Shown here piece by piece: positions 1 to 64,000 of a stretch of 64,000 nucleotides of DNA. Origin of the DNA: Tautonia plasticadhaerens (GTDB taxonomy: Bacteria > Planctomycetota > Planctomycetia > Isosphaerales > Isosphaeraceae); NCBI RefSeq assembly GCF_007752535.1, contig NZ_CP036426.1, forward strand, positions 930,001-994,000, written 5' to 3'. The position numbers and the translations under genes are program-made. Within the stretch, counting starts at the first letter, position 1; the number at the start of each line of letters is the position of its first letter. A model generated the notes under the pieces. That model ran no database searches, was not told the origin of the DNA, and saw only the letters and a program-made list of their open reading frames with translations.

Positions 1-801
1 GACCTGGACGACCTCGACGGCGCCCGTCGCGCCGCCGACGCCGTGCTCGACGTGCTCGCCCGCCTGCCCGGCCCCGGCGGCCGGGCCCGGGCCGGGCTGG
101 ACCTGAAGGCCGCCAAGGCGCTGGATCGGCTGGCCCACCGGCTCCGCTTGCCGGTCGAGGCGTTGCGACGCGACCTCTCCCGGCGCCGAAAGCCCGACCG
201 GCCCGCCCATCATCACGTACACTTAAGAAACGGTGAGGACGCGGCCGCCGCCGGCCGCGTCGGGGACGCGAGCGAGCCGCCCCCTCCCCCCGCGATCCGC
301 CCGGGGGACCTCGACCCGCTGGACCGCGAGTTGATCGAGATCCTCTTGAACGAGCCCCAGGTCGTCGGCCAGGTGATCACCCGCGTGGAGGCCGCGTCGC
401 TCCGGGACGCCCCGCTGCGGCGGATCCTCCAGGCCTGCTACGACCTGCACGGCGAGGGCCGGTCGGCGACCTCCTCCGAGGTGGCCGACCGGATCGAGGA
501 TCCCGCCCTCCGCGCCCTGCTCGCCTCGCTCGTCTCGCCGCTCGACCCCCGGCCGCTCTCGGAGCGGTACCGCAACGGTCGCTACGAGCCCCGGCCCTGG
601 CGCGACCGCCTGGCCGGGCTGCTCCCCCGGCTGGCCGAGCGGGCCGGCCGGGTCCGCCTCCGGGATCTCATCGGGGCGCTGGCCGAGGTCGACCGGGCCG
701 CCGAGCCGGAGTCCTATCGCGAGCTCTGGCGCGAGAAGATCAGGCTGGAATACGAACTCAACCGGATGGTCGCCACCAAGAAGTCGTCCGACGCGTCTTG
801 A
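1..801 (+). CDS. dnaG: DNA primase, C-terminal part (partial at window start)
   Basis: The frame is open from base 1 and ends in TGA at 799-801, so 266 C-terminal residues are visible. They match the part of DnaG after the TOPRIM fold: a helical stretch (residues 1-65), a low-complexity Arg/Pro linker (about 65-100), and a helical domain starting near PLDRELIEILLNEP (about residue 105) like the DnaB-helicase-binding C-terminus of primase. The zinc finger and catalytic TOPRIM residues lie outside the window. The product makes RNA primers at the replication fork. rpoD follows after about 37 bp, the classic dnaG-rpoD neighbourhood of the macromolecular synthesis operon, which supports the call. 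The true start is not visible. Confidence 0.85.
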   Translation, partial: DLDDLDGARRAADAVLDVLARLPGPGGRARAGLDLKAAKALDRLAHRLRLPVEALRRDLSRRRKPDRPAHHHVHLRNGEDAAAAGRVGDASEPPPPPAIRPGDLDPLDRELIEILLNEPQVVGQVITRVEAASLRDAPLRRILQACYDLHGEGRSATSSEVADRIEDPALRALLASLVSPLDPRPLSERYRNGRYEPRPWRDRLAGLLPRLAERAGRVRLRDLIGALAEVDRAAEPESYRELWREKIRLEYELNRMVATKKSSDAS

Positions 802-838
802 TCGATCCGACGTCGGTTCTTCCTAGGAGAGTGTGTCG

Positions 839-2524
<1,686 letters not shown>

Positions 2525-2535
2525 CACCGGACACC

Positions 2536-2575
2536 AAACCGCCGGTCGCCCCGAGAGGCGACCGGCGGTTTTTTT
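2536..2575 (+). terminator. Rho-independent terminator of dnaG-rpoD
   Basis: A 12-bp perfect stem CCGCCGGTCGCC (2539-2550) pairs with GGCGACCGGCGG (2557-2568). An A-tract precedes it and seven T follow (2569-2575). It starts about 12 bp after the rpoD stop. Confidence 0.95.
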
Positions 2576-2955
2576 GTCCCTGGAGGGATCGAACGATGGG
2601 ACCGCTCCTCGCCGGCATCGCCACCCTCCGCGACCGGGCCCCGGCCGTCGCCCGATCGCCCCGGGCCTCCGCCGCCCTCGGGGGGCTCGCCGGACTTCCG
2701 GCCCTCCGGCCCGGCGCGATCGCCCCCGCCTCGATGCCCGCGATGGCGGCGGATCCTCCCCCGGTCGAGGCCGGTCCCATCGCCACCGGCCCGTCCTGTT
2801 TGCCCTTTTCCTGTTGATCGCCTGGTCGAGGCCGGTCATCCTCGGCGTCATCTCCCCGCACCGCACCCCCGACCGGAGCCCCGTCCGGAGTCCGTGAGTC
2901 GTCCGGGACGCAGTCGAATCGACGCACCTTCCCCCCAGTTCGGAGCCCAACCCCG
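2576..2955. other. Gene-less stretch between rpoD and the zinc-ribbon gene
   Basis: I see no convincing gene here. Open frames on both strands lack a ribosome site and look like the usual GC-rich shadows. A short duplicated string (GTCGAGGCCGGTC near 2764 and 2825) is the only pattern noticed. The promoter of the zinc-ribbon gene must lie here, but I cannot point to clear boxes. Confidence 0.4.
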
Positions 2956-3669
2956 ATGCCCGCGACCGTCAACGATCTCCGCGGACTCCACGACCTTCAC
3001 CGCCGCGCCAAGGCCATCCGCGATCGTCTGGAGTCCGGGCCCAAGACCCTCGCCGCCCGCCAGCGGGGCCTGGAGAAGCGTCGCCAGGCCCTCGAGGAGG
3101 CCCGGGAGGCCCTGAAGCATCGGAAGGCCGACGTCCACCGGCAGGAGATGCAGGTCCAGAGCCAGCGGACCCGGGTCGACGACCTCCGCGTGAAGCTCAA
3201 CGCGGTCAAGAAGAACGAGGAATACAAGGCGATCATGAGCGAGATCGCCATGATCAACAACACGATCGCCCACCAGGAGGACGCCATCCTCGAGCTGATG
3301 CAGGGGGTCGAGACCTCCGCCGCCGAGCTCGCCGCCCAGGAGGCCGAGGCGGCCAGGTTCGCCGGGGAAGTCGAGGCCCTCCGGGTCGACGTCGAGACGA
3401 AGGCCGAGGGCCAGCGGGCCCAGCTCAAGGAGCTGGAAGGGGCCATCGCGGAGAGCGAGTCCGTCGTCCCCGAGGAGGACCGCGAGCGCTACCGCCGCAC
3501 CGTCCGGGGCCAGGGGGACGACGCCTTCGCAGGGGTCGACTCCCACACCCGGGCCTGCGACGGCTGCAACCAGGTCATCACCATCCAGGCCGTCAGCGAG
3601 TTGATGAACGCCGAGCACCTCGTCTACTGCAAGACCTGCGGCCGGATCATGTACCTCGTCGAGGACTGA
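2956..3669 (+). CDS. C4-type zinc-ribbon protein with long N-terminal coiled coil (CdsZ/DUF164-like)
   Basis: The product is 237 residues. Residues about 10-170 are heptad-rich and charged (Leu, Glu, Lys, Arg, Gln), forming an antiparallel coiled coil. The C-terminus carries a C4 zinc ribbon, C201-x2-C204 and C225-x2-C228, in the context ACDGC...YCKTCG. This is the layout of the zf-RING_7/C4-zinc-ribbon family; members are proposed to bind nucleic acid, and one studied member (chlamydial CdsZ) is linked to type III secretion. The segment LNAVKKNEEYKAIMSEI in the coiled coil is typical of the family. It stands alone between the rpoD terminator and an insertion sequence that begins directly after its stop. 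The function in this organism is unknown. Confidence 0.85.
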   Translation: MPATVNDLRGLHDLHRRAKAIRDRLESGPKTLAARQRGLEKRRQALEEAREALKHRKADVHRQEMQVQSQRTRVDDLRVKLNAVKKNEEYKAIMSEIAMINNTIAHQEDAILELMQGVETSAAELAAQEAEAARFAGEVEALRVDVETKAEGQRAQLKELEGAIAESESVVPEEDRERYRRTVRGQGDDAFAGVDSHTRACDGCNQVITIQAVSELMNAEHLVYCKTCGRIMYLVED

Positions 3670-4975
3670 GGGGATTGAAAGGACAAAACTCTTCCGTATC
3701 CTGAGACCTTCGCACCAGGAGATCAAGGAGATACGCAGATGCGGCCCAGCCCCGAGATGATCCCCGTCCTCATCGATGCCGCCAAGGCCCTCAAGGGCAG
3801 TCCGAAGCGAGTCTTCATGGCCAAGACCGTCGCAGCGATGGGGCGGGGTGGACAACGCTGGGCCCAGGAGCATCTCGGCTGGTGCCGGGAGACCATCCGC
3901 AAGGGCACGCACGAACTCCGCTCGGGCATGACCTGCGTGGACGCCTTCTCGGCCCGCCGTCGCAAGCCCGCCGAGGAGCACTTGCCCCGACTCCTCGATG
4001 ACATCCGCAGCATCGCCGACGGGCAGAGCCAGGCCGACCCCAAGTTCCAGACCAAGGGGCTCTTCACCCGGATCAGTGCCGCCGAGGTCCGACGCCAGTT
4101 GATCGCCACGAAGGGCTACACCGACGAGGAGTTGCCCACCCAGCAGACCATCAACACCAAGCTGAACCTGCTGGGCTATCGCCTCTCCAGGGTGGCCAAG
4201 TGCCGCCCCCAAAAAGAGTCCCGCAGACCGATGCCATCTTCGATCAACTGAAGGCGGTCAACCCCGAGGCGGATCGGGCCAGGGGCACCCTGCGGCTCTC
4301 GATCGACGCCAAGGCGACGGTGCATGTCGGCCCCTTCTCACGGCGGGGCCGGAGCCGGACCGGCACGAAGGCGGCGGATCACGACTTCAAGCCCGTGGCG
4401 ACGCTGACCCCCTTCGGCATCTTCCTGCCCGAGCACGACGACCTGTGGCTGTACATGGCCCGGTCGAAGGTCACCAGCGACTTCATCGCCGATCGCCTGG
4501 AGCAATGGTGGGAGGGCGTCCGCCTGCGGTTCCTGCGGGTCAAGACGCTGGTGATCAACCTGGACAACGGCCCGGAGAACCACAGCCGGCGGAGCCAGTT
4601 CCTCAAGCGGATCGTGGCCTTCGCCCGCAAGTATCGCCTGGTGGTGCAGTTGGCGTACTACCCGCCGTACCACAGCAAGTACAACCCGATCGAGCGGTGC
4701 TGGGGCGTGCTGGAGATGCACTGGAACGGGTCGCTGCTGGACTCGGTGGAGGCGGTGTTGGGATTCGCCCGATCGATGACCTGGAAGCGGAAGCACCCGG
4801 TGGTCAGCCTGGTGGAGACGACCTACGCCAAGGGGGTCAGGCTGAAGCCCGAGGAGATGGAGGCGTTGGAGGCCGAGGTGATCCGCCTGCCGTCGCTTGA
4901 GAAGTGGTTCGTGAAGATCCCTCGTAAGCGAGGCAGGCCACGGAAGACGTAGCTTCTTTCTGGTGCCTGATCCCC
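3670..4975 (+). mobile_element. ISAzo13-family insertion sequence (ends approximate)
   Basis: The element is defined by its transposase (3739-4952). The ends are uncertain. GGGGAT starts right after the zinc-ribbon stop (3670-3675), and its complement ATCCCC lies at 4970-4975. A second short inverted pair is GCACCAG at 3712-3718 against CTGGTGC at 4960-4966. I see no clear target duplication. No second copy lies in the window. Confidence 0.6.
3739..4952 (+). CDS. ISAzo13-type DDE transposase, read through a -1 frameshift
   Basis: Two overlapping frames form one transposase of about 404 residues. The first (from ATG 3739, with AAGGAG upstream) holds the N-terminal DNA-binding part, including WAQEHLGWCRETIRKG. 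It stops shortly after 4250. The second, in the -1 frame, continues from about 4215 to 4952 with the catalytic core: LSIDAKATV (first Asp), LVINLDNGPENHS (second Asp) and YHSKYNPIERCWG (Glu), plus HDFKPVATLTPFGIF. The switch falls at a C5-A5-G run (4206-4216): reading AAA then AGA joins ...KCRPQK to RVPQTDAIFDQL, which restores the family sequence. This could be programmed -1 slippage or a decayed or mis-sequenced copy; the sequence alone does not decide. Confidence 0.8.
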
Positions 4976-5004
4976 GGGCACCCGGCCCTGCATCCACCAG
5001 GTTC

Positions 5005-5041
5005 GGGTCGGTGCCCCCCCGTGCCGGGGGGGCACCGACCC
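5005..5041. terminator. Strong bidirectional hairpin between transposase and antiporter genes
   Basis: GGGTCGGTGCCCCCCC (5005-5020) pairs perfectly over 16 bp with 5026-5041, with a 5-nt loop. It lies 7 bp beyond the stop of the minus-strand antiporter gene and downstream of the IS on the plus strand. There is no T-tract, so it is a stem-only terminator candidate for convergent transcription. Confidence 0.6.
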
Positions 5042-5047
5042 CCGTCC

Positions 5048-6334
5048 TCAGGGACCCGGATCCCCGGGGGCCGCCTCGACCGCCCCGATCTCCCCCGCCG
5101 ACCCCGGCCCGGGCGGATGCCCGCCCTCGCCGCCCGGCAGGACGAAGAAGGCGACGGCGAGGATCGCGTAGATCATCAGCAGCATCGCCCCCTCCAGCCA
5201 GTTCGACTCGCCGTCCTCGGCCACCATCCGGGCGATGAACACCGCCAGCAGCACCGCCACGACCTCCAGGGTCGTGAACAGCAGGTCCATCGGCTCCTCG
5301 CGCAGGTAGCTGGCGAAGACCAGCACCGGGGCCACGAACAGCGCGATCTGCAGGGCCGAGCCGATCGCGATGCCGACCGACAGGTCCATCTTGTTCTTCA
5401 GCGCCACCAGGATCGCCGTCGAGTGCTCGGCCGCGTTACCGACGATCGCCACGATGATCACCCCGACGAACACCTCGCTCAGGCCGAAGGCCTGGGACGT
5501 GTGCTCGACGGCGCCGATGAGGATCTCGCTCATGATCGCCACGAACGAGGTCGCCACCAGCAGCGTCCCGACGGCCCGACTCATGCTCCAGCCGGGGCCG
5601 TGGCCGTGCAGGCTCTCGTCGGGCGAGCCTTCCTCGGCGTCGGGGTTGAACAGGTTCTGGTGCGTCTTCAGGCTGAAGACGAGGTAGAGCACGTAGGTCA
5701 GCATCAGGATGATGCAGACGCCGACGCTCAGCTCGTGCTCCAGGAACAGTCGCCGGTCCTGGCCCTCCTCCCGGGCCACCCGGAGCACCTCCGGCAGGGA
5801 ATAGAAGATCGCCGGGATGAGCATGCCGAAGGCGGCCAGCACCATCATGGTCGAGCCCACGCCGGCGGCCGTCCGGTTGAATTGCAGCCGGGGCCACTTC
5901 AGGCCGCCGGCCAGCAGGCTGGCGCCCATCACGAGCAGCAGGTTGCCGATGATCGACCCGGTGATCGACGCCTTCACCACCTCGTCGTAGCCCCGGAACA
6001 GCGCGAACAGGGCGATGATCAGCTCGGCGGCGTTCCCGAAGGTGGCGTTCATCAGCCCGCCGATCCCCGGCCCGAGCTTGTGCGCCAGGTGCTCGGTCGA
6101 CTCCCCCATCAGCCCGGCCAGGGGGATGATCGCCAGCCCCGCCGCGACGAACTGCCAGGTCTCCCCCACCCCGGCGACCCGCAGCGCGATGCCGATCGGC
6201 ACGAAGACCAGCATCAGGTTCAGCCAGCCGACCCTCCTGGGGTCGAACCAGTCCCTCCAGTCGAACCCGCGAGAGCCGGGGTCGCCCGACCGGCCCGGGC
6301 GGGGACCGCGAGGGGAATCCGGGTTCGGCGTCAC
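5048..6334 (-). CDS. Calcium/proton antiporter (CaCA family, Cax type)
   Basis: The product is about 428 residues from a GTG start at 6334. It is an integral inner-membrane cation exchanger with about 11 hydrophobic segments. Both alpha repeats of the family are readable: [21 protein letters not shown] in the first half and [20 protein letters not shown] in the second. Each carries the GNAxE motif whose Glu binds cation. A hydrophilic acidic loop (about residues 250-290, with Asp/Glu and His) separates the halves, as in YfkE/VCX1-like proteins. The start is not certain: the frame stays open through the divergent trxA region, but anything further upstream would overlap the trxA promoter, so the GTG about 30 residues before the first membrane helix was chosen. 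It is divergent from trxA. Confidence 0.9.
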
Positions 6335-6368
6335 CGGGGGTGACCCCGAGGGGGCCCCCCGCCGTTGG

Positions 6369-6396
6369 TTGACTCGCTTCCTGGCCAATTTATAAT
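6369..6396 (+). promoter_or_regulatory. Near-consensus sigma-70 promoter of trxA
   Basis: TTGACT (6369-6374), a 16-nt spacer and TATAAT (6391-6396). The transcript should start near 6403, about 80 nt before the trxA ATG. The boxes stand out in this GC-rich sequence. Confidence 0.85.
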
Positions 6397-6482
6397 GGCT
6401 CCCATGCGGCTCCCCGGTGGGATCCGTCGACAGCTTGGTTTCGATCCGAGACGCGAGTCCCCCACACGGCGAGGCACCCATC

Positions 6483-6815
6483 ATGGCTGGGAACGTCCAG
6501 GAGTTTACCGACGCGACCTGGCAGTCGGAAGTCCTCGATTCGGATGTCCCCGTTGTGGTCGACTTCTGGGCCCCCTGGTGCGGCCCCTGCCGGATGCTGG
6601 CACCGACCATCGAGAAGCTCGCCGGCGAATACACCGGCCGGGTGAAGATCGGCAAGATGGATACCGACCAGAACAGCAACACCCCCAGCGGGCTCGGCAT
6701 CTCCTCGATCCCCACCGTCGTCTTCTTCCAGGGCGGCAAGGAGGTCGGCCGGCTCGTGGGCGTGAACCCCGAGGCGAAGTTCAAGGCCACCCTCGCCGAG
6801 ATGGGCGTCTCCTGA
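6483..6815 (+). CDS. trxA: Thioredoxin
   Basis: A 110-residue cytoplasmic dithiol oxidoreductase. The active site is W32-C33-G34-P35-C36 within VVVDFWAPWCGPCRML, and the conserved cis-proline loop reads SSIPTVVFF. Length and fold order match classical thioredoxin 1. ATG 6483 was chosen because it gives the standard N-terminus (NVQEFTDATWQSEVL) and has GAGGC just upstream; in-frame codons further 5' only add untypical residues. It has its own strong promoter and is followed by a hairpin, so it is probably monocistronic. Confidence 0.96.
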   Translation: MAGNVQEFTDATWQSEVLDSDVPVVVDFWAPWCGPCRMLAPTIEKLAGEYTGRVKIGKMDTDQNSNTPSGLGISSIPTVVFFQGGKEVGRLVGVNPEAKFKATLAEMGVS

Positions 6816-6844
6816 GCCCAGCCCCGCCGGGCGACCGTCGGTTG

Positions 6845-7630
6845 GTGATCGCGGATGGCCGATGCCCGACCCCGGGCCTCGGCCATCGTCGTTTCAGCGA
6901 TCGGGGTCTCACCATCAGTTTATTCATCCAATCACCCCTGCTGGTCAAGATCTGCGGCGTCACCACGACCGACGACGCCCGGATGGTCGCCGAGGCCGGG
7001 GCCGACTGGATCGGCGTCAACTTCCACCCGGCCTCGAAGCGGTTCGTCCCCCCCGAGCTCGCCCCCGAGCTGGTGGCGGCGATCGCCGGCCTCGCCGAGC
7101 CGGTCGGCCTGTTTGTCGATCGCCCGGTGGCCGAGGTCGCCGAGACGCTCGATCGCGCCGGCATCCGGATCGCCCAGCTCCACGGAGACGAACCCGCCGA
7201 GGACGTCCGGGACCTCCGCCTGCTCGGCTACCGGGTCGTCCGCGCCTTCCGCCTCGGGGGTCGGGACGCGGTCGACCGCATGGCGGCCTGGCTGCGGCAC
7301 GCCTCGCGGATCGGCGGGGAGCCCGAGGCCGTCCTCGTCGACGCCTTCGTCCCCGGCCAGGCCGGCGGCACCGGCCACGCGATCGCCGGGGAGGTCCTTG
7401 ACGCCCTGGCCGATCGACCCCGCCCCGCCCCCGCCCGCTCGGGCCACCCGCCGGCCGATCCGGCCCCGAAGCTCATCCTCGCCGGCGGCCTGACCCCGGC
7501 GAACGTCGCCGACCTCGCGGCCAGGATCGGCCCCTGGATGGTCGACGTCGCCAGCGGGGTCGAGTCGAGCCCCGGCCTGAAGGACCCGGCCAAGGTCGCC
7601 GCGTTCGTCCGGGCGGCGCGATCTCCGTGA
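6845..7630 (+). CDS. trpF: Phosphoribosylanthranilate isomerase
   Basis: It catalyses the Amadori rearrangement of N-(5-phosphoribosyl)anthranilate to CdRP in tryptophan synthesis, as a TIM barrel. The conserved N-terminal VKICGVTTTDDA holds the general-base Cys. Further in are IGVNFHPASKRFV, IAQLHGDE (conserved LHGDE), LVDAF and LILAGGLTPANV with the phosphate-binding end VASGVESSPGLKD. The start is problematic. The core begins at 6944, but the nearest ordinary in-frame start is GTG 6845, which lies before the trxA hairpin. Two in-frame CTG codons at 6938 and 6941 would give the normal length of about 230 residues. The coordinates given use GTG 6845. There are no other trp genes nearby, so it is an isolated locus. 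Confidence 0.88.
   Translation: MIADGRCPTPGLGHRRFSDRGLTISLFIQSPLLVKICGVTTTDDARMVAEAGADWIGVNFHPASKRFVPPELAPELVAAIAGLAEPVGLFVDRPVAEVAETLDRAGIRIAQLHGDEPAEDVRDLRLLGYRVVRAFRLGGRDAVDRMAAWLRHASRIGGEPEAVLVDAFVPGQAGGTGHAIAGEVLDALADRPRPAPARSGHPPADPAPKLILAGGLTPANVADLAARIGPWMVDVASGVESSPGLKDPAKVAAFVRAARSP
6854..6887 (+). terminator. Hairpin downstream of trxA, probable terminator
   Basis: GATGGCCGATGCCCG (6854-6868) pairs with 6873-6887 with one mismatch and a 4-nt loop, followed by GTCGTTT. It lies 38 bp after the trxA stop and overlaps the 5' end of the formal trpF frame, which bears on the trpF start. Confidence 0.55.
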
Positions 7631-7640
7631 GGTCGACCCG

Positions 7641-7916
7641 ATGGCGAAGATCAGGCGAGTCAGCGGCCTCCGCGTCCGTCTCGGCGGCCTCGCCCGCTCG
7701 GGCTGGCCCCCGCCCGGGGCCGCGACCCCGCCGCCGCCGACCCGGGACGTGATGCGCGACCTCCGGATCGAGCCCGACGGCCCCGGCGTCCTGCCGATCG
7801 CCGAAGCCCGAGACGGATCGACCTGCTCCGATTCCCGGGACGAGACGCCCGGCGACGCCGAGCGGGCCGCCTCGGCGTGGTTCGGCGTCGGGCCGGAGGC
7901 CTGGGGCGACGGCTGA
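7641..7916 (+). CDS. Small hypothetical protein (doubtful)
   Basis: A 91-residue frame starts 11 bp after trpF. It is rich in Arg, Pro, Gly and Asp, and I recognise no family, signal peptide or membrane segment. The ribosome site is weak (GAGG at about 7629). It may be a real short gene co-transcribed with trpF or only an open frame in GC-rich DNA. The rest of the interval to 8125 holds no other gene; a TAGAAT at 7971-7976 could be the -10 of the rpsA promoter, though no good -35 accompanies it. Confidence 0.25.
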   Translation: MAKIRRVSGLRVRLGGLARSGWPPPGAATPPPPTRDVMRDLRIEPDGPGVLPIAEARDGSTCSDSRDETPGDAERAASAWFGVGPEAWGDG

Positions 7917-8125
7917 TCTCCGCCGACGAGACGTGAAGGATCCCCCTATCCGGGGACCGGCCCTCGCGGCTAGAATCAAGGACTTGCGTCTCCTCCCGGC
8001 CGTCGCGCGGGGCCGGGATCAATTTCCTCTCGTATCCCCTCCTGCTACGCGGGCGGCAACGACCCCGGCCCGACGCGCGACGGGGCGGACGGAGGCCGCC
8101 GGGCGGCCCGGACCCTTTTTCTTTT

Positions 8126-10126
8126 ATGGTAGATCGCAACCTGCTCCGCGAGTTCGACATCTCCGACGAGGAGTTCTCCACGGCCGTCTTCACCGAGGAC
8201 GGCCACGACGAGGACCCGATGGCCTCCTTCCTCGAGGAAGGCCAGGAGTATGTGCTCAACACGATCGTCCACGGCAAGGTGATCGACATCGTCGGCGACC
8301 AGGCGGTCGTCGACGTCGGCTACAAGGCCGAGGGCCTCGTCCCCCTGAACGAGTGGGACGAGCACGAGGGCCGCCCCGTGCCCGGCGACGAGGTCGAGGT
8401 CCTCCTGGAAGGGATGGACGACGACACCGGCGAGATCCTCCTCTCCCGCAGGAAGGCCCACCGCATGCGGGCCTGGGAGAACGTGATCTCCAAGCACGCC
8501 GAGGGGGACGTCGTCACCGGCCGGGTCACCAAGAAGATCAAGGGCGGCCTGCTCGTCGACATCGGCGTCAACGTCTTCCTGCCCGCCAGCCAGGTCGACA
8601 TCCGACGCCCTTCGGACATCGGGGACTACCTCGATACCGAGATTCAGTGCATGATCCTCAAGATCGACGAGGGACGCCGCAACATCGTCGTCTCCCGCCG
8701 CAAGCTGATCGAGGAGCAGCGCGCCCGCCAGAAGGAGAAGCTGCTCTCGGAGATCGAGATCGGCCAGGTCCGCAAGGGCGTCGTCAAGAACATCGCCGAC
8801 TTCGGCGCGTTCGTCGACCTCGGCGGCATCGACGGCCTGCTGCACATCACCGACATGTCCTGGGGCCGGATCAACCACCCCTCCGACATGGTCCGGATCG
8901 ACGACACGATCGAGGTCATGGTCCTCAACGTCGACCGCGACCGCGAGAAGATCGCCCTGGGCCTGAAGCAGAAGTCCCCCAGCCCGTGGGAGAACATCGG
9001 CGAGAAGTACCCGGAGGGCTCCCGGGTCGCCGGCGAAGTCGTCAACGTCATGTCCTACGGCGCCTTCGTCAAGCTGGAGGAAGGGATCGAGGGCCTGGTC
9101 CACATCTCCGAGATGTCCTGGACCAAGCGCATCAACCACCCCAGCGAGCTCGTCCAGATCGGCGACAAGGTCGACGTCGTCGTCCTCGGCATCAACCGGG
9201 ACAAGCAGGAAATCTCGCTGGGCATGAAGCAAACCCAGCCCAACCCCTGGGACCAGGTCGCCCAGAAGTACCCGCCGGGCACCATGGTCGACGGCACCGT
9301 GCGCAACCTGACCAACTACGGCGCCTTCATCGAGATCGAGGAGGGCATCGACGGGCTGCTGCACATCTCCGACATGAGCTGGACCCGCAAGATCGGCCAC
9401 CCCAACGAGCTGCTCGAGAAGGGCCAGCAGGTCTCCTGCCAGGTGCTCAACGTCGACCAGGAGCGCAAGCGGATTGCCCTGGGCCTGAAGCAGCTCAAGC
9501 AGGACCCGTGGGAGACCGACATCCCCGACCGCTACCACCCCGGCGACGTGGTGGTGGGCAAGGTCACCAAGCTCACCAACTTCGGCGTCTTCGTCGAGCT
9601 GGAGCCCGGCCTCGAAGGCCTCCTGCACATCTCCGAGCTGGCCGAGCACAAGGTCGACAGCCCGGAGGAGATCGTCAACGTCGGCGACGACATCGAGGTG
9701 AAGATCCTCCGCGTCGACCGCGGCGAGCGCAAGATCGGCCTCTCCAAGAAGAAGGCCGCCTGGAGCAAGGAGGAGATCGAGGCCGAGGAGACCCAGGCCC
9801 AGGCCCCCTCCGCCGGCGCCGTCGCCGGCACCGCCCCCGCCCCCCCCAAGAAGGACAGCTCCCTCAAGGGCGGCCTCGGCGGCGGCGGACCCCTGTTCTC
9901 CATGCCCGCCGCGGAGGCCGAGGCCGCCGCGGAGCCGGAGGCCGATTCGGAGCCGGAGGCCGATTCGGGGACGGAGCAGGAGGCCGCCTCGGTGGCCGAG
10001 GCCGTCGCGGAGTCGGAGCCGGAGGCCGTCGCGGAGTTGGAGCCGGAGGCCGCCGAGGAGCCGAAGGCCGAGGCCGCTCCCGAGCCCACCGAACCCGAAA
10101 CCGAGGCGGAGAAGACCGAGGGCTGA
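8126..10126 (+). CDS. rpsA: 30S ribosomal protein S1 (six S1 domains, acidic tail)
   Basis: The product is 666 residues. It binds mRNA leaders on the 30S subunit through OB-fold S1 motifs. Six S1 domains can be traced at about 42-110, 128-195, 213-282, 298-368, 385-455 and 472-542; the repeated signature is (N/D)(F/Y)GAF(V/I)...GL(L/V)HIS(D/E)MSW, clear in domains 3-6. After about residue 550 comes a 110-residue low-complexity tail rich in Glu, Pro and Ala with EPEAD/EPEAV repeats, which standard S1 proteins lack. ATG 8126 has no Shine-Dalgarno sequence. Instead a pyrimidine tract (CCCTTTTTCTTTT) directly abuts the start codon, a leader that would suit S1-dependent initiation or feedback. A strong terminator follows. 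Confidence 0.95.
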   Translation: MVDRNLLREFDISDEEFSTAVFTEDGHDEDPMASFLEEGQEYVLNTIVHGKVIDIVGDQAVVDVGYKAEGLVPLNEWDEHEGRPVPGDEVEVLLEGMDDDTGEILLSRRKAHRMRAWENVISKHAEGDVVTGRVTKKIKGGLLVDIGVNVFLPASQVDIRRPSDIGDYLDTEIQCMILKIDEGRRNIVVSRRKLIEEQRARQKEKLLSEIEIGQVRKGVVKNIADFGAFVDLGGIDGLLHITDMSWGRINHPSDMVRIDDTIEVMVLNVDRDREKIALGLKQKSPSPWENIGEKYPEGSRVAGEVVNVMSYGAFVKLEEGIEGLVHISEMSWTKRINHPSELVQIGDKVDVVVLGINRDKQEISLGMKQTQPNPWDQVAQKYPPGTMVDGTVRNLTNYGAFIEIEEGIDGLLHISDMSWTRKIGHPNELLEKGQQVSCQVLNVDQERKRIALGLKQLKQDPWETDIPDRYHPGDVVVGKVTKLTNFGVFVELEPGLEGLLHISELAEHKVDSPEEIVNVGDDIEVKILRVDRGERKIGLSKKKAAWSKEEIEAEETQAQAPSAGAVAGTAPAPPKKDSSLKGGLGGGGPLFSMPAAEAEAAAEPEADSEPEADSGTEQEAASVAEAVAESEPEAVAELEPEAAEEPKAEAAPEPTEPETEAEKTEG

Positions 10127-10171
10127 GCCTCGCCCGAGAGGGCCGGGTCCCGCAGCCAGGCGATCGCAACG

Positions 10172-10205
10172 GCCCCTCCCGCTCCTCGCGGGAGGGGCTT
10201 TTTTT
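10172..10205 (+). terminator. Rho-independent terminator of rpsA
   Basis: GCCCCTCCCGC (10172-10182) pairs with GCGGGAGGGGC (10188-10198) and is followed by seven T (10199-10205), about 45 bp after the stop. Confidence 0.93.
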
Positions 10206-10982
10206 GTCCCCTCCACGCGAGTGCTCAGGCGTCCACAACGGGCCGGATCACGGGTCCGCCGGTTGATGACGGTCACGACGGGCCGGACTCCCCCGCCACC
10301 GGACCGCTCCACGGGAGGGCCACGGGACCCTTCGACGCCCCCGGCCGTCGTCGCCCCCGGATCCGCATCGCCGGCGCAAGTCGCACGATCGCCATGACGC
10401 CGACCTTCGAGGCCCGCGACCCGGCCACAACACCCACCGAGGTCCCGAGCCTCGTCTGCGCCTGATCGGGCAGATCGGGCCGGATGCCCGGGCGCCCGTT
10501 CGACGGGCGCGACGGCCGGGGACGCAATCCGGGATGCCCCATCCCCCACAATCTCCCCCAACACGCCCACCCCACCCGGGGTGGGCTTTTTTTTTACGCC
10601 AATCGGTCTGGGTCGTCACAATCGGCAAGGACGGCACAACCTCAACTATTCTGTCTTCCCAGTCATCCCATTTTCGCAAGTCCCCTTCAAATACCTACCC
10701 CCCGTGGACGATAATCACCTTGAACCGCGAACCGGCCTTGTCAAGGCGGGCGGTCGACGGCGACGGGTCCGATGCCCTCGGGATCGGGGCGCGGTCGCAA
10801 TCGGCCGGGGTCGACCGGATGAGGGGGTTCGGGGTCGTCGGAGGCGCCAGGGCGGCGTCGGGGGGGCCGGATGGGCCCTGCCGGCGTGGTCGGGGGGCCG
10901 GCGGCCCGAGGCGAGGACGAGACACCGGCCGGTGCACGCCGCACAGCACCGCACCAGGGCGACCGACGCGAGAGGGACCTTC
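10206..10982. other. Long gene-less leader between rpsA and the second sigma factor
   Basis: There is no convincing protein gene in 777 bp. The interval contains a second complete terminator (10565-10595) and, after it, an AT-richer patch (about 10600-10735) that probably carries the promoter of the downstream sigma gene, although I cannot assign clear -35/-10 boxes. The stretch 10230-10565 could be a non-coding transcript ending at that terminator. Confidence 0.4.
10565..10595 (+). terminator. Orphan rho-independent terminator
   Basis: GCCCACCCC (10565-10573) pairs with GGGGTGGGC (10578-10586), followed by nine T (10587-10595). It reads on the plus strand, 360 bp beyond the rpsA terminator, and no gene lies between them. 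Confidence 0.85.
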
Positions 10983-11819
10983 ATGGCTCGTATCCGAAGA
11001 CACCGCCGAGATGTGGTCCAGAGCCCGTTGGAGACCTATCTTCGGGAGATCAACGAGGTCCGACTGCTCAGCGCCGACGAGGAGAAGGAGCTCGCCCACC
11101 GGATCGCCCGGGGGGACAAGGACGCCCGGGAGCGGATGATCCGGGCCAACCTCCGGCTGGTGGTCAACATCGCCCGGCATTACACCGGCAAGGGCCTCGC
11201 GCTGCAGGACCTGATCGAGGAGGGGAACCTCGGCCTGCTCCGCGCCGTCGAGGGATTCGACCCGTCGATGGGCACCCGGTTCAGCACCTATGCCAGCTAC
11301 TGGATCAAGCAGTCGATCAAGCGGGCGCTGGTGAACACGGCCAAGCCGATCCGGATCCCCGCCTACATGGTCGAGCTGCTCTGCAAGTGGCGCCGGATGC
11401 AGGCCGAGCTCCAGGAACGGATGGGTCGGAGCCCCACCCTGGAGGAGGTCGCCAAGGCGCTGGAGCTGCCCAAGAAGAAGCTGGCGATCGTGAAGAAGGC
11501 CATCAAGGTCTACAACCTCGTCCCGCAGACCGACCAGCCCGAGAACGGCTGGAGCCTCGGCGAGATGCTCATGGACGAGCGGACCCGGGCCCCGGACGTG
11601 GAGATGCTGGAGGCCGACAACCTCAGGCTGGTGATGCACCGCCTCGACACGATGGACAAGCGAGAGGCCACGGTGCTCCGCATGCGGTTCGGCCTCAACG
11701 ACGCCCCGCCGAAGACGCTCAAGGAGATCGGCGAGTCGCTCGGCCTGACCCGGGAGCGCGTCCGGCAGATCGAGAACGAGGCGCTGGGCAAGCTCTCCGC
11801 CTCCTTCATGGCCGACTGA
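10983..11819 (+). CDS. Sigma-70 family factor (RpoD-like, short form)
   Basis: The product is 278 residues. It has region 1.2 (SPLETYLREINEVRLLSADEE), region 2 (LRLVVNIARHYTGKGLALQDLIEEGN, RFSTYASYWIKQSIKRAL), region 3 (about 130-200) and region 4 ([26 protein letters not shown]). It lacks the long region 1.1 and the insert of RpoD, so it looks like an alternative group 2 sigma factor. The -10-recognition helix reads YASYWIKQSI against [10 protein letters not shown] in RpoD, so its promoter preference may overlap. ATG 10983 is preceded by GAGAGGGA. A long 5' leader after an orphan terminator suggests separate control. Confidence 0.92.
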   Translation: MARIRRHRRDVVQSPLETYLREINEVRLLSADEEKELAHRIARGDKDARERMIRANLRLVVNIARHYTGKGLALQDLIEEGNLGLLRAVEGFDPSMGTRFSTYASYWIKQSIKRALVNTAKPIRIPAYMVELLCKWRRMQAELQERMGRSPTLEEVAKALELPKKKLAIVKKAIKVYNLVPQTDQPENGWSLGEMLMDERTRAPDVEMLEADNLRLVMHRLDTMDKREATVLRMRFGLNDAPPKTLKEIGESLGLTRERVRQIENEALGKLSASFMAD

Positions 11820-12001
11820 GCCCGGCCCGTATCGAGGGCGATCGCCCGCGAAGGTCGGGAGGGCGGGGCGGCGCCCTCCGAGGCCCGGGAGGGGGCCGTC
11901 GGGCGGCTCGCCGATCCGAGGCCGTCGCGGATGCGGCCCGTCCGACCGGGGAGGGCCGTCGAGCGGTCACCCGTCCTGCGCCGTCCGCCTTCGTGCCGTG
12001 G

Positions 12002-12042
12002 AAAAACAGCCGGCCGGCCCCTCGCCCGGGCCGGCCGGCTGT
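12002..12042 (-). terminator. Intrinsic terminator for the PEP-CTERM gene
   Basis: ACAGCCGGCCGGCCC (12006-12020) pairs perfectly over 15 bp with 12028-12042. Read on the minus strand it is followed by a T-tract (complement of 12002-12005). The rest of 11820-12119 between these convergent genes holds nothing else I can support. Confidence 0.85.
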
Positions 12043-12119
12043 CGTGTCGGTTCAGGTCCGCCCCGGCCTCCGCCCCGAGGGGCGGTCCGCCGAGCGGGGG
12101 GATTGGCGGGGGGCCGCAC

Positions 12120-12848
12120 TCAGGCGGCGACGCTGCGGCGGCGATGCCGGCGGTAGAGCAGGGCGGCGCCTCCGCTGAGCAGGACGACGATCGTCGTCGG
12201 CTCGGGGATCGGGAACGGCTCGGGGGAGTTGTAGGAGCGGATGTTGCTGACCGGCTTCAGCCCCGTGAAGTCGTTCGCGAAGCTGCCCTCGAAGGTGCTC
12301 TCGATCAGGGGGGTGAACTCCATGTAGGCGGTGTCGCCGTAGTACTTGGCGAGCGCCCCCCCGGTGATGTCGATGTCGGCGTCGAAGGTGTCGAGGCCGA
12401 GCTGGGGCATGTCGGTCCCCCCCAGGTCCAACCAGCCCAGTTTCGTGGGCGTGCCGGTCAGCAGCGTGCCGTCGAAGACCTGGCCGTCGGCCTCGATCCG
12501 GCCCCGCAGCTCGTAGGTGTTCAGGGGGTCGTCGATCACCATCCCGTTACGGTCGACCACGAGCCGCAGGAATTGCGACTTGTTCGAACCGTCGGCGTGC
12601 TCGATGGGGAACGACGAGGTCTCCGACCCCGCGATCTCCCAGGGGGTGTTGTTTACGGTCAGCACGCCGCGCTCGGTGGCCTCATCGAAGTCGTATTCGA
12701 TGCGGCCGTTGATGGCGGCGGCCAGGACGTCGGGGAAGGCGAGCTTCGGGTCGTTCCGGATCAGGTTCGCCTGAGCAGAGCTGCCGGACAGGGCAGTCGC
12801 CCCGGCGATCAACCCGAAGACGGCGACGTAGTGACGCATCCGGTGCAT
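12120..12848 (-). CDS. PEP-CTERM sorting-domain secreted protein
   Basis: A 242-residue exported protein of unknown function. It has an N-terminal signal peptide (YVAVFGLIAGATALSGSSAQA), a beta-rich extracellular body, and a C-terminal tripartite PEP-CTERM tail: IPEPTT, then the hydrophobic IVVLLSGGAALL, then the basic YRRHRRR. In this family the tail is cut and anchored by an exosortase, typically in exopolysaccharide-producing Gram-negatives. AAGGAG lies 5-6 nt before ATG 12848. No exosortase gene is visible in the window. It forms a single-gene unit with its own terminator. Confidence 0.88.
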   Translation of the reverse strand: MHRMRHYVAVFGLIAGATALSGSSAQANLIRNDPKLAFPDVLAAAINGRIEYDFDEATERGVLTVNNTPWEIAGSETSSFPIEHADGSNKSQFLRLVVDRNGMVIDDPLNTYELRGRIEADGQVFDGTLLTGTPTKLGWLDLGGTDMPQLGLDTFDADIDITGGALAKYYGDTAYMEFTPLIESTFEGSFANDFTGLKPVSNIRSYNSPEPFPIPEPTTIVVLLSGGAALLYRRHRRRSVAA

Positions 12849-13531
12849 GGGAACTCCTTCGGTCCGGTGGCTCGGGGATTTCCCTCGCTTCGGACCTCAA
12901 TCATTGGCGACTCACGCCGTCTCGTCCCCGTCCCGCGCCCATCCTCTGGCGCGGCTCGACGTCGGGGATCGGCGACAACTTCCGCATTCGGCGAGGCGAT
13001 CCAGTCCGTTCCGCCCGGGCGGCGGCCGAAGCAGGCCCGGCGGTTCGCGCCGGGCGTCGAGGGCGGGCTGTTCGCGGGGTGTCGGCTCAAGTGGGTGAGT
13101 GCCCGACCCTCGGCTTCGGTGCCGATCGGGTCGTACTCGGGCTCTCCGGGAGGGCGTCCGCGGGTGCCGTTCGTCCGGCCCGCACTCCACCCCCCAAAGA
13201 CGGGGCGAACGATACTCCCGGGCCCCTCGGCTGTCAACTCGGGATTCTTGATCGCCCCTGCCAGGTCCGGATCCCCCGATCCCCGCCCGGGTTGCCCCCC
13301 GACGTCCCGATCCCCCCGCCCCGGGAATCTCGGCCCGGCCGAGGCCCCCGGCGTGGATTCTTGTGACTGGGACGTTCCCGTTCCTCGATCATATAGGAGG
13401 AGGTCTGCCGCACCGGCCCCTCCTCCTCCCCCCCCGCGGAGCCGCCCCCGTGCCGATCGCCCTCGACTCCTCCCCGATCGATCGTCGCACCCTCCGCCCC
13501 CGGGGCGAGGTGCCTGGGACCGCCAGTAGCT

Positions 13532-13629
13532 CGGTGCGCTCGGCGCGGAGCGAACCCATTTCGATTCCCGCAACGGATGTCCCTGCAATGGATTCCGTCG
13601 ATCGTCGTGGGGTGTCAATCGGCGCACCG
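13532..13629 (+). repeat. Novel intergenic repeat, copy A1
   Basis: A 98-bp unit. The left arm CGGTGCGC (13532-13539) is complementary to GCGCACCG inside the right arm GGCGCACCG (13621-13629). The conserved core GGAGCGAACCCATTTCG lies at 13547-13563. The same core occurs four times in the window. Confidence 0.75.
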
Positions 13630-13713
13630 CCCGCGTCCGCCCCTGCCCGACGTCCCCCGCCGCCGAGGCCCCGGGGGCCCGGCGGCCTCCGCGCCCGAGC
13701 CGCGGCAGACCTC

Positions 13714-13811
13714 CGGTGCGCTCTGCGCGGAGCGAACCCATTTCGGAAATCGTAACTTTTTGTGAAGAGGTTGTTTGCGGCGATTCTGTTCGATCGATTC
13801 TTGGCGCACCG
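13714..13811 (+). repeat. Novel intergenic repeat, copy A2
   Basis: Exactly 98 bp, like A1: left arm CGGTGCGC at 13714-13721, core GGAGCGAACCCATTTCG at 13729-13745, right arm GGCGCACCG at 13803-13811. The middle (AACTTTTTGTGAAGAGG and GTTTGCGGCGATT) is AT-rich and resembles copy B2 more than A1. Confidence 0.75.
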
Positions 13812-13968
13812 ACCTCGTCCCCACCCCGGACGGGCCGCCCGAGACCGGCGATCCGCCGGGGACCGGGCCGCATCGGCCCTCGGTCCCCCCTCCTGCCCGG
13901 CCCTCCCCCCGCCCCGGTAGCATGGGACTCCTGACGCCCTCACGACCCGACCCCCGGGAGCCCTCCTG

Positions 13969-15696
13969 ATGAGTCCCGCCGACGTGGCCCGCATCCTCGA
14001 CGAGATGGGCACCCTGCTGGAACTCCGGGGTGAGAACCCCTTCCGCTGCCGCGCCTACCACAACGCCGCCGACGCCATCCGGGGCCTGGGGGACGACCTC
14101 CCGGAGCGGATCGCCTCGGGCCGGCTCGCCGAGGTCCCGGGCATCGGCGAGACGATCCGGGCGAAGGTCGTCCAGCTCGTCACCACCGGGAGCGTCCCGC
14201 TCTACGACGAACTCCGGGCCGAGTTGCCCCCCGGCCTGGTGGCCCTGCTCCGGGTCCCGGGCCTGGGCCCGAAGAAGATCAAGGCCCTGCACGACGCGTT
14301 GAAGGTCGAGAGCCTGGCCGACCTCCGCCTCGCCGCCGAGTCGGGCAAGATCGCCGGGCTCAAGGGCTTCGGCGCCAAGACCGAGCAGAAGATCCTGGAG
14401 GGCCTGGGCTTCGTCGAGTCGACGGGCGACCGGATCTTGCAGAGCACCGCCCGGCGGCTCGTCTCGCCGATCCTCGGGGCCGTCCGCTCGCACCCCGGCG
14501 TCATCGAGGCCGAGGCCTGCGGCAGCCTCCGGCGACGCCTCGACACGATCGGCGACCTGGACATCCTCTTCTCCTCCGACGACCCGGCCCCGGTGCTCGA
14601 CCGCTTCGTCTCGCTCCCCGAGGTGGCCTCGGTGCTCGCCCACGGCCCGACCAAGGCCAGCGTCCGGCTCGCCGGGGGGGTGCAGTGCGACCTCCGGGGC
14701 GTCTCCCCCGGGCAGTTCCCGTTCGCCTTGCACTACTTCACCGGCTCGAAGGCGCACAACATCGCCATGAGACGGCGGGCGATCGCCCGGGGGCTCCGCC
14801 TGAACGAGTACGCCCTGGAAGGCCCCGACGGCCCGATCCCCTGCGGATCGGAGGAGGAGCTGTTCCGGGCTCTCGGCCTGCACGCCATCCCCCCCGAACT
14901 CCGGGAGGACCGGGGCGAGTTCGACCGCGCCGAGGCCGGCCCGATCCCCCCGCTGGTCGAGCGGGGGGATCTCCGGGGGACCTTCCACTGCCACACCGAC
15001 TGGAGCGACGGCGGCAACACCCTGGCCGAGATGGCCGAGGCCGCCCGGGATCGCGGCCTCTCCTACCTCGGCATCGCCGACCATTCCCGCTCCGCCGCCT
15101 ATGCCGGGGGCCTGAGCATCGACCGGGTCCGTCGCCAGTGGGAGGCGATCGACGAGCTGAACGCGGCGATGGGCCCGGCGTTCCGGGTCTTCAAGGGGAT
15201 CGAGTGCGACATCCTCGCCGACGGCTCGCTCGACTACCCCGACGACGTGCTGGAGGGCTTCGACTACGTCGTCGCCAGCGTCCATTCCTCCTTCGGCCTG
15301 CCGGCCGAGGCCATGACGGCGCGGATCGTCCGGGCCGTCCGGCACCCGCTGGTCACGATGCTCGGCCACCCGACCGGCCGGCTCCTCCTGCGGCGGGAGG
15401 CCTATGCGGTCGACCTCGGCGCGGTCATCGAGGCCGCCGCCGAGGCCGGGACGATGATCGAGATCAACGCCAGCCCCCATCGGTTGGATCTGGACGCCCC
15501 CCATGTCCGACGGGCCCGGGACCGGGGCGTGGCGATCGTCATCAACCCCGATGCGCACGCCACCGGGGGCCTCGACGACCTGGACTACGGCGTCGGCGTC
15601 GCCCGACGGGCCGGGCTCGGGGCGGCCGAGGTGTTCAACTCGTTGCCGGCCGAGGAGGCCTCCCGGGCGTTGACGAAACTCCGCACCCGGGGCTGA
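13969..15696 (+). CDS. polX: DNA polymerase X family protein with C-terminal PHP domain
   Basis: The product is 575 residues, the usual bacterial PolX length. The N-terminal part has helix-hairpin-helix motifs (EVPGIGETI, VPGLGPKKI, LKGFGAKTE) for DNA binding. The polymerase palm shows G185-S186...D196-L-D198 (GSLRRR, GDLDIL), the metal-binding signature of the pol beta superfamily. The C-terminal PHP phosphoesterase has FHCHTDWSDGG (H340, H342, D344), IADHS and further metal ligands (ASVHSS, GHPTGR, NPDAHA), known in this family to give 3'-5' exonuclease. It probably acts in base-excision or gap repair. ATG 13969 has GGGAG 9 nt upstream. Confidence 0.95.
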   Translation: MSPADVARILDEMGTLLELRGENPFRCRAYHNAADAIRGLGDDLPERIASGRLAEVPGIGETIRAKVVQLVTTGSVPLYDELRAELPPGLVALLRVPGLGPKKIKALHDALKVESLADLRLAAESGKIAGLKGFGAKTEQKILEGLGFVESTGDRILQSTARRLVSPILGAVRSHPGVIEAEACGSLRRRLDTIGDLDILFSSDDPAPVLDRFVSLPEVASVLAHGPTKASVRLAGGVQCDLRGVSPGQFPFALHYFTGSKAHNIAMRRRAIARGLRLNEYALEGPDGPIPCGSEEELFRALGLHAIPPELREDRGEFDRAEAGPIPPLVERGDLRGTFHCHTDWSDGGNTLAEMAEAARDRGLSYLGIADHSRSAAYAGGLSIDRVRRQWEAIDELNAAMGPAFRVFKGIECDILADGSLDYPDDVLEGFDYVVASVHSSFGLPAEAMTARIVRAVRHPLVTMLGHPTGRLLLRREAYAVDLGAVIEAAAEAGTMIEINASPHRLDLDAPHVRRARDRGVAIVINPDAHATGGLDDLDYGVGVARRAGLGAAEVFNSLPAEEASRALTKLRTRG

Positions 15697-15734
15697 TCGC
15701 GTCGAATCCTCTTGATGAACCGGTGAACCCCATC

Positions 15735-15762
15735 TTGCGGCCCGGCCGCCCCCATCTATAAT
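15735..15762 (+). promoter_or_regulatory. Sigma-70 promoter of the DUF2203 gene
   Basis: TTGCGG (15735-15740), a 16-nt spacer and TATAAT (15757-15762). The predicted start near 15769 leaves an untranslated leader of about 235 nt before ATG 16006. The leader (15770-16005) is GC-rich with no evident gene. Confidence 0.7.
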
Positions 15763-16005
15763 GCAGAAGCTGGATTCCGGGACGCAGGACGCTCTCCCTC
15801 CCCGCGGGGACCGTGACGGTCGGTCCGCAGCCCCGCGACGACGTTGTCGCCGACCTCGGCCTCGCCGCGACGATCGGGGTCCGTCCCCGACCTCCCGGCC
15901 GTCCCCCGTCCCGACCCGGTCCGGCCTCCGCTCCGCCCCGACCCCGCTCCCTCGCCGTCGCCGCCGGTCGGGCCCGCCCGGCCCCCGATTCAAGGGATCA
16001 TCGCC

Positions 16006-16473
16006 ATGGCACTCCCCAAGTCTCCCGAGGCCGGCCGCCGCGTCTTCACGGTCGAGGAGGCCAACCAAACCCTGCCGCTGGTCCGGGCGATCGTGGCCGA
16101 CATCGTCCGCCAGTGGAAGGTGGTCAGCGACCTGGAGCAGCGCCTCGCCCCGGTGCTCGACCGCCGCAAGTCGTCGAAGGCCGACGCTGACCCCTACGAC
16201 GCCGAGCTGGCCAGCCGACGCGCCGAGCTCGCCGCCGAGCAGTCCACCTTCCGCGCCTACCTGCACGAGCTGGAAAAGCTGGGGGTCGAGCTCAAGGGGG
16301 CCCACAACGGCCTCTGCGACTTCCCCAGCGTGCGAGACGGCCGGGAGGTCTACCTCTGCTGGAAGCTCGGCGAGGCCGAGGTCACCCACTGGCACGAGCT
16401 GCACTCCGGCTTCTCCGGCCGCCAGCCGATCGACGCCCGGGAGCCGTCCCACGCCGGGCATCAGCCCGCCTGA
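16006..16473 (+). CDS. DUF2203 family protein
   Basis: The product is 155 residues. It has the family pattern: an N-terminal FTVEEANQTLPLVRAIVADIV, a central helical region (ELASRRAELAAEQ), and a C-terminal LGVELKGAHNGLCDFPSVRDGREVYLCWKLGEAEVTHWHELHSGFSGR, where the Cys, Trp and His residues are the family hallmark. The function is unknown; members are small soluble proteins widespread in bacteria. ATG 16006 gives the conserved N-terminus directly. It has a likely own promoter and a gap of about 135 bp to the next gene. Confidence 0.85.
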   Translation: MALPKSPEAGRRVFTVEEANQTLPLVRAIVADIVRQWKVVSDLEQRLAPVLDRRKSSKADADPYDAELASRRAELAAEQSTFRAYLHELEKLGVELKGAHNGLCDFPSVRDGREVYLCWKLGEAEVTHWHELHSGFSGRQPIDAREPSHAGHQPA

Positions 16474-16608
16474 CCGGCGCCCCCCCGAGCCGAGGGCCGC
16501 CGAGTCCGGCCCGTCATGCCCGAACCTCCCCCGGAATCGGGGATTGGTCCGCCGCCCTCCGGGAATAGAAGGGGAAACGCATCGCGTCCCCGATCGAGGA
16601 CCCGGACC

Positions 16609-19600
16609 ATGATGAGCGCGAACGGATCGGCGGCGGCCGTCTCGGGGGAGATCCTGGACCAGACCCGGGCCCTCTTCGGCGGCGGCGTGGCCGCCGGGCT
16701 CAGCGACGCCGAGCTGCTGGAGCGGTTCGCCCGACGACGCCCCGGCGGCGTCGAGGCCGAAACGGCCTTCGGGGTGCTCGTCGCCCGACACGGGGCGATG
16801 GTGCTCGGCGTCTGCCGTCGCACGCTCCGGGACCCGATCGCCGCCGAGGACGCCTTCCAGGCCACTTTCCTCGTGCTCGCCCGCAAGGCCGGGACGATCC
16901 GGGTCGACGACTCGATCGGCCGGTGGCTCTACGGGGTCAGCCGACGGGTGGCCGCCAAGGCCCGACACCAGTCCGCCCGACGCCGGGCCGTGGAGCGGCC
17001 GATCGCCGGGCTCGCCGAGCCGTCCGGCCGGTCGTCCCCAGTCCTCGACGCCCACCGGGCCGACCTCCGGGCGGTCATCGCCGAGGAACTCGCCCGGCTC
17101 CCCGGCCCCTTCCGGGAGGCCGTCGCCCTCTGCGACCTGGAGGGCTGCACCCACGACGAGGCCGCCCGACGCCTCGGCTGGCCGGTCGGATCCGTACGCA
17201 GTCGGCTCTCCCGGGGCCGGGCCCGGCTCCGGGACCAGCTCTCCCGGCGGGGCGTCTCGCCCTCGACGCTGACCCTCGCCCCCCTGACCGCGCCGTCGCT
17301 GCCCCCGGCCTTGCTCCGGGCGACGACGACCGCGGCCCTCGCCTTCGCCTCGGCCGGCCGATCGGCGTCGCTGGCCTCCCCGGCCGCCGCCCTGGCCGTC
17401 TCGGTGCTCCGGGGGGCCGCGATCGGCTCGATCGCCCTCGGGTCGGCCGCCGTCGTCTCCGGCATCGTCCTGACCCTGGCCGCCCTCGTCGCGACGGCGC
17501 CGAAATCGCCCCCTCCGCCCCCCGCCCCGGCGGTGGTCCCGGTCGCCGTGCAAGAGGGACCGAGTCCCCTCGTCGTCCCCGTCGCCGACCACGAACTGCC
17601 CGAGGCCCGGCCCATCCCCCTGCCGGTCCGGGTCGTCGAGGCCGGGACCGGCCAGGCGATCCCGGGCGCGAGGGTCTCCGCCCAGGTCTGGCAGCCCACC
17701 GAGCCCCTCGACCTCGGCCGATCCGAGACGGACGCCCGGGGCGAGACCGTGGTGCAGTGGCCCGCCGACCTGGTCACGAGCCTGAACGTCCTGGCGAATG
17801 CCGACGGCTATGTCCCGATGCGGGCCTGGTGGCGTCGCCAGGACCTGCTCGCCGACCCCCCTTCCTCCCTGACCTTCGAGCTGGTCCGGGGCGAGGCGAT
17901 CGGCGGCATCGTCGAGGACGAGCGGGGCGAGCCCATCCCGGACGCAATTGTCTATGTCTGGGTCCAGGCCAACGGCCCCGGCGACGGCCGGGCCCGCTGG
18001 TCGACGACCGACTTCCCGGTCCGGACCGACGCCCGGGGACGTTGGCAAGCCCCCTACCTCCCCCCCGGTCAGCCCGGAGACGCCAGGGTCCTCCTCCGCC
18101 TGGAGCACCCGGATTTCGTGAGCGAGCCGTCCGGCTACAGCCGAAGGCACACCGCGGATGAGTGCCGGTCGCTCGATGTGGTCGAGGTCATGCAGGACGG
18201 CGTCCCGGCCTTGGGTCGGGTCGTCGACTCCAACGGTCGGCCGGTCGTCGGCGCCCGGGTCAACCTCGCGAGGGCGGGGGGAGGCGGTGCACCCGTCAGC
18301 ACCGAGACCAACGCCGACGGCCGGTTCCGCTTCGGGCACGTTTCGGCCCCTGAATCGCCGGACGCCGTCCCCCCCACACTCTGGAGGAACCTCCTCCCCG
18401 CCACGGTCGAGCGGCCGGGGTTCGCCACCACCATCGGGACCGTCAGGATCGGTCAAGGCGCACCCGAGACCGAGATCCGGCTGGCCGAGGCCCGCCCGAT
18501 CGGCCTACGGGTCGTTGACCCCGAGGGCCGTCCGATCGCCGGGGCAATCGTCACACTTGATGAGCTTCGAGCCGGAGACCGGGGCCAAACCGAGTCCTCC
18601 TGGATCGACCGGACCGACGCCGAGGGCCGGATCGTCTGGCCTGATGGCCCGGCTGAGGGCGAGGTCGAGTTCCGGGTTGACCGGGAGCCGTACCTTAGCG
18701 TCCTCCGAAAATCTGCTCCCGCCGGCGCCGAGGAGGCCGAGATCGTCCTCCGGCTCCCCCCCAGGGTCTCCCTTCGCGTGCTCGACGCTTCGACCGGCGA
18801 CCCGATCGACCGGTTTGAGGTGACGCCCGGGATCAGCCTCCCGCGCGGTTCGGAGTTCGACTGGTCGGTCTACGGGACGACGGACGAAGGGAGAGACGGT
18901 CAGTTCGACGCCGTCCTCGATGAACTCGCCTTCGAGCCATCCGGGGCGATCGCCCTCAAGGTCGAGGCCGAGGGCTACGCCCCGGCCGTGACCGAGAGGT
19001 TCGAGATTGCCGATGAGGTCATCGAGCGGACGGTCTCGCTGAGCCCGAGTGTCATGACGGAGGGAACCGTGTTCGGTCCGGACGGGACGCCGGTGGCGGG
19101 TGCTGAGGTGATCAAGCTCCTCGGCTCGGGATCCGTGAGCCTGGGAAACCGCTCGAATCTCCAGGCGATCCGCGACGAGTTGAGGGTCACCACTGGGTCC
19201 GACGGTCGTTTTGCCCTCGATCCCGAGGCGGAACCGTTCGGAATCGCCGTGATCGCCGACGAGGGCATGGCCCGGGTCGGCCCGGCCCGGCTGTCGGAGT
19301 CGGCCGAGGTGCGGCTGGTCCCCTGGGCTCGCCTCTCGGGCCGGTACTTCGTCGGGGAGGAGCCCCAGCCGGGCAAGACGATCACCGTCTCGGTCGACTC
19401 GACCGCCCCGGGGGCGACCCGATGGGTCCAGGACGGCTACGAGGTCACGACCGACGCCGACGGCCGATTCGAGCTCGATCGGGTCGTCCCCGGATTCGCC
19501 GTCGCCTTCTCCCCGACCGTCGGGCCGTTCTCGTTCGAGGTCGGGCCGGGCGAGGTGGCCGAGGTGGTGATCGGCGGGTCGGGCCGCCCGGTCGTCGGCC

Positions 19601-20445
19601 GGATCGAGGCGCCCGACGAGGAGAGCCTGCCGATCCCCCTGGACCGGGCAGGGGGCCGACTCCTGCTCGAACAGCGGGGCTTCCCCGAGCCCGAGGAACT
19701 GGCCGGGCGCTCCCAGGAGGAGCGGGTGGCCCACATCACCGCCTGGTACCAGACCCCGGAGGGGAGGGAGTGGAGGCGCAGGTATCAGGGCCACACCGTC
19801 CGGGTCGGGCCCGACGGTTCGTTCCGGATCCCGGATGTCGCCCCGGGCTCCTACACCCTCACCCTCCACCTCTCGTCCGAGTCGGGGAGCCGACTCGATG
19901 CCGAGGATCGGACCGAGATCCGGGCCACGATCGAGCGGGCGGTCGAGGTCCCCGAGGGAGACGGCCCGATCGACCTCGGCACCATCCCCCTGGAGGTCGA
20001 GACGATCCGCCACCGGACGCTGTCCGTCGGCCAGGAGGCCCCCGACTTCGAACTCCAGACGCTCGACGGTGACCCCGTCCGCCTGGCCGATCAGCGGGGC
20101 AAGGTCGTCCTGCTCCACTTCTGGGCCACCTGGTGCGGCCCCTGCCTGGAGGAGGAGCCGACGTTCGAGGCGATCTGGGAGGAATTCGGCGGGGACGACC
20201 GCTTCACCCTGATCGGCCTGAGCCTGGACGAGGAGCCCGAGGCCGCCCGGATCCACGTCGAGGCCCGGGGCTTCGGCTGGACCCAGGCGGTGCTCGGCCC
20301 CTGGGGGTCGTCGACGGTCGCCCAGGACTTCGGCGTCGAGTCGATCCCGAGGAGCGTCCTCATCGGTCCGGATGGCCGGGTGATCGCGAGTCGGCTCCGG
20401 GGGCCCGAGATCCGGGACGCCGTGGCCTCGGCACTCGCCCGATGA
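16609..20445 (+). CDS. ECF-type sigma factor fused to membrane anchor, Ig/carboxypeptidase-like repeats and a C-terminal thioredoxin domain
   Basis: The product is about 1,278 residues in one uninterrupted frame. Residues about 54-122 are sigma region 2 (EDAFQATFLVLARKA) and about 150-212 region 4 (REAVALCDLEGCTHDEAARRLGW...SVRSRLSRGRARL), as in planctomycete ECF factors. A hydrophobic segment at about 262-300 (GSIALGSAAVVSGIVLTLAALVA) is a probable membrane helix. Then follow about 800 residues of beta-rich repeats resembling carboxypeptidase regulatory-like domains (GxVVDxxGRPVxGAxV, TxADGRFRF). The C-terminus from about 1140 is TlpA/AhpC-like: VGQEAPDFELQTLDG, HFWATWCGPC (C1176, C1179) and a cis-Pro ESIPRSVLIGPDGRV. 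By inference the thioredoxin faces the periplasm while the sigma part is cytoplasmic. ATG 16609 follows GAGGA at 9 nt. No anti-sigma gene is adjacent, so the extension may be the sensor. Confidence 0.9.
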   Translation: MMSANGSAAAVSGEILDQTRALFGGGVAAGLSDAELLERFARRRPGGVEAETAFGVLVARHGAMVLGVCRRTLRDPIAAEDAFQATFLVLARKAGTIRVDDSIGRWLYGVSRRVAAKARHQSARRRAVERPIAGLAEPSGRSSPVLDAHRADLRAVIAEELARLPGPFREAVALCDLEGCTHDEAARRLGWPVGSVRSRLSRGRARLRDQLSRRGVSPSTLTLAPLTAPSLPPALLRATTTAALAFASAGRSASLASPAAALAVSVLRGAAIGSIALGSAAVVSGIVLTLAALVATAPKSPPPPPAPAVVPVAVQEGPSPLVVPVADHELPEARPIPLPVRVVEAGTGQAIPGARVSAQVWQPTEPLDLGRSETDARGETVVQWPADLVTSLNVLANADGYVPMRAWWRRQDLLADPPSSLTFELVRGEAIGGIVEDERGEPIPDAIVYVWVQANGPGDGRARWSTTDFPVRTDARGRWQAPYLPPGQPGDARVLLRLEHPDFVSEPSGYSRRHTADECRSLDVVEVMQDGVPALGRVVDSNGRPVVGARVNLARAGGGGAPVSTETNADGRFRFGHVSAPESPDAVPPTLWRNLLPATVERPGFATTIGTVRIGQGAPETEIRLAEARPIGLRVVDPEGRPIAGAIVTLDELRAGDRGQTESSWIDRTDAEGRIVWPDGPAEGEVEFRVDREPYLSVLRKSAPAGAEEAEIVLRLPPRVSLRVLDASTGDPIDRFEVTPGISLPRGSEFDWSVYGTTDEGRDGQFDAVLDELAFEPSGAIALKVEAEGYAPAVTERFEIADEVIERTVSLSPSVMTEGTVFGPDGTPVAGAEVIKLLGSGSVSLGNRSNLQAIRDELRVTTGSDGRFALDPEAEPFGIAVIADEGMARVGPARLSESAEVRLVPWARLSGRYFVGEEPQPGKTITVSVDSTAPGATRWVQDGYEVTTDADGRFELDRVVPGFAVAFSPTVGPFSFEVGPGEVAEVVIGGSGRPVVGRIEAPDEESLPIPLDRAGGRLLLEQRGFPEPEELAGRSQEERVAHITAWYQTPEGREWRRRYQGHTVRVGPDGSFRIPDVAPGSYTLTLHLSSESGSRLDAEDRTEIRATIERAVEVPEGDGPIDLGTIPLEVETIRHRTLSVGQEAPDFELQTLDGDPVRLADQRGKVVLLHFWATWCGPCLEEEPTFEAIWEEFGGDDRFTLIGLSLDEEPEAARIHVEARGFGWTQAVLGPWGSSTVAQDFGVESIPRSVLIGPDGRVIASRLRGPEIRDAVASALAR

Positions 20446-20469
20446 CGGCCGGGTCCGCCGCCGTGCCGG

Positions 20470-20499
20470 TTGGACCTCGGCCCCCGGAGTCGCTAGACT
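20470..20499 (+). promoter_or_regulatory. Promoter of cmk-plsC
   Basis: TTGGAC (20470-20475), an 18-nt spacer and TAGACT (20494-20499), about 50 bp before the cmk ATG. A small GAGTC/GACTC inverted repeat overlaps the -10. Confidence 0.55.
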
Positions 20500-20548
20500 C
20501 GCGGGGGCGTCTCGGGGAGGCGCGGGGACAGGCGGAGGCGGCATCACG

Positions 20549-21240
20549 ATGCGTCGCGTGGTCACGATCGACGGACCGGCCGGGTCGGGCAAGAGCACGG
20601 TGGCCCGGATCGTGGCCGATCGGCTCGGCTGGCGACTGCTCGACACGGGGGCGATGTACCGCTCGGTCGCCCTGGCGGCCCTGGAGGCCGGGCTTGACCT
20701 GGCCGACGAGCGGGCCGTCGCCGCCCTGGCCGATCGGCTGACCGTCGCACTCCCGCCCGGCCGGGTCCTGCTCGACGGCCGGGACGTGACCGCCGAGATC
20801 CGGTCGGTCGAGGTGACCCGGGTCACCCGCTTCGCCGCCGACAACCCGGCCGTCCGCCGCCTGCTCGCCTGCTGGCAGCGCGACTTCGCCGCCGAGAACG
20901 ACACCATCACCGAGGGCCGGGACCAGGGCACCGTCGTCTTCCCCGACGCCCCCTGCAAGTTCTTCCTCACGGCCGACCCCGCCGAGCGTGCCCGACGCCG
21001 ACACGCCGAGTACCTCCGCCGGGGCGATCCGGTCGCGCTGGAGGACGTCCTCCGGGACCAGCAGGAGCGAGACGATCGGGACCAGTCCCGGGCCATCGCC
21101 CCGCTCCGGCCGGCCGACGACGCCCGGCTGGTCGACACCACGGGGAGGAGCATCGAGGACGTGGCCGCGATCGTCGAGGCCGCCGCCCGGTCCTGCCTCG
21201 CCGACCCTCCCCCCCCCGACCGGAGCCACCCGCCCCATGA
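20549..21240 (+). CDS. cmk: Cytidylate kinase, stop displaced by a probable 1-base indel
   Basis: It phosphorylates CMP and dCMP with ATP. The P-loop is GPAGSGKST (residues 9-17), followed by LLDTGAMYRSVA, TEGRDQGTVVFPDA and the lid RARRRHAEYLRRG; the last family helix ends near IEDVAAIVEAAARSC (about 21200). As sequenced the frame does not stop there. It runs to 22003, reading 250 residues out of frame through plsC. A run of nine C lies at 21209-21217, immediately after the domain end. One extra C would bring in a TGA at 21238-21240 that overlaps the plsC ATG as ATGA, the usual operon junction. I therefore give 21240 as the likely true end; the literal frame end is 22003. Confidence 0.85.
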
Positions 21241-21953
21241 CCCGCCCCGACGCCCCCGCCGGCCCGTCCCGCGCCGCCGAGCCCCCCGCCCGGGACCGGT
21301 CCCTGGCCCTGGTGCTCTACTACCGGATGACCCAGCTCTCGGGGTTCACCTACTTCTCGATGACCGGGGGCATCCGGACCAGCGGCCGGGAGAACATCCC
21401 CGAGCGGGGGGCGGCGCTGCTGGTCTCCAACCACGCGAGCTTCTGGGACGTCTTCGCGCTGGGGATCTCGGTGCGTCGGCCGCTGAACTTCGTCGCCCGG
21501 TCCTCGCTGTTCACCCCGGTGCTGGGGAGGCTCATCACCTGGATGGGCTCCTTCCCGATCCAGCGGGACGGCATCGGCGTGCAGGGGTTCAAGGAGACGC
21601 TCCGGCGGCTGAAGCGGGGCGGCATCGTCACCCTCTTCCCCGAGGGGACGCGGACCCCCGACGGCCGGCTCCAGGAGCTGAAGCCCGGCATCTCCACCCT
21701 GGCGATCAAGGCGAAGGTGCCGGTGATCCCGGTGGGGATCGCCGGGACCTACGAGGCCTGGCCCCGGGACCGGAAGTTCCCGCGCCCCCACCCGATCCGG
21801 GTCCACATCGGCCCGCCGATCTCCCCCGAGGAACTCTCCTCCCGATCCCCCGAGGACGCGACCGCCCTGATCCGCGATCGCATCCAGCAGGCGATCGACG
21901 TCGCCCGCCAGGAGTTCGACCGCAGGCTCGGCCGCAGCCCGACGGCCGATTGA
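21237..21953 (+). CDS. plsC: 1-acylglycerol-3-phosphate acyltransferase (PlsC family)
   Basis: A 238-residue membrane-associated acyltransferase that makes phosphatidic acid. The HX4D catalytic motif is in SNHASFWDVFALG, the acyl-acceptor motif in FPIQRDG, FPEGTR in motif III (LFPEGTRTPDGRLQELKPG) and VIPVGI in motif IV. The N-terminus has a hydrophobic stretch (SLALVLYYRMTQLSGFTYF). ATG 21237 is chosen by the domain start and by the ATGA junction expected with cmk. The pairing of cmk with plsC is common in bacteria and supports both calls. It is translated in a different frame from the cmk read-through. Confidence 0.92.
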   Translation: MTRPDAPAGPSRAAEPPARDRSLALVLYYRMTQLSGFTYFSMTGGIRTSGRENIPERGAALLVSNHASFWDVFALGISVRRPLNFVARSSLFTPVLGRLITWMGSFPIQRDGIGVQGFKETLRRLKRGGIVTLFPEGTRTPDGRLQELKPGISTLAIKAKVPVIPVGIAGTYEAWPRDRKFPRPHPIRVHIGPPISPEELSSRSPEDATALIRDRIQQAIDVARQEFDRRLGRSPTAD

Positions 21954-21977
21954 CCCGGCCCGCATCGGATTTTCGAG

Positions 21978-22006
21978 TTGGCCGGATCGACCGCTTCGGA
22001 TAGAGT
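21978..22006 (+). promoter_or_regulatory. Promoter candidate of the small lipoprotein gene
   Basis: TTGGCC (21978-21983), a 17-nt spacer and TAGAGT (22001-22006). It would give a leader of about 185 nt before ATG 22198. Confidence 0.5.
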
Positions 22007-22197
22007 CCGACGCCGACCGGACGGCCCGCGCTCGTCGCCGACGCTCCCCCTCGAACCTCCCCTCGACGCCCCGGACCGGATCGCAAGGCCCCCGGCCTCC
22101 ACGACCGGGGGCCGATCTCCGGGCCCTTCGGGCTCGGGCGAATCCCCGCCCGAGGCCGGTCGAGCCCCGGGACGACCCTCGGCAAAGGAGCACCGCC

Positions 22198-22602
22198 ATG
22201 CGACGAGCCTCGTCGCCCCGCCGTCCCGGCCCGGCCGGGCTCGCCTCGGCCCTCGCCGGCCTGGCCCTCTCGGCAGGATGCACTCATAACCATTACTATT
22301 ACGGAGAGGCCACCCCGGCCTACGTCGTCCCCGGCGAGACCGTGATCGTCGACGAGGTCTGCGAGCTGCCCACCCGGGTCTTCTCCGACGCACAGGTCCC
22401 GTCGCTCGGCACCCGGCCCTCCTCGGTCACCCCCGCCCCCTCGGACCCCGAGGTCGTCACCAGCGCCGACTCCGGGGCCCCCCGGGTGGTGATCAGCCGG
22501 CCCAGCTCCGGCCCGATCCTCGGCGGGGGCTGGATCGCCCGGGGCGGCGGTTCGGTCCGGACCGAGGTCCAGGGCGGGGCCGACCCTTCGCTGATCCGCT
22601 GA
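22198..22602 (+). CDS. Putative lipoprotein of unknown function
   Basis: The product is 134 residues. A basic N-terminus is followed by a hydrophobic run and a lipobox-like LALSAGC (Cys about residue 28), so it should be lipid-anchored after export. It continues with a Tyr/His patch (THNHYYYGE) and a Pro/Ser-rich body. I recognise no family. AAAGGAG lies about 8 nt before ATG 22198. It sits alone between plsC and an SDR gene. Confidence 0.7.
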   Translation: MRRASSPRRPGPAGLASALAGLALSAGCTHNHYYYGEATPAYVVPGETVIVDEVCELPTRVFSDAQVPSLGTRPSSVTPAPSDPEVVTSADSGAPRVVISRPSSGPILGGGWIARGGGSVRTEVQGGADPSLIR

Positions 22603-22674
22603 TCCCCGGCGGGACGCCGATCCCGATCCCCATGCCGCCCGCATCCCCCCGAGCTTGAAAAGCCGAGCCGACCG

Positions 22675-23529
22675 ATGCCCCGACGACGATCATCCTTCCG
22701 AGGGGCCCGCTGCCTGGTCACCGGCGCCTCGTCCGGCATCGGTGCCGCCTTCGCCCGCCTGCTCGCCGCCGAGGGGGCCCGGGTCGTGATGACCGGCCGT
22801 TCGGCCGATCGTTTGTCCGCCGTCGCCCTCGAACTGACCGAAGCGGGGGCCGCCCCCGCCGACGTGGTCGCCGTCGCCGCCGACCTGACGGACCTGGACG
22901 ACCGCCGGATGCTGCTCGACCGGGCGGCCGAACGCCTCGGCGGCGCACTGGACCTGGTGGTCAACGCCGCCGGAGTCGGCGCCTACGGCCGGTTCGAGTC
23001 GCACGAGCCGTCGGTGCTCCGGGGCCTCCTGGAGGTCAACGTCATCGCCCTGGCCGAGGTCTGCCGGGGGGTGCTGCCGATGCTCCGCCGGGGGGACCGC
23101 CCGTCGCTCCTGAATGTCGGCTCGATCGTCGCCCGCCGGGGGCTCCCGGGCAGGCCGGAATACTCGGCGAGCAAGTTCGCCGTCGCCGGACTGACCGAGG
23201 CGATCCGGGCCGAGTGGGCGATTGACGGGATCCACGTCCTGCTGCTGAACCCCGGCTTCACGACCACCGCGTTCGAGCGGAACCTCCTGGTCCACACCGC
23301 GATCTACCGCACCGAGTCCCACCGGAGCATGTCGCCCGACGCCGTCGCCCGCGCGGGACTCGATGCCGTGCTCCGGGGCCGGAACGAGGTGACGCTCACC
23401 CCCAGGGGTCGCCTGCTGCTGGCCTTCAACCGGTTCTTCCCCCGCTTCGTCGACTGGGGCTTCGGCCGATGGACACGCCGCCTCTACGCCGACGCCCCCG
23501 CGCTCGCCGCGGCCGAGTCCCGCCGGTGA
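22675..23529 (+). CDS. Short-chain dehydrogenase/reductase (classical SDR)
   Basis: The product is 284 residues with a Rossmann fold. The cofactor motif is TGASSGIG near residue 17-24 with an Arg (TGRS) after beta2, suggesting NADP(H). NAAGVG follows beta4, the catalytic Ser is in LNVGSIVA, and the YSASK motif has the catalytic Tyr and Lys. After PGFTTT comes a C-terminal extension (about 215-284) with hydrophobic and Arg-rich segments (RGRLLLAFNRFFPRFVDWGF) seen in DltE/YqjQ-like SDRs. The substrate cannot be told. No convincing ribosome site precedes ATG 22675. Confidence 0.88.
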   Translation: MPRRRSSFRGARCLVTGASSGIGAAFARLLAAEGARVVMTGRSADRLSAVALELTEAGAAPADVVAVAADLTDLDDRRMLLDRAAERLGGALDLVVNAAGVGAYGRFESHEPSVLRGLLEVNVIALAEVCRGVLPMLRRGDRPSLLNVGSIVARRGLPGRPEYSASKFAVAGLTEAIRAEWAIDGIHVLLLNPGFTTTAFERNLLVHTAIYRTESHRSMSPDAVARAGLDAVLRGRNEVTLTPRGRLLLAFNRFFPRFVDWGFGRWTRRLYADAPALAAAESRR

Positions 23530-23934
23530 GTCCGACACCGGGTTGAATGCATCCCGAATTGGGGGCGGTCCGGCGCCTTGCGGGACGGTTGCTCCTTGTT
23601 CCCGAAGGCTCAGTCGAGGCCGGGCGGTTGATCACCCACTCGGGGGTCGGCCCGTCGCGCGTCGCCCCCTCGCAGCCCCGCCGCCGGGACATCCGAGTGG
23701 ATCTACCCGAGTCCACGTCGAAGACGTGCCGGCGAACCCGCCCGTGCGGCATGCCGCCCCCTCGGGAAAATGACGTTGCCGAGTCGATAACGGACCACCT
23801 ATCGTGTGTCTCGTCCGAATGCGGGGAATCCGGCGACGACGCCCGAGGTGATCGTCTCGGGGTTCGGGGACGCGGCCCTCGCCGGGGATCGCCCGGCGGC
23901 GTCGGGGCGGTCCCGACCGAGGAGGAGCATCACG
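23530..23934. other. Intergenic region before the alcohol dehydrogenase, with promoter candidate
   Basis: No gene is supported in 405 bp. TTGCCG (23776-23781), an 18-nt spacer and TATCGT (23800-23805) form a plausible promoter for the dehydrogenase, giving a leader of about 120 nt. Confidence 0.45.
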
Positions 23935-24945
23935 ATGTCGGTGATCGAGGCGTGGGTCGCCCCTGGGGCAAGGCAGGGTTTGGAGCGTCGGCAGGTCGAC
24001 CTCGGCCCGATCGGTGACGAGGAGGTGGAAGTCGAGGTCGAGCACTGCGGCCTCTGCCACTCCGACCTGTCGATGCTGAACGACGATTGGGGGATGACCC
24101 GGTATCCGGCCGTGCTCGGCCACGAGGTGATCGGCCGGGTGGCGGCCGTCGGGCCGGCCGCGAAGGGGATCCGGGCGGGCCAGCGGGTCGGGGTCGGCTG
24201 GAATGCCGGGAGTTGCATGCACTGCCGGCAGTGCAAGTCGGGCGACCAGCACCTCTGCGCCGAGGCCCAGCCGACGATCGTCGACCATCACGGCGGCTTC
24301 GCCAGCCGAGTCCGGGCGCACTGGGCCTGGGTCGTCCCCATCCCCGACGGCCTGCCGGCGGCGGACGCCGGGCCGCTGCTGTGCGGCGGGATCACCGTGT
24401 TCAACCCGCTGGCCCGGTACGCGAGGCCTACGAGCCGGGTCGGGGTGGTCGGCATCGGCGGGCTGGGCCACATGGGCCTGAAATTCGCCGCCGCTTACGG
24501 GTGCGAGGTGACGGCGTTCACCTCCAGCGAGCGGAAGTTCGAGGAGGCCCGCGGCTTCGGGGCCCACCATGTAGTCTCGACGCGAGACCCCAACGCCATC
24601 CGGCGGCGGGGCGGTTCGCTGGACCTGCTCATCGTCACCACCAATGTCCAGCTCGATTGGGCCGCGTTGATCGAGACGCTCGGCCCGAACGGCCGGATGC
24701 ACGTGGTCGGCGCGGTGCCCGAGCCGATCCCGGTGCCGGTGCTCGCGCTGATCTGGCGGCAGGCCAGCGTCTCGGGCTCGCCGACGGGGTCTCCGGTGGC
24801 GATCGAGACGATGCTGGACTTCGCGGCCCGGCACGGCGTCTCCCCGACGACCGAGCACCTGCCGATGAGCCGGATCAATGAGGCGTTCGAGCGGCTCCGG
24901 GCCGGCGAGGCCCGGTATCGGATCGTGCTCGACGCCGACTTCTGA
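23935..24945 (+). CDS. Zinc-dependent alcohol dehydrogenase (cinnamyl/YahK-like MDR)
   Basis: The product is 336 residues of the medium-chain dehydrogenase family, using NAD(P)H to interconvert aldehydes and alcohols. Catalytic zinc ligands are C41 (HCGLCHSD), H63-E64 (VLGHEVIG) and a later Cys in PLLCGG. The structural zinc lobe has C94, C97, C100 and C108 (CMHCRQCKSGDQHLC). The cofactor site GVVGIGGLGHMGLKFA is followed by TSSERK, a pattern seen with NADP. ATG 23935 follows GGAGGAG. It is transcribed towards fabF, with a hairpin in between. Confidence 0.92.
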   Translation: MSVIEAWVAPGARQGLERRQVDLGPIGDEEVEVEVEHCGLCHSDLSMLNDDWGMTRYPAVLGHEVIGRVAAVGPAAKGIRAGQRVGVGWNAGSCMHCRQCKSGDQHLCAEAQPTIVDHHGGFASRVRAHWAWVVPIPDGLPAADAGPLLCGGITVFNPLARYARPTSRVGVVGIGGLGHMGLKFAAAYGCEVTAFTSSERKFEEARGFGAHHVVSTRDPNAIRRRGGSLDLLIVTTNVQLDWAALIETLGPNGRMHVVGAVPEPIPVPVLALIWRQASVSGSPTGSPVAIETMLDFAARHGVSPTTEHLPMSRINEAFERLRAGEARYRIVLDADF

Positions 24946-25059
24946 TCGAGGAGGGTCCGTCGGCGATCACCCCTCACGGGCCCGCCGCGTTCCCATCCTC
25001 GGGGATATCGATGCATTCGACGCGACTGCGATCGGGGAGACGCGTCCACTTGGTCGCCG

Positions 25060-25091
25060 CCCCGCCCCGGCCGTTCGGCGCCGGGGCGGGG
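25060..25091. terminator. Hairpin between convergent adh and fabF genes
   Basis: CCCCGCCCCGGC (25060-25071) pairs perfectly over 12 bp with GCCGGGGCGGGG (25080-25091), with an 8-nt loop. There is no T-tract. The rest of 24946-25293 shows no gene. Confidence 0.4.
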
Positions 25092-25293
25092 GGAGGCCGG
25101 GCCCCCGTCGACCCCGTCCGGACGTCGACTCGATCACGCTCCCGAGTTCAGGGGAGCGGGGCGAAGGGACGGGGCCCACACCCCCGACATCGAGAGGCCG
25201 GTGGGACCGCGACGGGGCAAGCCGAAGGGGGCGAGTCGGCGGAACGAGCACGTCGGTGGTCGTCGATGAAAAGTGCGCGAACCGGTCGCGGGG

Positions 25294-26592
25294 TCATCCC
25301 GTGAACCGCCGCAGGATCAGGGTCGTGTTCTGGCCCCCGAAGCCGAAGCTGTTCGACATCGCGACGTCGACGACGTGGTCGCGCGCGGCGTGCGGGACGT
25401 AGTCGAGGTCGCAATCCTCGTCAGGCAGATCGAGGTTCACCGTCGGCGGCACCACGCCGTCGCGGATCGCCAGCAGGCACGCGATCGCCTCGACGGCCCC
25501 TCCCGCGGCGATCAGGTGGCCGGTCATGCTCTTGGTGCTTGACACGGGCACGCGTCCCGCGTGGTCCCCCAGGGCGCGTTTGAGCGCCCTCGTCTCGATC
25601 GAGTCGTTGGCCCTGGTGCTCGTGCCGTGGGCGTTGACGTAGTCGACATCCCCCGGGTCGAGCCCCGCGTCCCGAAGGGCCAGGCGCATCGAGGAGACGG
25701 CGCCTCGGCCCTCGTCGTGGGGGTCGGTCAGGCGGAACGCGTCGGCCGTCGAGGCCTGGCCCGCGACCTCGCCGCGGATGATCGCCCCCCGGGCCCTCGC
25801 GTGCTCGAGCGACTCCAGGACGAGCATCCCGCCCCCCTCGCCGAGGATGAACCCGTCGCGGTCGCGGTCGAAGGGCCGGCTCGCCCGGGCCGGATCGTCG
25901 TTCCGCGTCGACATGGCCGTCAGGAGCACGAACCCCGTCATGCCGAACGGGTGGATCATGCTGTGGACGCCGCCGGCGAGCATCACGTCGGCCGAGCCGT
26001 CGCGGATCAGTTCGGCCGCCTCGCCGATGGCCTGGGCGCCGGCCGAGCAGGCCGTGAGGCAGGAGAAATTCGGCCCGGCCGCCCCGAAGGCGGCCGCCAC
26101 GTGCCCGGCCGGCGTCCCCGGATCCTGCTCGGACTCCAGGATCGGGTCGAGCCGAGACGGCCCCTCGGACGTGAACCGCCTCGTGTCGACCCGGCCGCGG
26201 TCGAGCGACCGGCGGATGAGGTCGACGAATCGGGGGAAGTCCGTCTGCCCCTCGCCCGAGCCGAGATAGACCCCGAGGCGCGACGGGTCGACTCCCGGGC
26301 CCTCGAACACGCCGGAGTCCCGCACGGCCTGCGACGCGACGGCCAGCGCGATCTTGGTGGTCAGGCCGTGGCCCTCCCACCGGGAGGCCTCGCCGCCGAG
26401 GTCCTTCGAGAGGTCGAACCCCTTGAGCTCCGCGGCGATCCGGGTCGCGAAACCGCCGGCGTCGAACCGGGTGACCGGCCCGACCCCGCCGCGCCCCTCT
26501 CGGAGCGACTCCCAGGACGTCGCCACGTCGAGGCCGACGGGCGTGACCATCCCCATCCCCGTGACGACCACCCGCCTCGATTCGCCGACCAT
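25294..26592 (-). CDS. Beta-ketoacyl-ACP synthase II-like protein (FabF/KAS II family)
   Basis: The product is 432 residues with a thiolase fold. It condenses acyl-ACP with malonyl-ACP. The catalytic triad is complete: Cys182 in FSCLTACSAGAQA, His322 in VNAHGTST and His359 in TKSMTGHL; the C-terminal NSFGFGGQN loop is present. Between about 113 and 160 it carries a longer, charged stretch than typical FabF, so it may be a paralogue with a special substrate rather than the main housekeeping enzyme. GGAGGTG precedes ATG 26592. It lies 59 bp after an SDR gene on the same strand, a pairing that suggests a small lipid or secondary-metabolite unit, and is divergent from marR. Confidence 0.9.
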   Translation of the reverse strand: MVGESRRVVVTGMGMVTPVGLDVATSWESLREGRGGVGPVTRFDAGGFATRIAAELKGFDLSKDLGGEASRWEGHGLTTKIALAVASQAVRDSGVFEGPGVDPSRLGVYLGSGEGQTDFPRFVDLIRRSLDRGRVDTRRFTSEGPSRLDPILESEQDPGTPAGHVAAAFGAAGPNFSCLTACSAGAQAIGEAAELIRDGSADVMLAGGVHSMIHPFGMTGFVLLTAMSTRNDDPARASRPFDRDRDGFILGEGGGMLVLESLEHARARGAIIRGEVAGQASTADAFRLTDPHDEGRGAVSSMRLALRDAGLDPGDVDYVNAHGTSTRANDSIETRALKRALGDHAGRVPVSSTKSMTGHLIAAGGAVEAIACLLAIRDGVVPPTVNLDLPDEDCDLDYVPHAARDHVVDVAMSNSFGFGGQNTTLILRRFTG

Positions 26593-26651
26593 GGGCACCT
26601 CCGTCGATGGACCGTCCCGCTTTCGATTCGAGGGGCACGCCGGGGCCCGGT

Positions 26652-27410
26652 TCACCAGGGCAATGATTCGCCGAGGTGGAAGAACCCGCCGCTCGGGCCG
26701 TCGTCGGGCAGGGTCGCCAGGAGCACGCTCGTCCGCCCGCCCTCCGAGACCTCCATCGGGGCCGACGGGCCGCCCATGTCCGTCTTCACCCAGCCGGGAT
26801 GCGCGGAGTTCACCTTGATCGGGGTCCCCCTCAGCTCGTGGGCGAGGTGGACTGTGAAGGCGTTGAGGGCCGTCTTCGAGGCGTCGTACGCGAAGGCCTT
26901 CATGTCGAAGATGGGAGATGCCGGGTCGGAATGGAGCGTCAGCGAGCCGAGGATGCTCGACAGGTTCACGATCCGGCCGGCCGGCGCCCTGCGGAGTAGC
27001 GGCAGGAGGGCCTGCGTGAGGGCGACGACGGAGAAGACGTTGGTCTCGAAGGTCCGATGGAGGATCTCCGGCGTCACGGCCGACGTGGTGTTCACGCCCC
27101 CCGGCGCGCCGAAGTCCGCCTCGTCCAGGGCGACTCCGGCGTTGTTCACCAGGATGTCGAGCCTGCCGTGCCGGTCCTGCAGGTAGCGCACGACCTCCTG
27201 GTGATCGCCGGGCCGGTCGACATCGAACCGGATGGCCTCGACCCCCTCGATCCCCTCCCCCCGGAGTCGATCGGCGGCGGCCCGCCCCTTCGCCTCGTCC
27301 CGGCTGCCGATGAGGACGGCGATCCCCGCCTGACCGAGCCCCCGGGCCGTCTCCAGCCCGATCCCCTTGTTCGCCCCGGTGATGAACGCGACCTTGTCCC
27401 GAGTCGACAT
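26652..27410 (-). CDS. Short-chain dehydrogenase (carbonyl reductase-like)
   Basis: The product is 252 residues. It has TGANKGIG for cofactor binding, SRDE after beta2, VNNAGVAL, the catalytic Ser in VNLSSILGS, and YDASKTALNAF (Tyr and Lys). The wording TGANKGIGLETARGL and the C-terminal HPGWVKTDMGG match carbonyl-reductase-like SDRs. ATG 27410 is chosen over an in-frame ATG at 27479, which would overlap the marR operator region; GGGAGA precedes 27410. It is the first gene of the unit SDR-fabF and divergent from marR, whose product may repress it (inference). Confidence 0.9.
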   Translation of the reverse strand: MSTRDKVAFITGANKGIGLETARGLGQAGIAVLIGSRDEAKGRAAADRLRGEGIEGVEAIRFDVDRPGDHQEVVRYLQDRHGRLDILVNNAGVALDEADFGAPGGVNTTSAVTPEILHRTFETNVFSVVALTQALLPLLRRAPAGRIVNLSSILGSLTLHSDPASPIFDMKAFAYDASKTALNAFTVHLAHELRGTPIKVNSAHPGWVKTDMGGPSAPMEVSEGGRTSVLLATLPDDGPSGGFFHLGESLPW

Positions 27411-27449
27411 GACGTATCTCCCGAGAGGCCGGCCACGCCGCCAATCACC

Positions 27450-27478
27450 TTGACCGGCCGCCGTTGCCTGCATATACA
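27450..27478 (+). promoter_or_regulatory. Promoter of marR, predicting a leaderless transcript
   Basis: TTGACC (27450-27455), a 17-nt spacer and TATACA (27473-27478). A start 7 nt after the -10 falls at 27485, the A of the marR ATG. Confidence 0.75.
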
Positions 27479-27487
27479 AGAGATATG
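27471..27487. promoter_or_regulatory. Palindromic operator candidate at the marR promoter
   Basis: CATAT (27471-27475), 7 nt, then ATATG (27483-27487), an inverted repeat covering the -10 box and start codon. It suits a MarR dimer and autorepression. Confidence 0.55.
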
Positions 27488-27967
27488 GGGAGCGTCAAGC
27501 GGAAGCACGTCCAGGATCGGTCGCCGATGGCGGTGCCATGTATGTGCGGGGTCCTGCGCCAGGCCTCCCGGGCGGTGACCCGGGTCTACGACGACGAGCT
27601 CCGGGGGGCCGGGCTCCGGGCGACCCAGTACACGCTGCTGCGGCTCCTCGAGCGATCGGGCGAGGTCCGGCAACGCGACCTGGGCGGCCTGGCCTCGATC
27701 GACGAGACGACGCTGACGCGTAACCTCAGGCCGCTGATGCAGGCCGGCTGGGTGTCGGCCCGGGCGGGGGAGGATCGCCGCGAGAAGCTCGTCGCGATCA
27801 CCGAGGCGGGCCGGGCGAAGGTCGGGCAGGCCGGGTCGGCCTGGCAGCGGGCCCAGGACCGGTTGCGAGGCGCGCTGCCCGAAGAAACCTGGGACCTGGT
27901 CCTCCGGGCGTTGCCGTCCCTGACCGGGGCCGCGGCGGAGGCGTCGAAGTCGGGGGAGGGCACATGA
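27485..27967 (+). CDS. MarR-family transcriptional regulator
   Basis: The product is 160 residues with a winged helix-turn-helix: LRATQYTLLRLLERSGEVRQRDLGGLASIDETTLTRNLRPLMQAGWVSARAGEDRREKL spans the recognition helix and the wing (DRR). N- and C-terminal helices should form the dimer. A Cys pair near the N-terminus (PCMCG, about residues 18-21) could be redox-sensitive (inference). ATG 27485 is chosen because the promoter predicts transcription starting exactly there; an in-frame TTG at 27464 lies upstream of the predicted start. It overlaps panE by ATGA, so the two are translationally coupled. Confidence 0.88.
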   Translation: MGSVKRKHVQDRSPMAVPCMCGVLRQASRAVTRVYDDELRGAGLRATQYTLLRLLERSGEVRQRDLGGLASIDETTLTRNLRPLMQAGWVSARAGEDRREKLVAITEAGRAKVGQAGSAWQRAQDRLRGALPEETWDLVLRALPSLTGAAAEASKSGEGT

Positions 27968-28896
27968 GGATCCTGGTCGTCGGCGCCGGCGCGACCGGCG
28001 GATACTTCGGCGGGCGGCTGCTCGAAATCGGCCGGGACGTCACGTTCCTGGTCCGCCCCGGGAGGGCCGCCCAGCTCGCCGAGACCGGCCTGTCCATCGC
28101 GAGCCCCTCGGGGGACGCCTCGCTCCCGAATCCGCCGACCGCCCTGGCCTCGGAACTCCGAAGCCCGTACGACCTGGTGATCCTGTCCTGCAAGGCCTAC
28201 GACCTGGCCGAGGCCGTCGAGGCCATCGCGCCGGCGGTGGGGCCGGAGACGGCCGTCTTGCCGCTGCTCAACGGCATGCGGCACCTCGACGCCCTCGACG
28301 CCCGCCTCGGCCCGGGCCGCGTCCTGGGAGGGTCGTGCTTCATCTCCGCCAGGCTCGACGAGTCCGGGGGCGTGGTCCACGTCAGCGACGTGGATCGCCT
28401 GGTGTTCGGCGAGCGGCCCGGCGGCCGGTCCCCCCGGCTCGAGGCGATCGCCGAGGTGATGGGCGGGGCGAAGTTCGAGGCGGTGGCGAGCGACCGGATC
28501 CAGCTGGAGATGTGGGAGAAGTGGGTCTTCCTGGCGTCCCTCGCCGGGCTCACGTGCCTGACGAGGTCGGCCGTCGGCGACGTCGTGGCCGCCGGCGGGA
28601 CCGACCTGGCGGCCGGACTGCTGGAGGAGTGCCGGGCCGTCGCCGAGGCCGAGGGCTACCCGCCCCGGGTCGAGGCGATGCGGGCGGCCCTCGGCCGGCT
28701 CACCGACCCCGGCTCGACGGTGTCGGCCTCGATGCTGGGCGACCTCGAGCGGAGGGGCCGGACCGAGGCCGACCACATCCTCGGCGACCTGCTCCGGCGT
28801 CGAGGGGGGGCGGGGGGAGGCGACCGGTCCCTCCTCCGCATCGCCCTCGTCGCCGTCAAGGCCGCGGAGGCCCGAGCCGCCCGAGCGCGGGGGTAG
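27964..28896 (+). CDS. panE: 2-dehydropantoate 2-reductase (ketopantoate reductase family)
   Basis: The product is 310 residues. The N-terminal Rossmann motif is ILVVGAGATGGYFGGRL, followed by SCKAYDL (conserved Lys) and LLNGMRHLDAL. The C-terminal helical domain contains EMWEKWVFLASLAGLTCL (conserved Lys and Glu of the family). The family reduces ketopantoate to pantoate with NADPH for coenzyme A synthesis, but many paralogues act on other 2-oxo acids; the marR linkage here suggests a regulated accessory role, so the symbol is tentative. The ATG overlaps the marR stop (ATGA). The following 270 bp to the next gene show no feature. Confidence 0.82.
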   Translation: MRILVVGAGATGGYFGGRLLEIGRDVTFLVRPGRAAQLAETGLSIASPSGDASLPNPPTALASELRSPYDLVILSCKAYDLAEAVEAIAPAVGPETAVLPLLNGMRHLDALDARLGPGRVLGGSCFISARLDESGGVVHVSDVDRLVFGERPGGRSPRLEAIAEVMGGAKFEAVASDRIQLEMWEKWVFLASLAGLTCLTRSAVGDVVAAGGTDLAAGLLEECRAVAEAEGYPPRVEAMRAALGRLTDPGSTVSASMLGDLERRGRTEADHILGDLLRRRGGAGGGDRSLLRIALVAVKAAEARAARARG

Positions 28897-29167
28897 GGGG
28901 CGATCGAGAAGGGTGCCGCGCCCCCCGTCGGACGGCTTCGAGGTGACGACCACCCTGAGGCCTCGGGCTTCGCCGACGACCCCCGGGCCGGTTCGCGATT
29001 CGACCTCCGAGGGCGGCAAGACCTCGGGCCCACCTCGCCTTGCGAGGTCGGCCGGTCTCCGGCCCGGGAGGGGGCCCAGGCGGATTCGGATCCGTCGCCC
29101 GGGCCGATCGAATCCAATGGACCTGTTGGCCCCTCCCCGGTCAACCCCTCGCCCTCGCATCGTCCCG

Positions 29168-30208
<1,041 letters not shown>

Positions 30209-30301
30209 CGACCCACCCCCGATCCTGGTCTTCCTGGGATCGCCGGCGATCGCGACCGTCTTCGTCCGCCCGGCATGATCCTGTCGAAAAGAGGTACGAT
30301 C

Positions 30302-31417
30302 ATGTCGGATCTCGGTGCGATGCACAACCGGGTCAAGGCCAGGCGCCGGGAACGGGGCTGGTCCCAGGAGGAGCTGTCCCGGAGGGCCGGCATCTCCCGG
30401 GCGGCCGTCAGCGCGGTGGAGACGGGCCGACTGGTCCCCTCGGTCTTGGCGGCGATCGGGCTGGCCGAGGCGCTCGGGGCCTCGGTGGAAGAACTCTTCG
30501 GCCGGGCCCGGCCTGCCGGGGAGGACCCTTCCTGGGCATGGCCGGCGACGACGGATCCCTGCCGATTCTGGAGGGCCGAGGTCGGCGGCCGGATCCGGCT
30601 CTACCCGGCCGAGCCGACCCCGGGGGGGGTGGTCGCCCACGACGGCGTGGCCCGGGGGGGGGCCGCCGAGGTCGACGGCGGTCGGGAGCCCGGCGAGACC
30701 CTCGTGCTCGCCTGCTGCGACCCCGCGGCGGGCCTGCTCGCGGCCGAGTACGAGAAGGCGACCGGATTCCGGCTGCTCGTACTACCCCGTTCCAGCGGCC
30801 GGGCCCTGGAACTGCTCCGGGAGGGGCTCGTCCACGCGGCGGGGCTACACCTGTCGACCCCCGAGGACCCCGACGGCAATGCCCGGGCCGTCTCCGATCG
30901 ACTCGGCGAGGCCTGGGGCCTGCTCGGGGTCGCCCGATGGGAGGAGGGCCTGGCGGTGGCCGGGGGTGTCCCGGGCCGATCGGTCCGGTCGATCCTGCAG
31001 GCGGACCTGTGCTGGGTCGGGCGGGAGTCCGGCTCCGGCGCCCGCAAGTGCCTCGACCGGCTCCGGGCCGGCCGACCCGAACCGGGGCGGGTCGCCTTCG
31101 ACCACCGGGGAGTCGCCGACGCGATCCGATTCGGCTGGGCCGAGGCCGGCGTCTGCCTCCGCCTCGCCGCCGAGGAGGCCGGCCTCCGGGTCCTCGGGAT
31201 CCAGGTCGAAGCGTACGAGCTCTGCGTCCCGGTCCGGCTCGAACGCGATCCTCGCCTCCAGGCGTTGATCCGGGTCGTCCGCTCCGCCCCCTATCGCCGG
31301 GCGCTGGCCGCCCTTCCGGGGTACGACCCCTCGGGGGCGGGGGAATGGCGACGCGTGGAGGCGGGCGCCGCGGCCCCGGTCGAGGGGGAATCCGGTCGAC
31401 CGGGACCATCGGGCTGA
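30302..31417 (+). CDS. XRE helix-turn-helix regulator fused to a periplasmic-binding-like domain
   Basis: The product is 371 residues. Residues 5-65 are an XRE DNA-binding domain ([49 protein letters not shown]). From about 110 the rest looks like the PBP-like (substrate-binding type 2) domain found fused to HTH modules in one-component regulators: [75 protein letters not shown], FxPL-like end. In related proteins this domain senses small oxyanions or molybdopterin-type ligands, but the ligand here is unknown. AGAGGT precedes ATG 30302 at 7 nt. It is divergent from a DUF1559 gene it might control. Confidence 0.85.
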
Positions 31418-31516
31418 TCGCCCGGCCCGGCCCGCCCCCGATTCCCTCGGGGCGGGCCGGGGCCCGGTCGGCTTCGTCCCGGGCAGTCGGGGGCCGGCCG
31501 CCCGACCGACGGCCGC

Positions 31517-32614
31517 TCACCCCGGGATCGGGCCCCGGGGCTCCGAGCCCTCCCGGTGCCGGCCGTAGTCGATGGTCACGACCGGGCCGACGGGACGGTG
31601 CGGCCCCTTCAGGAGGGCGGAGGCCGCCTGGGGGCTCGCCGAGACAGGGAAGGTCACCGGGGTGGCTCGGCCTCGACGGGCCCCCGACAGGGCCCGCACC
31701 AGCACACCGGCCGTCTCAGTGGGGAGGAAGGAGGCGCAGCCGACGAGCATGATGAGCCCGAAGGTCCACATCCCGAGGCAGGCGCCGATGCCCAGGTGCA
31801 TCGCCGTGCCGGCCGCGAGCACGATCGGCCGCCAGGCCGGCTTCCAGACGAGCACGCAGAAGGAGATCTCCCAGGCGATCGTCGTGTGGGTCATCACGTT
31901 CAGGATCAGCGGGTGCCAGGCCAGCCACGTCATGTCCATCGACTGGTATTCGAGATTCGCGAAGGCCAGCCACATGGCGTCCCCGCTCCACCAGGCGGGG
32001 CCCTGGAGCTTCGAGATCCCGGCGAAGAAGTAGATCGTGCACATGTGGACCTGGATCAGCCGCCTCCCCAGGTTCGACCGGGCCGAGGGGGTCGCCGCCC
32101 CCTCTCCGCGACGCCGGGCGATCAGGCGGTCGAGCGAGACGGCCCGGCCCCCGTCGCCGATCGTCAGGTAGAGCGTCAGCATCACGTTGATCTGGTCGAG
32201 GCCGAAGAGCGCCTCGGGCACCCGATGGGCGTAGGAGATCGCCACGACCAGCGACAGCACCGAGGTCGCCCGGGTCCAGAGCCCGAGCGTGAACAGGGCG
32301 AGGATGGCCATCGAGACGCCGTGGGCCGTCCACATCCATTCCGGTTCGACCCACCACCAGAAGGAGCAGGCGAACGAGTATTCCTGGAGCGTCCGGACCA
32401 GCTCGGCGCCGAGCCAGGGGTCCTCCCCGAAGAAGTCCCCCAGCGCCAGTCCCCAGACGCCGTGCGTGTAGAGCAGCATCAGGCCGGTGAGCACCCGGAG
32501 GATACCCAGCAAGGTCGGGTCGGCCGGGGTGAACCAGAAGGCTTCCCACGCCTCGGAGCACGACCGGATCCGGGACCGGGTCTCGGCCAGGGCGAAGGTC
32601 AAAGCTCGTCGCAT
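31517..32614 (-). CDS. HTTM domain integral membrane protein
   Basis: The product is 365 residues with about 7-8 membrane segments. It follows the HTTM (horizontally transferred transmembrane, vitamin-K-dependent carboxylase-like) pattern: ADPTLLGILRVLTGLMLLYTHGVWGL, HRVPEALFGLDQINVMLTLYL, RLIQVHMCTIYFFAGISKLQGPAWWSGDAMW, and HTTIAWEISFCVLVWKP. The Lys in SKLQG and Arg/His residues between helices are typical. Bacterial members have no settled function. ATG 32614 overlaps the end of the upstream gene by 16 bp, so the two are translationally coupled and likely work together. Confidence 0.88.
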   Translation of the reverse strand: MRRALTFALAETRSRIRSCSEAWEAFWFTPADPTLLGILRVLTGLMLLYTHGVWGLALGDFFGEDPWLGAELVRTLQEYSFACSFWWWVEPEWMWTAHGVSMAILALFTLGLWTRATSVLSLVVAISYAHRVPEALFGLDQINVMLTLYLTIGDGGRAVSLDRLIARRRGEGAATPSARSNLGRRLIQVHMCTIYFFAGISKLQGPAWWSGDAMWLAFANLEYQSMDMTWLAWHPLILNVMTHTTIAWEISFCVLVWKPAWRPIVLAAGTAMHLGIGACLGMWTFGLIMLVGCASFLPTETAGVLVRALSGARRGRATPVTFPVSASPQAASALLKGPHRPVGPVVTIDYGRHREGSEPRGPIPG

Positions 32615-33180
32615 TGGTACACCCCCAGCTCGACGTCCTCGTAGCTCTCCGGGTGGTTCAGGCCGATCCCGTCCCGGACCATCCAGGCCGTCGGCATGTA
32701 ATGGGTGACCTGGAGCAGCCGGACCCGATCGGCGCCGAACTTGGTGCCGACGTGCTTGGCGAAGGACCGGTGCCACAGCTCCCGCAACTCGGGGAAGGTG
32801 CCGGCCATGTGCTCGGAGAGCATGAAGTGGCGGTGGTAGAGCAGCCTCGGGGCGATCTCTCGGCCGGGGATCCGCCCCCGGATCACGGTGCCGTCGGCCC
32901 GCTCGGCCTCGAAGGCGAGCAACGTGCTCTCGGCCGGCTCGGGGGCGAAGAAGTGGTAGCCGTGATTCAGGTAGAGGAACTGCAAGTAGGGGTGGACCAG
33001 CTCCCACGCCGTCAGGATCAGGGGAGACGACGGCGAGACCGAGGCCGGGGCGATGATGACCGCCGAGACGTGCAGGACGAGCCAGGCGTTGACGGCCCAT
33101 CGCAGCGACCGGCGCCCGATCCGTCGGGGGGGCGGGCTCGCATCAGGTCGTTCAGGGCCTCGATCCATCTCGACTTCCAT
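32599..33180 (-). CDS. Membrane-anchored protein paired with HTTM (DUF5819-like, tentative)
   Basis: The product is 193 residues with one hydrophobic segment near residue 25-50 (AVNAWLVLHVSAVIIAPA). The region LQFLYLNHGYHFFAPEPAESTLL resembles the FAPNP-type pattern of small proteins encoded next to HTTM genes, hence the tentative family. The C-terminal half is soluble with many Arg, His and Tyr. ATG 33180 is chosen because GGAGGG lies 8 nt upstream; the ATG at 33195 overlaps that site. It overlaps the HTTM gene, indicating coupled translation. No enzymatic motif is recognised. Confidence 0.7.
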   Translation of the reverse strand: MEVEMDRGPERPDASPPPRRIGRRSLRWAVNAWLVLHVSAVIIAPASVSPSSPLILTAWELVHPYLQFLYLNHGYHFFAPEPAESTLLAFEAERADGTVIRGRIPGREIAPRLLYHRHFMLSEHMAGTFPELRELWHRSFAKHVGTKFGADRVRLLQVTHYMPTAWMVRDGIGLNHPESYEDVELGVYQCDEL

Positions 33181-33382
33181 TCCGAATCCCTCCATGTGCG
33201 AACGATCGGAACTTGCCCGCCAACGCCGAAGCCCGCCAGACCGCCCCGATGGGCGACGGCGGGGCCTGGAGTCGGGTCGCTCGCGTCCTCGAGCGCCGGG
33301 ATCGTCGTCCATCGACGATCACCATGCCCCGGGCTCGGGGCATTCGATGGTGTCATCCCCGGGGGAGATCCCCCGGGGAGAG

Positions 33383-33439
33383 CGTGACCGACGGTCGGGG
33401 CAGGAGGTCGAGCCTCGGCGTCCCCGGCCGTCGGTCACG
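33383..33439 (-). terminator. Large hairpin downstream of the Ser/Gly/His-rich gene
   Basis: CGTGACCGACGG (33383-33394) pairs perfectly over 12 bp with 33428-33439 around a 33-nt loop, 9 bp beyond the minus-strand stop. A further GC palindrome lies at about 33357-33376. There is no T-tract. The remaining bases up to 33195 contain small palindromes but no gene. Confidence 0.4.
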
Positions 33440-33447
33440 GGCCGACC

Positions 33448-33969
33448 TCAGTAGGAGCCGCCGCTGCTGCCGTGCGAGCCGCCGCTGGAGGCGTGCTTGA
33501 GGTGCTTGAACAGGCCGCCGCCGTGCGAGCCGCCGCTGCTTCCGCCCGAGGAGCCGCCGCTGGAGGCGTGCTTGAGGTGCTTGAACAGGCCGCCGCCGTG
33601 CGAGCCGCCGCTGCTGCCGCCCGAGGAGCCGCCGCTGGAGGCGTGCTTGAGGTGCTTGAACGCGCCGCCGCCGCTGCTTCCGCCCGAGGAGCCGTGCGAG
33701 CCGCCGCTGGAGGCGTGCTTGAGGTGCTTGAACAGGCCGCCGCCGTGCGAGCCGCCGCTGCTTCCGCCCGAGGAGCCGTGCGAGCCGCCGCTGGAGGCGT
33801 GGCCCACCTCCGAGATCAGGCCGCCGCCGTGGGAACCGCCGCTGCTCCCGTGGGAGCCGCCGCTGGAACCGTGGCTGAACAGCCCGGCCCAGGCCGCCTG
33901 GGGGAGTCCGAAGCTCAGGGCGCCCAGGCAAGCCACCGAGAAGATCGTCCGGCGAAGCATCGTCAACAT
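33448..33969 (-). CDS. Secreted Ser/Gly/His-rich tandem-repeat protein
   Basis: The product is 173 residues. It has a clear signal peptide (MLTMLRRTIFSVACLGALSFGLPQAAWA), then only low-complexity sequence: SSGGS and SHGSSGGS runs alternating with GGGLFKHLKHA. Four near-identical 24-28-residue units each carry the LFKHLKHA helix-like motif (one reads AFKHLKHA). The mature protein is basic and rich in His, so metal or nucleic-acid binding is possible, but no function is known. GGAGGA lies 8 nt before ATG 33969. A well-formed promoter lies about 280 bp upstream, giving a long leader. Confidence 0.78.
   Translation of the reverse strand: MLTMLRRTIFSVACLGALSFGLPQAAWAGLFSHGSSGGSHGSSGGSHGGGLISEVGHASSGGSHGSSGGSSGGSHGGGLFKHLKHASSGGSHGSSGGSSGGGAFKHLKHASSGGSSGGSSGGSHGGGLFKHLKHASSGGSSGGSSGGSHGGGLFKHLKHASSGGSHGSSGGSY
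33485..33796 (-). repeat. In-gene tandem repeats of 72-84 bp
   Basis: The string CTGGAGGCGTGCTTGAGG recurs at 33485, 33560, 33635 and 33707, with a shortened CTGGAGGCGTG at 33791. All units keep the reading frame of the Ser/Gly/His protein. Confidence 0.85.
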
Positions 33970-34257
33970 CCCGAGTTCCTCCGCGCTATGCGTACCGCTG
34001 TCCGAAAGGATCCAAGCCCGACGCCCGGGCCCGAACCCGACTGCCCTCGGACGACGATCGATCCCCGAGACCACCGGTCCGGGAGACGGGTCGACGCCTC
34101 GGGGCCGGGTGACCGGCCGGGCGAATCCCCGGGCCGACCCGAAGGTCGGGCCGTCCCGGGGATCGATACGGGGGACGCTCCGCCTCCGATGCGAGGCGGA
34201 GGTCAGAACACCTTCAGGATGTTGAATCTGGGATGTCTGGGTGCCCTGCACAGCAAG

Positions 34258-34286
34258 AAGATACGAGGGGGTCTGCGTGGAGTCAA
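34258..34286 (-). promoter_or_regulatory. Promoter for the Ser/Gly/His-rich gene
   Basis: On the minus strand: TTGACT (34286-34281), a 17-nt spacer and TATCTT (34263-34258). The start near 34251 predicts a leader of about 280 nt that contains a CTCCGCC/GGCGGAG hairpin (about 34178-34202). The surrounding region 33970-34466 has no supportable gene, though 34215-34340 is less GC-rich than its surroundings. Confidence 0.65.
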
Positions 34287-34466
34287 ACGACTCGCGAGAG
34301 ATTGCTGCAGAAGGGTTCAATTCAAGTCGGGCAAGGGGCAGGGGGGCGCAAAAGGCGACCCGATCGCGGCGGGCGACACAGGCCGCCGGGTCGGGTCGCG
34401 CCCGAGCCGGATGGCCTCAAGCCGGGGAGTCGCGGTGCCGAAGGGTCCGCCCCCCGGCGGCCCGGC

Positions 34467-34862
34467 TCAGGGGCGGAAGGCGAGGGCGAGTTCCTCCGGG
34501 ACCGGGCGGCTCGACCGGGATGACGGGTCGATCGTCACGAGGGTGACGACGGCATCGGCCGCGACCTCGCCCCCGGGCTTCCGGATCTCCTGGCGGAGGG
34601 CGAAGCTGGTCCGGCCGATCCGCTCCGGCCGGGTGAGGATCGTCAGGGCCTCGCCTTGTCGGCACTCGCGGCGGAAGTCCAGGTTGAGGTTCACGGTGAC
34701 GGTGACCGCCCCGAGCCCCAGCAGGCGCTCGTAGGGCAGCCCGAGCCGCTCGTACCAGTCCTCCCGGCCCCACTCGAGGTACTCGACATACTTGGCGTTG
34801 TTCACGTGGCCGTTGACGTCGATTTCCGTCGGCCGGACGACGATCTCGATCGAGGTCTCCAT
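34467..34862 (-). CDS. Acyl-CoA thioesterase (hotdog fold, YbgC/4HBT-like)
   Basis: The product is 131 residues. The hotdog signature is EIVVRPTEIDVNGHVNNAKYVEYLEWGREDWYERLG, with the Asp/His of the catalytic region (here D-V-N-G-H-V-N-N), followed by LNLDFRRECRQGEALTILTRPERIGRTSF. It hydrolyses acyl-CoA or acyl-ACP thioesters in the cytoplasm; the substrate is unknown. It starts 42 bp after the amidase gene on the same strand and is probably co-transcribed with it. Confidence 0.88.
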   Translation of the reverse strand: METSIEIVVRPTEIDVNGHVNNAKYVEYLEWGREDWYERLGLPYERLLGLGAVTVTVNLNLDFRRECRQGEALTILTRPERIGRTSFALRQEIRKPGGEVAADAVVTLVTIDPSSRSSRPVPEELALAFRP

Positions 34863-34904
34863 CGCGGACCCTCATTTCGGGGTGGGACCGTTCGCGAGGC
34901 GGGG

Positions 34905-36662
34905 TCAGTCCTGGTCCTCCGCCTCCTCCTGCCGCTCGGAGAACTCCGCGAAGGCCCCCTCCAGGGGCGGACGCCTGAGGTGGTCGCCGGTCGCCCGCTG
35001 GAAGGCATTGGAGGCGGCCAGCAGGGTCGACTCGTCGTAGAGCCTCCCCGTGAAGGTGATCGAGCCGGGGCCATGCCGGCCGTCGACCTCCCGGGTGCCG
35101 AAGGGGAGCACGGCGGTGGGGTGGCCGGTGAGGTTCGTGAGCGCCAGGTCCTGCGCCTCGCAGACGTAGAGGTCGATCGTCTCCATCAGCTCGGCCATCC
35201 GCCTCATCAGCAGGGTCCGCACCCGGGAGGCGCGGAGGTATTCGACCGCCGGCACGAACTGGCCCCGGCGGAAGGTGACGGGCCAGGAGTTGAGCCCCTC
35301 GGTGACGTGTCCCCTCGTCAACTCGTCGAAGACGGCGGCCGCCTCGGTGCCGAGCATCATCGTGACGGCCCCGGTCGGCAGGTCGCCCGGCAGCTCGATG
35401 GACACCAGCTCGACCCCCAGGCCGCGCAGGACCACCAGCTCCAGCCGCTCCTCGACCGGCCTCTCGGGGTCGTCGAGGTAGCCGACCCGGAGCGATCGCA
35501 GGTCGACGGGGGAGGGCCAGTCGAAGGGCTGGTCGACGGCGGCGGGGTCGAACCCGTCGGCGCCGTGGATGGCGTCGAGGACCAGGGCGCAGTCCTCCAG
35601 CGACCGGGCGATCGGGCCGAGCTTGTCCATCGACCAGCTCAGCGGCATGCAGCCGTGCCGGCTGACCCGGCCGAAGGTCGGCCTCAGGCCCGAGGCCCCG
35701 CAGGCCCGGCAGGGGGAGACGATGCTGCCGAGCGTCTCGCTGCCGATCGCGAAGCCGACCAGCCCCGCCGCCGTCGCCGACGCCGAGCCGGCCGACGACC
35801 CGCTCGAACCCCGCCTCGGGTCCCAGGGGCTGTTGGTCCGCCCGCCGAACCACCGATCCCCCATCGCCAGGGCGCCCAGCGAGAGCTTGGCCACCAGCAC
35901 GGCGCCCGCGTCCTCCAGCCTCCGGGCGACGGTCGCCTTCTCGTCGATCACCTGGTCCTTGAAGGGGGTCGCCCCCCAGGAGGTCGGGTATCCCGGGTAG
36001 GCGATCAGGTCCTTCGCCCCCCAGGGGATGCCGTGCAGGGGGCCCCGGTAGATCCCGGCGGCCAGCTCGGCGTCGGCCTTCCTCGCTTGCTCCCGGGCGA
36101 CCTCCTCGGTGAGGTTGACCACGCACTTGAGCATCGGATCATATTTCTTGAGCCGTCCCAGGTACAGCTCGGTCAACTCGATCGAGGTGACCGCCCGGGC
36201 CCGGACCAGCGCCGACAGCTCCGAGACCGGCAGGAACGCCAGTTCCTCGTCCGACCCCGGCCGCTCCATCGCGTGCCACTCGGTCGGCGTCGCCCGCCCC
36301 CGACGGACCTCCCCGGAGGGCTGAAGCCCCGGGCTCGGCACGAAGGAGAGGGCGGGGGGGACGTCGTAGCCGACCTCCACGGCTCGCAACTCCCGGAACT
36401 CCTCCAGGGAGCGTTCGACGGCCTTCGCCGTGCTCTCGCGCTCCTCCTCGGTGAGTTCCAGCCCGGCGATCCACTCGGCCTGCGCCAGCCGATCGGGCGT
36501 GACCCCGCCTTCCTCGTCGGCCCGGCTCGCGACCGCCCTCCGGAACGTGGCGGAGCCGATCCCCAGGGCCCCCAGCGCCTTCAGGACCGCCCTCCGGCGG
36601 AGGGCACCCGGGCGGCCCGAGCCCCCGGGATCGCCGTTCGTCTCGGTCTCGGGGATGTTCAT
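34905..36662 (-). CDS. Exported amidase (amidase-signature family)
   Basis: The product is 585 residues. The amidase-signature Ser-cisSer-Lys triad is visible: Lys in HGIPWGAKDLIAYPG, and GSSGSSAGSASATAAGLVGFAIGSETLGS with the cis-Ser and nucleophile Ser. The N-terminus has a Tat-like leader (RRRAVLKALGALGIGSATFRRAVA), so it is likely exported folded to the periplasm, and then about 100 charged residues before the catalytic domain. Family members hydrolyse amide bonds (GatA, acetamidase and others); the signal rules out GatA. A TAGACT at 36717-36712 on the minus strand could be its -10. The thioesterase follows in the same unit. Confidence 0.88.
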   Translation of the reverse strand: MNIPETETNGDPGGSGRPGALRRRAVLKALGALGIGSATFRRAVASRADEEGGVTPDRLAQAEWIAGLELTEEERESTAKAVERSLEEFRELRAVEVGYDVPPALSFVPSPGLQPSGEVRRGRATPTEWHAMERPGSDEELAFLPVSELSALVRARAVTSIELTELYLGRLKKYDPMLKCVVNLTEEVAREQARKADAELAAGIYRGPLHGIPWGAKDLIAYPGYPTSWGATPFKDQVIDEKATVARRLEDAGAVLVAKLSLGALAMGDRWFGGRTNSPWDPRRGSSGSSAGSASATAAGLVGFAIGSETLGSIVSPCRACGASGLRPTFGRVSRHGCMPLSWSMDKLGPIARSLEDCALVLDAIHGADGFDPAAVDQPFDWPSPVDLRSLRVGYLDDPERPVEERLELVVLRGLGVELVSIELPGDLPTGAVTMMLGTEAAAVFDELTRGHVTEGLNSWPVTFRRGQFVPAVEYLRASRVRTLLMRRMAELMETIDLYVCEAQDLALTNLTGHPTAVLPFGTREVDGRHGPGSITFTGRLYDESTLLAASNAFQRATGDHLRRPPLEGAFAEFSERQEEAEDQD

Positions 36663-36769
36663 GGTCGCTCGGTGATCGGCTCGGGGGGTGGTGTGGCGGA
36701 AGACGGGTCGCAGTCTATCACGCCGATCCCGCCTCGCGGAGGGCCCACCGCCTCCCGGACGTTCGGCGA

Positions 36770-38449
36770 TCAGAGGCCCCGGAGGAACGCGACCAGGTCG
36801 GCCAGGTCCCCCGCGGCCATCGGCTCGTCGAGCGGGTGCCCGAACCGCCCGAAGACCTCCGCCAGCGACCCCGCCCTCCCGTCGTGGAAGAACGACCGAC
36901 GCCGGCCGACCCCCCGCAGCGACGGCGGGTTGAACGTCGAGTGCCCGCGTTCGTCCTCCAGGCCCACGTCATAGGCCGCGGGGGTCGTGAAGGCCGACGG
37001 CTCGTGGCATCGGGCGCACCGCAGTCGGCGGAAGGTGGCCGCCCCCCGGGCGACCGCCTCCTCGTCTCCATGCGACTCCAAGGCAGGGGGGGGCGGGAGC
37101 GACCGGAGATAGGCCTCGATCGCCTCGACCTGGTCGTCGTAGAGCGGGTAGCCTCGCATCGTCGAGGCCACCGACTTGCGGATCTGGTCCCCGAGCGTCG
37201 CCATCCCCCCGTCCCATGCCCAGGGGCCCGTCTCGCCGACGCCGAAGAGCGAGGGCGTCCGCTTCGGGGTCCCGTACGAGTCGTCTCCCAGCGTGTCGAC
37301 GAGGCGTCCGTTGGCGTGCCCGTCGGCATGGCAACTGTGGCAGCTCATCCAGCCGTCGTGCGACAGCCGGGCGTCGTGGAACAGCTCCCGGCCGCGCCGA
37401 ATCGCGTCCGGCTCCGGGGTCGGCCCCAGGGGCCCCCCGCGACCCAGCGACGACACCGAGTCCCCGACCCGGCCCCCGCCCGGGGCCTCCGCCAGCGCCA
37501 CCGGACGCCCCGCCGACCCCCGACCGATCGACCGGCGACCTCGCCACGCCCCCAGCGCCACCGCGATCCGCCCGTCGGCCAGGGGGAGCACCCCGTTGGG
37601 GTCGGCCCCGCCGTCGCCGACGTCCCCAGGTGGTAGAGCCTCCCCCGCCGGGCCAGGTCCCCGAGCGGGTCGAGCACGGCGGACATCGGCAGGGCCGTCA
37701 GGTTGCTGGTGATGAAGGCGGCCCAGTGTCGTTCTGGTCGGTCCTCGCCCCCGGTTGAGCGTCTGGTGGGCGACCAGCAGCCGGCCGTCCTTGCTCGTCG
37801 AGAGCCCCCGGATGTTGTGCGCGTCCAGCTCCCGGGTCGATTCCAGGGCCAGGCCCGGCCCGTCGACCGCCAGGCCGCCCCGAACGCGTCGGCCACGACG
37901 CCCCCCCCGCCGATCGCCGCCCTCGCTCGAACGGCAGCACCACCGAGCGGGGCTCCCCCCCCTCGGCCTCTCCCAGTTCGACCACCGACAGCCTCCTCGG
38001 CCAGAGCGAGGCGACGAACGCCAGCCTCCCCCCCGGGTCGATCGCCACCCCCACCGGGGACGAGGGGACCTCGATCCCCCCCACGACCACGACCTCCGGG
38101 CCTCGGACCCTCACCAGGTCGAGCCTCCCCGAGCCCTCGTCGGCCGAGAGCAGCAGGCCCCGGCCCGGCACCGCCTCCAGGTCGGCCGGCATGGCGCCGA
38201 CGGCGGCCTCCGCCGAGACCGAGCGCCGATGCGTGTCGATGACCGAGATGGTCCCGCCCGCCCGGTTGGCGACGTAGAGCCATGCCCCGTCGTCGGAACA
38301 GGCCAGCGCCACCGGCTCCCGCCATCGCCGATCCGGCTTGGGGGCCTCTCCAACCCTCCGGACGCCCAGGGGCCGGGGCCGAAGGCGAGCAGGGCGGTCG
38401 TGGCGATCGCGGCCCTCGACGCGATCGATCGGGATCGGCGGTCGCTCAT
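36770..38449 (-). pseudogene. Beta-propeller plus di-haem cytochrome c protein, frame broken at about five sites
   Basis: Read on the minus strand from ATG 38449 there is a signal peptide (SIASRAAIATTALLAFG), then YVTN-like propeller blades (GAWLYVANRAGGTISVIDT, GIEVPSSPVGVAIDPGGRLAFVAS). The C-terminal part is cytochrome c peroxidase-like with two CxxCH haem sites (MSCHSCHADG and RCARCHEP). The pieces lie in different frames; switches fall near 38347, 37930, 37880, 37745 and 37630. When the frames are joined, the protein is continuous (for example GLALESTRELDAHNIRGL between the propeller and AFITSNLTALPMSAVLDPLG). So it was once, or still is, one periplasmic gene of about 560 residues. The breaks look like single-base losses, either decay or sequence error. 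The two haem ligating motifs are intact. Confidence 0.7.
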
Positions 38450-38639
38450 TCGGTCGGGCTCCGGTTGCGGGGAGGGGCCACGATCTCGGGGCGTGATGCC
38501 GCATTCTACCGGGATCGACCCCTCCGCACAGGACTCCGGCCGGGCGTCGGCCGATTGCGTCCCGGGGGCCGATGGGCCACCATTGGAGGGTCCCGGCGCC
38601 TCTCCACGCCGCCCGCCACGATTCCCCGAGAGACGTCCC

Positions 38640-40682
38640 ATGTCCCGAATCGCTCCCCCGCTGACCGTCCTCGCCGTCGCCCTGCTGCTCGCCCCCCCGG
38701 CCCGGGGGGACACGACCCTCGACGCCCGGCTGGAGCCCTGATCCGGTCGCACCAGGCAAGGTCTCCGTCGCCGTCGAGCACCTGGAGACCGGCGAGTCTT
38801 TCCGGGAAGACGCCGACCGCCCATGCCACGGCCAGCCTCATCAAGTCCCGGTCATGGTCGAGGCCTACCGGCAGGCCGAGCAGGAGGGGCTCGACCTCGG
38901 GCAGATGGTGACGCTGGAGGAAGACGACAAGGTCCGGGCTCGGGCGTCCTCACCTACCATTCTCGAAGGCGCCACGTTCCCCCTCCGCGACGCGATCCGG
39001 CTGATGATCGCCTACTCGGACAACACGGCGACGAACCTCGTCCTCGACGCCGTCGGCATCCCCTCCACCGCCGCCACGATGGAGGAACTCGGCCTGCCGA
39101 ACAGCAAGATCCACTCCAAGGTCTACCGCCGGGAGACCTCGGCGTTCCCCGAGCGGAGCGCCGAGTTCGGCTCGGCTCGACCAACGCCGACGAGATGATC
39201 GCCCTGCTCAAGAAGCTCCACGCGAAGGAGCTGGTGAGCGAGGACGCCTCCGACGCGATGTACGAGCACCTGCTCAATTGCCAGGACGAATCGCTGTTCA
39301 AGCGACACCTCCCCGAGGGGACGAAGGTCGCCCACAAGACCGGGGCCGTCAACCAGTCCCGGACCTCGGCCGGGATCATCGAGACCCCCGGCGGCCCGGT
39401 CGCCCTCTGCGTCCTGACCAGCGAGAACGAGGACACGCGCTGGTCCAAGGACAACGCCGCCGAGCTGCTCATCGCCGAGGTCGCCCGGAGGTCTACAATC
39501 ACTTCAACGTGCTCCCGACCGGCGACGACGAGGCCGACCCCCGGCCCCCGGAGGGCTGGAGTTCGGCAGCGACGGCCCGGCCGTCGAGTCGCTCCAGCGT
39601 CGGCTCAATGCTTCGCTCGACCCCTCCCCGGGGCTCGCCGTCGACGGCGAATTCGGCCCCGCCACCCAGGCCACCGTCCTCCGCTTCCAGCACGAAAAGG
39701 GCCTGCCCGAGACCGGGGACGCCGACCCGAGGACCCTCGACGCCCTCGGCCCCGAGCCCGAGGGCGAGCCCGAGGTCCCCGATCCCGACGAGATCAACGC
39801 CCGGGTCGACGAGCGGGAACCCGCCGACCCGATCGACGGCCCCCCCTTCGTCACCGCCAAGGCCTGGGCGATCGTGGATGCCGACACCGGAGAACTCGTG
39901 GCCGGTCAGGACGAGGACGCCCCGCTCGACATGGCCAGCACCACCAAGATCATGACGGCGCTGGTCGTCCTCCGGCTGGCCGGGGAGGACCCGGGCGTGC
40001 TCGACGAGGTCGTCACCTTCTCCCCCCGGGCCGACCGCACCGTCGGCTCCACCTCCGGCGTCCGGGCCGGCGAGCGGGTGGCGGTCCGGGAGCTGCTCTA
40101 CGGCCTGCTGCTCCCCTCCGGCAACGACGCCTCGGTCGCCCTGGCCGAGCACTTCGGCGCCCGGCTCGGGCCCCCCGAGGACGCCCCCGAGGAGACCGAC
40201 CCGCTCCCCCGGTTCGTCGCCGCCATGAACCGGCTCGCCGCCGAGCTGGGGCTGCCGGACACCCGGTTCGCCAACCCCCACGGCCTGACCGCCCCCGGCC
40301 ACCACGCCAGCGCCCTCGACCTCGCCCGCCTGGCGATCGCCGCGCTGGAGGACGAGACCTTCGCGTCGATCGTCTCCACCCGGAGGCGGGGCTGCACCGT
40401 CTACGACGCCGAGGACTCCCCCCGGAACGTCGCCTGGTCGAACACCAACCGCCTGCTCCCCACCGAGGGCTACGACGGCGTGAAGACCGGCACCACCTCC
40501 GCCGCCGGCGCCTGCCTCGTCTCCCGGGGACCCGGGGAGACGACTCGGTGATCGTCGTCGTGCTCGGCGCCTCCTCGTCCGAGGCCCGGTACGCCGACGC
40601 CCGCAACCTCTACCGGTTCGCCTGGACGACCCTCGGCCACGAGGCCGATTCCACCGCCCAGGCCGCGGGGTCGGGGGAGTAA
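38640..40682 (+). pseudogene. Beta-lactamase-like / peptidoglycan-binding / DD-carboxypeptidase fusion, broken by about eight indels
   Basis: From ATG 38640: signal peptide (PLTVLAVALLLAPPARG), then a class A beta-lactamase-like domain with ASLIK (SxxK), YSDN (SDN) and HKTGAV (KTG). Next come a PG_binding_1-like domain (PAVESLQRRLN, VDGEFGPATQATVLRFQ) and an S11 DD-carboxypeptidase domain with its own STTK (SxxK), SGN and KTGTT. The frame switches at about 38738, 38757, 38825-38850 (several), 39175, 39492, 39558 and 40533. Nearly every break is repaired by adding one base, mostly to a G or C run (for example GAGCCCTGA to GAGGCCCTG). Joined, it would be about 680 residues with two penicillin-recognising active sites. 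It may be intact in reality and damaged in the sequence; as given it cannot be translated as one protein. Confidence 0.7.
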
Positions 40683-40806
40683 CCCGACGCCGCACGGCGC
40701 CAATTCGGGAGGGGCCCGCCCGACACGAGTCCCTCCCTCCAACAGCGGGCCCACCGATCCCGAGGTCGGGCGGGTCGCCGATCCGAGGGCCCGGGGGGGG
40801 ATTCCC

Positions 40807-41335
40807 GTGGAGCGGACAACCGGGCAATTCCCCGATCGGCCCCTCGGGCGTCCGGCCCGCCTCCGGATCGGCCTGCGGGGACTGCTCATCACCGTGCTCG
40901 TCCTCGGGTCGTCCTCGGGGCGGTCGCGAGGCAAACCCATCGGGCCGCCCGGTCCGCCCGGACGCTGGCCGAGCTGCGGGGGGACGGCGTCCTCCCATTC
41001 AGTTCGACCCGACCTGGCTCGGCGGCTGGGCCGGACTCCTCCCCCAGCGAGCCAGGAATGAGTTGTACGCGTCCCACGGCGATCGGTACCTGGCCTTCGT
41101 CGGCCGGCCCTCGCGGTTCTCGGCCGTCCTGATCCGTAGGGAACGGCTCGACGGGATCCTCTCGCGGTTGTCCCGCTTCGAGGGGATCCGTTCCCTGAAC
41201 GTGCCCTCGGGGCTGAGCGAGGCCGAGCTGGGCCGGATCCGATCGGCACTGCCCGGGGCGGAGGTAGTCGTCGATCCTCGATTCGATGCCGGCCGGGACT
41301 CGATCCGCATCTACGGGCCGACCCAGGCAAACTGA
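40807..41335 (+). pseudogene. Small membrane-anchored hypothetical protein, frame broken twice
   Basis: The N-terminal part starts at GTG 40807 (IGLRGLLITVLVLG membrane segment). The C-terminal part (YASHGDRYLAFVGRPSRFSAVLI...LSEAELGRIRSALPGAEVVVD) is in another frame. Adding one base near 40908 and one near 40996 joins them through AVARQTHRAARSARTLAELRG and IQFDPTWLGGWAGLLPQRARNELY, giving about 176 residues. The family is not recognised. It belongs to the same indel-rich patch as the two preceding genes. Confidence 0.55.
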
Positions 41336-41383
41336 TCGAACCCCGCCGTATTGGGGGCCTGTCAGGAGGAGGAAAGACGATGG

Positions 41384-41818
41384 ATGACAAAGACAATGGA
41401 TGACAATGACCTCGACCACCACCTGGCCCGGGGCCGCTATGGCGGCCCCGCCGTGCAGTTCGTCCGGGGCGAGGAGGATTCACTCCTGCTTTGGTACGGC
41501 ACATTCGACGTGATCCTGAGGGCCCTTCACGACCTCTGGTGGCGAGACCGCAAGGTCGGCCGCCTCCGCCTCGTGGCCGATTGGATCGGCGACCGGGGGC
41601 TGTTCGACCCGGACGCCGGATCCTCCGTCCTGGACGACCCGGAGGCGACGGTGGTCGCGCTGGGGCTCGCCCGGGACCGCTTGGCCCGCACCGGCATCGG
41701 GGAAGGCGACGAGGCCGACGAGGCCCTCGCCGCGCTGATCCGGTTCGTCGCCGAGGCCGTCGAGGGGGACCTCCGGGTCCGGGTCGAGCGTGCCGGGGTC
41801 GGCACGACCGAGGCGTAA
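41384..41818 (+). CDS. Hypothetical protein
   Basis: A 144-residue acidic soluble protein with no signal peptide or membrane segment. It contains LLLWYGTFDVILRALHDLWWRDRKVGRLRLVADWIGDRGLFDPD and a helical C-terminus. I do not recognise a family. ATG 41384 lies 11 nt after GGAGGAGG; another in-frame ATG is at 41396. It is convergent with asnB, whose stop is 10 bp away. Confidence 0.6.
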   Translation: MTKTMDDNDLDHHLARGRYGGPAVQFVRGEEDSLLLWYGTFDVILRALHDLWWRDRKVGRLRLVADWIGDRGLFDPDAGSSVLDDPEATVVALGLARDRLARTGIGEGDEADEALAALIRFVAEAVEGDLRVRVERAGVGTTEA

Positions 41819-41827
41819 CCGCGCCGC

Positions 41828-43861
41828 TCAGACGCCCGCGGCCGTCGCCGAGTGGGCGAAGGACGCGGAGGCGTCGGGGATCGACAGGTCGGCCGGGCTG
41901 AGCGACGGCCTCGACCACGTCGGCAGGTCGCAGAGCCCCCCGCCGCAGTACGAGTGATGCCAGAGCTGGGTGGCGATCACCATCGTCAGGCTCAGGTCCA
42001 TGCCCCCCTGCCTCGGGGTGACCCGGGGGAACCACTTCCGCCGGGCGGCCTCCGCCGCCACAGCCTCGGGGTCGAAGAACCCGGTGCGGGAGAGCGACTC
42101 GGGGCTCAGGAGCTGGTCGACCCAGCCCGGGCGGTGCGGCCCGAGGAAGGTCCGGGACAGGCTGGCCCGGAACATCTCCTTGGGACGGGACGCCACCTTC
42201 TCGCCGATCGGCCTCGGCAGGACCCGGCGGGCGACCTCCCGGAGCAGCCACTTGTCCACCCGGCCCCGCAGCTTGTACTCCGGGGCCAGCTCGGCGCAGA
42301 AGGAGACCACCTCCTCGTCGAGCAGCGGGTATCGGGTCTCGACCGAGGCGTTCATGGCCACGCGGTCCCCCTTGCCCGCCAGCAACAGGCCGGGGAGCAT
42401 GACCTTGTAGCCGAGGTAGAGCGACTGGTTGAGCGCGTCCCAGCGGTCGAACCTGGGGTGGGCGATCCCCATGTCGGCGCCGTAGGCGTCGTAGCCGTCG
42501 AGCCGGGCCCACATCGACTCGGAATAGACCCGGCAGCGCGACTGGCCGAGCATGTCGTACAGCTCTTGCTGGGCCACCCGGGCCCCCCGGACCGGGAACC
42601 TCGGGTTCCGCCCCCGGGGGTCCCGGGAGATGCGGTCGAGGAACCATTCCCGGCCGATCCGGGGCAGCGTCTCCCCCCATCTCGCCTTGAAGCGGTCCCG
42701 GACGGCGTGCATCCGGTGCCAGGGGTAGCCGGCCATCGCCTCGTCGGCCCCCTCCCCGGTGAGCGCGACCTTGTAGCCGGACGAGTGGACCGATTGCGCC
42801 AGCCGCAGCAGGGTGGCGCAGGCGGTGTCCATCACCGGCATCTCGGCGGCGAGGATCAGCTCGGGGAAGGCGTCGGCGATCCGGGACTTGGACATCTCCA
42901 CCAGCGTCAGGGGGGAGCCCAGCCCGTCGGCCGCCTCGGTCGCCTTGGAGCGTTCGTCGGGGCCGGCGCGGTCCAGCGCCACCGAGTACGAGGGCAGGGG
43001 GGAGCCCCGCTCCTGCCCCGCCAGGCCGAGCACAATCGCCGAGTCGAGCCCCCCGCTGATGTAGCTGACCACCGGCACGTCCCCCCGGAGTCGTCGGCGG
43101 ACCGCGCCGCGGAGGATCCCCTCGAACTCGCCGATCAGGGCGTCCGGGTCGGCCTCCCGGCGGCCTCGCCCGGCGTCGGGGAAGTCGAGGTCCCAGTAGG
43201 TGACCTCGCGCCTGTGTCCCGAGTCCGCGTCGACCCGGAGGAAATGCCCCGGGGGCAGCAAGTCCACCCCCCGGAAGCAGGTCCGGCGGACGCTCCCGGA
43301 GAAGGTGTTGAAGAAGTAATCGAGGCCCCTCGGATCCGGTTCCGGGTCGACCAGGCCCGAGGCGAGCAGCGCCTTGATCTCCGAGGCCCAGAGCAGCCAG
43401 CCGTCCCGCTCGGCGGTGAACAGTGGGCAGATGCCGACCCGGTCCCGGGCCAGGTGCAGGGTCCGGGCGTTGCGGTCCCAGAGCGAGACGGCGAACTGGC
43501 CCCGGGCGGCCCGGAAGGCCCCCTCGCCGTAGTCCTCGAACAGGTGGACCCAGATCTCGGTGTCGCACCGGGTCGACAGCCGATGCCCCTGCGCGATCAG
43601 CTCCCGGCGCAGGTGGTCATCCTCGTACAGCTCGCCGTTGAAGGCGACCCAGATGGAGCCGTCCTCGTTGGTCATCGGCTGGAAGCCGCCGGCGAGGTCG
43701 ACGATCGACAGCCGCCTCGCCCCCAGGAACACGCCGGGCTCCCGGTGGATCCCCTCGGCGTCGGGGCCCCGGTGGGCGATCGCCCGGGTCATGGCCACGG
43801 CCCGATCCATCGGGAACATCCTGCGTCCGGTCAGGTCCAAGGCGCCGGCGATGCCACACAT
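41828..43861 (-). CDS. asnB: Asparagine synthase (glutamine-hydrolysing) family protein
   Basis: The product is 677 residues. The N-terminal class II glutamine amidotransferase domain starts MCGIAGALDL, with Cys2 as nucleophile, followed by HRGPDAEGI, RRLSIVDLAGGFQPM and AFNGELYED. The synthetase domain has the PP-loop SYISGGLDSAIVLG for ATP, then LTGEGADEAMAGYP. It would amidate aspartate, or another acid in cell-surface or natural-product paths since such AsnB paralogues are common. ATG 43861 is fixed by the need for Cys2, and GAGGAG lies upstream. It is somewhat longer than E. coli AsnB, with an insertion around the middle (SRDPRGRNPRFPVRGARVAQQEL). Confidence 0.92.
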   Translation of the reverse strand: MCGIAGALDLTGRRMFPMDRAVAMTRAIAHRGPDAEGIHREPGVFLGARRLSIVDLAGGFQPMTNEDGSIWVAFNGELYEDDHLRRELIAQGHRLSTRCDTEIWVHLFEDYGEGAFRAARGQFAVSLWDRNARTLHLARDRVGICPLFTAERDGWLLWASEIKALLASGLVDPEPDPRGLDYFFNTFSGSVRRTCFRGVDLLPPGHFLRVDADSGHRREVTYWDLDFPDAGRGRREADPDALIGEFEGILRGAVRRRLRGDVPVVSYISGGLDSAIVLGLAGQERGSPLPSYSVALDRAGPDERSKATEAADGLGSPLTLVEMSKSRIADAFPELILAAEMPVMDTACATLLRLAQSVHSSGYKVALTGEGADEAMAGYPWHRMHAVRDRFKARWGETLPRIGREWFLDRISRDPRGRNPRFPVRGARVAQQELYDMLGQSRCRVYSESMWARLDGYDAYGADMGIAHPRFDRWDALNQSLYLGYKVMLPGLLLAGKGDRVAMNASVETRYPLLDEEVVSFCAELAPEYKLRGRVDKWLLREVARRVLPRPIGEKVASRPKEMFRASLSRTFLGPHRPGWVDQLLSPESLSRTGFFDPEAVAAEAARRKWFPRVTPRQGGMDLSLTMVIATQLWHHSYCGGGLCDLPTWSRPSLSPADLSIPDASASFAHSATAAGV

Positions 43862-44380
43862 GATGGGTTGCGCTCCTCGGAGTCGCCCGATGGGGATGAC
43901 GACGGTGCCCACTCGATTCGGGCGGGCGTCCCGATGACAGGGAGCCCGCGTCTCCGGCCGGGCCGACTGGGGCGTCTCGTTCGAATCGGCAATTTCCGTG
44001 AATGGTATCATATGCGGGGGGATCGGGGTCGGACGGGCGGGGGCAGTCCGTGCCGGTTGCGCCGGATTTGCCGATGGTGGGGATTGCTCTGTTGGGCCTC
44101 GGCGGCCGGCGAGCGATCCGCCCGGACTTGACCGCCCCGCCGAGATTGCTTAAGGTCCGCCGCCCGTCGGTCGACCGCACCGCATCGGTCCGCCCTGTTC
44201 GAGGGCGGATCCCCTCCTCGCATCACCTCCCGAGGCGGCGTCTCGACGGCGATTCGACCGGATTTCAGGAGCGGATCGGCCGCGCCCCATCCCAGGACGG
44301 GGGGGCCCAGGCCGATCGGACCCGGCCGCCCGTCGTCGGGGTCCGGGCGCTCGAGGCTGTACGGGCAAGGAGGCCAGGCG
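43862..44380. other. Divergent promoter region between asnB and the FlgI-like gene
   Basis: The region is 519 bp without a supported gene. An AT-rich pocket (about 43985-44013, with GGTATCATATG) should hold promoters for one or both directions, but I cannot match convincing -35/-10 pairs. Confidence 0.35.
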
Positions 44381-46369
44381 ATGCGACGCGGCGATCGACG
44401 AGCGGGGCCGGGTGCCGCCCCGGCCGGGGCGGGCGTCTCGGCGTGGCTGGGGGCCGTGATCCTGATGATCGCCGCCCCGGCGGCGGCCCTCGGCCAGTCG
44501 GAGGCGGACAAGAAGGTCGCCGACATCGCCGAGCCCCTCGGCTTCGGCCAGAAGACCGTCGAGGGCGTGGGACTGGTCATCGGCCTGGCCGGGACCGGAT
44601 CCGAGCCCCGGCCCTCGGGGTATCGCGAGAAGCTCGAGGCCGAGATCAAGCGGAACCCCGAGCTGGACGTCCAGACCATCCTCGCCGACCCCTTCCTGCG
44701 GACCTCGCTCGTGGTGGTCCGGGCCAGCATCACCGCCGGGGTCACGCCCGAGGACGAGCTGAACGTGGAGCTGCTGCTCCCCGCCGACAGCGAGACGACC
44801 AGCCTGGCGGGCGGCTTCCTCATGGGCACCTGGCTGCATGAGGTCGGCATCGCCTCGGGGGGCCAGCTCGATGGCAAGCCCTGGGTCTACGCGTATGGAC
44901 CGGTCCTCACCGGATCCGCCGCCGACCCGGAGGATCTGAAGACCGGCCGGGTGCTCGGCGGCGGCCGGATCAAGCAGGCGATCCCCTACGTCCTGGTCAT
45001 CGGCGAGCGCTTCCGGAGCGGCGCCGTCGCAAAGCAGCTCCAGGATCTCCTCAATAATCGCTTCCAGTACCGCGACGGCCGCTTCAAGAAGGGGGTGGCG
45101 ACGGCGAAGACGGACAACACCCTCGTCCTGAACGTGCCGGACCGCTACCACCACAATCAGCTCCGCTACCTCCAGGTGCTCTCCCAGGTCAGGCTGGCCC
45201 AGACGCCCGAGCTGCTCCAGCAGCGGCTCGACCGGTGGGGCGAGGAGCTGCTCGTCCCGGAGACCGCGGGCGCGGCGGCCCTGAAGCTGGAGGCCCTCGG
45301 CGGCAACGCCTCGCCGACCCTGGCGAAGGCGCTCACCAGCGACCATCCCCAGGTCCGCTTCTTCGCCGCCGAGGCGCTGGCCTACCTCGACGACCCCGCC
45401 GGATCCGAGGAGCTGGCGAAGGTCATCGTCGAGCGGCCCGAGTTCCGCACGATCGCCCTGGCCGCCCTGGCGGCGATGGACCAGCCCAGCGGCATCCTCC
45501 GGCTCCGGGAGCTGATGGACGGCACCGACCCGGTCGTCCGCTACGGCGCCTTCAACGCCCTCCGGGCCGCCGACCCCGGCGACCCCTCCCTCGGCCGGAT
45601 CCGCGTCCTCGGCCTGCTGGAGGAGCGCAACCGGCCCGACCCCGAGGACGAGATGTCCCTCCGGTTCGGCGAGGAGGCCCCGATCGCCTCGACCGAGCCG
45701 CCCCGGGAGGACCCCTTCGAGCTGTACGTGGTCCGCTCCGAGGGCCCGCCGATGATCCACGTCAGCCGGTCCCGGCGCCGGGAGATCGTCCTCTTCGGGC
45801 GGGGCCACGCGCTGCTGACCCCCGTCGTGCTCGGCGGCACCGGCCCGATCCTGCTGAATGCCTCCGCCGACGACCCCCGGATCGAGATCTCCCGGATCGA
45901 CCTGACCGGCGCCCCCCCCCAGGTGCTCACCTCCTCGACCGACCTGGTGGAAGTGATCCGGACCGTCTCCGCCCTCGGGGCGACGTACCCGCAGATCATC
46001 TCCGTCCTGGAGGGGGCCGGCAAGCAGGCCAACCTGGAGGCCGACTTCCTCGTCGACGCCGTCCCCTCCGACGTCGAGCAGTACGACCGGGCCCTGCTGA
46101 CCGGCGAGGACGTCACCAAGGCGGACGACGCCGTCTCCCCCGCCTCCTTCGAGCCCGAGGGGGCCGACGAGGACCCGGGGCGGTCCCGGGGTTTCCGCCT
46201 ACTCAAGCGTCTCCTGCCCCGGAACAGGCCGGCCGACGAGGCCAGCCCGGCACCGCTCGATGAGGCCGTCGAGTCGACCGGCCTGGAGGCCGAGCTGCAA
46301 GTCGAGGCGCCGAAGCGACCGGGCCTGATCTCGAGGCTCCGCGATCGCTCCAGGGGCGTCGAGCCGTAA
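44381..46369 (+). CDS. Exported protein with FlgI-like (flagellar P-ring) domain
   Basis: The product is 662 residues. A signal segment (AWLGAVILMIAAPAAALG) is followed by a domain like the start of FlgI: VADIAEPLGFGQKTVEGVGLVIGLAGTGSEP, then RTSLVVVRASITAGVTPEDELNVELLLP. From about 300 come helical HEAT-like repeats (LAKALTSDHPQVRFFAAEALAYLDDPAGSEELAKV, GTDPVVRYGAFNALRAAD), and the last 130 residues are low-complexity and acidic. Real FlgI is about 370 residues and sits with flgH/flgJ, which are absent here. This looks like the planctomycete FlgI-domain family, perhaps an envelope ring-like protein not for flagella (inference). AAGGAGG precedes ATG 44381. Confidence 0.75.
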   Translation: MRRGDRRAGPGAAPAGAGVSAWLGAVILMIAAPAAALGQSEADKKVADIAEPLGFGQKTVEGVGLVIGLAGTGSEPRPSGYREKLEAEIKRNPELDVQTILADPFLRTSLVVVRASITAGVTPEDELNVELLLPADSETTSLAGGFLMGTWLHEVGIASGGQLDGKPWVYAYGPVLTGSAADPEDLKTGRVLGGGRIKQAIPYVLVIGERFRSGAVAKQLQDLLNNRFQYRDGRFKKGVATAKTDNTLVLNVPDRYHHNQLRYLQVLSQVRLAQTPELLQQRLDRWGEELLVPETAGAAALKLEALGGNASPTLAKALTSDHPQVRFFAAEALAYLDDPAGSEELAKVIVERPEFRTIALAALAAMDQPSGILRLRELMDGTDPVVRYGAFNALRAADPGDPSLGRIRVLGLLEERNRPDPEDEMSLRFGEEAPIASTEPPREDPFELYVVRSEGPPMIHVSRSRRREIVLFGRGHALLTPVVLGGTGPILLNASADDPRIEISRIDLTGAPPQVLTSSTDLVEVIRTVSALGATYPQIISVLEGAGKQANLEADFLVDAVPSDVEQYDRALLTGEDVTKADDAVSPASFEPEGADEDPGRSRGFRLLKRLLPRNRPADEASPAPLDEAVESTGLEAELQVEAPKRPGLISRLRDRSRGVEP

Positions 46370-46416
46370 CCGACTGGATCGGCTTGATCCTGCGATCACG
46401 ACCCCCCATCCCCGCC

Positions 46417-46438
46417 GGCCCGGGCGACCGCCCGGGCC
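46417..46438 (+). terminator. Hairpin downstream of the FlgI-like gene
   Basis: GGCCCGGGC (46417-46425) pairs with GCCCGGGCC (46430-46438) over a 4-nt loop, followed by GTCTCTGC. It is a stem-type terminator candidate. The rest of 46439-46983 (545 bp) has no supportable gene. TTGACG at about 46559 looks like a -35 but has no matching -10. Confidence 0.5.
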
Positions 46439-46983
46439 GTCTCTGCTCGGTCACATCCACCCTCCGGATCGCGTCGCGGACCCCGCCCACGTCTCCTTTG
46501 CGGGGCTTGTGTCGCAACCCTCCCTAAAGTCGCCGGCCGCGCCGATCGAAAATTAGTCTTGACGGTCAGGTCCGCTACCGCAAGGAGGCGAGCGAACCCC
46601 CTCCGGGTGACCTGAACCGGGCGGCCCGACGACGCGGAGTCGGCGGGTCGGCCCCGATCGGTGGAGCCGGGTCGGCGTCCGATACGGACGACCGGGCCGG
46701 CTCCGGCCGAGCGGGGCGATCGGTCCCTGCGATCCAAGGATGGTGACGGACGGAACGATCGGTCGCGTGCCGAAGCCCGCTCGCCCCGGGCCAGGCCGGC
46801 GAGTCGGGAGGGGTCACCCCTCCCGGCCCGCACCGCGACCCGATCCGCCGACCCCGGCCCTCGCGGCCGGGGACCGGCGACGCTCCCCGTCCGCGCCGGA
46901 TCGAGGCCGCCCGGCATCCGGGAGGGGAATCGGACACCTCCGAGGTCTCTCACGTACTCCGATCCGAGTGGAGTCCTCGAATT

Positions 46984-47556
46984 ATGAAGAAGGTTTATAC
47001 TACCGGCCAGGTCGCCAAGATCTGCAAGGTCGCGCCCCGGACGGTCAGCAAGTGGTTCGATTCTGGCCGTTTGCGCGGCTACCGCATCCCCGGATCGCAG
47101 GACCGCCGCATCCCGCGCGATAACCTGCTCCGGTTCCTCAAAGAATACGGGATGCCCCTCGGCGAGCTCGAAGCCGAGGTCTACAACAAAGTCCTGGTCG
47201 TGGGCGCCGACGGGCCGCTCCAGGCCATGCTCCGGGAGCACCTCCGGGAGACCGACGACTTCCGCCTGGAAGTCGCCGCCTCCGGCTTCGAGGCCGGCAT
47301 CCGTGCCGAGAGCTTCCACCCGGACTGCATCGTCATCGACATGGCCATCGGCCGCATCGAGGCCGGCCAGATCGCCCAGAACCTCAAGCGGAGCGAGGAC
47401 CACGCCACCACGATCCTCATCGCCCTCACCAGCGACGAGCCGGGCGAGGAGATCTACCGCCTCGGGTTCAACGACGGCTTCAAGAAGCCCTTCGACGGCG
47501 CCCTGCTCGCCGAACGCGTCAAGCGCCTCATCGCCCAGAAGAAGAACGAGGACTGA
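46984..47556 (+). CDS. Excisionase/MerR-type HTH fused to a receiver-like domain
   Basis: The product is 190 residues. Residues 1-58 are a helix-turn-helix of the BldC/excisionase type (YTTGQVAKICKVAPRTVSKWFDSGRLRGYRIPGSQDRRIPRDNLLRFLKEYG). Residues about 68-187 fold like a response-regulator receiver: KVLVVGADGPLQAMLREHL, then DCIVIDMAIGRIEA with Asp119 at the phospho-acceptor position, LIALTSDEP, and GFNDGFKKPFDGALLAERV with the conserved Lys. The acidic pocket before the acceptor is poor (VVGAD instead of DDD), so phosphorylation is doubtful. GGAG lies about 12 nt before ATG 46984. The gene start is AT-rich (ATGAAGAAGGTTTATACTAC). It stands alone and is followed by a very strong hairpin. 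Confidence 0.85.
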   Translation: MKKVYTTGQVAKICKVAPRTVSKWFDSGRLRGYRIPGSQDRRIPRDNLLRFLKEYGMPLGELEAEVYNKVLVVGADGPLQAMLREHLRETDDFRLEVAASGFEAGIRAESFHPDCIVIDMAIGRIEAGQIAQNLKRSEDHATTILIALTSDEPGEEIYRLGFNDGFKKPFDGALLAERVKRLIAQKKNED

Positions 47557-47582
47557 TCCCCGATCCTCCCTCGCGACCCCCC

Positions 47583-47635
47583 GGGCCCCCCGGGGTCGAC
47601 CCGGCTCGAGCCGCCGGGACGACCCCGGGGGGCCC
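47583..47635 (+). terminator. Very stable hairpin after the HTH-receiver gene
   Basis: GGGCCCCCCGGGGTCG (47583-47598) pairs perfectly over 16 bp with 47620-47635 around a 21-nt loop that itself can fold. GGTTTTCC follows about 10 nt later. A further perfect palindrome GGGGTGCTGCACCCC lies at 47658-47672 just upstream of a TATGAT (47688-47693) that may be the -10 of the next gene. Confidence 0.6.
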
Positions 47636-47745
47636 GTTCCCGTCCGGTTTTCCACCCGGGGTGCTGCACCCCCCGGCCCGGGCCCCGTATGATGCACCCG
47701 ACGCCGACGCCCGCCCCTCGCCCCCGCCCCGGACCGGCCTGATCG

Positions 47746-49383
47746 ATGCCCGATCCGCCCCCAACGCACCCGAGACCCGGCCCCTGGCCCTGGATCCTCG
47801 GCGCGATCGCCGGGCTCTCGGTCCTGCTCACGCTCGCCGACCCGGGCATCACCAGCGACGAGCCGATCGACGTGAAGGTCGGCCGCAACTACCTCCGGCA
47901 GGCTTCCCGGCTCGTCGACCAGGTCGGCCGACGGGGGATCGGGTCGATCGACCGGGCCGACCTCGACGCCTTCTTCGCCGACAACGCCCAGCACCCCCCG
48001 CTCGGCCGATGGCTGCTCGGCCTGGCCTCGACGGCCTTCGAGCCGCTGGAGGGCCTGCTCGGGGGCCCCGACCCCCTCTCGGTCCACCCGGCCCGGGTCG
48101 CGCCGATGCTGGCCTTCGCCCTCCTCGTCGGCCTGGTCTCCGCCGAGGCGGGGAGGCGGGCCGGTCGCCCCGCCTCGGTCGTCGCCGGCCTGGCGCTGCT
48201 GCTCATGCCCCGCGTGTTCGCCCACGCTCACCTGGCCACGCTGGACACGTTCCTCGCCCTGACCTGGACGCTCGCCCTGCTCTCGGCGGCCCGGGCGATC
48301 GAGTCGCGGCGTCCGGTCGTCGGCCTGGCCCTGGCCGGGGCGGCCTGGGGGCTGGCGATGCTGACCAAGATCCACGGCTGGCTCCTGCCCCCGCTGGTGC
48401 TCGGCTACGCCCTCGCCACATTGCCGACCCGCAAGGCGATCGCCGGCGTCTCGCTCTGGGGGCTCGTCGGCCTGCTCGTGCTCGCCGTCGGCTGGCCCTG
48501 GCTCTGGTTCGACCCGGCCGAACGGCTCTCCCGGTTCCTCTCCACCAGCGTCGACCGCCAGCCGATCCGGGTCCTCTACCTCGGTCGGGTGACGGATGAC
48601 GTCGACGTGCCCTGGCACTACCCCTGGGCCTACTTCGCGCTGACGGTGCCGGTCGGGCTGCTCGGGATCGGGCTGGTGGGGGCGGCCCGGGGGTGCCGGG
48701 GGTGGCGATCGGACCGGTTCCCGATCCTGCTGCTGGCCTCGATCGGCCTGTTCCTCGCCCTGTTCAGCACCCGGGCCCCGGTCTACGACGGCGAGCGCCT
48801 CTTCCTGCTCGTCTTCCCGAGCTGGGCCCTCCTCGTCGGCCTGGGGTTCGGCGCGGCCTGGGAGGCATCGGGGCCCCGGCGGTGGCCCCGGGCCCTGCTG
48901 GTCGCGCTGGTCGCGGGGCAGGGGGTGGGCGTGGTCCGGATGCACCCCTTCCAGTTGAGCTACTACAACGCGATCGCCGGCGGCCTGGCCGGGGCCGAGC
49001 GGCTCGACCTGGAGCTGACCTACTGGGGGGACGCCGTCGACCCGGTCCTGCTCGAGAAGGTCGACCGCCTCGTCCCCCCCGGCTCCGAGGTCGCCCTGGC
49101 GCCGACCTTCCACCACCTCCACCCGATCGCCCTGATGACCCCCGGGCTCTTCGAGGACTCGGTCACCCTCGCCCCCGAGCAGGCCCTCGGCCGCTCCCCC
49201 TGGCTGGTCGTCTTCCGGCGCTCCGCCTACTGGTCCCCCGAAGTCCGGGCCGCGGTCCGGGGCGGCCGCCCCCTGGCCGAGCGGTCGAGGGACGGCGTCT
49301 GGCTGTCCCGGCTCTACCGCGTCGGGCCGGCCGAGGGGCGGTCCCCGCCTGCCACTCCCGAAGATTCGTTCAGAACGAATTGA
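47746..49383 (+). CDS. Glycosyltransferase family 39-like integral membrane protein
   Basis: The product is 545 residues with about ten membrane helices. The first external loop has the GT39/ArnT-like acidic site [19 protein letters not shown] (Asp-Glu after the first helix), and [15 protein letters not shown] carries the HPPL motif of polyprenyl-phosphate sugar-dependent transferases. Later are [18 protein letters not shown] and [24 protein letters not shown]. It probably moves a sugar from a polyprenyl-phosphate carrier to a lipid or protein on the outer face of the membrane; donor and acceptor are unknown. Start ATG 47746 lies 9 codons before the first helix. Its stop overlaps the moaC promoter. 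Confidence 0.85.
49364..49380. promoter_or_regulatory. Perfect 17-bp palindrome at the moaC promoter (operator candidate)
   Basis: ATTCGTTC-A-GAACGAAT is a perfect inverted repeat that ends on the first base of the -35 box of the moaC promoter, inside the last codons of the glycosyltransferase gene. Confidence 0.6.
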
Positions 49384-49408
49384 ACTCTGGAGGGGATCCG
49401 TCTACAAT
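49380..49408 (+). promoter_or_regulatory. Promoter of moaC
   Basis: TTGAAC (49380-49385), a 17-nt spacer and TACAAT (49403-49408). The start near 49415 gives a leader of about 85 nt. The -35 overlaps the TGA of the upstream gene. Confidence 0.75.
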
Positions 49409-49499
49409 CCCGACGTTGAAAAGGAGGAACGACCCGACCCGGCCTCTTCCCCGAAGACGAGCCGCCCGGGCCGGTTCGAGTCCGTCGGAGGTCCGAGGC

Positions 49500-49979
49500 A
49501 TGTCCGGATTGACGCATTTCGACGATTCGGGCGCCAGCCGGATGGTCGACGTCTCCGGCAAGCCCGAGACCGCCCGGTCGGCCACCGCCAGCGGGCTGGT
49601 CCGGATGCTCCCGGAGACCCGGGCGATGATCCTCGATCGCCGGGCCGCCAAGGGGGACGTCTTCGAAGTCGCCCGACTGGCCGGGATCCTCGCCGCCAAG
49701 CGGACGGGGGAACTGGTCCCGCTCTGCCATCCCCTGGGCCTCGACGCCGTGGAGGTCCGCTTCGAGCCGGTCGGGGACGACGCGATCCGGGTCGAGGCCA
49801 CCGCCCGGCTGTTCGGCCGGACCGGGGTGGAGATGGAAGCGATGACGGCCGTCTCGGTCGCCGCCCTGACGATCTACGACATGTGCAAGGCGGTCGACCG
49901 GGCCATGGTCATCGATCGGATCGTCCTGGAGTCGAAGTCCGGCGGCCGGAGCGGCACCTACCGCCGGGAGGCCCCCTGA
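49500..49979 (+). CDS. moaC: Cyclic pyranopterin monophosphate synthase
   Basis: A 159-residue enzyme of molybdenum cofactor synthesis that converts 3',8-cyclo-7,8-dihydro-GTP to cPMP, normally a hexamer. The family strings [43 protein letters not shown] and [25 protein letters not shown] are all present, including the active-site Lys and His/Asp residues. ATG 49500 gives the exact family N-terminus. It has its own promoter with a palindrome. No other moa or moe gene is in the window. The XRE/PBP-like regulator at 30.3 kb is too far away to link on sequence grounds. Confidence 0.96.
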
Positions 49980-50089
49980 TCCCCCGGTGCAGGGGCCCCG
50001 GGCCGGCCCGCCCCCCCGCCCCGCCCGAATCGATCGATCCGATCCCCTCGGGGGCCGCTCCCCCGCTCGAGCCGACGGAACCCGAGCCG

Positions 50090-51148
50090 ATGGTCGAAGC
50101 CAATACCCTCTCGAGAGACCCGGGCGTCGGCCCGGCCCACCCCGGCGCCTCCTCCTGGGTCGGCCCCGACGAGCTGGCCCGGCGCCTCCGGGACGCCTAC
50201 GCCCCCATCGCCCCCCACCTGGCCGAGGCCGAGCGGGTCTTCCGGGAGGAGCTGGGCAGCCGGAGCGACTACGTCCAGCGGCTGGTGGACCACTCGGCCC
50301 GGTTCCGGGGCAAGCAGCTCCGCCCGGCTTTGGTGCTGCTCACCGCCCAGGCCTGCGGCGGCATCCGGCCGGCCCACCCGGTGGTGGCCGCCGTGGTCGA
50401 GATGATCCACACGGCCACGCTCGTCCACGACGACATCCTCGACGAGGCCGACGTCCGGCGGCACGCCGCGACGATCAACGCCGAATGGGGCAACGAGGCC
50501 GCCGTCCTGCTGGGCGACTACCTCTTCACCCACGCCTTCCACCTGGCCGCCTCGCTCGAATCCGCCTACGCCTGCCGGGTCATCGGCCACGCCACCAACC
50601 TCGTCTGCGAGGGCGAGCTGCAGCAGATCCACCACCGGGGCGACCTCGACCTCGACGAGCCCGCCTATTACGAGATCGTCCGGGGCAAGACCGCCGAGCT
50701 GACCGCCGTCTCCTGCCGGCTGGGCGCCCACTACGCCGGCTCCGGCCCCGAGGCCTGCGAGGCCTTCGACCGCTTCGGCCGGGACCTCGGGGTCGCCTTC
50801 CAGATCGCCGACGACCTGCTGGACCTCTACGGCGAGGAGGCGGCCACCGGCAAGACCCTGGGCACCGACCTGGAGAAGCAGAAGCTCACCCTGCCGGTGA
50901 TCCACCTGCTCCGCTCCGCGTCCCCCGGCGAGGCCGACCGCCTCCGCAGCCTCATCTGCTCCCCGTCCCCCGAGACCCGACGCGCCCTCCGCCCCCTGCT
51001 CGAATCCTCCGGGGCCCTGGACTACGCCTGGAGGAGGGCCCGGGGGTTCATCGACTCGGCCCGGGCCGAGCTGGGCATCCTCCCGCCCTCCCCGGCCCGG
51101 GATACGCTCGCCGGGCTCGCCCAGCTCGTCGTCCGACGCTGCTACTGA
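50090..51148 (+). CDS. Polyprenyl diphosphate synthase (long-chain trans-prenyltransferase)
   Basis: The product is 352 residues. The first Asp-rich motif is LVHDDILDEADVRR (DDxxD) and the second is AFQIADDLLDLYG (DDxxD-like). GKQLRPALVLL and EWGNEAAVLLGDYLFTHAF are standard for heptaprenyl/octaprenyl synthases. It condenses isopentenyl diphosphate units into the side chain of menaquinone or ubiquinone. The small residue pattern ahead of the first Asp motif (AVVEMIHTATL) suits long-chain products. ATG 50090 starts about 35 residues before the family core. It lies 110 bp after moaC and is followed by a terminator. Confidence 0.92.
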   Translation: MVEANTLSRDPGVGPAHPGASSWVGPDELARRLRDAYAPIAPHLAEAERVFREELGSRSDYVQRLVDHSARFRGKQLRPALVLLTAQACGGIRPAHPVVAAVVEMIHTATLVHDDILDEADVRRHAATINAEWGNEAAVLLGDYLFTHAFHLAASLESAYACRVIGHATNLVCEGELQQIHHRGDLDLDEPAYYEIVRGKTAELTAVSCRLGAHYAGSGPEACEAFDRFGRDLGVAFQIADDLLDLYGEEAATGKTLGTDLEKQKLTLPVIHLLRSASPGEADRLRSLICSPSPETRRALRPLLESSGALDYAWRRARGFIDSARAELGILPPSPARDTLAGLAQLVVRRCY

Positions 51149-51181
51149 CCGCCCCACCCGGGCCCGAGCCGCGCCCCGATC

Positions 51182-51223
51182 GCCTCCCGCTCCCAAGTCC
51201 GGGAGGCCCGCCCCCGAATTTTT
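51182..51223 (+). terminator. Terminator after the polyprenyl synthase gene
   Basis: GCCTCCCG (51182-51189) pairs with CGGGAGGC (51200-51207). A T5 tract lies at 51219-51223, about 11 nt after the stem, so it is imperfect. Confidence 0.5.
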
Positions 51224-51374
51224 CCCGGTTTCCCGAGGCCACGACGGGGGCGGGGGACGCTACTTTACTCCAGAGCCCCATGCGTGCAGCCCCGGCCCGA
51301 TCCCCGTCGGGCGAGGTTCGGCCCTCGCATCCGACGCGCCCGATCAGGCTGGATGCCGCCTCATCTCCCCGAAG

Positions 51375-52040
51375 ATGCCCTCCTCCGGCGACCTCGACGT
51401 GCCGGTCGCCGACGGTCCCGGGTCGGGCGTCTCGATGTCCCGAACGGGCTCGCGTCGCAGGACGCGAGACTTCAAGTCGATGCCGCACATCAACACCGAG
51501 ACCATCCGTACCCCGGCCGAGCCGGGGGATGACACGATCCGGGCGCTCGTGCCGACCGCGGGCCGGCCCTCCCCCCGCCTCCGGGCCCGGACGTTCGATC
51601 GGGCCCCCGGCCCCGGACGGGACGGACGACCCTTGCGCCTCGACGAGAAGATCTACCGGCGGATGCTCCAGCTCGGGATGTCCCAGCAGGCGCTGGCCCA
51701 GAAGTCCGGGGTCAGCGACTCCGAGATCTCCCGGCTGCTCAACGGCCAGTCCAAGCGCCCCGGCCTGCACAACATCCTCCGGCTGGCCCGGGCGCTGGAG
51801 GTCTCGCTCGACTTCCTGGCCGACGACCAGCTGGGCTCCGACCCCCGATCGGCCGTCGACTCCCTCTCCGGGGACGACCGCGAGTTGCTCGATCGCGCCC
51901 GGTCCATCGGCCACCGGGAAGTCGCGATGCTCCTCGACGCGACCCGGGTGCTCGGCTTCGAGGTGGCGATCCGACGCCTCTACGGGATCGACCACCGCCC
52001 CGAGCCCGATGACCCCTCCAAGGACCCGGCCCGCGCCTGA
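51375..52040 (+). CDS. XRE-family transcriptional regulator with long basic N-terminus
   Basis: The product is 221 residues. The helix-turn-helix is at about 92-150 (IYRRMLQLGMSQQALAQKSGVSDSEISRLLNGQSKRPGLHNILRLARALEVSLDFLADD). The first 90 residues are basic and disordered, so the true start may be one of several internal ATGs (51435 or 51480). The C-terminal part (DDRELLDRARSIGHREVAMLLDATRVLGFEVAIRRL) is helical, perhaps for dimerisation. Its last 61 bp overlap the 3' end of the gene on the other strand. It follows a terminator, so it is a separate unit. Confidence 0.8.
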   Translation: MPSSGDLDVPVADGPGSGVSMSRTGSRRRTRDFKSMPHINTETIRTPAEPGDDTIRALVPTAGRPSPRLRARTFDRAPGPGRDGRPLRLDEKIYRRMLQLGMSQQALAQKSGVSDSEISRLLNGQSKRPGLHNILRLARALEVSLDFLADDQLGSDPRSAVDSLSGDDRELLDRARSIGHREVAMLLDATRVLGFEVAIRRLYGIDHRPEPDDPSKDPARA

Positions 52041-53494
52041 TCGCCGGGAGGCCCCGGGCGGGCGGCCGGGGGCGGCAGCAGGGCGGCCACCTGGTCGCTC
52101 CGGACCGGCTTGAACAGGACGTGGTCGAACCAGGAGAGGGCCGCCTCCTCCCCCGGGCTCCCCGCCGACCCGCTGACGCCGATGAGCATCGGCCGCACGT
52201 CCGCGTGGTCCCGGCGGATCAGGCGGGCCAGCGCGTCCCCCTTCATCGCCGGCATCTGCAGGTCGATCAGGACCACCTCGGGGCGGAGGTCCCGGATCAT
52301 CTCCAGGGCCTCGTGGACGTCCGGGGTGACCCGGACGTCCCAGCCCCGGCGGCTGATCAGCCGCCCCAGGACCTCGACCGTCGCCGGGTGGTCGTCGATC
52401 ATCAGCAGACGCCTCCTCGGCTCGCCGGCCTGTTCCCCCGCCGCCGGATCGGGGCCGGCCCCCCGTGTCGCCCCCGACCGACCGTCGAGCGACCTTGGCA
52501 GCAGGAGCAGGAAGGGCGTCCTCGACTCCAGCCGGGCGCCGATCCGGTCCGACAGCATCGAGGCCAGGATCAGGTCCAGGTCCGCCGATCGCAGCATCGA
52601 GGGCGAGCCCCCGGCCCCCTGGGGCACCGCCCGGATCGCCAGCTCGATGCCGTCCCGGTAGTCCCGGGTCTCGACCCGGAGTTCCTGGCACCCCGGATTC
52701 GAGCCCCTCACGAAATTCAGGCCGTGCCGGACCAGTTGCTCCAGCCGCCTCGGGCTGACCCGGAGCCAGTGCCGATCGGGCCGATGGGCCCGGGAGATGC
52801 TCGGAGTCCCCCCGCCGGCGTCCTCCCGGGCCCGCTCGATCGCCCGGTCCAGCGACGCCCCCAGCTCGGCCATCCCGCTGCCGACCTCGATCGAGTCCGC
52901 CCCGAGCCGGGAGGCCTCCGAATAATCGTTCAGCAGCGACTCCATCCGGCGGCACTGGCGGTCCAGGTACTCGATCGCCCGGCGCTGGCTGAGCACCCCC
53001 TCCCCCGAGCACTGGAAGCTCAGCACCTCGATGGCATTGCGGATCCCCCCCAGTTCGTCCTTCAGGGTGCCGCCGATCACCCCCACGAGCCCGGCCATCC
53101 GCCGCAGGTCCGATTCCCGGGTGAGGGCCGCCGACCGCTCCAGCGCCCGGCGGATCGCCCGGCCGAGCCCCTCGCCGCTCCCGCGATGCACCACGGCGAA
53201 GGCCCCGGCGCGCCGGAGTCGCTCCGCCTCACGGTCGTCCTTCACCGCGCTGAGCACGACCACCGGCACCGTCCCGGCCAGGGTCAATCGGGGCAGCCAG
53301 CGCATCGCGTCCACCTCGGGAGGGCCGTGCGCCAGCACGATCGCGTCGGTCCGGGCCGGGACGACCTCGGCCGGCACCTCCTCGCTCAGCTGGCAGACCT
53401 CGACCCCCCCACCGCCGACCCCGTCCAGTCCCCGAATCGCCTCCACGTCCTCGGTCGTGATCCCAAGGACTGCCAGGCGAGGCGGGACGGACAT
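51980..53494 (-). CDS. Hybrid signalling protein: receiver-like N-terminus, kinase-like middle, C-terminal receiver
   Basis: The product is 504 residues. Residues about 1-125 look like a degenerate receiver (LAVLGITTEDVEAI...DAIVLAHGP...VPVVVLSAVKD...AGAFAVVHRG). The middle (about 130-340) has a long helical dimerisation-like segment (LRRMAGLVGVIGGTLKDELGGIRNAIEVLSF; no clear phospho-His in an HE pair) and HATPase-like remnants without a visible N, G1 or G2 box. The end is a full receiver: LLMIDDHPATVEVLGRL, VVLIDLQMPAMKGDALARL with the acceptor Asp, ISV-like IGVSGS and VLFKPVRSDQ. So it can receive a phosphate but probably not autophosphorylate. ATG 53494 has GGAG 8 nt upstream. It ends inside the XRE gene. 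Confidence 0.78.
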   Translation of the reverse strand: MSVPPRLAVLGITTEDVEAIRGLDGVGGGGVEVCQLSEEVPAEVVPARTDAIVLAHGPPEVDAMRWLPRLTLAGTVPVVVLSAVKDDREAERLRRAGAFAVVHRGSGEGLGRAIRRALERSAALTRESDLRRMAGLVGVIGGTLKDELGGIRNAIEVLSFQCSGEGVLSQRRAIEYLDRQCRRMESLLNDYSEASRLGADSIEVGSGMAELGASLDRAIERAREDAGGGTPSISRAHRPDRHWLRVSPRRLEQLVRHGLNFVRGSNPGCQELRVETRDYRDGIELAIRAVPQGAGGSPSMLRSADLDLILASMLSDRIGARLESRTPFLLLLPRSLDGRSGATRGAGPDPAAGEQAGEPRRRLLMIDDHPATVEVLGRLISRRGWDVRVTPDVHEALEMIRDLRPEVVLIDLQMPAMKGDALARLIRRDHADVRPMLIGVSGSAGSPGEEAALSWFDHVLFKPVRSDQVAALLPPPAARPGPPGDQARAGSLEGSSGSGRWSIP

Positions 53495-53552
53495 GGGCAT
53501 CACTCCATGATCAATTGGTGGAGACGATGATCCTGCCCTCGGTCCCCAACGA

Positions 53553-53580
53553 ACTATATCCGTGAGGCGATCTCTGGCAA
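53553..53580 (-). promoter_or_regulatory. Promoter of the hybrid signalling gene
   Basis: On the minus strand: TTGCCA (53580-53575), a 16-nt spacer and TATAGT (53558-53553), about 55 bp upstream of ATG 53494. Confidence 0.75.
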
Positions 53581-53636
53581 GCGAGGCAATCTGAAAAGTT
53601 TCTTTATTAGGCCGAAACGGGCGGATAATGTTGGTC

Positions 53637-53675
53637 GGCGACGGGGCCCCGTCACGTCGACGCGGCCCCGTCGCC
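53637..53675 (-). terminator. Hairpin downstream of rpoN
   Basis: GGCGACGGGGCC (53637-53648) pairs perfectly over 12 bp with GGCCCCGTCGCC (53664-53675). It lies between the rpoN stop and the next promoter on the same strand. There is no T-tract. 53676-53866 holds nothing else. Confidence 0.5.
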
Positions 53676-53866
53676 GAATCGGACGAGCCGGCAGCGGAGT
53701 GTCCAATGCCCGATCCGGGCCGTGGGTCGGCGTCCCCGGGCAGATCCTTCGCCGGGGGACGAGGGGCGGAGACCCCGGGGGCGAGGGGGGCGGATCGGCG
53801 GGGGGCGGCCGCCGGCCTGGGTGCCCCGCCGATCCGATGTCCCCGACAGGCGGGTCGGCCTGGGGT

Positions 53867-55294
53867 TCAGAATTCCTTCCGGTGCCGACTGGAGGGGATC
53901 CGGAGGGCCTTGCGGTATTTGGTCACGGTCCTCCGGGCGACGGTGAGCCCTTGCCGCCCGAGTTCGTCGACGATTTCCTCGTCGGAGAGCGGCTTGCTCT
54001 TGTCTTCCTTGCTGATGATCTCGGTCAGTTTTTGCTTGATGGTGTCCCAGGCCACTTCCTCGCCGTCGGCGCTCACGGTGCCGCCGCCGAAGAAGCGTTT
54101 CAGGGCGAAGATGCCCCGGGGGGTCTGGACCCATTTGTCGTCGACCGCCCGGCTGACGGTGGTGACGTGGACGCCGACGAGGTCGGCGATCTGCTGCATC
54201 TTCAGGGGCTGGATCGCCTCGGGCCCCTTGTCGAGGAAGTCGCGCTGGTGGGCGATGATCGCCTTGGCCACCTTCAGCAGGGTGTTCCGGCGCTGCTCGA
54301 TCGACTCGATCAGCCAGCGGGCCGACTGGATCTTCTTCTGGATGAAGGCCCGGGCGTCGGGGTCGCCGTTGCGGTCCTTGAGCATCCGCTGGTAGCGTCG
54401 GGAGATGCTCAGCTGGGGGGTGTGCTCGTCGACCAGGCGGACCTGGTACTCCCCGTGCTCGTCGGGCTCGACGATCAGGTCGGGGACGACGTACTGGGCG
54501 GTCTCGGGGTTGAACCGGGCGCCGGGCTTGGGATTGAGCCTGCGGAGCTGGTCGAGCCCCTCCTTGATCTCGGCCAGGGAGAGGCCGGCCTTCTTCTCGA
54601 TCGTCGGCAGGCGGTTCTGCTGGATGTCGTCGAGGTGGTCGCTGATGAGCACCCGGAGGACCTCGACGCAGGGGGTCTCCGGCGTCAGTTGCAGCAGCAG
54701 GCACTCGCGGAGGTCCCGGGCGCAGATGCCGGGCGGGTCCAGCTTCTGAACCAGCCGCAACGCCCGCTCGGCCTCCTCGAACGTCACCGAGCCGGCCGAC
54801 ATCCGCACCAGGTCCGGGATATCCAGGCCCGTCAGGTAGCCGTTCTCGTCGAGGTTGGAGATGATGTAATCGGCCACCGCCCGGACCTGCGGCGGCAGGT
54901 CCGGGAAGGAGAGCTGCTCGCTGAGATAGTCGTGCAGCGAGGGAGGTCGGGACGCCATGTTTTGCATGGCGTCATGCTTGCGATCCGATTCCTCGACGAG
55001 GGCGGCGCGGCTGGGGCGGTGCATCTCCCCGGAGGTGTCCCAGTTGTCCCAGTCGTCGAAGACTTCGGTCTCGTCGACCTTCTCCTCCTGCTCGGCGGGC
55101 GCCTCCTCGGCCTGCCCCTCAGGGGCGACGGACTCGCGGAGGTCCTCGAGCAGCGGGTTCTCGATCAGCTCCTGGTCGATCCGCTCCTGTAATGCCAGCC
55201 AGGGCAATTGCAGGATTTCCATCGACTGGATCATGCGGGGCGCCATGCGCATCCGCATGTCGGTCCGCATTTGTTGCGAGGTGTCGAGCCGCAT
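53867..55294 (-). CDS. rpoN: RNA polymerase sigma-54 factor
   Basis: The product is 475 residues and recognises -24/-12 promoters, needing AAA+ activators. Region I is Gln/Leu-rich (MRMRMAPRMIQSMEILQLPWLALQERIDQEL), region II is acidic (EEAPAEQEEKVDETEVFDDWDNWD). The core-binding domain includes NLDENGYLTG and KLDPPGICARDLRECLLLQL; the HTH is LQPLKMQQIADLVGVHVTTVSRAVDDKWVQTP; the RpoN box is ARRTVTKYRK near the C-terminus. All parts are intact. The start is fixed by region I; the ribosome site is weak (GAAGCTAGAG). No hpf or PTS genes follow, unlike the proteobacterial locus. Confidence 0.96.
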   Translation of the reverse strand: MRLDTSQQMRTDMRMRMAPRMIQSMEILQLPWLALQERIDQELIENPLLEDLRESVAPEGQAEEAPAEQEEKVDETEVFDDWDNWDTSGEMHRPSRAALVEESDRKHDAMQNMASRPPSLHDYLSEQLSFPDLPPQVRAVADYIISNLDENGYLTGLDIPDLVRMSAGSVTFEEAERALRLVQKLDPPGICARDLRECLLLQLTPETPCVEVLRVLISDHLDDIQQNRLPTIEKKAGLSLAEIKEGLDQLRRLNPKPGARFNPETAQYVVPDLIVEPDEHGEYQVRLVDEHTPQLSISRRYQRMLKDRNGDPDARAFIQKKIQSARWLIESIEQRRNTLLKVAKAIIAHQRDFLDKGPEAIQPLKMQQIADLVGVHVTTVSRAVDDKWVQTPRGIFALKRFFGGGTVSADGEEVAWDTIKQKLTEIISKEDKSKPLSDEEIVDELGRQGLTVARRTVTKYRKALRIPSSRHRKEF

Positions 55295-55451
55295 AAGACT
55301 CTAGCTTCCGCTCGGGGACCCGAAGGCGTATCGCCCCTGAAGGCTTCCTGGCCGGGCCGGGCCATCGGTCGGGGAGACCGGCCCGGTCGGGGCCATCGGC
55401 CAGCCGCCGTCCTCCGGGACGATCGGCAGCCGTGACGGACGATCCGCAAAA

Positions 55452-55480
55452 ATCATACCACGATCGCGGTGACCTGACGA
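55452..55480 (-). promoter_or_regulatory. Promoter candidate of rpoN
   Basis: On the minus strand: TCGTCA (55480-55475), a 17-nt spacer and TATGAT (55457-55452). The -35 is weak. It lies between the recR stop and rpoN, with a leader of about 150 nt. Confidence 0.5.
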
Positions 55481-55519
55481 GGGGGGCACCCCGGAAATCG
55501 CCCGGGACGCGGCGGGGGC

Positions 55520-56173
55520 TCAGACGCGCCGGCGGCCCTGGAGGGCGTCGGCCAGCATCTCCTTGTTGGCGAACTCCAGCGAGCCGCCCGAGGCCAGGCC
55601 CCGGGCGAGCCGGGTGATCGGAACCCCGGCGTCGGCCAGGCGATCGGCCACGAGGCGGGCTGTGGCGTCGCCCTCCAGCGTCGGGTTGGTGGCCAGGATC
55701 ACCTCGCGGACCCCGCCCTCCCGGACCCGGGCGTCCAGCTTCGGCAGGTTGAGCTGGTCCTCGAACACCCCGTTCAGCGGCGCGAGCCGGCCGAGCAGGA
55801 CGTGGTAGAGCCCGTTGTAAGACCCGGCCTTCTCGATCGCCATCAGGTCCCGGGATTGCTCGACGACGCAGATCAGGCCCGGGTCGCGCCGGGGGTCCCG
55901 GCAGAAGGCGCAGCGATCCTGCCCGGCCTCGGTCAGGTGGGCGCAGACTTCGCAGTGGCGGATCTGGTCCTTCGCGGCCCGGATCGCCTCGGCCAGCTCG
56001 ATCGCCTCCTCGGGGGGGCAGCGGAGCAGGTGGTGGGCCAGCCGCTCGGCGCTCTTGGCGCCGATGCCCGGCAACCTCCCCAGGGCCCGGACGAGCCGGT
56101 CGACGGTCCCCGAGGCCCCCGATGCGACCGAGACCGGGGTCGGCCCGGGCTCGCCGGCCTCGGCCCGGGTCAC
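55520..56173 (-). CDS. recR: Recombination protein RecR
   Basis: The product is 217 residues. It acts with RecF/RecO to load RecA at gaps. It has a helix-hairpin-helix (LGRLPGIGAKSAERLAHHLL), a Cys4 zinc finger (HCEVCAHLTEAGQDRCAFC), a TOPRIM domain (ICVVEQSRDLMAIEKAGSYNGLYHVL, REVILATNPTLEGDATA) and a Walker-B-like C-terminus (TRLARGLASGGSLEFANKEML). It starts at GTG 56173, overlapping the ebfC stop by 4 bp, so it is coupled to ebfC and dnaX. Confidence 0.95.
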   Translation of the reverse strand: MTRAEAGEPGPTPVSVASGASGTVDRLVRALGRLPGIGAKSAERLAHHLLRCPPEEAIELAEAIRAAKDQIRHCEVCAHLTEAGQDRCAFCRDPRRDPGLICVVEQSRDLMAIEKAGSYNGLYHVLLGRLAPLNGVFEDQLNLPKLDARVREGGVREVILATNPTLEGDATARLVADRLADAGVPITRLARGLASGGSLEFANKEMLADALQGRRRV

Positions 56174-56529
56174 GGGCGGCCTCCCCCGGGGAACAGGGAA
56201 TCGAGGCCCGGCATGTCCAGCCCCATCCCCCCGGTCATCGCCCGGGCGGCCTCCTCCCGGGCCCGGCCCATCGCCTGGTTGACGGCCGCGGTCACGAGGT
56301 CTTCCATGAGCTCCACGTCACCCCCGGCGGCGAGCTTCGGGTCGATCCGCACGGAGATCAGCTCCAGGCGGCCGTTGACGACCGCCTTGACCGACCCGCC
56401 GGCCTCCCCCTCCACCCGGAGCCCGCCGAGCTGCTCGGCGGCCTGTTCCATCTGCTCTCGGATCTTGCCGGCGTTCTTCATCAGGTCGGCGAGGTTGCCC
56501 AGGTTTCCGAACACGGCGGGGACCCCCAT
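56170..56529 (-). CDS. Nucleoid-associated protein, YbaB/EbfC family
   Basis: The product is 119 residues. It is a small DNA-binding dimer with the family strings LADLMKNAGKIREQMEQAAEQLGGLRVEGEAGGSVKAVVNGRLELISVRIDP and LMEDLVTAAVNQAMGRAREEAA. The C-terminus (GGMGLDMPGLDSLFPGGG) is Gly/Met/Pro-rich as usual. It lies between dnaX and recR, the conserved place of this family in many bacteria. The stop overlaps the recR start (GTGA). Confidence 0.92.
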   Translation of the reverse strand: MGVPAVFGNLGNLADLMKNAGKIREQMEQAAEQLGGLRVEGEAGGSVKAVVNGRLELISVRIDPKLAAGGDVELMEDLVTAAVNQAMGRAREEAARAMTGGMGLDMPGLDSLFPGGGRP

Positions 56530-56582
56530 CGGCGTTGGCTCGGGAAGCGGTCGGTGCGACCGTCGGACACGATCACGATCGA

Positions 56583-58451
56583 TCAGTCGTCGGCCTCGGC
56601 CCCCGGGCCCCCCCCGGCGGGAGGCTCGGCCTCGGGTTCGGCCTCGGCCTCGACGCGGCGGAGCTGGGCCTCGAACCGGGAGACGAGCTGCCGGGCGAGG
56701 TCGTCGTCGAGCACGGCCCGATGGGCCGTCGAGCCCGGCCCGGCGGCGGCCGGGGGGCCGGCGGAGGGGGAGGCGGCCTCGCGGTCGAACCGGATCGAGA
56801 CGCCGTGCCCGAGCGCCTCGGAGAGATGCGACTCGATCCTCGACCGTAATTCCGGCGCCTCGCACTTGTCGGCCATGTAGTTATAGGCCGAGGGCACCGG
56901 GACGACCACGACCCCCGCCCCGTTCTCGACCGTCGGCTCCAGTTTCCGGAACTGGGCCGGCAGCTTCAGCTCCTCGGCGCGGTCCCCCAAGCGCTGCCAG
57001 GCCGACCGGATCCGCTCCAGGGTCGACCCCGAGTGGTGCTCCCCCGGGGCGGGGGGGCCGTCGACCGGGGCCGAACGGTGGGGCTCGCCGACGCCGACCC
57101 CGTTGCGCTCGACCGGAGGGCGTGGCCGCTCCAGTTGTGTCGAAGGCGCGGGCGGGCGTGCCGCGATCACGGGCTCAATGGGCTCAACGGGCTTTTTTTT
57201 TACACCGTCCGTCCCGGGGGACGGTGCCCCGGCCTCCGCCTCGGAGAGCCTGGCGATCACCTCGCGAAGCTCGGCCAGGTCCTCCAGCCGGGAAACCCGG
57301 CAGAATGCCAGCTCGACGAGCAGTCTCGTGTGCGGGCTGCCCCGGAGCCTCCCCCTCGTCTCGGCGAGGATTTGCTGCGCGGCGAGCACCGAATCGAGCG
57401 ACCAGCGCCCGGCCAGGCCCTGCAATCGCTCCACCTGCCCGGGGAGGGCGGCCAGGGCCGGGATGTCGGCCCCGGCGGCCAGGACCATCACGTCCCGGAC
57501 GAACTCGATCGCCGAATTGAGCACGTCCGTCGGCTGGACGCCGTCGTCGACCGCCCGGTCCAGGATCCGGAGCGCCTCGGCCGCGTCCCGGTCGGCCATC
57601 GCGTCGAGCAGGTCGAGCACCCGGTCGTCCCCGGCGATCCCGAGCAGCTCGTGGACTCGGTCGGCCGTCAGCCGACCCCCCCCCGCCGAGAGCAGCTGTT
57701 CGAGCAGAGACTGCGCGTCCCGCATCGAGCCGGACGCCCGTCGGGCGACGACGTGCAGCCCCTCGCGGTCGGCCTCCACCCCCTCCCGCTCGCAGATGGT
57801 CACCAGCTGGTCGACGATCCGATCCGGACCGATCCCGGCGAAGTCGAACCGCTGGCAGCGCGAGAGGACCGTGATCGGGATCTTGTTCGGCTCGGTCGTG
57901 GCGAAGACGAACTTGACGTGGCTCGGCGGCTCCTCCAGCGTCTTCAACAGGGCGTTGAAGGCGCTGGTCGAGAGCATGTGCACTTCGTCGATGTAATAAA
58001 TCTTGTACCGCGACCGGGCCGGTCGCAGCCCGGCCCCCTGGCGGAGCTCCCGGACCGCCTCCACGCCGTTGTTGCTGGCACCGTCGATCTCGATGACGTC
58101 GAGATCCTCCCCCGAGGCGATCTTCCGGCAGGTGTCGCACTCGTTGCAGGGCGTCTCGGTCGGCCCGCCGCGTTCGCAGTTCAGCGCCTTGGAGAAGATC
58201 CGGGCCATCGAGGTCTTGCCGACCCCCCGGGTGCCGCTGAACACATAGGCCTGCGCCACGCGGTCCATCCGGATCGCGTTCCGCAACGCCCGGACGACGT
58301 GGTCCTGGCCGACGACGTCCTCGAACCGCTGGGGGCGGTAGCGTCGGGCGACGACCGTGTAGGCCTCGACCGACCCCCGGGGGGGCTTGGCCCCGGCGGT
58401 CGGGGTCGGGAGGCCCGTCTCGATGGGCTCGCTCGAATCGGTCCGGGCCAC
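56583..58451 (-). CDS. dnaX: DNA polymerase III subunits tau/gamma
   Basis: The product is 622 residues (tau), the clamp-loader ATPase and replisome organiser. It has RPQRFEDVVGQDHVVRAL, the P-loop FSGTRGVGKTSMARIF, a zinc module (NCERGG, CNECDTC), the Walker B IDEVHMLS, the sensor ATTEPNKIPITVLSRCQRFDF and domain III helices to about 400. Then comes a Pro-rich linker and a C-terminal domain IV/V-like region ending in Glu/Pro-rich sequence. At codons 417-420 a run of nine A (57201-57193) could slip to give a shorter gamma (listed separately). GTG 58451 is chosen because GGAG is 8 nt upstream. The SRP RNA gene lies just upstream and ebfC-recR follow. Confidence 0.95.
   Translation of the reverse strand: MARTDSSEPIETGLPTPTAGAKPPRGSVEAYTVVARRYRPQRFEDVVGQDHVVRALRNAIRMDRVAQAYVFSGTRGVGKTSMARIFSKALNCERGGPTETPCNECDTCRKIASGEDLDVIEIDGASNNGVEAVRELRQGAGLRPARSRYKIYYIDEVHMLSTSAFNALLKTLEEPPSHVKFVFATTEPNKIPITVLSRCQRFDFAGIGPDRIVDQLVTICEREGVEADREGLHVVARRASGSMRDAQSLLEQLLSAGGGRLTADRVHELLGIAGDDRVLDLLDAMADRDAAEALRILDRAVDDGVQPTDVLNSAIEFVRDVMVLAAGADIPALAALPGQVERLQGLAGRWSLDSVLAAQQILAETRGRLRGSPHTRLLVELAFCRVSRLEDLAELREVIARLSEAEAGAPSPGTDGVKKKPVEPIEPVIAARPPAPSTQLERPRPPVERNGVGVGEPHRSAPVDGPPAPGEHHSGSTLERIRSAWQRLGDRAEELKLPAQFRKLEPTVENGAGVVVVPVPSAYNYMADKCEAPELRSRIESHLSEALGHGVSIRFDREAASPSAGPPAAAGPGSTAHRAVLDDDLARQLVSRFEAQLRRVEAEAEPEAEPPAGGGPGAEADD
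57193..57201 (-). promoter_or_regulatory. A9 slippery run in dnaX, candidate tau/gamma frameshift site
   Basis: The coding strand reads GTA AAA AAA AAG CCC GTT GAG. One extra A (or a -1 slip) gives ...AAA GCC CGT TGA, ending 2 codons later and yielding a product of about 422 residues, the size of known gamma subunits. The run lies right after the ATPase/domain III part. A CCGTCCC/GGGACGG hairpin lies just upstream. Confidence 0.65.
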
Positions 58452-58636
58452 GGGAGGCGCTCCGTCGTGCCGTGGGGACCAGCCGGGGCGGGGGGGCGGT
58501 CGGCCCGCCCCCTGACGTCGACCCGATCCGAATCCGAATCCACCCGGCCTGGGCCGGACTCGGGCCGACCCCAGGTCGGGTCCGACCGCCCCGCTGCGAT
58601 GCGAGGCGGTCCGGCCCGAGGGGGGCCGGGAGAGCC

Positions 58637-58731
58637 GGGGAGGTGCTCCCGGGCACATGAAGGACGCGCTTATGGCTGCTGCGTTCCCGCCCTGACCAGG
58701 TTCACGCGCCTCCATTGCCCGGGTCCCCCCC
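58637..58731 (-). ncRNA. ffs: Signal recognition particle RNA (4.5S type)
   Basis: Read on the minus strand, the apical region GAACCTGGTCAGGGCGGGAA followed by CGCAGCAGCCATAAGCG matches the universal SRP RNA tip (CTGGTCAGG...GGAA.GCAGCC) that binds Ffh. Flanks fold into a long hairpin: CCCGGGCAATGGAGGCGCG on the 5' side against CGCGTCCTTCATGTGCCCGGG on the 3' side. The ends (about 95 nt) are estimates. It lies 185 bp upstream of dnaX in the same direction, as scr-dnaX does in Bacillus. The 58452-58636 spacer holds nothing else. Confidence 0.88.
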
Positions 58732-58798
58732 GACTCACCCGGGCCCCCTCGGGGCTTCGGGATCGCCGGAGGCATGTCGGGCCCGGCAGGAGGGTCCC

Positions 58799-58827
58799 AT
58801 TATGCCGGGGCGGCCCCCGCCCCGCAA
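58799..58827 (-). promoter_or_regulatory. Promoter of the SRP RNA gene
   Basis: On the minus strand: TTGCGG (58827-58822), a 17-nt spacer and CATAAT (58804-58799). The start near 58792 implies about 60 nt of 5' precursor. Confidence 0.6.
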
Positions 58828-58918
58828 GGCGAGGCAGCCCCGGCGTCTGGGCGTCACTCTATCCTTACGTTCACCGCCTGGCAAGGGCCCTCCCGCCTCG
58901 GGGGACGGGGGAGGGGCC

Positions 58919-59689
58919 TCAGGACCCCAGGGACTCTTTCAGCGTCCGGACCTCCGCCGAGAGCGCCTCCAGCGAGGACCGGAGCGTCTCCACCTCGTCC
59001 CGCAACGCCGCCACCTCGGCCGCCCATCCGGGAGGGCCCTCCCCCCGCGGGGGGGAGGGCCGGGGGGACCGGGGCTCGTCCTCGGCCGGCGGCCCGGCGT
59101 GGAGGACCTCCTGGCGCTCCCGCTCCAGCTCCTCCGGCGGGCAGAGCCCGTGCGTCACCACCACCCCCCGCTTCTGGCCCGGCGGCGAGAGGACCACGAC
59201 CAGGTCCCGGGCGGCCAGGAAATCGAGGACCTCCTGCAACTCGTCCAGGTCCCGGAGCGTGTTCGGCTTGCCTTCCCGGATCTGGCTCTCCTTGGCGCTG
59301 ACCATTCGGGCCGCCCGCCCTCGCAGCTCTCCCACGGTCTGGGGGCCCCGCAGCAGCAGCTCGGCGAGCACGGCCATGGCGACGGCCTGGCCCTTCAGGT
59401 CGAGCCACTCGTAGAGGTTGTGCTTCCACTTCTCGACCCGGCCGCTCCCCTCGACCTGGATCGCCGCCCCCTTCTTCCTCAGGGAGATGAGCGTCTGCTC
59501 GACGTCGTCGGCGTCGTAGGACGACACCGGGTCGCGGTTGGACTTCTGGTTGCTGCCGGTCACCAGCGCCGAGATCGACATCGGATAGGCGTCCGGCGTC
59601 GTCTTCTGCTTCTCGACCAGGACGCCCAGCACCCGACGCTCCCGGGCAGACAGGGGGCCCCATCGCCGCTCCGCGATCCCTTCGCTCAT
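58919..59689 (-). CDS. YceH family protein (DUF480)
   Basis: The product is 256 residues. Tandem winged-helix units are readable: LSARERRVLGVLVEKQKTTPDAYPMSISALVTGSNQKSNRDPV, the diagnostic family stretch, then VEKWKHNLYEWLDLKGQAVAMAVLAELLLRGPQTVGELRGRA. The C-terminal 40 residues (VAALRDEVETLRSSLEALSAEVRTLKESL) form a coiled coil after a Pro-rich linker. The function is unknown; a DNA-binding role is inferred from the fold. ATG 59689 gives the family N-terminus. It is a single gene between the SRP RNA and a lipoprotein on the other strand. Confidence 0.9.
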   Translation of the reverse strand: MSEGIAERRWGPLSARERRVLGVLVEKQKTTPDAYPMSISALVTGSNQKSNRDPVSSYDADDVEQTLISLRKKGAAIQVEGSGRVEKWKHNLYEWLDLKGQAVAMAVLAELLLRGPQTVGELRGRAARMVSAKESQIREGKPNTLRDLDELQEVLDFLAARDLVVVLSPPGQKRGVVVTHGLCPPEELERERQEVLHAGPPAEDEPRSPRPSPPRGEGPPGWAAEVAALRDEVETLRSSLEALSAEVRTLKESLGS

Positions 59690-60041
59690 CGCTCGCCTCG
59701 GTCCGACCGCCTCGAAATGGGGGGAACCGGTCCATTCTCCCGGCTCCCGGCCGGGTCGGCAATGCCGGGCCGGCCGGAGGTGCCGACCGGGGAGGATGCG
59801 GATTCCACAATTATTTTCCTGGATCCCGGATCCGGGGGACGATACGTTGGCCTGGTCATCCCCTCATCTGCTGGTCTCAGCGATCTCCAGGGTCTCGTCT
59901 CGCCCTGCCCCCGTCGGAACGGCGCCGGGGCGTCGGGGCGACCGGTCGTGCACTTCCGCCCGGGGGGATGACGATCGCCTGATCCCGACGAACGCGGCCC
60001 GCCCCGGGGCTTCGGGGGGCCGCACCCCCAGGAGCGTCCCG

Positions 60042-60266
60042 ATGCCGACGGGTCCCGAGTCCCCTCGCGCGGCGATCGCCTCGCACCGCGCCCTCGCGTT
60101 CGCGTTGCTCTCCGCCCTGGTCGCGGCCGGCTGCGGCGGCACCAGGGCGGGCGACACGGTCGAGGTCGAGGCCGAGCAGCAACGAGAAATGAACAAGCTC
60201 CTGACCGACGACTACAACCAGATGTACCGCGAGCGGTACACCGGCGGTCAGGACACACCCAAGTGA
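60042..60266 (+). CDS. Small lipoprotein preceding a DUF1559 gene
   Basis: The product is 74 residues: a signal sequence with lipobox LSALVAAGC (Cys about residue 34), GGTRAGDTVEVE, then a short charged helix (EAEQQREMNKLLTDDYNQMYRERY). AGGAG lies 7 nt before ATG 60042; longer in-frame starts (59796) have no such site. The family is not recognised, but tiny lipoproteins next to DUF1559 pilin-like genes are a recurring planctomycete arrangement (general knowledge). It is 194 bp before the DUF1559 gene. Confidence 0.7.
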   Translation: MPTGPESPRAAIASHRALAFALLSALVAAGCGGTRAGDTVEVEAEQQREMNKLLTDDYNQMYRERYTGGQDTPK

Positions 60267-60460
60267 ACGAAACCGATCCGGAAACGCACGGACGAGTGGG
60301 GGTGGTGCGGCCGGGGTCCGTGCGGCCTCCCCCTCCCTACCCTCGATCGTGAGGACTCCGAGCAATCCGGCCTGAGCCGTCGGCCTGGGGCTCCCCTTCC
60401 CCCCGGGTGCTTCGGCGATTCCCCCAGTCCCGGTGTTCTCTTCCCGTCCGGAGGTTTGCC

Positions 60461-61597
60461 ATGACGCGACGGATGTCCCGAGGCTTCACGCTGATCGAGC
60501 TGCTGGTAGTAATCGCCATCATCGGCGTGCTGATCGCGCTGCTGCTGCCCGCGGTGCAGAGCGCCCGGGAGGCGGCGAGGCGGGCCCAGTGCAGCAACAA
60601 CCTCAAGCAGATCGGCCTGGCCCTGCACAACTATCACTCCTCCCACAACACCTTCCCGATCGGATCGGTCATCGCCTCGTCGCGATACAGCATCACCGAC
60701 CCGCAATACTCCATCTGGACCTCCTGGAGCGCCCACGCCCTGCTGTCGCCGTTCCTGGAGCAGACCAACGTCGGCAACGCGACCAACTTCGACTTCGGCC
60801 CGCTCGTCCAGGTCAACGACGACACCTTCGAGCCCACCGGCCCGAACCTGCCGACGGTCGTCAACATGCTCGTCTCCTCGTTCGTCTGCCCCTCGGACCC
60901 CAACGTCGGCACCCAGAACATCAACAACTACGCCGCCAGCTACGGGGCCACCACCACCAACCTCTACTCCTGGTCCGACAGCCCGCCCTCGGGCAGCTTC
61001 GCCCCCAATCACCAGAACCCGACCGGCTCCTCCGGCCTGTTCACCTTCGGCATGTCCTACGGAATCGCCGCCGCCCGGGACGGCACCAGCAACACCATCG
61101 CCTTCGCCGAGCAGCTCGTCGGCGACGGCGGCTCCTACATCCAGGGCTCCGGCTCGCCGCAGCGCTACCGGGGCAACATGATGATCGGCGCCTCGGGCCA
61201 GCCCGACGGCTCCGCCCAGCTCAACGCCTTCACCAACCCCGTCGCCGTGATCGCGGCCGTCCAGGCCTGCCGCCAGCAGTTCCAGGACCCGGGCCGGACC
61301 ACCGGCATCAACGATTATCGCGGCTATCGCTGGGCCATGGGGCTGGTCGGCTTCACCATGTTCAACACCGTCCAGACCCCCAACGACGTCTTCAACGGCT
61401 GCCGGTTCGACGACCGCACCAACGTCCTGCCCGACCACAGCATCATCGCCGGCGCCAGCAGCGCCCACCCCGGGGGCGTCAACGTCATGCTCGGCGACGG
61501 CTCCGTCCGCTTCATCAAGGACACGATCCAGCAGCGCACCTGGTGGGCCCTGGGCACCCGCAACGGTGGCGAGGTCGTCAGCGCCGACCAGTACTGA
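60461..61597 (+). CDS. DUF1559 protein with type IV pilin-like N-terminus (second copy)
   Basis: The product is 378 residues. The leader [69 protein letters not shown] is the family hallmark: a prepilin peptidase site before Phe, a membrane helix, then the DUF1559 core. The C-terminus holds the second signature [24 protein letters not shown]. It is Asn/Thr/Ser-rich, as fits a surface protein. GGAGG lies 7 nt before ATG 60461. It shares only the N- and C-terminal signatures with the copy at 29-30 kb, so it is an older paralogue. Confidence 0.94.
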
Positions 61598-61737
61598 ACC
61601 GTCCCCACTCCAATCCAACCCTCCCCTCCCGGGGCCCGTCTCGCCCCCGGGAGGACCCGCACCGCCTCGGTCCGGGTGGCGGCGAGGATCCGGGATCGTC
61701 CCCGAACGCCTCGCCCAAGCCCGTCCGAGGCCCCCCG

Positions 61738-62532
61738 TCAGCCCGAGGTCGGTCCCCCCGCCTTCGAGGGCCTCGGCCGATCCCCCGAGGAGAGCGTCGC
61801 CGCCGACAGCAGGGCGACGCCCAGGGCCACCGACAGGCAGGCGACCAGCCTCACCAGCCGGTCCTCCGACAGCGGCACGGCCGAGTTCGCCCTCGGCATC
61901 GCCATCGCCGAGATCAGCTCATACGCCCCGGCCCCGAGCACCGCCCCGATCAGGCCGCCGACGACCCCGTTGATCGCCCCCCGACGCCCCCCTCGCGAGA
62001 GCCCCAGCGCCAGGCCCCCGGCCACGCCGACCCCGATCCAGACCGCGCCGTGGAAGAGCATCGGCATGACCAGGTTCACGTCCCGGGGGTCGAGCCCGCC
62101 GAGGTAGTCCAGGTGCCTCGGCACCACCACGGCTGCCAGCACCGAGGGGGCCGCCGCGCCCACCGCCGCCCCGATCGCCGCCGATCGGGCCGCCACCCCG
62201 GTCGACCCCCGGAGCATCCCCCCGGCCGCCCCCATCGCCAGGCCGAGCAGCGCCCCGAGCCCGCCGTAGACCGCCGCCGAGTTGGCGACGTCGGTCCTCC
62301 GCTTCGACTCGGGCACGGCCACCTCCAGGGGGCCGGCCATGGTCACCACCCGCCTCGTCTCGGGCCGGAACGCCCGATGGGTCGCCTCCGACGCCCCCCA
62401 GGCCGCCAACCCGGCCACCAACCCCGCCCCCAGCGCCGCACCGAGCAGCATCCCGCCGCCCGGGGGACGGGGGGCCGCACCCCCCACCGAGCCCGAATCG
62501 CCTTCGGGCCGCCCGCCCTGATCGAGCGCCAT
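61738..62532 (-). CDS. Hypothetical multi-pass membrane protein
   Basis: The product is 264 residues with about six Gly/Ala-rich hydrophobic segments (GMLLGAALGAGLVAGLAAWG, AAVYGGLGALLGLAMGAAGGML, AAIGAAVGAAAPSVLAAVVV, GAVWIGVGVAGGLALGL, INGVVGGLIGAVLGAGAYEL, LVACLSVALGVALLSAATL). There is no family match by eye. GGGAGA precedes ATG 62532. Helix-helix contacts through Gly zippers are likely. It is convergent with the DUF1559 gene. Confidence 0.7.
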   Translation of the reverse strand: MALDQGGRPEGDSGSVGGAAPRPPGGGMLLGAALGAGLVAGLAAWGASEATHRAFRPETRRVVTMAGPLEVAVPESKRRTDVANSAAVYGGLGALLGLAMGAAGGMLRGSTGVAARSAAIGAAVGAAAPSVLAAVVVPRHLDYLGGLDPRDVNLVMPMLFHGAVWIGVGVAGGLALGLSRGGRRGAINGVVGGLIGAVLGAGAYELISAMAMPRANSAVPLSEDRLVRLVACLSVALGVALLSAATLSSGDRPRPSKAGGPTSG

Positions 62533-62956
62533 CAGTCTGTCTCCCGTTTCGAGTGCGACGTGACGGCCGGATCGGGAATCACCGGCCGCCGATATCGTAC
62601 CCGCGTCCTGCCGCCCCCCGCGAGCGTCCCGAGGGCCGTCCGGCCGCGATTTCCCGGAATTGATGACTGGAACCCGGCCCGGACACGATGATATTGATGT
62701 CCCGACCCGACCGACCCCGGGCCCCGGCCGCCCCGCGTCGACCCCTCGGGGTCGGCCCCGTCGGCTTCGCCCGGGATTCGGCCTCGGGCGGGCCTCCCGG
62801 ATTCGTGCCCCCCTCGGCGTCGAGGCGAGGGGTCGATCCGGCCGGCCCGGCGGCGATCGGCCCCGCTCTTTCTCAATCGAGCCTGCGAGCGGAGACCGGC
62901 ATCCTGCCCCCGTTAGTCGCGCCGGACTCGCCCCCGATCCTCCCTGGGGTCGATAC

Positions 62957-63073
62957 GGAGCGAACCCATTTCGGGCCTCGGGCGATCGACTCGATTCGGT
63001 CGAAACGGTCCATGGAGAAAGGGTTTGCGGAGGACGAACTCTCGGCCAGGTCGGGACCCGGTTCGGCGCACCG
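62957..63073 (+). repeat. Novel intergenic repeat, copy B1
   Basis: Core GGAGCGAACCCATTTCG at 62957-62973 and right arm GGCGCACCG at 63065-63073, 117 bp from core start to arm end. The left arm is degenerate. AGAAAGGGTTTGCGGAGG in the middle resembles GGTTGTTTGCGG of copy A2. Confidence 0.7.
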
Positions 63074-63201
63074 ACCCGTTCCCGGCCGGCGTCGGCCCGT
63101 CAGGTCCCGGCGCCGAGACTGGCCCTCGGCGACGACGATCGTCTCCGCCGATCCGGCGGGAGGGGCCGAAAGCCTTCGCCCCGGGGCCCTGGCCATCAAT
63201 C

Positions 63202-63332
63202 GGGTGCGCCGCGACGGAGCGAACCCATTTCGGGCGCCGGGGTGGCCCGGAGTTTTTGGCACAAAGTCCTGCGATTTTTGAGGTTGCGACGATTGTTCGT
63301 GGTGGGCGGCCCCGGGGCCGTTTGGCGCACCG
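63202..63332 (+). repeat. Novel intergenic repeat, copy B2
   Basis: Left arm GGTGCGCC (63203-63210), core GGAGCGAACCCATTTCG (63216-63232), right arm GGCGCACCG (63324-63332). The distance from core to arm end is again exactly 117 bp, as in B1. Confidence 0.75.
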
Positions 63333-63578
63333 GTCCCGATCCGGTCCCGCCCGGGCCGGCGACGCCGCCCCGCCGAGGGTGGGGAGGCCGGGTGAGCGAT
63401 CCCTCGGTCGACGCGGGTCAGGGTCGGCGGGAGATCGGCATCGCCGGGGGTTGGCCCGGGTGATAAGATGACATGTCCGCCGCCTCGATCACGGCACCGA
63501 GCCTGGCCGGCGTCCTGCCGGCCGGCCCCGGGGGCCGCCCGACGAATCCCGATATCCCCGTTGAGGAGGGGGCAAGCG

Positions 63579-64000
63579 ATGGCCCGACGTCGGACCGCCG
63601 AGGCCCTCCCCGTCCCCCACGGCGACCTCCCGGTCGTCGAGCGGACGCTCCCCAACGGCCTCCGGGCGCTGATCCTGCCCCGGCCGAGGGCGGCGGTGGT
63701 CGTCTGCGACCTGTATTACCCGGTCGGCTCGGTCGACGAGCCCGAGGGGAAGACGGGGCTGGCCCACTTCGTCGAGCACATGCTCTTCAAGGGGACCAGG
63801 CGGTTCCCCAAGGGGCAGCTCGACCGCCTCACCTTCGTCAGCGCCGGCGAGGTCAACGCTGAGACCGACGAGGACTGCACCCACTACTGGTTCCGGTTCC
63901 CCCGGGATCGCTGGGAGCTGGCCCTCGACCTCGAGGCCGACCGCATGAGGGGCGCCCTGTTTGACCCCTCGGAGGTGGAGTCGGAGCGTCGGGTGATCGA
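63579..64000 (+). CDS. M16 family zinc peptidase, N-terminal part (cut by window end)
   Basis: The first 140 residues are visible. The inverted zinc motif HxxEH is in GLAHFVEHMLFKGTRRFPKGQ, preceded by LPNGLRALILPRPRAAVVVCDLYYPVGSVDEPEGKTG, and followed by VNAETDEDCTHYWFRFPRDRWELALDLEADRM with the third zinc ligand (Glu) expected there. These are the pitrilysin/processing-peptidase N-lobe hallmarks. GAGGAGGGG lies upstream of ATG 63579. No signal peptide is seen. Family members are often encoded as pairs; the partner would lie beyond the window. Confidence 0.92.
   Translation, partial: MARRRTAEALPVPHGDLPVVERTLPNGLRALILPRPRAAVVVCDLYYPVGSVDEPEGKTGLAHFVEHMLFKGTRRFPKGQLDRLTFVSAGEVNAETDEDCTHYWFRFPRDRWELALDLEADRMRGALFDPSEVESERRVI

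Follow-up and report, generated by a model that had tools for sequence, protein, structure and literature searches.

The protein encoded at 16609-20445 of the window (the whole 64,000-nucleotide stretch of Tautonia plasticadhaerens DNA that was analyzed) is best explained as an ECF57-like, membrane-anchored ECF sigma factor. Its sigma domains are followed by a linker, one probable membrane helix, a long stack of beta domains, and a terminal thioredoxin, and homologs of this arm on a second class of membrane regulator suggest that the outside arms are interchangeable sensing parts. We tentatively propose, at somewhat less than an even chance, that the outside arm acts as an exchangeable sensor and that the sigma factor is activated by proteolytic release. 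The original prediction had sigma regions 2 and 4, a helix, beta repeats, and a TlpA-type thioredoxin fused in one frame, and the Pfam matches and the single open frame bear the fusion out, with the helix as probable. The parts of the protein and the neighboring genes are as follows.

16609-20445, + strand: whole gene (sigma, linker, membrane helix, beta arm, thioredoxin), 1278 aa
16777-16974, + strand: sigma-70 region 2, aa 57-122 (Pfam PF04542 Sigma70_r2, E 2.5e-7)
16813-16815, + strand: C69 in region 2 (28/30 own-genome members; invariant in a 27-sequence alignment)
17077-17229, + strand: sigma-70 region 4, aa 157-207 (Pfam PF08281 Sigma70_r4_2, E 4.8e-13)
17131-17133, + strand: C175 in region 4 (29/30 own-genome members; invariant in the 27-sequence alignment)
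17254-17427, + strand: linker from region 4 to the membrane helix, aa 216-273, with a predicted helix at 233-252 (AF2)
17431-17487, + strand: core of the probable membrane helix, aa 275-293 (hydropathy)
17491-17625, + strand: Pro-rich neck, aa 295-339 (sequence)
17626-19992, + strand: CarboxypepD_reg-type beta-domain stack, aa 340-1128, about 790 residues (Pfam and homology; CarboxypepD_reg E 4.9e-36, 4 stretches)
19999-20442, + strand: ResA/TlpA-type thioredoxin, aa 1131-1278 (AF2, Foldseek, and Pfam: AhpC-TSA 1140-1259, E 3.6e-18; Redoxin 1140-1264, E 1.6e-15)
20134-20145, + strand: CGPC redox motif, aa 1176-1179, cysteines C1176 and C1179 (WCGPC 1175-1179)
13969-15696: polX, neighbor
15844-16473: DUF2203 gene, neighbor
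from 20549: (d)CMP kinase (cmk) gene, neighbor

Reading frame and genomic setting

The frame on the plus strand has no internal stops. Antisense ORFs of 1613 and 882 residues overlap the gene, and ORF length is weak proof at 72% GC; what shows the frame to be coding is its homology, a GC3 that is high in all segments of the gene (0.87-0.98), and the identical domain order in other genomes. The recurrence of that order in independent genomes, with the high GC3 along the whole frame, also rules out two genes joined by error. The start is taken at 16609, with a possible 31 further residues from an in-frame ATG at 16516, and within residues 1000-1139, the part scanned for this, an internal start is possible at an in-frame GTG at residue 1040 that has an AGGAGG-like stretch upstream. 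A 283-residue ORF at 15761-16612, which overlaps the gene start and seemed to be a coupled partner, was rejected as an Arg/Pro/Ser-rich shadow frame with no NCBIfam match; the real gene beneath it, in a different frame, is DUF2203. The neighbors DUF2203, (d)CMP kinase, and polX include no anti-sigma gene, in agreement with the earlier observation that none is adjacent.

Matches to DUF2203 and cmk lie 121-4078 bases apart in all 10 genomes searched, and the window gene fills the gap solely in the window's own genome: tblastn of the protein gave no match at seven of the nine other sites, and at the remaining two (G044 and G047) the gap is just 170-171 bases. This absence from the other nine sites rules out a conserved operon of DUF2203, the window gene, and cmk. 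The original prediction had named loss of the fusion in close relatives as evidence against it; the gene is indeed absent from its site in all three same-genus genomes compared, but the fusion is present in other genera.

The sigma head and its kinship to ECF57

The head is of the ECF type: regions 2 and 4 are matched, no region 3 match is among those listed, and TIGR02937 scores 60.0 bits against a cut-off of 42.9. At least 29 paralogs of this sigma protein, differing in their tails, are encoded in the same genome. Two conserved cysteines (C69 and C175), a large C-terminal extension, and a planctomycete host are features of ECF57, in line with the tie drawn originally to planctomycete ECF factors with large C-terminal extensions. 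The sigma 2-4 core, the two cysteines, and the extension are shared with ECF57 proteins such as WP_015250107.1 of Singulisphaera acidiphila. In its passages on the group, PMC8999054 describes ECF57 as planctomycete ECFs whose conserved cysteine pair may link regions 2 and 4, and files them under ECFs without an anti-sigma factor; it gives no positions there, and C69 and C175 are equated with that pair by assumption. The same passages report WD40-like repeats as prevalent, in some ECF57 members, do not call them obligatory, and suggest control by protein interaction, not proteolysis. Whereas that account stresses WD40-like repeats, the extension here is a membrane helix with beta domains and a thioredoxin, and Pfam finds no WD40-like repeats in the protein and lists none for 27 own-genome tails.

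Several linker positions are kept in the own-genome family (L235 in 23/30, T239 in 24/30, A243 in 26/30, and L262 in 24/30), AF2 gives a confident linker helix at 233-252, and no anti-sigma domain is matched by Pfam at aa 221-300 at E 0.1. The AF2 sigma domains, in an arrangement that comes without an error matrix, superpose on most of the anti-sigma-bound ECFs listed at 6.8-9.0 Å and on polymerase-bound ones at 19-26 Å; the exceptions are the anti-sigma complex 6dxo, which is worse (12.2 Å), and SigG1 7qh5, listed without a partner, which is equally good (9.3 Å). Foldseek/VIA coverage of the sigma model is mainly of residues 28-223, so that it is uninformative on the linker.

Probable membrane helix and topology

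The only stretch of the protein above a 19-residue Kyte-Doolittle mean of 1.6 lies at about 275-293 (2.25; runner-up 1.49), within the region of about 262-300 where a probable membrane helix had been placed. The signal is weak for a single copy, as whole-protein shuffles equal it in 86 of 1000 cases, and the stretch is moderately hydrophobic, with a biological-scale sum of -0.1. The family makes the stronger case: a stretch of at least 1.6 within residues 206-330 is present in 27 of the 30 own-genome members, against none of 27 in the following 125 residues, and the placement is supported further by a positive-inside bias. When the Ala/Leu/Val-rich helix stretch itself is shuffled, only 9 of 30 members reach p < 0.05. 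Across the family, K+R and D+E residues number 62 and 10 over the 15 residues that precede the helix and 28 and 52 beyond it, and this positive bias before the helix and negative bias after it place the sigma side inside. Judged from sequence, the protein thus probably crosses the membrane once and keeps its sigma part inside, and the beta arm and thioredoxin would lie outside the membrane; the position of the arm relative to the membrane is predictable for this protein.

Pfam on the 27 own-genome paralog tails recognized CarboxypepD_reg in 7, HlyD in 2, thioredoxin in 2, SLBB/Poly_export in 1, and CBM9 in 1, most of these being kinds known from outside the membrane. Eleven of the 27 tails matched nothing in Pfam at E 0.01, and the weak matches below the cut-off to SnoaL_2 (L033) and TPR (L044) are to domains found inside cells too.

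Arms shared with BlaR1-type M56 heads

The beta-domain region at aa 340-1128 has homologous regions in both sigma and M56 proteins, and homologous beta-plus-thioredoxin arms are carried by BlaR1-type M56 peptidases (Pfam M56 in 4/4 scanned). A BlaI-type repressor gene lies upstream of M56 heads with such arms at 6 of 10 loci examined, with all six confirmed by Pfam. The arm resembles that of planctomycete relatives of the BlaR1/MecR1 M56 sensor peptidases with a BlaI repressor, but the head here is a one-helix sigma factor, and Pfam finds no M56 domain in the window protein itself.

In the tail tree, made after duplicates of one locus were removed by hand and without rows below 400 bits to the arm profile (L035, L043, and L105), the sigma arms do not form one clade, and well supported branches force at least 6 head changes. 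A single origin of the sigma arms is rejected by an AU test (p-AU 1.7e-99) whose head labels were set beforehand, though with a first tree already seen. The rows for this test also exclude L183 and L026, which have long branches, and four that carry no head label; among these four is L086, which Pfam assigns to M56. The M56 homologs and this rejection together indicate that tails switched head type repeatedly, and homologous arms on BlaR1-type heads are an independent reason to regard the arm as a sensor. The sigma tree is given no weight, as its resolution is poor (stars on 25 of 100 branches; thioredoxin presence needs 11 changes, of which 3 are forced).

The thioredoxin might instead be an ordinary envelope enzyme riding on the sigma factor, with the fusion setting its level or place and the sigma factor sensing nothing. 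Some frames that have no sigma match do bear arms with a thioredoxin (L187 and L188 by Pfam, also without M56, and L190 by motif only), but this explanation is very improbable given that homologous arms sit on two unrelated membrane regulator classes, not sorted by head type, and that the sigma regions are still conserved.

State of the thioredoxin

This copy has a complete active site, with WCGPC, a Glu three residues past the second Cys, and the cis-Pro at 1247; the Glu is the equivalent of ResA Glu80. The AF2 domain has a mean pLDDT of 94.2, and its best Foldseek matches are thiol-disulfide oxidoreductases, ResA and DsbE types among them. Like the tethered thioredoxins ResA, TlpA, and DsbE, it combines a thioredoxin fold, CxxC, Glu, and cis-Pro with a membrane tether, but it forms the end of a regulator and is separated from the membrane helix by about 840 residues.

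The same architecture was sought and found in other genomes, and the census counts at least 19 uninterrupted sigma-thioredoxin fusions; its figures are lower bounds, from genome searches that scored a limited number of candidates and with 80 of 466 relatives kept. CxxC is kept in 14 of the 19 and lost in 5, Glu is kept in only 8, and the M56 fusions have lost the cysteines in 8 of 18 cases; cis-Pro is kept in all 28 CxxC-bearing domains tabulated. This arm falls into a supported tree group with five others, of which three have a dead thioredoxin and two have none. Some arms stop just before the thioredoxin, and on the tail tree the cysteine state has to change 5 times. Ten proteins, three dead copies among them, went into the thioredoxin profile; searches with the thioredoxin domain of this protein as the sole query additionally match L003, L031 (for which Pfam lists no thioredoxin family), L066, and L067, whose 5' end is cut and whose frame continues about 500 residues beyond the thioredoxin. 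Across ten aligned fusions, identity is 0.52 in the sigma part, 0.43 in the thioredoxin, and 0.33 in both linker and beta arm.

These variants bear on what the arm senses. A one-protein redox receptor, in which the outside CGPC meets a thiol, an oxidant, or an oxidized partner and thereby controls sigma release, would fit the intact site of this copy, the retention of CxxC and cis-Pro elsewhere, and the grouping with ResA- and DsbE-type proteins, and the one DsbD_TM protein in the genome could supply electrons. We nevertheless consider it unlikely, given the cysteine losses in both kinds of fusion, the scarcity of the Glu, and the dead or missing thioredoxins of the nearest arms. This copy may sense a redox signal, yet such a signal is not a requirement conserved across the fusions, and thiol chemistry as the signal is speculative; of the redox-active end module predicted originally, a complete active site is supported for this protein, and a general redox mechanism is not supported. 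About equally unlikely is an arm whose main role is to bind or dock to cell wall, polysaccharide, or an envelope protein, with the thioredoxin fold as a binding module. Cysteine loss would then be tolerated because the fold serves binding, and the repeated losses while the domain stays, the arms that end right before it, and the very different tails of the paralogs agree with this; the 14 fusions that keep CxxC with cis-Pro do not, nor does a thioredoxin better conserved than the beta arm. Natural variants with a complete, dead, or missing thioredoxin make a redox role directly testable.

A tentative release model

In the release model, the sigma domains and helical linker would be cytoplasmic, the single helix would span the membrane, and the beta arm and terminal thioredoxin would project outside. 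The membrane, and perhaps the linker as well, would keep the tethered sigma factor away from RNA polymerase until an event at the arm (involving a ligand, a partner, or the state of the cell wall or of thiols) led to cleavage that frees the sigma part. The closest precedents are IutY (ECF243) and the SCO4117-type proteins of ECF52/48/53, in which a single protein likewise carries a sigma factor, a membrane helix, and an outside region; in its passages on them, PMC8999054 describes IutY as freed by Prc and RseP and expects ECF48/52/53 to act by such proteolytic release. Here, in contrast, no anti-sigma domain is recognized, and the outside part is of a different kind. A more specific version has planctomycete arm cassettes swapped between tethered sigma factors and BlaR1/BlaI pairs, with an active ResA-type thioredoxin gating sigma release in this protein, so that one protein would link the thiol state of the envelope to transcription; we give it a low probability.

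Reviews describe the control of ECFs with extensions or missing regulators in general as largely open, which holds for those lacking a partner anti-sigma gene too; here the sensor likely lies in the same protein. A literature search, with most subscription papers outside its scope, found no paper on such fusions, which may still be reported, and the thioredoxin passages seen in PMC8103513 treat unrelated matters. The linker is no better conserved than the beta arm in the ten fusions, which counts against the tether-release model and lowers our confidence in it. M50 proteases are present above the cut-off in the genome, as they are in 14 of 14 control genomes.

A sigma factor with a long beta arm

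The window gene (16609-20445, forward strand) is an open frame of 1278 residues with a GC content of 0.732, similar to the 0.718 of the whole window. Pfam finds the following families in its product:

Residues 57-122, forward strand: sigma region 2 (Sigma70_r2)
Residues 157-207, forward strand: sigma region 4 (Sigma70_r4_2)
Four stretches within the long beta region, forward strand: CarboxypepD_reg
Residues 1140-1264, forward strand: thioredoxin-type domain (AhpC-TSA/Redoxin)

The protein reaches 60.0 bits against the general ECF model TIGR02937 (cut-off 42.9), and the redox motif is W1175-C1176-G-P-C1179. These matches confirm the sequence parts of the original prediction, which had joined an ECF sigma factor, carboxypeptidase-regulatory-like repeats, and a TlpA-type thioredoxin in one protein.

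Searching the proteins of the window's genome yielded 58 matches, and 29 own-genome proteins with sigma and tail in a single frame form the paralog set. Beyond the sigma part, their tails range in length from about 100 to 1200 residues; in the 27 long enough for a Pfam scan (two others were too short), families at E 0.001 were CarboxypepD_reg (seven), HlyD (two), redoxin/thioredoxin (two), SLBB/Poly_export (one), and CBM9 (one), 11 of the 27 had no Pfam family at E 0.01, and matches below the cut-off were SnoaL_2 (L033) and TPR (L044). Two cysteines, C69 in region 2 and C175 in region 4, are conserved in 28 and 29 of the 30 own-genome members, respectively, and both are present in all 27 aligned sequences, including records named Gemmataceae, Isosphaeraceae, and Paludisphaera. 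ECF57 is described as having WD40-like C-terminal extensions in some members and regions 2 and 4 possibly linked by two conserved cysteines (PMC8999054, section 3.5.2); because of this combination of extensions and cysteines, and judged from that description, the window protein can be called an ECF57-like, probably tethered sigma factor.

HlyD membrane-fusion domains occur in two ECF-type sigma proteins of contig C1 of the window's genome (L040:2842-4242 and L053:1214-2860), joining a transport part to a sigma factor, and the tail of a third (L034:1286-4513, C1) has SLBB and Poly_export domains, like polysaccharide exporters. On the 278-kb contig C2, three sigma proteins with CarboxypepD_reg tails are clustered at about 144000-156000 (L057 and L058).

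Arm exchange with BlaR1-type heads

In searches of 45 family genomes and 148 class genomes, followed by reading of the loci, at least 19 distinct uninterrupted frames joined sigma and thioredoxin: the window copy, L003, L005, L031, L035, L043, L064, L065, L066, L067, L070, L083, L084, L105 (from a Fimbriiglobus MAG), L175, L176, L183, L197, and L198. Two further fusions are broken by stop codons (L002/L171 in genome G011, with two stops within the L002 thioredoxin domain, and L201 in G044, with one in the beta region), through either decay or sequencing error. Of the 45 family genomes, at least 11 carry a fusion (at least 10 without the interrupted G011 copy); fusions are also present in at least three genomes from a different family of this class (G035, G070, and G076), and at least four times in the window's own genome (the window copy, L031, L035, and L043, one dead domain counted). 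The same beta arm also ends near the expected thioredoxin start in other sigma proteins, for example L004, L068, L071, L077, L078, L079, L081, and L085.

The main result beyond the original prediction is that this arm has been exchanged between kinds of head. Homologous beta arms, many with the same kind of terminal thioredoxin, are carried by BlaR1-type M56 peptidase heads, identified by Pfam in all four proteins scanned (L006, L007, L069, and L086) and elsewhere assigned from the HExxH motif only. A BlaI-like frame was recognised by pattern upstream of the M56 gene in 6 of 10 regions, all six being Penicillinase_R, and was absent by pattern in the other four. On a tree of 61 arms (30 sigma, 27 M56, and 4 with unlabelled heads), eight head changes are needed, six of them forced by well supported branches, versus a mean of 19.4 with shuffled head labels; heads are therefore clustered, yet far from a single origin each. 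An AU test on 29 sigma and 26 M56 arms, after removal of the unlabelled arms and of two on long branches, rejected a single sigma-arm clade (p 1.7e-99). For example, six M56 arms form the sister group of the arm of the own-genome sigma protein L031, within a supported group of 14 whose other 13 members are M56; the L031 thioredoxin motif is dead, as in its sister M56 arms. The trees are quick ones under a simple model, and exact numbers may shift. In these comparisons the arm behaves as a unit that can be exchanged, in keeping with a sensor role. This exchange is one reason for specialist attention to the window protein; another is the set of natural variants in which the thioredoxin is live, dead, or missing.

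The window's own genome has one such pair, in which a BlaI-type repressor gene precedes an M56-type frame with HExxH (L059/L218, C1, about 8370000-8377500); the arm of this frame is of the same kind and has no thioredoxin.

Live and dead thioredoxins

Proteins of solved structure that are related to the final 152 residues (32 distinct sequences at E 1e-8) belong mainly to the thiol-disulfide oxidoreductases of the ResA and TlpA kind, and so do the top Foldseek matches of an AlphaFold2 model of the domain (45 sequences, mean pLDDT 94.2). In an alignment of 41 thioredoxin domains (19 from sigma proteins, 18 from M56 proteins, and 4 without a head in frame), CxxC is present in 28 and absent from 13: it is retained in 14 of the 19 uninterrupted sigma fusions (lost in L003, L031, L066, L067, and L105) and in 10 of the 18 M56 proteins (lost in 8). 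All 28 CxxC-bearing domains keep the cis-proline, and 13 keep the glutamate equivalent to ResA Glu80.

Because CxxC, cis-proline, and glutamate are all present in the window copy, a redox role is plausible there. The rest of the supported tail-tree group of six to which its arm belongs nevertheless does without it, the thioredoxin being dead in L003, L066, and L067 and missing from L077 and L078; the predicted redox sensing is thus a possible use of the arm but does not define it. The redox-receptor reading, possible for the window copy with its complete active site, is weakened by the five other arms. Similar FG....D.QS-like motifs without cysteine replace WCxxC in L007, L031, L072, L203, L204, and L205, on M56 and sigma heads alike, as if the dead domain had a function of its own.

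Probable membrane helix and possible release

The sole stretch of the window protein above 1.6 on the Kyte-Doolittle scale lies around residues 275-293 (2.25), and because 86 of 1000 whole-protein shuffles match this value, the single sequence is not decisive. Across the own-genome family (the window copy and its 29 paralogs), a stretch above 1.6 falls within residues 206-330 in 27 of 30 members, the best stretch starts at 267-285 in 28 of 30, and residues 331-455 contain one in 0 of 27 members. Summed charges are 62 K+R and 10 D+E in the 15 residues before the helix and 28 K+R and 52 D+E in the 15 after it. Against a helix, shuffling the same 125-residue stretch gives p <0.05 in just 9 of 30 members, a low count explained by the abundance of Ala, Leu, and Val throughout it. 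On balance the predicted membrane helix is probable.

A helix-tethered sigma factor with an outside sensor resembles IutY and the SCO4117-type factors; for IutY, cutting by Prc and RseP is described as freeing the sigma part (PMC8999054). Unlike these, the window protein has no recognised anti-sigma domain; its tethered sigma would be released by proteolysis. The linker between region 4 and the helix has some positions conserved across 30 paralogs with differing tails, and in ten aligned fusions its likeness (0.33) equals that of the beta arm (0.33), with 0.52 for sigma. An AlphaFold2 model of the sigma part (27 sequences, mean pLDDT 85.5) has a confident helix at 233-252 and a single long helix at 258-295. 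Its placement of regions 2 and 4 differs by rmsd 6.8-9.0 over 147-165 residues from most listed anti-sigma-bound ECFs (for example 1or7, 4nqw, and 5wur), by 12.2 from anti-sigma-bound 6dxo, and by about 19-26 from polymerase-bound ECFs; the partnerless entry for SigG1 (7qh5) is about as close (9.3). The modelled placement is only a hint of a state nearer to anti-sigma-bound than to polymerase-bound factors.

Genomic site

DUF2203 and cmk matches lie close together in all 10 genomes searched, and only in the window's genome does the window gene lie between them. A tblastn search with the window protein found no match at seven such sites from other genomes, and three same-genus genomes had no match at 1e-60 (family search) or 1e-100 (class search), where weaker sigma matches do exist; there was therefore either a gain of the gene here or a loss nearby. 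The gap measures 291 bases in G001 and is filled in two same-genus genomes, G002 and G003, by a 438-aa frame (L233 and L234), presumably a TRAP/TAXI-type receptor, and may be insertion-prone. The neighbouring (d)CMP kinase frame (20549-22003) encodes 484 aa, of which the kinase family covers just residues 5-210, Pfam listing no family for the remainder; same-genus cmk open frames are 245-317 aa.
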